Virus record (IMG/VR): IMGVR_UViG_3300020477_000133
Location: 1 to 23,837 of that record
Reading direction: 5' to 3' (one strand)
Length of the DNA stretch: 23,837 nt
From: a virus
A model generated the notes under the pieces. The model saw nothing but the letters and a program-made list of their open reading frames with translations, did not search any database and had not been told where the DNA came from. The translations under genes were made by a program, and so were the position numbers. This document shows, piece by piece, positions 1-23,837 of the stretch (position 1 is its first letter; each line of letters starts with the position of its first letter).

Positions 1-1626
1 ACTTACTTAGGAAATCCTCTTTTAAAGGCTGCATACATCCAACAAGATTGGACAGAGGAACAGGTAGGCGAATATGTTCGTTGTCAACAAGATCCCCTTC
101 ATTTTGTAAGAGAGTACATAAAAATTGTTTCGGTTGATGAGGGTTTGGTTGAATTCGATGTTCGTGATTATCAAAAAGAAATGATTGACAAATTTCACAA
201 TGAACGATTTGTGATTTGCAAGATGGCCCGTCAATCTGGTAAGTCAACCACTATCCTTGCATATCTCCTTCATTACATCCTTTTCAACGAGAATGTTTCG
301 GTTGCAATTCTTGCAAACAAGAAATCTACTGCAATGGAACTTCTTGGAAGATTGCAACTTGCATACGAACATATGCCCAAGTGGTTGCAACAAGGGATCT
401 TGATTTGGAACAAAGGTAACATAGAACTTGAAAACGGCTCCAAGATTCTAGCAAGTTCAACATCTGGATCTGCAATTCGAGGTGGTAGTTTTAATATTAT
501 ATTTCTAGACGAATTTGCATTCGTGCCTTCCAATATTTCAGAAGAATTTTTCAGTTCAGTTTATCCTACAATTTCGTCTGGTAAAACCACAAAGGTATTC
601 ATTGTTTCTACACCAAACGGAATGAATATGTTTTACAAGTTGTGGACAGATGCAGAAGAGGGAAATAATGATTACTCTCCTATTTCGGTTCATTGGTCGC
701 AAGTTCCAGATCGTGATCAAGAGTGGAAAGAAAAAACGATACGAAATACTTCAGAGCGTCAGTTTCAACAGGAATTTGAGTGTTCATTTTTGGGGAGTTC
801 TAATACTCTTATCTCAACTGAAAAACTTATGTCCATGCCATTTAAACAACCAGCATTTTCTCATGAGGGATTGGATGTTTATCAAGAACCAATTCAAAAT
901 CATACGTATGTTATGATTTGTGATGTGGCCAGGGGTGTAGGACTTGATTACTCTGCATTTTCAGTATTTGATGTATCTAAACAACCATATCGACAAGTCG
1001 CAAAATATAGAAAAAATGACATTTCTCCTATGTTATATCCGAATGTGATTTATACAACCGCTAAGAAATATAATGATGCATTTGTTTTAGTGGAAGTAAA
1101 TGATATCGGCCAACAAGTTTCTGATATTTTATATCATGATATGGAATATGATAATATGATGATGGTCACTATGCACGGCCGGAATGGTCAACAAATTGGT
1201 GGTGGATTTTCCAAGAATGTGTCAATGGGAATTCGGACTACAAAACAAGTCAAAAGAATTGGTTGTGCAACTCTCAAGGATTTAATCGAAAGAGACAATC
1301 TTCTTATTGATGATTTTGATACTATCTCAGAATTAACAACCTTTATCGGTAAGAGTACATCATGGGAAGCTGATGATGGATGTAATGATGATTTGGTAAT
1401 GTGTTGTGTTATTTTTTCTTGGTTGGTGCAACAAAGGTATTTTAGAGAATTGACAGATCAAGATATTCGTGAAAAGATGTTTGCAGAACAAATGAAAATG
1501 ATTGAGGAAGAACTCGTTCCTTTTGGTTTTATTGAAGATGCAAATGATCCAGAAGAATTTTCGATTCCAGGCGATAATAGTGTATGGAGTCCGGCCGGTG
1601 ACAAAAATCAATTTGAGTATTTTTAA
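1..1626 (+). CDS. gp17: Terminase large subunit (gp17-like), 5' end outside window
   Basis: ATP-driven DNA packaging motor with a headful nuclease, which docks on the portal. The frame is open from base 1, and its first residues (YLGNPLLKAA, later VDEGLV and DYQKEM) look like the T4 gp17 region just before the ATPase, so the true start lies upstream; a TTG at 145 is internal. Numbering visible residues from base 1: Walker A RQSGKS at 77-82, Walker B IIFLDE with D170/E171, coupling motif VSTPNG, then the RNase H-like nuclease with acidic residues D308 (ICDVARG), E365 (VLVEVND) and D463/D464 (DDLVM). There are 541 visible residues; T4 gp17 has 610. Comparing the Walker lysines suggests roughly 80-90 residues are missing. 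The stop codon overlaps the end of the convergent HNH gene by a few bases. Confidence 0.96.
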   Translation, partial: TYLGNPLLKAAYIQQDWTEEQVGEYVRCQQDPLHFVREYIKIVSVDEGLVEFDVRDYQKEMIDKFHNERFVICKMARQSGKSTTILAYLLHYILFNENVSVAILANKKSTAMELLGRLQLAYEHMPKWLQQGILIWNKGNIELENGSKILASSTSGSAIRGGSFNIIFLDEFAFVPSNISEEFFSSVYPTISSGKTTKVFIVSTPNGMNMFYKLWTDAEEGNNDYSPISVHWSQVPDRDQEWKEKTIRNTSERQFQQEFECSFLGSSNTLISTEKLMSMPFKQPAFSHEGLDVYQEPIQNHTYVMICDVARGVGLDYSAFSVFDVSKQPYRQVAKYRKNDISPMLYPNVIYTTAKKYNDAFVLVEVNDIGQQVSDILYHDMEYDNMMMVTMHGRNGQQIGGGFSKNVSMGIRTTKQVKRIGCATLKDLIERDNLLIDDFDTISELTTFIGKSTSWEADDGCNDDLVMCCVIFSWLVQQRYFRELTDQDIREKMFAEQMKMIEEELVPFGFIEDANDPEEFSIPGDNSVWSPAGDKNQFEYF

Positions 1627-2081
1627 AGATAACTATTACCTTTAGTTTCTTTTTCAAATCCAAAATCATCTTCTTCTTTCATTTCTTCAGAAACTAACAT
1701 CATCAATAGTGCATCAATTTCTTCTTCTAATTCTGGTCTGACATTTCTAAGACGAAAAAGATATTTAATACTTTCTTTTTCTACCATTTCTTTACTAACA
1801 CGAACTGAATTGTAATTTTTTTTATTTTGACTCTTAGTTTGTAATTCTAAATGGTCTGGATTGACACAACTATTATTTTCGCAAGTTTGATGAACAACCA
1901 TATTTTCTGCAATTTGACCTTTATGAAGAAGATATGCAAATCTATGTGCTGGGAGAGATTTCCCATCGTAAGAAAACATACCATATCCTTGTTTTTGTTT
2001 TGCTGCATTCCAAAGGTGGCAATCTGTTGATTTTGTTATCTTTGCATTAAAACGATCAATGGCTTTTTGTGGGAACTTCAT
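1623..2081 (-). CDS. HNH endonuclease (HNH_3-type, homing-endonuclease-like)
   Basis: 152 residues. The core has the layout of the HNH_3 family: CHLW near residues 21-24, GYGMFSYDGK, AHRFAYLLHKG, then CENNSCVNPDHLEL with two Cys and the NPDHL box. Such genes are usually free-standing homing endonucleases of phages. No separate NUMOD-type DNA-binding domain is apparent; the C-terminal third is helical and acidic. The residue two before the first motif Cys, usually His in relatives (HxC), is Gln (VVHQTC), although a His lies one residue earlier; activity is therefore uncertain. The ATG at 2081 has an AAGG about 7 bases upstream. The gene is the only clear minus-strand gene, sits between gp17 and gp18 (adjacent in T4), and runs convergently into the terminase stop. 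Function as a nuclease is from family knowledge. Confidence 0.85.
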   Translation of the reverse strand: MKFPQKAIDRFNAKITKSTDCHLWNAAKQKQGYGMFSYDGKSLPAHRFAYLLHKGQIAENMVVHQTCENNSCVNPDHLELQTKSQNKKNYNSVRVSKEMVEKESIKYLFRLRNVRPELEEEIDALLMMLVSEEMKEEDDFGFEKETKGNSYL

Positions 2082-2117
2082 ATTTACCTTACACTAAATA
2101 TTATTCATCAATTATCA

Positions 2118-2131
2118 ATATTTATAAATAT
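2118..2131. promoter_or_regulatory. Palindromic (bidirectional) late promoter box
   Basis: The 14 bases ATATTTATAAATAT are a perfect palindrome. They contain the T4 late box TATAAATA on the plus strand (2123-2130) and the same box on the minus strand (2119-2126). The plus box is 58 bases before the gp18 ATG, and the minus box is 37 bases before the HNH ATG. It can therefore serve both genes after gp55 is made. The box is seen directly; two-way use is inferred. Confidence 0.75.
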
Positions 2132-2188
2132 TTGGTAAGAGATAGGTAAACTCTACCGAAATTCATAAAATTTAACGGAGATTAAGAT

Positions 2189-4465
2189 ATGGCCTTTCAA
2201 GTAAGTCCAGGCGTAAATACTTCAGAGATTGATTTAACCAATGTTGTAGTCGCCGCTGCAACTTCTACAGGTGGTTTCGCAGGGAGATTCCGCTGGGGCC
2301 CAATTGAAGAAGTTACTCTGGTAACAGATGAAGACAATTTAAAAAATCAGTTTTATAAACCCAATGATGATAACGCAGTTCATTGGATTACCGCTGCTAA
2401 TTTTCTGTCGTATACAAATGCACTAAATCTTGTTCGTGCTGCAAATACAACAACTACAAATGCTGCAGCTCCTCTTAACGCTGCTGCAAATACTGCAGCG
2501 TATGCAAATCTACAAATCACAGATTCAGAAGCGTATTATACTACATATGATCCAGAACAAGGTGGAACAATCGGTGGTGGTGTAACTAATGTTGGAAACG
2601 ATGGCCCGTTCATGACAAAATGGGCAGGAGATATCGGAAACACTTTCAAAGTTTCAATTTGTCCTGCTGACAGACCAGCATCAGATGGAAATCTTTCTGG
2701 AACAGTTGCATGGACAGAAGCAACTGGTGCTCTCGCAGGAGCAAGTTCTCCACTTTTTCAAGATGAATTGAGAGTTGGTGATTTAATTAAGATTAATGGT
2801 GAAACAGGAAACCATTTAATCACAACTGTCACGAATGCATCTACTGCTGTTGCTGTTGCATTAGATTCAAGTGATAATCAAAATGTTACCGCAACAACTG
2901 CAACAAGATTAAAGCGTTCCGCATTCTCAACTCCTTCAAGTCACATGAAAGGAACTGTATCTGTTACTGCTGACAGTACTACTGTAACAGGATCGGGAAC
3001 ACTTTTTGATATTCAAATGAATGTTGGAGATACAATTGTAATTAATGGTGAATCTAAGAGAGTAAAGACAATCACATCTAATACTGTAATAGTTACAGCT
3101 GACTCATTTCTTGCAACCGCATCAAGTCAATCGTTTGCAAGAGAGTGGGAATATAAAGGAGCAGTTAATGAAGGCGCACCAACCACATCTGATTATGCAG
3201 ACAATAAAAATATGTCACTTGATCAAATTCATGTTGTTGTTGCTGATGAAGATGGAGATTGGACAGGAACAGTTGGTGAAGTTGTAGAAGTTCATGCAAA
3301 TCTTTCGGTTGCAAGTGGTGCAAAATTAGATGGAGAAGATGTTTTCTACAAAAACTACATCAATAAAAATTCAGATTTTCTTTGGTGGTTAGATCATCCA
3401 ACAATTAATTCAGTTGATATGGCCGGAAATGGTACTCTTATAACAACTGGAACTGCTACTCATCGTGCATGGGGAGCAACTGCTGATGCAAATGGAACAC
3501 AAACCACAGATGAATTTTATAGTGGTTCAGTACCTTTGACATTAAGTATGCAAGGTGGATCTGATGGAACTGCACCAAGTGCAGCGGATCTTATTCGTGC
3601 ATATGATAAGATGAAGTCCGCAGAAGATGTTGATGTTTCATTGATTATGACTGCTGATCATGCATCTGCGGTTGTAAGACATTGTATTTCAAATATTGCA
3701 GAATCAAGAAAAGATTGTGTTGTATTTTTCTCACCAGAAAAAGCAGATGTTGTTGGAGTAACAAGTTCTTCAACTGCAACTGATAACGTAATCGATTATC
3801 GTGATACTGTAAATATGAATTCATCTTATGCAGTCATGGACTCTGGATGGAAATTACAGTTGGATGTTCATAACGATAAAAATAGATATATTCCAATAAA
3901 TGGAGATATTGCAGGACTTTGTGCTCAAACAGATCAAGTACGTGATCCTTTCTTTTCTCCTGCTGGATTTACAAGAGGACAAATAAAAAGTATAATTCGT
4001 CTTCCTTATAATCCTAAGAAAGCAGAGAGAGATAAGTTATATCAAGCACAAGTAAATCCTGTTTGCAACTTCCCAGGCGAAGGATTTGTTCTTTTCGGAG
4101 ATAAAACTCAGTTGACAAAACCATCTGCGTTTGATCGAATCAATGTAAGACGATTGTTCATCCTTCTGGAAAAAGCAATTGCAAACGCTGCAAGATTTCA
4201 GTTGTTTGAATTCAATGATGAATTTACAAGAGCACAATTTGTGTCAATGGTTGAACCTTTCCTTGCAGACATTCAGGGAAGAGGTGGAATTACTGACTTT
4301 GCAGTTGTATGTGATGCTTCGAATAATACACCACAAGTTGTTGATGCGAATCAGTTTAGGGGAGATATTTTTATCAAACCTTCACGTGCTATCAACTTTA
4401 TTCAACTCAACTTTGTTGCAGTTAGAAGTGGAGTATCATTCTCAGAAGTCGCTGGTGCCGTTTAA
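2189..4465 (+). CDS. gp18: Contractile tail sheath protein (gp18-like)
   Basis: Forms the contractile outer tail around the gp19 tube. The N-terminus (AFQVSPGVNTSEIDLT, then GGFAGRFRWGPIEE) and the C-terminal 130 residues (FVLFGDKTQL, RRLFILLEKAIANAA, FEFNDEFTRAQF, ending in a hydrophobic strand) are typical of T4-type sheath proteins. It has 758 residues against 659 in T4. Part of the excess is two successive beta-type modules at about residues 169-240 and 254-320, each with a SGT-x-F or LF-x-DEL start followed by VGDxIxINGE and a V-T/N-T-V strand. They occupy the protruding, variable part of the sheath protein. An Ala/Asn/Thr-rich stretch lies near residues 85-110. An ACGGAG ribosome site precedes the ATG, and a late promoter box lies upstream. 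Confidence 0.96.
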   Translation: MAFQVSPGVNTSEIDLTNVVVAAATSTGGFAGRFRWGPIEEVTLVTDEDNLKNQFYKPNDDNAVHWITAANFLSYTNALNLVRAANTTTTNAAAPLNAAANTAAYANLQITDSEAYYTTYDPEQGGTIGGGVTNVGNDGPFMTKWAGDIGNTFKVSICPADRPASDGNLSGTVAWTEATGALAGASSPLFQDELRVGDLIKINGETGNHLITTVTNASTAVAVALDSSDNQNVTATTATRLKRSAFSTPSSHMKGTVSVTADSTTVTGSGTLFDIQMNVGDTIVINGESKRVKTITSNTVIVTADSFLATASSQSFAREWEYKGAVNEGAPTTSDYADNKNMSLDQIHVVVADEDGDWTGTVGEVVEVHANLSVASGAKLDGEDVFYKNYINKNSDFLWWLDHPTINSVDMAGNGTLITTGTATHRAWGATADANGTQTTDEFYSGSVPLTLSMQGGSDGTAPSAADLIRAYDKMKSAEDVDVSLIMTADHASAVVRHCISNIAESRKDCVVFFSPEKADVVGVTSSSTATDNVIDYRDTVNMNSSYAVMDSGWKLQLDVHNDKNRYIPINGDIAGLCAQTDQVRDPFFSPAGFTRGQIKSIIRLPYNPKKAERDKLYQAQVNPVCNFPGEGFVLFGDKTQLTKPSAFDRINVRRLFILLEKAIANAARFQLFEFNDEFTRAQFVSMVEPFLADIQGRGGITDFAVVCDASNNTPQVVDANQFRGDIFIKPSRAINFIQLNFVAVRSGVSFSEVAGAV

Positions 4466-4474
4466 GATTTTTGA

Positions 4475-4482
4475 CATAAATA
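4475..4482 (+). promoter_or_regulatory. Candidate late promoter (CATAAATA) before first gp19
   Basis: CATAAATA lies 36 bases before the ATG of the first tail tube gene, in the short gap after gp18. It matches NATAAATA, the looser late box described for marine T4-like phages, with C in place of the first T of the T4 consensus. There is no terminator after gp18, so readthrough also reaches gp19. Confidence 0.5.
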
Positions 4483-4518
4483 ATTAAAATAAAGTTTAAT
4501 ATTTGGAGAAAATAACAA

Positions 4519-5097
4519 ATGGCAACTCAAACAGAACCAAACACATTTTCACTTGCTAAATTAAAAACGGCACTCGCACAGGGGGGTGCCCGTTCAAATT
4601 TATTTGAATTTACTATTACATCTTCACCGATAGGTACAGTAGATGATAAAAAATTTAAGGATTTGGCATATTTGTGTAGTGTTTCGGCCTTTCCCGGCGT
4701 GGAAATTACTCCTATAGAAAGAGCACATTATGGTAGAATGAATAAATTTCCAGGCGATATGGTTTTTGCAGATCTAACTACTACAATATATCAAACAGAA
4801 GGTGGTTTAGAACATACAAATATTTTAAAATGGATGGATACTATAAATGCTCCTAATGCAAATATTATGAAAGCTGAAGTGGAAGCTGGAATGGATCATA
4901 CAGGCACAGGAAAACTATTTGCAAGAACCAAAGGTGGAGGTACTGCATTAACAACAACATTTATGGATATGTTTCCTACATCCTTGAGCGAAATAGCACT
5001 TAGTTATGATACTACAAGTGATTTTGAACAATTTGATGTTACATGGGCATATCAATATTTTACACACCATCCTACTGGTGGAACAAAATTAACTTAA
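4519..5097 (+). CDS. gp19: Tail tube protein, copy 1 (gp19-like)
   Basis: 192 residues (T4 gp19 has 163). It forms the inner tail tube through which DNA passes. Landmarks shared with the next two genes: FSLAKLKTALAQGGARSNLF at the start, a FPG turn near residue 58, GRMNKFPGDMVFADLTTTIY, ILKWMDTIN, and the C-terminal MFPTSLSEIALSYDTTSDFE followed by a WAYQYF strand. It is the shortest copy and lacks the Gly/Ser-rich tail of the other two, so it is the best candidate for the main tube subunit. A GGAG ribosome site sits 11-14 bases before the ATG. It is followed after 10 bases by copy 2. Confidence 0.92.
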   Translation: MATQTEPNTFSLAKLKTALAQGGARSNLFEFTITSSPIGTVDDKKFKDLAYLCSVSAFPGVEITPIERAHYGRMNKFPGDMVFADLTTTIYQTEGGLEHTNILKWMDTINAPNANIMKAEVEAGMDHTGTGKLFARTKGGGTALTTTFMDMFPTSLSEIALSYDTTSDFEQFDVTWAYQYFTHHPTGGTKLT

Positions 5098-5107
5098 AAG
5101 GAATTAG

Positions 5108-5767
5108 ATGGCATTTGCAGTAAACTCTTTTAAATCAAATTTATATAATACTGCCAATGGTGGTGGTGCTCGTCCATCTCTATTTTCAGTAAATATAGAC
5201 GCTTTCACAGCAAGAGAAAACTTACTTGTTAAGGCGGCAGCGATTCCAGGGCGAACTATAAATCCTGTTACTGTAAATTGGTTCGGAAGAGCATATAAAT
5301 TTTCTGGAAATAGTACATATGATATTTGGACTGTTACGATAATGAATGATGAAGATTTTTCACATCGTAATGAGATTTTAAATTGGATGAGAGAAATATC
5401 TGGATCATTAGATGGATCACGAACTTCTGCTCTAGGGGGAGTTACTGGTGGGGCCGCTGTTGGTACAGCTACAGTTACCCAAATAAATGCTGATGCAACA
5501 CAAGGTCAACAATGGGAATTTAAAAATATGTGGCCTTCATCATTGGGAGAAATTGCGGTCGATTGGTCAAATGATGCAGTTCAGGAGTATACTATTGGAT
5601 TTGCATACGATTATTTTACAAAATCTATTGGTGGAACAAAACAAGGAACTGATAATACTCAAGGATCTAAACCAACTGGTGGAGATTCAAGCGGAGTTAC
5701 CCAAAACCCCACAATTCCCGGCAAATTCGGTATGAATGATGGTGGATTCGGAGGAGCTCTTGGATAG
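5108..5767 (+). CDS. Tail tube protein, copy 2 (gp19 paralog)
   Basis: 219 residues and the same fold signature as its neighbours: NGGGARPSLFSVNI, IPGR, GRAYKFSGNSTYDIWTVTI, ILNWMREIS, and MWPSSLGEIAVDWSNDAVQE followed by a FAYDYF strand. It differs from copy 1 by a Gly/Ala-rich insert near residues 115-128 and by a Gly/Ser/Thr/Pro-rich C-terminal extension of about 45 residues after the last strand. The extension could hang into the tube lumen, contact the sheath or be disordered; this is inference. An AAGGAA ribosome site lies in the 10-base gap after copy 1, so the pair is cotranscribed. It may be a minor or end-specific tube subunit. Confidence 0.88.
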   Translation: MAFAVNSFKSNLYNTANGGGARPSLFSVNIDAFTARENLLVKAAAIPGRTINPVTVNWFGRAYKFSGNSTYDIWTVTIMNDEDFSHRNEILNWMREISGSLDGSRTSALGGVTGGAAVGTATVTQINADATQGQQWEFKNMWPSSLGEIAVDWSNDAVQEYTIGFAYDYFTKSIGGTKQGTDNTQGSKPTGGDSSGVTQNPTIPGKFGMNDGGFGGALG

Positions 5768-5808
5768 TCACATCGTGATTTTAAAAATTAGATAGATAGT
5801 AAAAATGA

Positions 5809-6465
5809 ATGGCAGCAAATCAGTTCAGCGTAACGAAATTAAAATCAAGTTTAGCACAGGGAGGGGCCCGTCCTTCCCTGTTTTCGGCATCAATAACATA
5901 TCCCGCGGGTCTTACTTTACCTGAACCTTCCACTAAGGCCAAATTTCTTATTAAAGCCTCACAAATTCCCGCATCTACAATTGGGTCTTATGATGTATTT
6001 TTTCATGGTAAAGCAATAAGAGTTGCGGGTGATCGAACCTATGACACTTTAGATACTACAATATATAATGATGAAGATTATGGTATTAGAAAAGTTCTTG
6101 AAAAGTGGATGAATATGATCTCGCACAGTCACCTAAATATAAGAAAATATTCAAGAAGTACAGCTGCACTTGAAGGTACAGGTGCAAAATATAAATCTAC
6201 TATTACTGTAACCCAACATAGTAAAGCTGGTGGAGATTTGAGAACTTATACATTTCATGGTGCATGGCCATCAAATTTATCAGCTATTGCACTTGATTGG
6301 GGATCGGCGAGTGATATAGAAGAGTTTGTGTGTACTTGGAATTATGATTATTGGGATGCTAAAGATGGTAGTTCACCAAGTACATCGGGATCACACGATT
6401 CTGGTACATCTGAAACAAATAATATAATTACTGGTGGAGATCCAATGCTTTATGAGGAGTGGTAA
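5809..6465 (+). CDS. Tail tube protein, copy 3 (gp19 paralog)
   Basis: 218 residues. The N-terminus (FSVTKLKSSLAQGGARPSLF) is close to copy 1, followed by IPASTIG, GKAIRVAGDRTYDTLDTTIY, NDEDYGIRKVLEKWMNMIS, and AWPSNLSAIALDWGSASDIE before a WNYDYW strand. A Ser/Gly/Thr-rich tail of about 35 residues ends in DPMLYEEW. NDEDY/F is shared with copy 2, so copy 3 mixes features of both neighbours, as expected of an old tandem triplication. The 41-base leader lacks a convincing ribosome site; an overlapping ATG at 5805 opens another frame that does not give a tube protein, so the ATG at 5809 was chosen. Confidence 0.88.
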   Translation: MAANQFSVTKLKSSLAQGGARPSLFSASITYPAGLTLPEPSTKAKFLIKASQIPASTIGSYDVFFHGKAIRVAGDRTYDTLDTTIYNDEDYGIRKVLEKWMNMISHSHLNIRKYSRSTAALEGTGAKYKSTITVTQHSKAGGDLRTYTFHGAWPSNLSAIALDWGSASDIEEFVCTWNYDYWDAKDGSSPSTSGSHDSGTSETNNIITGGDPMLYEEW

Positions 6466-6505
6466 AATTTATGAATAAATGGTTTACAATTAGGAGAAAA
6501 TAATT

Positions 6506-8002
6506 ATGGCATTTGAAATATTTGGTTTCAAAATTGAACGAAAAAGTGAGGAAAAACCAGGCGCAAAAGTTCCAGTATTTACCCTTCCAGAAAATGATGA
6601 TGGATCTATGATGGTATCTGGGGCTGGTGCATACGGCTCCTACATGGATCTGGAAGGTCAATATAAAAATGAAGTTGATTTGATTCTAAAATATCGTGAA
6701 ATGGGACAAACATCGGATTGTGAAATTGCAATTGATAATATTGTAAATGAAGCAATCGTGGTTGATGGTATAAAAAGTCCAGTTACCTTAGTATTAGATA
6801 AAACAGATCTTTCTGAAGGTATCAAAAATAAAATTCGTAATGAATTTGATACTGTTCTAGATCTTTTAAATTTCAATAATTATGGACATGATATTTTTCG
6901 GAGATGGTATATTGAAGGAAGATTGTATTATCATGTGATGATAGATGAAGCTGACCCCAAACGTGGAATTGTAGAATTACGAAGTTTAGATTCCACAAAG
7001 ATCAAAAAAGTCAAACAAGTAAAACAAGAAAAAGTTGGAACTGGGCCGACAACCAAGATCAATATAACTCCTGTATATAATTATTTTGAGGGAGGATTGG
7101 ATAAACGATCTTCTCAGGGAATTACAATTTCTGGTGATAGTATTGTATCAACCACATCTGGAATGTTAAATCCACAGAAAAATTTGGTAATGTCATATCT
7201 TCATAAGGCAATTAAACCATTGAATCAACTACGGATGGTAGAAGATGCAATAGTTATCTACAGAATTTCAAGAGCTCCAGAACGCAGAATTTTTTATATT
7301 GATGTAGGAAACCTACCAAAATTAAAAGCCGAACAATATATCCGTGACATCATGACTCGTTATAAGAATCGATTGGTTTACGATTCGGATTCTGGTGAAG
7401 TCAAAGATGATCGCAGACATCAATCAATGTTAGAAGATTACTGGTTGCCACGAAGAGAAGGTGGAAGAGGGACAGAAATTACTACACTTCCTGGCGGAGA
7501 AAATCTAGGACAACTAGAAGATGTTGAATATTTTCAGAAAAAATTGTATAAGTCAATGCACGTTCCTGTATCTCGTTTAGAGGCTGACTCTGGTTTCTCT
7601 TTGGGGAGAGAAAGCGAGATTACAAGGGACGAGCTTCTTTTCAGTAAATTCATACAGAAATTGCAAAAAAGATTTTCACTTGTTTTCGATGAAATTATGG
7701 AAAGACAATTGATATTAAAAAATGTTATGACCGCTGCAGATTGGTCTAATATTAAAGATAAAATTTATTATCATTTTGAAAAAGATCATTACTATACAGA
7801 ATTCAAACAACAAGAAACTATGTCACAACGTGTAGATCTTGCACGAAATATGGAAGATATGGTGGGAAAATATTATTCCCAAGAGTGGTTTAGAAAAAAT
7901 ATATTGAGACAATCAGACGAAGAAATCAAACAAGAAGATGATTTGATCTCAAAAGAAGGTGAAAGTGAAGAAGGCGAAGAAGATATGGGAGATAGATTTT
8001 AA
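6506..8002 (+). CDS. gp20: Portal vertex protein (gp20-like)
   Basis: 498 residues (T4 gp20 has 524). The dodecameric portal forms the DNA entry channel of the capsid, nucleates prohead assembly and docks the terminase. Typical segments are LILKYREM with CEIAIDNIVNEAIV near residue 70-88, the conserved core RRWYIEGRLYYHVMID, LRMVEDAIVIYRISRAPERRIFYIDVGNLPK, the MTRYKNRLVYD stretch, and DYWLPRREGGRGTEITTLPGG before SRLEADSGFSLGR. The C-terminus is acidic. An AGGAGA ribosome site precedes the ATG. It sits between the tube genes and the prohead core genes as in T4. Confidence 0.96.
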   Translation: MAFEIFGFKIERKSEEKPGAKVPVFTLPENDDGSMMVSGAGAYGSYMDLEGQYKNEVDLILKYREMGQTSDCEIAIDNIVNEAIVVDGIKSPVTLVLDKTDLSEGIKNKIRNEFDTVLDLLNFNNYGHDIFRRWYIEGRLYYHVMIDEADPKRGIVELRSLDSTKIKKVKQVKQEKVGTGPTTKINITPVYNYFEGGLDKRSSQGITISGDSIVSTTSGMLNPQKNLVMSYLHKAIKPLNQLRMVEDAIVIYRISRAPERRIFYIDVGNLPKLKAEQYIRDIMTRYKNRLVYDSDSGEVKDDRRHQSMLEDYWLPRREGGRGTEITTLPGGENLGQLEDVEYFQKKLYKSMHVPVSRLEADSGFSLGRESEITRDELLFSKFIQKLQKRFSLVFDEIMERQLILKNVMTAADWSNIKDKIYYHFEKDHYYTEFKQQETMSQRVDLARNMEDMVGKYYSQEWFRKNILRQSDEEIKQEDDLISKEGESEEGEEDMGDRF

Positions 8003-8021
8003 TTGCTCATATTTAAATGTT

Positions 8022-8039
8022 TATAAATATTAATAGTAA
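8022..8039 (+). promoter_or_regulatory. Late promoter (TATAAATA) before the prohead core genes
   Basis: The exact late box TATAAATA is at 8022-8029, 28 bases before the ATG of the gp67-like gene. The 18 bases starting at the box match those at 9586-9603 at 17 of 18 positions, so conservation extends beyond the box into the likely transcription start region. Confidence 0.8.
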
Positions 8040-8057
8040 TTTTTTGGAGATATAAAA

Positions 8058-8339
8058 ATGGCAGAACAAGCAACAAAGAAACCTTTTAAGACAGTAGATC
8101 TTGTGGATTTTGCAATGCAAGGGAAACCAACAAGAGTAAATGATGCATTTGATCAATTGATTTCAGATAAAGTCATAACTTCTCTTGCAAGTAAAAAACA
8201 AGAAGTTGCAACACGAATATTTTCAGATAAAGATCAGGCAATAGGACAAGTGTCAATGGATGCAGATAATCCAGAAATTCAAGTTGCTGATTTTTCTGAA
8301 CCAAAACAAGAACCAGAAACAATAGAGGTAGAAGCATGA
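8058..8339 (+). CDS. gp67: Prohead core protein (gp67-like)
   Basis: 93 residues. The central segment (NDAFDQLISDKVITSLASKKQEVATRIF, about residues 28-55) resembles the equivalent part of T4 gp67, a small internal scaffold protein in which an F-A-E helix is followed by a Lys-rich helix ending in ARNFL. The C-terminal third is acidic, as in gp67, but lacks its long Asp/Glu run. Its position directly after the portal gene is where T4 carries gene 67. It presumably fills the prohead core and is cut by gp21 during maturation. GGAG precedes the ATG. Its stop overlaps the start of the next gene by ATGA. Confidence 0.75.
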   Translation: MAEQATKKPFKTVDLVDFAMQGKPTRVNDAFDQLISDKVITSLASKKQEVATRIFSDKDQAIGQVSMDADNPEIQVADFSEPKQEPETIEVEA

Positions 8340-8596
8340 TCATAACACTCAAAGGAACTGAAATAGATGCACCTACTGCAACTGGAACTGCATCTACTGT
8401 TGGGTCTGCAAGAATGGTAAGATGTGCAAATGCAGGAGCTACTGCTCGATTGGTCACATTAGAAGAAAGTGGTGGAACTGACATAGGAACATTTACTGTT
8501 CCTGCAAACGGAGTTCAAATTATTTGGAAGGGTGCATCTGATAAAATTTTTGCTGCTTCGGCAGACATTAAACTTGCAGCGGTTGCAAATAATTAG
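8336..8596 (+). CDS. Unknown small beta-rich protein within the prohead core operon
   Basis: 86 residues, unassigned. The sequence is rich in Ala, Thr and Gly with alternating hydrophobic residues (ARMVRCANAGATARLVTLEE, GTFTVPANGVQIIWKG), a pattern of a small beta sandwich, and it ends in KLAAVANN. It has no signal peptide and no long helix. It is coupled to the gp67-like gene by an ATGA overlap and lies 8 bases before the gp68-like gene, between two genes that are adjacent in T4. Coexpression with head genes suggests a small capsid-associated or decoration protein, but that is inference from position and fold pattern only. Confidence 0.7.
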   Translation: MIITLKGTEIDAPTATGTASTVGSARMVRCANAGATARLVTLEESGGTDIGTFTVPANGVQIIWKGASDKIFAASADIKLAAVANN

Positions 8597-8604
8597 GATT
8601 TTAA

Positions 8605-8925
8605 ATGAAAACATTTAAAGAATTAAGAAGATCTTTAGGATATCCTGTTTTTAAAGAAGAGGAACAAAGAAATTTAAAATCTACAATTGTTTTGGGTGAA
8701 GATGTAATAGATCAATTACGATCTATTGTAAAAAAGAAAAGAGAAGCCGATATTAAATTTAAATCTGGAACAGAAGTACCAATAGATCCAGACGCTGCAA
8801 AAACAATATTGAAAACATTTGATTCTCTAAATAGTACTAATAAGAAAAAAATGCAAACTAAAATGAATAAAGATTCTAAGTCATTTTTACAAGTTTTAGA
8901 TTTTGCATTTGAAAACGTAAAGTAG
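8605..8925 (+). CDS. Probable prohead core protein (gp68-like)
   Basis: 106 residues, highly basic and helical (many Lys, with KKKREADIKFK and NKKKMQTKMNKDSK). No catalytic motif is visible. The call rests mainly on position: it lies just before the prohead protease, where T4 has gene 68, a basic core protein of 141 residues. A basic partner for the acidic gp22 and gp67-like proteins would fit. AGGA precedes the ATG by about 7 bases. Sequence similarity to gp68 cannot be confirmed by eye, so it could instead be an unrelated internal head protein. Confidence 0.55.
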   Translation: MKTFKELRRSLGYPVFKEEEQRNLKSTIVLGEDVIDQLRSIVKKKREADIKFKSGTEVPIDPDAAKTILKTFDSLNSTNKKKMQTKMNKDSKSFLQVLDFAFENVK

Positions 8926-8934
8926 GATGGAAAA

Positions 8935-9582
8935 ATGAAATTAATCTGCGAACTTACAGAAACAGTAGATTATGAATTAATCGAAGAAGATGGGAAACCC
9001 AAAAAATATTTCATTGAGGGTATTTTCATGCAATCTGAAAAAAAGAACAAAAATGGAAGAATATATCCATTAGATGTTCTTGAAAAAGAAGTTGGTAGGT
9101 ATGTCAAGGAATATGTAGAACCAAAACGTGCTTTTGGTGAACTTGGACATCCTGACGGCCCTACAGTAAATTTAGATCGTGCATCTCATATGATTACTTC
9201 TTTAACAAAAGAAGGTAAAAATTTTGTTGGGCGTGCAAAGATTCTTGATACACCAAATGGTAAGATTGTAAAAAGTTTAATAGATGAAGGTGCAAGGTTG
9301 GGTGTTTCCTCAAGAGGAATGGGAACTTTGAAACCAGACAAGAAAGCGCAGATTGTTCAAAATGATTTTTATCTTGCAACAGCTGCGGATATTGTCGCAG
9401 ATCCTTCGGCTCCTAATGCTTTCGTGGAAGGTATTATGGAGGGTAGAGAATGGATTTGGGATAATGGATTGCTCAAAGAGCATGACATCGAAAGGGCTCG
9501 GGACAATATTCGGAGTGCCTCTTCCAGAGAACTTGAGGAAGTAAAATTGAACGAGTTCAAAAATTTATTGTCAAAACTATGA
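8935..9582 (+). CDS. gp21: Prohead maturation protease (gp21-like)
   Basis: 215 residues (T4 gp21 has 212). Serine protease of the herpesvirus-type fold that assembles in the prohead core and cleaves capsid and core proteins, typically after (L/I)-x-E. The two landmark blocks are present: GELGHPDGPTVNLDRASHMI with the candidate catalytic His72, and ARLGVSSRGMGTL with candidate Ser125/Ser126. FVEGIMEGREWIWDNG near the C-terminus is also typical. The C-terminal tail has LKE and LNE, possible self-cleavage sites. The gene starts 9 bases after the gp68-like stop and ends just before the late promoter for gp22. Confidence 0.93.
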   Translation: MKLICELTETVDYELIEEDGKPKKYFIEGIFMQSEKKNKNGRIYPLDVLEKEVGRYVKEYVEPKRAFGELGHPDGPTVNLDRASHMITSLTKEGKNFVGRAKILDTPNGKIVKSLIDEGARLGVSSRGMGTLKPDKKAQIVQNDFYLATAADIVADPSAPNAFVEGIMEGREWIWDNGLLKEHDIERARDNIRSASSRELEEVKLNEFKNLLSKL

Positions 9583-9585
9583 TTT

Positions 9586-9603
9586 TATAAATATTAACAG
9601 TAA
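9586..9603 (+). promoter_or_regulatory. Late promoter (TATAAATA) before gp22-gp23
   Basis: TATAAATA at 9586-9593 starts right after the gp21 stop, 39 bases before the gp22 ATG. The following bases TTAACAGTAA nearly repeat those after the 8022 box. No late box was found in the 44-base gp22-gp23 gap, so this promoter probably also supplies the major capsid gene. Confidence 0.8.
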
Positions 9604-9632
9604 CGAAATACTACAACGATTTAGGAGTTTCA

Positions 9633-10790
9633 ATGGCTACTGAAGAAAATAATAATCAAGAAGAAGTTCTGGAAGAATCTGAACAGGAGGAACTTGTTGA
9701 AGCTCCAGAACAAGATGAGAATCAACCAGAAGTAGAACTTTCTGAAAAGTCAAAAGTCAAAGAAGACGATGACGAAGATGACGATGATGATGACGAAGAG
9801 GAAGAGGAAGATGAGCAAGTAAAGAAAGAGGAAGTAAAAATCCCTTCTACTAAAGCTCAGATGATCAAATCTCTTTTCGACAAAATCAACGGAATGAAAA
9901 AAGAAGAAGTTTCTACTAAGTGGAAAGAACTAATGAGTGTTGCCGAAGCAGAAGATGTTGGTGGAGAAGATCCCGAAACTGCACATCCTGCAGGCGATAA
10001 AGTCGCTATCGGCAAAAAGAAAAAGAAAATCAAAATTGCAATGCCTGAAATTAATGTCAAAGAAGATATTGATGCTTTGGTACAAGGCGAACAACTTTCA
10101 GAAGAATTCAAAACAAAAGCCTCGACTATCTTCGAAGCCGCAGTTCATCAGAAAGTTATGGAAGTTGCAACAGTTAAGGTTGATGAACTTGAAAAAGAAT
10201 TTCAATCAGATTTACAAGAAGAGATTGTTTCATTCCGTGATGAGTTGACTGATAAAGTTGACGGATATCTCAACTACGTAGTTGAAGAGTGGATGAGAGA
10301 GAATGAAATTGCACTTGAAAGTTCACTAAGAAGTGAAATTACAGAAGAGTTCATGGGTGGACTTAAAAATCTCTTTACTGAACATTATATCGATGTTCCA
10401 GACGAAAAGGTTGACATTGTTGAAGGCCTGTATGATAAAGTCGAGGAACTTGAAGAAAAATTAAATTCTCAGGTTGAAGAAAACATGAAAGTTAAAGGTG
10501 AACTTAACGAGTATCGTAAGGATAAAATCTTGGAAGAAGTTTGCGAAGATTTGGCAGACACACAAGCTGAAAAGATGAAAACACTTGTTGAAGGTGTAAA
10601 TTACGAAAATGATTCGGAAGATTTTGAGAATAAAGTAAAAACGATTAAGGAAAATTACTTCCCTAATCAAGTTAAACAGGATGAAAATGTTGAACAGGAA
10701 GATGTGACGGCAGAAAATAATTCGGAGGAAACTCCTGTTAAAATGTCAAACATCATGGAAGCATATAGTAAAGCTATAGCTCGTAAATAA
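9633..10790 (+). CDS. gp22: Prohead scaffold protein (gp22-like)
   Basis: 385 residues, longer than T4 gp22 (269). Main internal scaffold around which gp23 assembles; later degraded by gp21. The middle part (EDIDALVQGEQLSEEFKTK followed by STIFEAAVHQKV, about residues 148-178) matches the conserved start of T4 gp22, and the rest is helical coiled-coil with many (L/I)-x-E sites (for example LSE). The extra length is an N-terminal region of about 140 residues with an 18-residue unbroken acidic run at 44-61, followed by a short basic patch GKKKKKIKIA near 126-135. In T4 a similar acidic run belongs to gp67. AGGAG lies 8 bases before the ATG. Confidence 0.9.
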   Translation: MATEENNNQEEVLEESEQEELVEAPEQDENQPEVELSEKSKVKEDDDEDDDDDDEEEEEDEQVKKEEVKIPSTKAQMIKSLFDKINGMKKEEVSTKWKELMSVAEAEDVGGEDPETAHPAGDKVAIGKKKKKIKIAMPEINVKEDIDALVQGEQLSEEFKTKASTIFEAAVHQKVMEVATVKVDELEKEFQSDLQEEIVSFRDELTDKVDGYLNYVVEEWMRENEIALESSLRSEITEEFMGGLKNLFTEHYIDVPDEKVDIVEGLYDKVEELEEKLNSQVEENMKVKGELNEYRKDKILEEVCEDLADTQAEKMKTLVEGVNYENDSEDFENKVKTIKENYFPNQVKQDENVEQEDVTAENNSEETPVKMSNIMEAYSKAIARK

Positions 10791-10834
10791 ATTTTTTTTA
10801 ATTTTAAGTATTTTAACAATTTAAGGAGTTAAAA

Positions 10835-12214
10835 ATGCAACTCTCAGAACAAATTAACAAGAAGTGGGCACCAGTTCTTGATCATCCAGATCTTCCTGAG
10901 ATCAAGGATGCACATCGCCGAGCAGTAACCGCTATATGTCTTGAAAATGTTGAAGCTCAATATGCTCAAGATAATAATCAAAGTGGAATGCTTATGGAGG
11001 CAGCCCCAACTACAATTATGGGTGTTGATGCACCCGCAGTTGGTCAAGGTGGTGTTGCAGGAAATCCAACACACGCTGCTCAAGATTTTGCAGACCCAGT
11101 TCTTATAAGCATGGTTCGCCGTGCAATGCCACAACTTATTGCTTATGATATTTGTGGTGTACAACCAATGTCCGGCCCAACTGGATTGATCTTTGCTCTT
11201 AAAGCTCGTCTTTTGTCAGACGGAGGAACTTCCCAACAATGGACATCAGAATTAGATCAAGTTGGTGGGGAAGATGGTCATGCATCTGGTGACTTAGTTG
11301 CTACGCCTGGTCTATTGATTGACACCGCTGGTGCTGGTGAAACTGGTACGGAATATACTTCATCGAGGGCGTCTTCAATGTCTGGTGGTGAAGGTGACAC
11401 TCCAGCTGCAATGTCCTTTTCAGTTGAAAAGGTTTCTGTTGCTGCAGGTACACGTGCCCTTCAGGGTTCATACTCAATGGAACTTGCACAAGATTTACGT
11501 GCAGTTCATGGATTAGATGCAGAAGCAGAACTTGCAAATATTCTGTCTGCTGAAATTCTTGGAGAAATCAATCGTGAAGTTGTTCGTAGAATTTATATTA
11601 GTGCTGATATCGGAGCTCAGGCTGGTGTAACAACAAGTGGAAGATTTGATCTTGATACAGATTCCAATGGACGTTGGATGGTTGAAAAATTCAAAGGTCT
11701 GATGATGCAAATCGAAAAAGATGCAAATCAGATTGGTAAAGATACTCGCCGAGGAAAAGGAAATATTATAATAACATCTTCAGATGTTGCTTCCGCTCTT
11801 CAAATGGCAGGTATGTTAGATTACGCTCCTGCAATGAGCACAGATCTTAACACAGATACGGCCGCATCTACTTTTGCTGGTGTTCTGAATGGACGATACA
11901 AAGTATTTGTAGATCCATATGCTGATGCAAATGCAGCCGAGTACTACTGTGTAGGTTATAAGGGTGATTCACCTATGGATGCTGGAATCTTCTACTGCCC
12001 ATACGTTCCATTGCAAATGGTTCGTGCGGTTGATAGTGATAGTTTCCAACCTAAAATTGCTTTCAAATCCCGATACGGAATTGTTGCAAATCCATTTGCC
12101 GAAAATGCAGAAGCATCTACTGGATATGTTGCTTCAATGCTTAATACCGCAAATCACCTTGGAGCACACTCCAACAAGTACTACAGAAAAGTTCGTCTTG
12201 CGAACCTTATGTAA
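10835..12214 (+). CDS. gp23: Major capsid protein (gp23-like)
   Basis: 459 residues (T4 gp23 has 521). Forms the hexamers of the head. Family signature MVRRAMPQLIAYDICGVQPM with SGPTGLIFALKAR is intact at about residues 90-125, as are VEKVSVAAGTRALQGSYSMELAQDLRAVHGLDAEAEL and the C-terminal KIAFKSRYGIVANPF. The N-terminus carries a gp21-type site, LME before AAPTT, predicting removal of residues 1-55, close to the known removal of the first 65 residues in T4. AAGGAG precedes the ATG. A strong terminator follows, so it ends the late head operon. No gp24-like vertex gene is seen next to it. Confidence 0.97.
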   Translation: MQLSEQINKKWAPVLDHPDLPEIKDAHRRAVTAICLENVEAQYAQDNNQSGMLMEAAPTTIMGVDAPAVGQGGVAGNPTHAAQDFADPVLISMVRRAMPQLIAYDICGVQPMSGPTGLIFALKARLLSDGGTSQQWTSELDQVGGEDGHASGDLVATPGLLIDTAGAGETGTEYTSSRASSMSGGEGDTPAAMSFSVEKVSVAAGTRALQGSYSMELAQDLRAVHGLDAEAELANILSAEILGEINREVVRRIYISADIGAQAGVTTSGRFDLDTDSNGRWMVEKFKGLMMQIEKDANQIGKDTRRGKGNIIITSSDVASALQMAGMLDYAPAMSTDLNTDTAASTFAGVLNGRYKVFVDPYADANAAEYYCVGYKGDSPMDAGIFYCPYVPLQMVRAVDSDSFQPKIAFKSRYGIVANPFAENAEASTGYVASMLNTANHLGAHSNKYYRKVRLANLM

Positions 12215-12221
12215 TTCTTGA

Positions 12222-12237
12222 CCTACATACTTGTAGG
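12222..12237 (+). other. Small stem-loop after gp23
   Basis: CCTACA and TGTAGG form a perfect 6-bp stem with a TACT loop, 8 bases after the gp23 stop and 6 bases before the terminator stem. It may protect or tune the 3' end of the gp23 message, or be incidental. Confidence 0.4.
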
Positions 12238-12243
12238 ATTTCC

Positions 12244-12276
12244 AAAAGGGAGGGGAGAAATCCTCTCCCTTTTTTT
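12244..12276 (+). terminator. Intrinsic terminator of the capsid operon
   Basis: AAAGGGAGGGGA (12245-12256) pairs with TCCTCTCCCTTT (12261-12272) around a GAAA tetraloop. This gives 12 pairs with one G-U, and a 13th A-T pair if 12244 and 12273 are included. A run of seven T at 12270-12276 follows. It is the only strong intrinsic terminator I see in the window, and it separates the head genes from the sugar-modification cassette. Confidence 0.93.
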
Positions 12277-12304
12277 ATTTGTAGTCATTTTCTTGTGAGG
12301 TATT

Positions 12305-13003
12305 ATGATAGTTGTAATCGGAAATGGTTCATCTCGTTCAGTCATAAAATTAGAACAATTAGACAATGAAATCACTTATGGATGTAATGCCATATATCGT
12401 GATTATTCTCCAACTCATTTAGTATGTGGTGATGGCCCAATGACATGGGACATTTGTAGAAGTGGATATTCTGTAAAAAATCAATGTCATTTTAAAATGT
12501 TTGATCGTTTGCCAGGAATACAATATGATATGATAAAAATGTCAATTCCACCAAATATGAAAATTCTTGAAACAAAAGAACGAACAGAAGAGTTTGTTAT
12601 GTTTGGTGATGGAGGAACTACTATCATATATTGGGTACATCCAGAAGAAAAAACCGAAAAACTTGAATGGTGGGATGAAGAACATTTTTCTACATCATAC
12701 AATTCTGGAACGGCAGCTCTGAGGTTGGCCTGTTTACATCATCCAGGCGAAACTATCTATTGTATTGGATTTGATTATTATCTAGATCGAACTGCTGATA
12801 ATATCTATTTGGGAACATCTCATTATCTTGGTACATTAAGTGCAGTTACTACCCAATTTGAAAATTTAAAAGATACCGAATCAGATCCCGAAACATGGAT
12901 CAAACAACATAAACGAATTGAAGAAGAGTTTCCAGAAAATAAAATTCTTCATGTGGGGAAACATTTGAGTTATGCTGAGTTTGAAAATTTACTGAATAAA
13001 TAA
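12305..13003 (+). CDS. Putative glycosyltransferase, GT42/DUF115 (MptE-like) type
   Basis: 232 residues. The N-terminus VVIGNGSSRSVI with GCNAIYRDY, and NSGTAALRLACLHHPGETIY leading into CIGFDYY (residues 133-159), follow the layout of Cst-II-like sialyltransferases (GT42) and DUF115 proteins: a glycine-rich nucleotide-sugar site near the start and a SGxxA helix before an IGxD strand. It probably transfers a sugar from a nucleotide donor onto a glycan or protein; donor and acceptor cannot be read from sequence. GAGG precedes the ATG. It is the first gene after the gp23 terminator and no clear promoter lies in the 28 bases between, so it may depend on readthrough. The pairing with a second transferase and an LpxA-like acyltransferase supports a glycan role. 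Confidence 0.65.
   Translation: MIVVIGNGSSRSVIKLEQLDNEITYGCNAIYRDYSPTHLVCGDGPMTWDICRSGYSVKNQCHFKMFDRLPGIQYDMIKMSIPPNMKILETKERTEEFVMFGDGGTTIIYWVHPEEKTEKLEWWDEEHFSTSYNSGTAALRLACLHHPGETIYCIGFDYYLDRTADNIYLGTSHYLGTLSAVTTQFENLKDTESDPETWIKQHKRIEEEFPENKILHVGKHLSYAEFENLLNK
12987..13002 (+). repeat. 16-base direct repeat, left copy, with late box AATAAATA
   Basis: ATTTACTGAATAAATA occurs here, at the 3' end of the GT42/DUF115-like gene, and again at 14370-14385. The last 8 bases (12995-13002) are AATAAATA, a match to the NATAAATA late box, 18 bases before the next ATG. The two copies bracket the next two genes. They may be recombination scars or two copies of one promoter. Confidence 0.6.
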
Positions 13004-13020
13004 ATTATTGCCTTCTTAAT

Positions 13021-13752
13021 ATGATAACTTTTATAACTGCTCTTTTTGATGGTGAAAAATTAAGAATTCCACATTCCACAAAAATTTATGATGGAACTTG
13101 GGTTGATAAACTCTATCGTGGGATACAAAGATATTATGATGGTAACTTTGAATTGGTTTGTTTAGTGGACAGAGAATATGATGATATTAAAGAACCAGTT
13201 CGTCAGATAAAGTTTTTAGAAATGGGAAGAGGATGGATTTGTATTATTGAAAAATATCGGCCAGACATAACTTGGGGAAAAAGATTCACTCTTGGATTAG
13301 ATACTGTAATTACAGGTGATCTTAATAAAATTTGTTCTTTTGAAAAACCTATGGGTATGATTTCTGACCCTCTGGAATATAATAAAGTATGTAATGGAAT
13401 CACGATAGCTAGTAAAAAAGCAAGTAATAATATTTGGGATATTTGGGAAAATAATAAAGAATGGGTATATAAAAATTTTACCATGTTTGATAATGTTCCA
13501 TCAGAAATGTTGTTACTAAGGAAATTGTTCGACTATAATGGTCAATGTCCTAGGCTTGATAAAATTTATCCAAATACTATTGTAAGTTATAAATGTCAAT
13601 ATGTACCATATATTGAAAAATGTAATTTTGAGGACGTTGACTATTTAGAAAAAATAAAAAATATCTCTATTGTTTATTTTCATGGAAACCCCAAACCAAA
13701 TGACCTTAAAAATATTGAAATAAATAAAAAAATATTAGAGAATTGGATATGA
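13021..13752 (+). CDS. Putative GT-A-fold glycosyltransferase
   Basis: 243 residues. The pattern fits a family of GT-A-like glycosyltransferases: N-terminal MITFITALFDG strand, WVDKLYRGIQRYYDGNFELVCLVD, RFTLGLDTVITGDL (residues 88-101), a CNGITIASKKA segment in place of the usual acceptor-side N-G motif, and a C-terminal FHGNPKPND box with the His expected to help bind metal or diphosphate. In relatives the middle motif usually reads DxDTVI; here the first Asp is Gly (G92-L-D94), so metal binding may be altered. No ribosome site is seen before the ATG. A late-type AATAAATA box lies just upstream. The stop overlaps the next gene by ATGA. Confidence 0.7.
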   Translation: MITFITALFDGEKLRIPHSTKIYDGTWVDKLYRGIQRYYDGNFELVCLVDREYDDIKEPVRQIKFLEMGRGWICIIEKYRPDITWGKRFTLGLDTVITGDLNKICSFEKPMGMISDPLEYNKVCNGITIASKKASNNIWDIWENNKEWVYKNFTMFDNVPSEMLLLRKLFDYNGQCPRLDKIYPNTIVSYKCQYVPYIEKCNFEDVDYLEKIKNISIVYFHGNPKPNDLKNIEINKKILENWI

Positions 13753-14360
13753 GTCATATTTATATTTCACCATTACCAAAAGAAGAAAATATAATACATA
13801 ATTCGGCCATAATTGAGTGGGAACACTTTACGATAGGTAAAGGAAATCAAATTAATCCATTCGTTTACATAGGTGGAGATGCAGAACATTTCAGAGAAAA
13901 AACTGAAGGATACGTACAGATAGGTAATAATAATACCATTAGAGAGTTTGTCAATATCCATAGACCAACTGGATTAAGTAAATGTACATCAATTGGTAAC
14001 AATTGTTATATTATGGTACATACTCACATATCACACGATTGCATAATTGAAGATGATGTTCAGATGAGTGTAAGAGTAACAACGAGTGGACACAATCATA
14101 TAATGAAAGGTGCTAATCTTGGACATGGTTGTATCATTCATCCGTGGCAAATTGTAGGTTCTTATGCTATGATTGGTATGGGAACTGTTATTCCAAAAAA
14201 GACCAGAGTAGAGCCAGGATATATCTATGTGGGTAATCCTGCTAAAAAATTAAAATTAAATGAAATTGGTTTGGAAAGACAAGGTATTACAAAGGATATG
14301 TTAGATATTGAAACCAATCGTTACAATGAATTGATGGAAAAATATCCATATAATGTATGA
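13749..14360 (+). CDS. LpxA-like left-handed beta-helix acyltransferase
   Basis: 203 residues from the ATG at 13749, which overlaps the previous stop as ATGA; a TTG two codons earlier is less likely. Hexapeptide repeats (IGKGNQI, IGNNNTI, IGNNCYI) give a left-handed beta helix. The region IREFVNIHR, HTHISHDCIIEDD, GANLGHGCIIHPW, VGNPAKKLKLNEIGLERQGI follows E. coli LpxA block by block. His96 corresponds to catalytic His125 of LpxA, and His115 and His126 fall at or near its other conserved histidines. LpxA puts a hydroxyacyl chain on UDP-GlcNAc in the first step of lipid A synthesis. The helical C-terminal domain of LpxA (262 residues) is mostly missing here, so the substrate may be another nucleotide amino sugar. 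Confidence 0.85.
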   Translation: MSHIYISPLPKEENIIHNSAIIEWEHFTIGKGNQINPFVYIGGDAEHFREKTEGYVQIGNNNTIREFVNIHRPTGLSKCTSIGNNCYIMVHTHISHDCIIEDDVQMSVRVTTSGHNHIMKGANLGHGCIIHPWQIVGSYAMIGMGTVIPKKTRVEPGYIYVGNPAKKLKLNEIGLERQGITKDMLDIETNRYNELMEKYPYNV

Positions 14361-14369
14361 CTTAAAAAT

Positions 14370-14385
14370 ATTTACTGAATAAATA
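14370..14385 (+). repeat. 16-base direct repeat, right copy, with late box AATAAATA
   Basis: Identical to 12987-13002. Here it is intergenic, and its AATAAATA (14378-14385) lies 28 bases before the gp3-like ATG, a good distance for a late promoter. It follows the acyltransferase stop by 9 bases. Confidence 0.65.
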
Positions 14386-14413
14386 GTATAGAGAAAGACA
14401 AATAAGGAATTCT

Positions 14414-14947
14414 ATGGCCGCAGCAAATAAAATACCAGACAACTTAAACTATCTTTCCAACATCAGTTTTCGACTGACAATGGAAGATGCACCAAATATG
14501 ACATGGTTTTGTCAGGCAGTCAATATTCCAGGCGTAACAATAGAAGCAATTGAAGTGCCAACCCCAATGGTAAACATTCCTTATCATGGAAGTAGAGTTG
14601 CATTTGAAGAATTGTCTGTTCGTTTTATTGTAGATGAACATTTAAAAAATTGGATGGAAATTTATGACAGAGTTGTAACTCTTGGACTTGTAGAGGGTGG
14701 AGAAGAATATAGACAACTTCATGCAAAATCTACTACAACTGCAAGGGGAGGAACAGTTTCCACGATTGTTCTTACTCTTTTGACAAGTGCAATGAATCCT
14801 CAAATACAATTTCATTTTTACGAAGCCTTTCCTATTTCTATTTCTGCACTTGATTTCGATAGTGCATCCGTAGATTTAGAATATTTTACTGCAACTGCGA
14901 TGTTTCGATACACTAATTATAAGGTAAAGAATCTATTAGACAATTGA
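14414..14947 (+). CDS. gp3: Tail completion and sheath stabiliser protein (gp3-like tail terminator)
   Basis: 177 residues, almost the length of T4 gp3 (176), which caps the top of the tail tube and sheath and joins tail to neck. The pattern IPDNLNYLSNISFRL, WFCQAVNIPGV, EVPTPMVNIPYHG, then SVRFIVDEHLKNWMEIYDRV is that of a tail-tube fold, and the terminator protein is related to the tube fold. Position before uvsY and uvsW is where marine T4-like phages carry gp3. The alternative is a fourth gp19-type tube or cap protein; it lacks the QGGAR start shared by the three gp19 copies. AAGGAA lies 7 bases before the ATG, and a late box is upstream. Confidence 0.72.
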   Translation: MAAANKIPDNLNYLSNISFRLTMEDAPNMTWFCQAVNIPGVTIEAIEVPTPMVNIPYHGSRVAFEELSVRFIVDEHLKNWMEIYDRVVTLGLVEGGEEYRQLHAKSTTTARGGTVSTIVLTLLTSAMNPQIQFHFYEAFPISISALDFDSASVDLEYFTATAMFRYTNYKVKNLLDN

Positions 14948-14951
14948 TATT

Positions 14952-15371
14952 ATGAAACTTGAAGATATTATGGATCAATGGAAACAAGATGCTTCTATTG
15001 ATAATACAAATTTGGGAGAAGAGTCCTTACAAATTCCCAATTTACACGCAAAATACATGGAAATATACACGAAGGAAAAAAAGACGCTTCGTGAATTAAA
15101 AAGATATTGGAAAGTCCTTTTCCAACAAAGGTGGGAAGTTATTATTGCAAAACAAGGAAAACCACCAAAACACAATATTCGACTTAATAAAACAGAATTG
15201 GAAAAATATTATGTTGGAGCGGATGAGAAATTACAAGAGTTTGAGGCACAAATTAATGATCAAGAAGATAAAGTTGATTATCTTTTAGGTGTTCTCGATA
15301 CTATTAAAAACAGAAACTGGCAAATTAAAAATGCGATTGATTGGAGTAAATTTCAAGTTGGGATGGGGTAA
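14952..15371 (+). CDS. uvsY: Recombination mediator UvsY
   Basis: 139 residues (T4 UvsY has 137). It loads the UvsX recombinase onto single-stranded DNA coated by gp32. The start MKLEDIMDQWKQDASIDNTN parallels the start of T4 UvsY (MRLEDLQEELKKDVFIDSTK), and the C-terminal LLGVLDTIKNRNWQIKNAID corresponds to its conserved LDAIKSRGFAIKHI helix. The middle is charged and helical. The gene starts 4 bases after the gp3-like stop without a clear ribosome site, and its TAA shares one base with the uvsW ATG (TAATG), so it is translated with both neighbours. uvsY next to uvsW is also the T4 arrangement. Confidence 0.9.
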   Translation: MKLEDIMDQWKQDASIDNTNLGEESLQIPNLHAKYMEIYTKEKKTLRELKRYWKVLFQQRWEVIIAKQGKPPKHNIRLNKTELEKYYVGADEKLQEFEAQINDQEDKVDYLLGVLDTIKNRNWQIKNAIDWSKFQVGMG

Positions 15372-16831
15372 TGGAAATCCTAATGGAAAAGGAAAGTGAA
15401 GTATATCTAAAACTTTCTTGTGAACCTGGCATTAGGATGGAATTGAATCAATATTTTCGATTCAGACCAAAAAATTATCAATTTATGCCAATGTTTCGTA
15501 GAAGAAAATGGGATGGATATGTTTACCTTTTTAATTTTGATAACGGCCGAATTTATTATGGATTAAAAAAAGAAGTTCAACGATTTGCAAATGATCGTGA
15601 ATATAAACTCATAGACCAAACCAATGATCCTCTTGAAATTATATCAAATGAAAAGTATTATGAATTCCTTACATCATTTCCTTGTCAATACAAATTAAGA
15701 GATTATCAAAGTAATGCAGTTAGACACTCGATCAATGAACGAAGATGTGTTTTACTCTCACCAACTGCATCTGGAAAATCTTTAATAATTTATTATCTAA
15801 TAAGATATTATTATCCAAAAAAATCATTAATTATTGTTCCTACTCTTTCGTTAGTGAGCCAAATGTATACAGATTTTCAATCCTATGCAGATAAGAATTT
15901 TGAAGTAGAAAATCTAGTACATAAAATATTTGGAGGACAAGAAAAGGAAACAACTAAACCAATTGTAATATCAACATGGCAGTCATTATATGAATTGAAA
16001 AAACCATTTTTTACTGATTTTGAAGTAGTGATTGGAGATGAAGCTCACTTATACAAGGCCAAATCTCTCACTAAAATAATGAAGAACTTGGAAAATGCAC
16101 CTTACCGAATAGGTACAACTGGAACATTAGATGAAGTAGAAGTACATAAATTAATATTAGAAGGTTTATTTGGTTCTACTAAAAGAGTAACGAGTACTAA
16201 AGAACTTATCAAAAAGAAAACATTATCGGAAATTTCAATTAAATGTCTAATTCTCCGATATTCTAAAGAGGCAAGTTCAATTGTATCAAAACTCAATTAC
16301 CAAGAAGAGATTGACTTTTTAGTAAGTCATACGGAAAGAAACAAATACATATGTAATTTAGTAAAGGGACTTACTGGAAATACATTAGTATTGTTTCAAT
16401 TGGTAGAAAAACATGGAAATATTTTATACTCTATGTTACAGGATACTTTGAAAAGTAACAGAAAGGCCTATTATGTTTATGGAGGAACAGATGCAGAATC
16501 AAGGGAAAAAGTACGAGAATTGGTTGAATTGGAAAAAGATTCAGTTATATGTGCAAGTTATGGCGTTTACAGTACCGGCGTCAATATTAGGAACATTCAC
16601 AACATTGTTTTCGCTTCTCCTTCTAAGTCACGTATTAGAAACTTGCAATCAATAGGTAGAGGATTGAGAAAATCCGAAACAAAAAGTTCAGCTTCTCTAT
16701 ATGATATAGCCGATGATTTGACTTATAATGATAGGAAAAATTATACTTTAAATCATTTTATGGAAAGAATTAAAATATACACAAGTGAACATTTTCCATA
16801 TCATATTTACACTATACCAATTAAAGGATAG
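15371..16831 (+). CDS. uvsW: UvsW helicase
   Basis: 486 residues (T4 UvsW has 503). SF2 helicase that unwinds R-loops and branched DNA and drives fork regression, helping the switch from origin- to recombination-dependent replication. An N-terminal domain of about 105 residues is followed by RDYQ (110-113), Walker A PTASGKS (131-137), DEAH (223-226), TGT (250-252) and motif VI IGRGLRKSE (428-436). The start at 15371 gives a TAATG junction with uvsY; an ATG four codons later is possible. A leftward sigma70-type promoter just downstream points into its 3' end, so it may be covered by antisense RNA. Confidence 0.95.
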   Translation: MEILMEKESEVYLKLSCEPGIRMELNQYFRFRPKNYQFMPMFRRRKWDGYVYLFNFDNGRIYYGLKKEVQRFANDREYKLIDQTNDPLEIISNEKYYEFLTSFPCQYKLRDYQSNAVRHSINERRCVLLSPTASGKSLIIYYLIRYYYPKKSLIIVPTLSLVSQMYTDFQSYADKNFEVENLVHKIFGGQEKETTKPIVISTWQSLYELKKPFFTDFEVVIGDEAHLYKAKSLTKIMKNLENAPYRIGTTGTLDEVEVHKLILEGLFGSTKRVTSTKELIKKKTLSEISIKCLILRYSKEASSIVSKLNYQEEIDFLVSHTERNKYICNLVKGLTGNTLVLFQLVEKHGNILYSMLQDTLKSNRKAYYVYGGTDAESREKVRELVELEKDSVICASYGVYSTGVNIRNIHNIVFASPSKSRIRNLQSIGRGLRKSETKSSASLYDIADDLTYNDRKNYTLNHFMERIKIYTSEHFPYHIYTIPIKG

Positions 16832-16861
16832 TATATTTCTATTTCAATCGGTCACAGACCT

Positions 16862-16890
16862 AGTATAACAGCCTAAGGCAAAAATGTCAA
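16862..16890 (-). promoter_or_regulatory. Leftward sigma70-type promoter facing uvsW
   Basis: On the minus strand TTGACA (16885-16890) and TATACT (16862-16867) are separated by exactly 17 bases, with TGT directly before the -10 (extended TGn). The -35 is embedded in AAACTTGACA, as in the two rightward promoters of the window. Predicted transcripts start near 16855 and run antisense to the end of uvsW; no minus-strand gene is seen there. Confidence 0.6.
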
Positions 16891-16911
16891 GTTTATTTTT
16901 AAAACTTGACA
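16885..16911. repeat. Inverted repeat joining two divergent -35 boxes
   Basis: TGTCAAGTTT (16885-16894) and AAACTTGACA (16902-16911) are perfect inverted repeats around ATTTTTA. Each arm holds the -35 box of one of the two opposing promoters, so the centre may also be an operator or activator site acting on both. Confidence 0.7.
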
Positions 16912-16934
16912 ATGATGTATTGATTTGATATAAT
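16906..16934 (+). promoter_or_regulatory. Strong sigma70-type (early) promoter for gp55 operon
   Basis: Consensus TTGACA (16906-16911), 17-base spacer, consensus TATAAT (16929-16934), with TGA forming an extended -10. The predicted start is near 16941, followed by AAAGGA before the gp55 ATG at 16967. Host RNA polymerase should use it early, giving the late sigma factor before late genes are switched on. Confidence 0.9.
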
Positions 16935-16966
16935 ATAAAGATGATAATAAAAGAAAGGATAATTAT

Positions 16967-17569
16967 ATGGCTAGGAAAAAACAACATTATGTTGATAATG
17001 AAAAGTTTTTGGGAGTTATGAGAGAATATAGAGAAGCCTATTTGAAAGCGAAAGATGAAGATGAAGAACCACCGATCATACCAGATTATGCGGGTGAATG
17101 TTTCCTTAAAATAGCCGAAAGATTATCTCATAGACCAAATTTTATAAATTATGCATTTAGAGAAGAAATGGTAAGTGATGGAATTGAAAATTGTGTAATG
17201 TATGCAAGCAATTTCAATCCAGAAAAATCAACCAATCCATTTGCATATTTTACACAAATAATATATTTTGCATTTTTAAGAAGAATTGAAAAAGAGAAGA
17301 AACAGTTGTATATAAAATACAAAACAATGGATGAGTTTAATTCAATTGAAGATTATGCAGATATGGGAGAAGTGGGAAGTAAGGAAGCACAAAGTATTGC
17401 ATCTGGAACTTCACCAATGACAGCGGATAAACGTGCAAACATATATGATTTTATTCATGCATTTGAAGAGAAAAAAAGAAAAAAGAAAAAACCTAAAGAA
17501 GAAAAAAATGATACTCTTACAGAATTGTCTCCTTTAGTTGAATTTATGAAAACAGAGGTGTGTGCATGA
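16967..17569 (+). CDS. gp55: Late transcription sigma factor gp55
   Basis: 200 residues (T4 gp55 has 185). It replaces sigma70 on host RNA polymerase and recognises the NATAAATA late boxes seen across this window. FREEMVSDGIENCVMYASNF (64-83), NPFAYFTQIIYFAFLRRIEK (90-109) and the Lys-rich KKQLYIKYK form the conserved sigma region 2-like core for core-enzyme and -10 binding. A very basic stretch (EKKRKKKKPKEEK, 168-180) precedes a hydrophobic tail with SPLVEFM at 188-194, likely the sliding-clamp-binding end found in gp55. AAAGGA lies before the ATG. The stop overlaps the gp47 start by ATGA. Confidence 0.93.
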   Translation: MARKKQHYVDNEKFLGVMREYREAYLKAKDEDEEPPIIPDYAGECFLKIAERLSHRPNFINYAFREEMVSDGIENCVMYASNFNPEKSTNPFAYFTQIIYFAFLRRIEKEKKQLYIKYKTMDEFNSIEDYADMGEVGSKEAQSIASGTSPMTADKRANIYDFIHAFEEKKRKKKKPKEEKNDTLTELSPLVEFMKTEVCA

Positions 17570-18621
17570 AGATTGCTTTGCTGACAGACACACATTTTGG
17601 TGCAAGAAACGATAGTTTGATTTTTACAGATTTTTTCCGAAAATTCTATGAGAATATATTTTTTCCTGTATTGAAAGAAAGAGGAATCACAGAAGTTATT
17701 CATTTGGGTGATGTGGTTGATCGAAGAAAGTTTATCAATTACAAAACACTCAATTCAATGAAAGATATTCTTTTCACTCCTCTCAAAGAGATGGGTGCTG
17801 AAATCAAAGTCATTGTTGGAAATCACGACATCTATTACAAAAACACTCTTTCTGTAAACTCAATGACAGAGTTGACAAAAGGAATGGATCATGTAACAGT
17901 TTATGCAGAGCCATGTGAAGTATCTTTGACTAAAGATCATACTGCATTGTTTGTGCCGTGGATATGTGATGATAACGAAGATCATACAAAAGAGTTGATT
18001 GAAAAAACAAGAGCTCCAGTTGCATTTGGTCATCTTCAAATTGAAGGTATCGAACAACACAGAGGTTCTTTTGCAATTGATGGTCATCCTAAATCAATGT
18101 TCAAGGCCTTTCAAAGAGTTTTTTCTGGACACTTTCATCATCGTTCTACTACAGGAAATATTACATATCTTGGAAATCCTTATGAAATTACATGGAGCGA
18201 TTATAATGATAGAAGGGGGTTTCATATTTACGATACTGAAACAATGGAAACGGAGTTTGTAGAAAATCCTTATTCAATGTTTCATAAGATTTATTATAGA
18301 GATGATAAAACAGATTATGGAGATATTTCCAGATATGAAAATTGTTATGTGAAGATAATAATTGAACAAAGACAAAATTCTTATATGTTTGAAACTCTAA
18401 TGGATAAATTGTTGGATGCTGGAGTTGGGCATATCTCAGTAGTGGATAATCTTTTTGATATTGAAGATTTAGGAGATGATATAGAAAGTATGGAAGATGT
18501 GGAAGACACAATGAGTGTGATTAAAAGTTGTGTCGATGGTTTACAAATCGAAAATAAAGATGAATTGAATAAATTAATGCAAACACTTTATAATGAAGCA
18601 CTAACCGCGGAGACAGTATGA
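17566..18621 (+). CDS. gp47: Recombination endonuclease subunit gp47 (Mre11-like)
   Basis: 351 residues from the ATG at 17566 (T4 gp47 has 339); the GTG two codons earlier is less likely, because this ATG forms an ATGA overlap with gp55 and has AGAGG upstream. It is the nuclease partner of gp46 and resects DNA ends for recombination-dependent replication. Calcineurin-type metal motifs are complete: DTHFG (D8, H10), GDVVDRR (49-), GNHD (85-88), GH at 155-156 and SGHFHH (187-192). The C-terminal quarter, rich in Asp/Glu and helical, would contact the gp46 coiled-coil base. It is separated from gp46 by two genes, similar to the interruptions seen in T4. Confidence 0.95.
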   Translation: MKIALLTDTHFGARNDSLIFTDFFRKFYENIFFPVLKERGITEVIHLGDVVDRRKFINYKTLNSMKDILFTPLKEMGAEIKVIVGNHDIYYKNTLSVNSMTELTKGMDHVTVYAEPCEVSLTKDHTALFVPWICDDNEDHTKELIEKTRAPVAFGHLQIEGIEQHRGSFAIDGHPKSMFKAFQRVFSGHFHHRSTTGNITYLGNPYEITWSDYNDRRGFHIYDTETMETEFVENPYSMFHKIYYRDDKTDYGDISRYENCYVKIIIEQRQNSYMFETLMDKLLDAGVGHISVVDNLFDIEDLGDDIESMEDVEDTMSVIKSCVDGLQIENKDELNKLMQTLYNEALTAETV

Positions 18622-19463
18622 GTACTAGACAAGAACGAAGACGAGCAGAACGAGTTGCAAAAAAGACAATCAAAAAAGAAATTCGTCCTCGTACAGAAGT
18701 AGATTCGAGAAAGATGGTCGAATACAATATGGAAGCTAAGTTATTACAGCCTTGGTCTGCTCCTGTTATGGCAACTAAATTACCAGATCCAGTTCTTGGA
18801 AAAATGATAGAAATAACAGATGAGATTGTTGATGATAAAAAACAACATAAAAGTTGGGGTCATAATCTTGCAGGACAAATTGAAACCGAATTACTTATAC
18901 CACATAAAAAATTAGAAGAAGCGGGTATAATGACATTTTTTATGGATACAATTAGACAATTTGTAATTCAATGTAAAAGTCAAATGCACCCATTTCAAGA
19001 AGAATCTATTCGTGCAGAAACTTGGTTGACTCAAATGTTATCAATGTGGATTGTCTCTCAATTTCCAAATGAATACAATCCAATGCATTTACATACACAA
19101 TGTCATGTTTCTTCTGTTATGTATTTAAAAGTTCCAAAATTTGATGAGTCAATAAAAAAACATAGACCAGAGGATGATGGATCTATTCTTTTTACAAATT
19201 CAGCGGGAAGGGATCAAGAGTTTTGTACTCCGAATTTCAATATAGTTCCAAAAGTTGGGGATTTTTTTATATTTGGAGCACATCAATATCATGCAGTTTA
19301 TCCTTATCGTTGTTCTGTGGGAGATCCAGAACGTAGAAGTGTATCTTTTAATGCAATATTCAAATCTAAAACTCAACATGATATAGACATGAAAAATCAA
19401 AAAGAACAACAGGAAGCAAATATGAGAGAAGTTCAAGGCCTTCCAAAAGATTTAAGATATTAA
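18618..19463 (+). CDS. 2-oxoglutarate/Fe(II)-dependent oxygenase (putative)
   Basis: 281 residues. WIVSQFPNEYNPMHLHTQCH (144-163), VSSVMYLKVP, GDFFIFGAHQYHAVYPYR (214-231) and ERRSVSFNAIF (238-248) match the 2OG-FeII_Oxy_5 type jelly roll: likely iron ligands His157/His159 and His222 or His225, and an Arg (239/240) for 2-oxoglutarate. The N-terminus is very basic (RQERRRAERVAKKTIKKEIR), possibly binding nucleic acid. The substrate is unknown; protein or nucleic-acid hydroxylation are both possible. Genes of this family are common in marine T4-like phages. It is coupled to gp47 by ATGA, so it is made with the recombination proteins. Confidence 0.82.
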   Translation: MSTRQERRRAERVAKKTIKKEIRPRTEVDSRKMVEYNMEAKLLQPWSAPVMATKLPDPVLGKMIEITDEIVDDKKQHKSWGHNLAGQIETELLIPHKKLEEAGIMTFFMDTIRQFVIQCKSQMHPFQEESIRAETWLTQMLSMWIVSQFPNEYNPMHLHTQCHVSSVMYLKVPKFDESIKKHRPEDDGSILFTNSAGRDQEFCTPNFNIVPKVGDFFIFGAHQYHAVYPYRCSVGDPERRSVSFNAIFKSKTQHDIDMKNQKEQQEANMREVQGLPKDLRY

Positions 19464-19487
19464 TATTTTTAGAAAGGAAAATATAAA

Positions 19488-19745
19488 ATGACTAATTATG
19501 ATATTGATGAAATGCGCCGCAGGGATAAAATGAAAACAGTTGAAATTGGAAAAGAAGAAGAGCCTTGGGAAGCAGTTCATTTAGAATTAAAGGATAAAGA
19601 TTTTATGAGAATTGCTAGAGAGGCACACAAGAGAGATATTACTATTAATAGAATGATCAATATCATGTTAAAGGATGCAATGTCCAGTACAGAATATAGA
19701 TTTGAACATGGAAATAAACCACAACTTCTAAATGAATCAGAATGA
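19488..19745 (+). CDS. Small ribbon-helix-helix-like protein, function unknown
   Basis: 85 residues. After a charged N-terminus, VHLELKDKDFMRIAREAHKR leading into DITINRMINIMLKDAM (about 30-65) reads as a beta strand followed by two helices with an ITINRM turn, the layout of a ribbon-helix-helix (CopG/Arc-like) DNA-binding domain. No direct assignment is possible. AAAGGA lies before the ATG, and its stop overlaps the gp46 start by ATGA. It could be a small DNA-binding regulator or a partner of gp46/47. Confidence 0.6.
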   Translation: MTNYDIDEMRRRDKMKTVEIGKEEEPWEAVHLELKDKDFMRIAREAHKRDITINRMINIMLKDAMSSTEYRFEHGNKPQLLNESE

Positions 19746-21460
19746 TTATATTTAAACAGATCTCTTGGAGAAATTTTCTTTCTACAGGAGATCAACCTAC
19801 TATTATCTCTTTAGATAAGTCGGCCACTACTTTAATAATTGGAGAGAATGGATCTGGAAAATCGACAATTTTAGATGCATTAACATTTGGATTATTTGGC
19901 AAACCATTTCGTAGTATTAATAAATCCCAATTAATCAATACAATCAATGAAAAGGGATTAATTGTAGAAATTGATTTTTCTATAGGGAATAAAAAGTTTC
20001 TTGTACGTAGGGGAATTAAACCAAATATATTTGAAATACTACAAGATGGAAAACTTCTAGATCAATTGGCTAATATTCGTGATTATCAAGAGTATTTGGA
20101 AAAGGTCATTCTTAAATTAAACTATAAATCTTTCACTCAAATTGTTCTTTTAGGTAGTTCGACTTTTGAACCATTCATGCAGCTTAAACAGTCAGACCGA
20201 AGGGCCATTGTTGAAGATCTTCTAGACATTCAAATTTTTTCTTCTATGAATTCGATATTGAAACAAAAGAATTCTGAATTAAAAAATGATATGGGAACTT
20301 TGGAAATAGAAAAAGGTTTACATAATCAAAATATAAAAATCCAAGAAGATTATATTAAAAGATTACAAGAAGATAGTCAGTCAGTTATATCTCAAAAAGA
20401 AAAAGAGATTAAACAGTTTGAGTCAAAGAGAAAGACGGCCAAAGATACAATGGTTGCACTTAATTCTGAAATAGGAACTCTTGGAAAGAAAATGTTGAAT
20501 GAGGATTCTGCAAAAAAGAAATCTTCAGAATACGAAAAAGTTCAAAGTCAAATAGAACTCAAATTACATAATGCCGAAAAGGAATTGGAGTTTTACGAAA
20601 ATAATTCTACTTGCTCAACTTGTAAACAAGTCATTGACGATGAGTTTAAAAAAGAAAAACTTATTGACATTTCTAAAAAGATTGACGATAAAAAAGATGG
20701 CCTCGACAAACTTCAATCAGAGATTGATTCATTAGGGAAGACATTAAAGGAGTATCGGGAAATTGGGGAGAATCTTGTCGAAAAACATAAAGAACTTGTG
20801 GTGATTCAATCTAAGATAGATTCCATAGGTGATAATATTGAAAGGACTCAGAAAGAAATCGACTCTCTTAAAAATAAGAAAAAACTTGACAATTCAGTAG
20901 AAGATGAATTAAAAGTACTGAAAGAAAATTTAGAAGAGTGTATGCGAGATTATGTTGAATTGTGTGATCGAAAAAAATTACATGAATATGCACATGAATT
21001 ATTACGAGATTCTGGCATCAAAACCAAGATAATTCGCCAGTATGTTCCAATCATCAACAAATATATGAACAAATATTTAAATGATTTGGACTTTCTTATT
21101 AATTTTTCAATTGATGAAAATTTCAATGAAACGATACAGTCCCAATATCGTGATGAATTTTCTTATGCCTCTTTTTCAGAGGGTGAGAAAATGAGAATTG
21201 ATCTTGCATTATTATTTACATGGAGACAAGTAGCCAAACTCAAGAATAGTGTAAATACTAATTTACTTATAATGGATGAAGTGTTTGACTCTTCTTTAGA
21301 TGCAGAAGGAACTGATGCATTTTTAAAGATAATTAATTCAATGGATGTAAATACTAATGTGTTTGTAATTTCTCATAAAGGAGAAATTTTGTTTGATAAA
21401 TTTATTTCAACAATCAAGTTTACGAAAGAACGTAGCTTTTCTAAAATAGAGGCCGGATGA
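19742..21460 (+). CDS. gp46: Recombination endonuclease subunit gp46 (Rad50-like)
   Basis: 572 residues (T4 gp46 has 560). SMC-like ATPase that works with gp47 on DNA ends. Walker A GENGSGKS is at 34-41 and a QIVLLGSSTFEPFMQL segment near 134-149 follows. A long Lys/Glu-rich coiled coil (about 175-440) is interrupted by the zinc hook Cys291-Ser-Thr-Cys294. The signature FSEGEKMRIDLALLF begins at 478, and Walker B LLIMDE has D512/E513. All parts needed for activity are present. The gene is coupled by ATGA both to the preceding small gene and to the following deformylase. Confidence 0.96.
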   Translation: MIIFKQISWRNFLSTGDQPTIISLDKSATTLIIGENGSGKSTILDALTFGLFGKPFRSINKSQLINTINEKGLIVEIDFSIGNKKFLVRRGIKPNIFEILQDGKLLDQLANIRDYQEYLEKVILKLNYKSFTQIVLLGSSTFEPFMQLKQSDRRAIVEDLLDIQIFSSMNSILKQKNSELKNDMGTLEIEKGLHNQNIKIQEDYIKRLQEDSQSVISQKEKEIKQFESKRKTAKDTMVALNSEIGTLGKKMLNEDSAKKKSSEYEKVQSQIELKLHNAEKELEFYENNSTCSTCKQVIDDEFKKEKLIDISKKIDDKKDGLDKLQSEIDSLGKTLKEYREIGENLVEKHKELVVIQSKIDSIGDNIERTQKEIDSLKNKKKLDNSVEDELKVLKENLEECMRDYVELCDRKKLHEYAHELLRDSGIKTKIIRQYVPIINKYMNKYLNDLDFLINFSIDENFNETIQSQYRDEFSYASFSEGEKMRIDLALLFTWRQVAKLKNSVNTNLLIMDEVFDSSLDAEGTDAFLKIINSMDVNTNVFVISHKGEILFDKFISTIKFTKERSFSKIEAG

Positions 21461-21972
21461 ATGATTTAATATGTGAATTAGTGAAAGAAGATGATCCATT
21501 TTTGAGGGAAACACCAGAAATATTTAATTTTGAAAATCCTCAAGTTGATCCAGAAAAATTAGAAAAACAATTGATAGATAATATGATACATCATCGTGGA
21601 ATTGGATTATCTGCAAATCAAATAGGAATTCCAGTAAAAGTTTTTGCGATGGCCATGGATAATAATATAATTGTAGTATTCAATCCAGAAATTTTAGAGT
21701 GGAGTGATGAGACAACCTATATAAGAGAAGGGTGTTTATCATTTCCTGGCCTTTATGTTGCAATTGAAAGAGCACATTCCATCGCTGCAAAGTTTCAATT
21801 GTTAGATGGTGAAGAACAGGGTGCAAGTTTTTCTGATATATCTGCAAGGATATTTCAACATGAGTCAGAACACATGGATGGAGATATTTACATAGATAAT
21901 GTATCTAAGTTTAGATTGAAAGCCGCCATGAAGAAACGAAAACAATATTTGAGGAAACTCGAAGAAATTTAG
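21457..21972 (+). CDS. def: Peptide deformylase
   Basis: 171 residues. Removes the N-formyl group from new proteins. All three PDF motifs are present: GIGLSANQIG (48-57), EGCLSFPG (91-98, metal ligand Cys93) and HESEH (135-139, in QHESEHMDG). The usual HExDH is HESEH here, which keeps both His ligands and the catalytic Glu. The C-terminal helix is highly basic. Phage deformylases are well known in marine myoviruses, and they may speed processing of phage or host proteins during infection. The ATGA overlap with gp46 puts it in the gp55-led operon. Confidence 0.94.
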   Translation: MNDLICELVKEDDPFLRETPEIFNFENPQVDPEKLEKQLIDNMIHHRGIGLSANQIGIPVKVFAMAMDNNIIVVFNPEILEWSDETTYIREGCLSFPGLYVAIERAHSIAAKFQLLDGEEQGASFSDISARIFQHESEHMDGDIYIDNVSKFRLKAAMKKRKQYLRKLEEI

Positions 21973-21980
21973 GAGATAAT

Positions 21981-22151
21981 ATGGCAAAAGAAGAAATTGT
22001 AGAAGAGGAAGTTGAGGAAGAAGAGGCCGAAGAAGAAACAACCGAATCAACATCATGGGAAACTGCAAAACAAGCTATGATCGCTAGAGGAATTGCAGAA
22101 CCTACTGACCAACAAATTTCAGATTATATAACTAGAATGGGATTGGAGTAA
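21981..22151 (+). CDS. Small acidic protein, unknown
   Basis: 56 residues, unassigned. The first half is almost all Glu (EEIVEEEVEEEEAEEE), and the second half (SWETAKQAMIARGIAEPTDQ and onward to MGLE) looks like a short two-helix domain. A strong AGGAGA site lies just before the ATG, 8 bases after the deformylase stop, and its last codons carry the GGAG site of the next gene, which begins 2 bases after its stop. The dense packing and good ribosome sites support a real gene. Confidence 0.7.
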   Translation: MAKEEIVEEEVEEEEAEEETTESTSWETAKQAMIARGIAEPTDQQISDYITRMGLE

Positions 22152-22152
22152 T

Positions 22153-22491
22153 ATGGCAGAAGAACAAAGAGGAATCGAAGAAATAAAAGATGTCCTTGAT
22201 TTCATGTTTTCATTCGTTGAAGCAGTAGGAAAGGCTCGAGCGGATGGAGAAATGTCATGGGGAGATGCAAGACATTTTATAGATCCTGTTAAAAAACTTT
22301 TTGATGCTGTAGAAGACATTGAAGAAGTGCTTCCAGAAATAGATGATCTTTCGGAAGAAGAGTATGATGAATTGGTTGAATATGTTAAGAACAAATGGGA
22401 TTATGATGAAGAAAATCTTGATTGGATAGTTGATACTGCAATTGATGCTGGAAGAGGTATTTTGACCATTATCAATATGCAAAAGGGATAA
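22153..22491 (+). CDS. Acidic helical protein, unknown
   Basis: 112 residues, not recognised. Strongly acidic and helical throughout (EEIKDVLDFMFSFVEAVGKA, VEDIEEVLPEIDDLSEEEYD, then VDTAIDAGRGILTIINMQKG). No membrane segment, Cys pair or catalytic motif. It lies between the 56-residue acidic gene and a putative tail-fibre-like gene. GGAG lies 5 bases before the ATG. A small virion-associated or scaffold-like role is possible but unsupported. Confidence 0.7.
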   Translation: MAEEQRGIEEIKDVLDFMFSFVEAVGKARADGEMSWGDARHFIDPVKKLFDAVEDIEEVLPEIDDLSEEEYDELVEYVKNKWDYDEENLDWIVDTAIDAGRGILTIINMQKG

Positions 22492-22497
22492 AAGTAA

Positions 22498-23091
22498 ATG
22501 ACTAGGGCAAAAGATATGTCCGATTTTGGGAAGAGTGCATCGGCTGGTACTATATTACAAATTGTTTATGGAGTTTGTAAGGACAGGAAACAAGTTGGAA
22601 CTTCCGTAGATTATCTTATTGACATAGAATTTGCAACAAAAGGTGCAAGTTCGACATTCTTTGCAGTCGCAAGTTTGGGGATAGGGGGTTATGCGGATTC
22701 ACATGGATTTTTATGTGGACTTTCATTAAGTACAGGTTCTTCACCAGACCATAATGATTATATGGACAGGGCCAGTTCTGCTGATTCAAATGGCCCATAT
22801 GATTCTTATGGTGGAACATTATGGTATAAAGATTTTGGATCTTCATCTACTTCAGATGGTAGTGCTCCTCAATATCATATAGCATCATATCCACTGGTAG
22901 CAAGAAAAGAAACAACTCATGCAGCAGGAACAACTCTGTCGGCAGCTCTTTGGATTATTGGTGATAGTGCAGCATATATTAATCGTTCATCAGACAGGGT
23001 AACACATGAAACTGCAATCACGACATTAATGGTTTATGAAATGGTAGGGGGTTCAAACATTGTCGATGTTACTGACGGAGATGCTGCATGA
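22498..23091 (+). CDS. Putative tail-fibre-like or appendage protein
   Basis: 197 residues. The start MTRAKDMSDFGKSASAGTIL resembles the short linker (RAKDxSDFG) that opens C-terminal modules of marine phage tail fibres. The rest is Ser/Gly/Thr/Ala-rich with alternating hydrophobics (VDYLIDIEFATKGASSTFFA, ETAITTLMVYEMVG), as in beta-rich trimeric fibre tips. The call rests on composition and the opening motif only. The next gene encodes a tail assembly chaperone-like protein, the usual partner of fibre genes, and overlaps it by ATGA. AAGGGA lies before the ATG. Confidence 0.55.
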   Translation: MTRAKDMSDFGKSASAGTILQIVYGVCKDRKQVGTSVDYLIDIEFATKGASSTFFAVASLGIGGYADSHGFLCGLSLSTGSSPDHNDYMDRASSADSNGPYDSYGGTLWYKDFGSSSTSDGSAPQYHIASYPLVARKETTHAAGTTLSAALWIIGDSAAYINRSSDRVTHETAITTLMVYEMVGGSNIVDVTDGDAA

Positions 23092-23468
23092 TTAAACGAG
23101 GAAGAAATTATGATATTGGTGATGTAATTCAAGAACTTTATCCAGAGGGTGCGGCATATGTTTTAACTGGTATTGAATATTCTGGATTAGATTGGAGAGA
23201 TAGTAGAGAAAAACCAACCGAAGAAGTTTTATCTGCAAGATTGAAAGAATTACAAGATGCAGAACCAATGCGATTATTGCGAGAAGAAAGAGATAGAAGA
23301 TTATCAGAAACGGATTGGTGGACTTCAAGAGCAACAGATGGAATTGAAATGACACAAGCACAAAAAGATTATCGTAAAGCACTACGAGATTTGCCTTCTA
23401 CTGCATCCCCAAAACTGGATGATGATGGAAATCTAACCAATGTAACTTGGCCGACAAAACCTTCTTGA
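23088..23468 (+). CDS. Tail assembly chaperone-like protein
   Basis: 126 residues. LREERDRRLSETDWWTSRAT (84-103), then QAQKDYRKALRDLPSTA, is the hallmark block of the phage tail assembly chaperone family (PF16778-like), found next to tail-fibre genes. The N-terminal part with YVLTGIEYSGLDW and a Glu-rich helix is less conserved. It probably helps fold or trimerise the preceding fibre-like protein. Start ATG overlaps the previous stop as ATGA. The stop is followed within a few bases by a promoter for the next gene, with no terminator seen between. Confidence 0.72.
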   Translation: MIKRGRNYDIGDVIQELYPEGAAYVLTGIEYSGLDWRDSREKPTEEVLSARLKELQDAEPMRLLREERDRRLSETDWWTSRATDGIEMTQAQKDYRKALRDLPSTASPKLDDDGNLTNVTWPTKPS

Positions 23469-23488
23469 AAAAACTTTTGAAAAAACTT
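23465..23488 (+). repeat. Tandem 12-base repeat upstream of -35
   Basis: TTGAAAAAACTT occurs twice in exact tandem (23465-23476 and 23477-23488), overlapping the first bases of the TTGACA box. The phased A-tracts could act as an UP element for the RNA polymerase alpha subunit. Confidence 0.7.
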
Positions 23489-23515
23489 GACATTCGGTGA
23501 ATCTCTTGGTATAAT
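23487..23515 (+). promoter_or_regulatory. Strong sigma70-type (early) promoter
   Basis: Consensus TTGACA (23487-23492), exactly 17 bases, consensus TATAAT (23510-23515), with TGG directly before the -10 (extended). It has the same AAAACTTGACA context as the gp55 promoter. Expected start near 23522, leaving a leader of about 55 bases before the next ATG. A 9-base repeat TGAATCTCT lies in the spacer (23498-23506) and again in the leader (23553-23561). Confidence 0.9.
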
Positions 23516-23575
23516 GGTTATGAAAGGTGAGGAAATGATCTTCCCTGTTTGATGAATCTCTAACGAGAATATATT

Positions 23576-23837
23576 ATGAGTACAAATTCCTTAGTTGCGT
23601 ATTTAAACGAAGACGGATCAGTTGTTTCATCCTATGTTCATTACGATGGGTATGCAACTGGTGTCGGCGAAATGTTGTTAGAGAATTACAACTCAGATAA
23701 GTGTGCAAGGGATCTTGCAACGACTTTGGGATATGCATCTTCCTTGAGGGAGACAGTTGCGGCTTCCCATGAAGATCGTGCAAATTCGGATGTGGCTGAA
23801 GTTTATGAGGACTATCATGAATTTGAAGAATACATTC
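23576..23837 (+). CDS. Unknown phage protein, 3' end outside window
   Basis: 87 residues visible, open to the window end. The start MSTNSLVAYLNEDGSVVSSY continues into VHYDGYATGVGEMLLENYNS, a pattern I associate with small proteins of unknown function in many phages (a VHxDGYxxGVG block). After it comes a helical, acidic segment. It starts a new transcription unit under the strong host-type promoter at 23487, so it is probably an early gene acting on the host or on replication; that is inference. The ribosome site (ACGAGA) is weak. No function is assigned. Confidence 0.75.
   Translation, partial: MSTNSLVAYLNEDGSVVSSYVHYDGYATGVGEMLLENYNSDKCARDLATTLGYASSLRETVAASHEDRANSDVAEVYEDYHEFEEYI

Follow-up and report, generated by a model that had tools for sequence, protein, structure and literature searches.

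A predicted glycosyltransferase and short LpxA-like acyltransferase gene pair inserted beside a resident GT42/MptE-fold gene, between the capsid and tail genes of a marine T4-like phage

In pelagimyophages, genes related to LPS are clustered in twos or threes, with GT8 glycosyltransferases as the commonest type, and a change of the host O-chain directed against co-infection has been proposed as their role (PMC7029224); the LPS genes of cyanophages (P-SSM2-type) form the same kind of groups and have received the same proposal (PMC2984593, PMC7824862). In phage P1, the genes pmgO and pmgQ are non-essential and have no reported function (PMC10695390). The locus described here lies in a 23.8-kb fragment of a T4-like phage from an uncultivated virus record (the whole stretch of 23,837 nucleotides is termed the window), and resembles the LPS-type clusters in that at least two glycan genes stand together in a phage of the cyano-T4 group.

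The major capsid protein gp23 of the window is 55-56% identical to those of the Pelagibacter phages HTVC008M and Mosig, and about 55% identical to that of Methylophilales phage Melnitz. Three genes, termed A, B and C, are located between gp23 and a gp3/gp19-like tail gene (Table 1); the first-pass annotation had placed them in this order and 3' of the gp23 terminator, and a hairpin does precede A. The ORF of C was listed from a TTG at 13743, and an alternative ATG at 13749, which overlaps the stop codon of B as ATGA, yields the 203-residue protein. The dN/dS values of orthologues (A, about 0.09; B, about 0.15; C, about 0.27) indicate purifying selection on all three genes, which are therefore not chance ORFs. 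Other features of the window comprise an HNH endonuclease gene between gp17 and gp18 (1623-2081, minus strand; PF13392, E = 2e-10), probably for a homing endonuclease, three diverged gp19-like (tail tube-like) paralogues in tandem (4519-6465), which are found also in relatives such as L016, and a 2OG-Fe(II) oxygenase gene (18618-19463; PF13759, E = 6e-17) among replication genes.

Table 1. Features at the gp23-tail site of the window
Feature	Position	Strand	Remarks
Major capsid protein gp23	10835..12214	+	PF07068, E = 2e-127
Rho-independent terminator-like hairpin, 3' of gp23	12244..12276	+	Kept in relatives
Gene A, putative GT42/MptE(DUF115)-fold glycosyltransferase	12305..13003	+	232 aa; resident of the gp23-gp3 site in this lineage
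Left copy of 16-bp direct repeat, ATTTACTGAATAAATA	12987..13002	+	Last 16 nt of A
NATAAATA, late-promoter-like element in left copy	12995-13002	+	26 nt before B
Insert comprising B, C and a single repeat copy	13003..14385	+	Lacking in L001 and other relatives
Gene B, PHROG_1962-family glycosyltransferase, distantly GT8-like	13021..13752	+	243 aa
Gene C, short LpxA-like left-handed beta-helix acyltransferase	13749..14360	+	203 aa; His93 and His96 in HTHISHDC
Right copy of 16-bp direct repeat	14370..14385	+	Exact; 3' of C
NATAAATA in right copy	14378-14385	+	Late-promoter-like element that belongs to the tail gene; 36 nt upstream of it
Tail tube/tail completion (gp3/gp19-like) protein	14414..14947	+	PHROG_45 tail tube, E = 2e-33

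Gene A on its own matched PHROG_30607, of unknown function (E = 3e-26), and no Pfam family, while a scan of IMG/VR yielded at least 579 relatives with the motifs GNGxSR and YGCNxxYRD. A profile of 47 members matched GT42 sialyltransferases (Cst-II, whole-sequence E = 2e-5), aligned at GNGxS, CN, SG and GxD, and at E-values up to 10 it matched no MptE or thiamine pyrophosphokinase (TPK) sequence in the PDB. In Pfam, the commonest weak matches of the 47 relatives were to MptE-like and CST-I; the MptE-like family (PF01973/DUF115) was matched at E up to 0.1 by seven of them (best, 3e-4) and not by A itself. The AlphaFold2 model of A that was made from the 47-sequence alignment (pLDDT 91, pTM 0.89) had GT42 Cst-II as its top match in the fold search (VIA Z 9.9, 169 residues, rmsd 4.2), tied with HPPK/MptE of M. 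jannaschii (Z 9.4), and followed by thiamine pyrophosphokinases (Z about 8.5), GT29 and SteA (Z 8.0); among the matches listed, Z falls to 4.4 below this group. An earlier structure from 16 close orthologues (pLDDT 59), which gave no useful fold match, was superseded by this model. Profile and model bear out the initial GT42/DUF115-like call for A.

The catalytic base of GT42 is His188 of Cst-II. This base is missing in A, since no histidine is conserved in the family (at most 51% His in any column of the 47-sequence alignment). A gene for CMP-NeuAc synthetase (PF02348) was found in one of nine large contigs tested and not in the other eight. By its model A is of GT42/MptE fold, from which identity as a sialyltransferase does not follow. 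The usual position of A in marine phages is between gp33/ThyX/gp59 and gp32 (e.g. L191, L201, L205-L227), a site distinct from the capsid-side one and likewise favoured. Several A-family genes, all annotated as hypothetical, are present in Pelagibacter phage HTVC008M, including a gene flanked by UvsY and UvsW and another adjoining gp32 (L025 8259-9089, L028 4180-4983); Mosig, too, has genes of the A type. A 175-kb contig (L041, 2445-5612) carries a row of GT2-like, hexapeptide acyltransferase, GT42/DUF115-like and fused B-type glycosyltransferase genes, adjoining what appear from the sequence to be large structural genes.

Gene B gave a full-length match to the PHROG_1962 glycosyltransferases (E = 1e-31, residues 18-231), in agreement with its initial assignment, and its relatives include PmgQ of P1 and HdmD of P7. 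Throughout the marine subfamily of B the motif is GLDT(V/I), whereas P1-type members have DLDTV; the usual DXD is thus without its first Asp (GLD, not DLD). Searches of the PDB with B alone or as a profile gave no significant match; the best GT8 chain in the profile search had E = 0.08, a resemblance to solved GT8 structures that is only suggestive.

For gene C, the LpxA-like call with a conserved catalytic His block was confirmed by matches to NCBIfam PRK05289 (E = 2e-40; 138.5 bits, below the cut-off of 226) and PDB entry 8e62 (E = 6e-30; a literature search on this entry returned nothing relevant), supplemented by TIGR01852 (131 bits, below the cut-off of 231) and hexapeptide repeats (PF00132, E = 2e-14). 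The HTHISHDC of C aligns to HIAHDC of LpxA with the His pair of the HxxHD catalytic block kept. The protein has 203 residues compared with 256-270 for most cellular LpxA aligned, and the N-terminal coils and the C-terminal region of the latter are absent in its clade, which is separate from long cellular LpxA and is made up of further phage proteins plus a single protein from Pelagibacteraceae. Judged by score and length, C is a putative LpxA-like left-handed beta-helix acyltransferase and not an LpxA equivalog. The nearest cellular relative found (51%) is encoded on a Pelagibacteraceae contig (L273, 4977-6522) and is followed by a GT4 glycosyltransferase gene, a possible host counterpart of the pair. 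Several phage matches to C were set aside as host lpxA in contaminated or unverified records.

Single-protein scans found no relatives of B and C, and alignments were needed. The scan with a C alignment gave 66 loci, with 49 strong C loci including the window; B is directly upstream in 42 of these and within 1 kb in two, and of the remaining five, three are cut by the contig end and two are without B. The 4-nt overlap of B and C recurs in 29 of 38 complete pairs, and over 19 dereplicated pairs the distances within the two families are correlated (Mantel r = 0.83, p = 0.0002); the related contigs compared in this analysis are partly non-independent. B-C travels as a unit in dozens of other ocean virus contigs, and its two members diverge together. 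The pair is located mostly elsewhere than at the capsid site, with many copies adjoining clamp-loader gp62 and RegA (gp44/gp62/regA replication region), and a GT2-type gene accompanies it at several loci. At the two C loci without B, the neighbours are sugar-nucleotide genes for Gfo/Idh and a DegT aminotransferase (L120) or, as read from the sequence, DegT- and epimerase-like ORFs (L166). The first five large contigs with B-C or C to be examined each had an A-family gene elsewhere, and the L127 record had none.

At the gp23-tail site itself, A stands alone in 24 related contigs (L001-L020, L185-L188), and one further contig (L202) has two A-type genes. The first-pass annotation had read A, B and C as one cassette that jointly fills the gap between gp23 and the tail gene; this reading is ruled out by the 24 relatives with A alone and by the occurrence of B-C mostly at other sites. 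A is the fixed resident and B-C, the sole extra, is an inserted pair. The three genes do occur together elsewhere, as L039, the one other contig with B-C here, has the order A'-B'-B-C at the same site (B 77% and C 52% identical to the window) with the A-type gene joined directly to the three glycan genes; the trio is thus a real and rare overlap of two modules. In other marine T4-like phages the site is empty (Mosig) or holds a small ORF (HTVC008M) or a homing endonuclease gene (S-H34).

The insertion has left a scar. In relatives, the end of A leads directly into the tail gene via GAATAAATAGTA, while in the window the inserted segment is bordered by two exact copies of a 16-bp repeat, the right one of which is followed by the relatives' own tail-gene leader. 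Identity to L001 is 95% in A and 76% in the tail gene, a drop consistent with recombination at the insertion border. Each repeat copy contains NATAAATA, a motif reported to mark late promoters in cyanophage S-PM2 (PMC2984593), and in 20 out of 20 relatives the end of A retains the element, even where the A frame ends differently. All seven plus-strand NATAAATA sites of the window are within 80 nt upstream of gene starts, a zone of 8.3% of the window, and precede gp18, a gp19 copy, the gene at 8058, gp22, B, C and the tail gene. The assignment as promoters is motif-based, and the elements are termed late-promoter-like. The one before C may be due to chance, since it is not common to L039 or to the regA-type loci; in the gp44/gp62/regA region, NATAAATA was found before B or C in none of 90 tests.

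For the function of the locus, we favour a putative modification of host-surface glycans (LPS/O-chain-type) by A and B-C, which we rate about as probable as all other readings taken together, because the families handle activated sugars or glycans and because small LPS-type gene groups are known from pelagimyophages and cyanophages. A role in glycan modification, suggested from the sequence beforehand, is in keeping with all three families, and the accompanying suggestion of LPS remodelling with superinfection exclusion is plausible by analogy, having been proposed for such genes already (PMC7029224, PMC2984593). In the scheme that we infer, the small variable site between gp23 and the tail gene brings two units for sugar modification together: A would be a nucleotide-sugar-dependent transferase of GT42/MptE fold, C would acylate a nucleotide-linked sugar or sugar amine, probably with an acetyl or short acyl group, and B would transfer the C-acylated sugar onto a growing glycan. 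The most likely target would be the host surface polysaccharide (LPS/O-chain), whose alteration during infection may result in poorer adsorption of competing phages.

This host-surface role is supported by the family calls for A, B and C, the coupling of B with C, the GT2-type neighbours, the sugar-nucleotide genes in L120 and L166, the Pelagibacteraceae relative of C beside a GT4 gene, and the separation of the C clade from long LpxA. Arguments against it are the late-promoter-like elements of B and the tail gene, as exclusion functions are usually early, the separate occurrence of A and B-C in most phages, so that the two need not act jointly, the marine B subfamily without the first Asp of DXD, and the dispensability of the related P1 genes pmgO and pmgQ.

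Late expression would suit a glycosylation of the virion, in which a capsid or tail protein receives an acylated sugar from A together with B-C, and the genes lie beside the structural genes that they serve. This is unlikely overall, and its more explicit form, with a late-expressed capsid-side GT42-fold transferase and B-C building the sugar on a capsid or tail protein of the phage itself after insertion of B-C with a copied late promoter, is more doubtful still. The capsid-side position of A in 24 relatives, NATAAATA upstream of B (26 nt) and of the tail gene (36 nt), and the related P1 and phiNP transferase genes among late or structural genes speak for it, as does the precedent of mycobacteriophages, which glycosylate capsid and tail-tube proteins with transferases of their own (cited in PMC12363180). 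However, A is mostly found at gp33/ThyX/gp59-gp32 in marine phages, and B-C mostly in the gp44/gp62/regA region, where the 90 tests for NATAAATA before B or C were negative.

That A is instead a pyrophosphokinase (MptE/HPPK or thiamine-pyrophosphokinase type, e.g. in pterin/folate supply for ThyX), with B-C as an unrelated glycan pair alongside, is decidedly unlikely. The Z scores of M. jannaschii HPPK (9.4) and TPK (about 8.5) about equal that of Cst-II, more members (7/47) match MptE-like than any other Pfam family, ThyX is near A in 36 of 85 loci, and the family has no conserved His column, in contrast to the catalytic base of GT42; the profile, however, matches GT42 and, up to E = 10, no PDB sequence of MptE or TPK, and the A-type gene of L039 is directly joined to three glycan genes.

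A hypermodification of DNA, in which the transferases decorate a modified phage base as T4 does with glucose, is very unlikely. Many phages do have A beside gp32, gp59 and ThyX, and B-C beside gp44/gp62/regA, sometimes with a C5-cytosine methyltransferase gene nearby; but DNA glycosylation is disfavoured, since a hydroxymethylase/thymidylate synthase of PF00303 was present in none of nine contigs of up to 177 kb and ThyX in six instead. Furthermore, the C5 methylase is found in just two of 14 contigs, no Tet_JBP match was obtained (in a search without positive control), and cyanomyoviruses have shown no evidence of glycosylated DNA (PMC2984593). That B-C is functionless cargo, kept through chance recombination at a loose site, would fit the variability of the site in Mosig, HTVC008M and S-H34 and the lack of B-C in 24 close relatives, and is barely credible in view of purifying selection between the window and L039, the pairing conserved over 19 dereplicated pairs, and the intact catalytic His residues.

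The locus indicates that glycan genes of ocean T4-like phages enter the structural gene block in small pairs of fixed composition, and that a repeat gives a late-promoter-like element both to the inserted genes and to the gene downstream. A large unnamed GT42/MptE-fold family is defined and, in marine viral contigs, a conserved pairing of a glycosyltransferase with a short LpxA-like protein; if the target were the virion, virion glycosylation would be extended to an abundant marine group.

Compared with known systems, A has the fold and the GNGxS, CN, SG and GxD motifs of GT42 sialyltransferases (Cst-I/Cst-II) and MptE-like/DUF115 proteins, and differs from GT42 in the lack of a conserved His and of a CMP-sugar synthetase in eight of nine large contigs. 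C has the left-handed beta-helix, HxxHD and, in part, the N-x-x-G-L-x-R of LpxA (UDP-GlcNAc acyltransferase), but is about 60 residues shorter, is without the extra N-terminal coils and the C-terminal helical region, and belongs to a separate clade. In P1 (pmgO/pmgP/ppp/pmgQ) and Citrobacter phage phiNP, a GT42-like (sialyltransferase-like) gene is near a PHROG_1962 glycosyltransferase gene as in the window, but there without an LpxA-like partner, at 25-30% identity and in another type of phage. Virion glycosylation is experimentally shown in mycobacteriophages (cited in PMC12363180), whereas in the window it is a rival hypothesis. The LPS clusters of pelagimyophages and cyanophages are likewise found in marine T4-like (cyano-T4) phages with their glycan genes grouped; the searchable text of those reports contains no description of a B-C pair, and unlike these clusters the window has a conserved glycosyltransferase/short LpxA-like pair that is inserted by gp23 beside a resident GT42-fold gene. 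On the preferred reading, the locus is a new example of a class of glycan-modification module for which pelagimyophages and cyanophages already provide descriptions.
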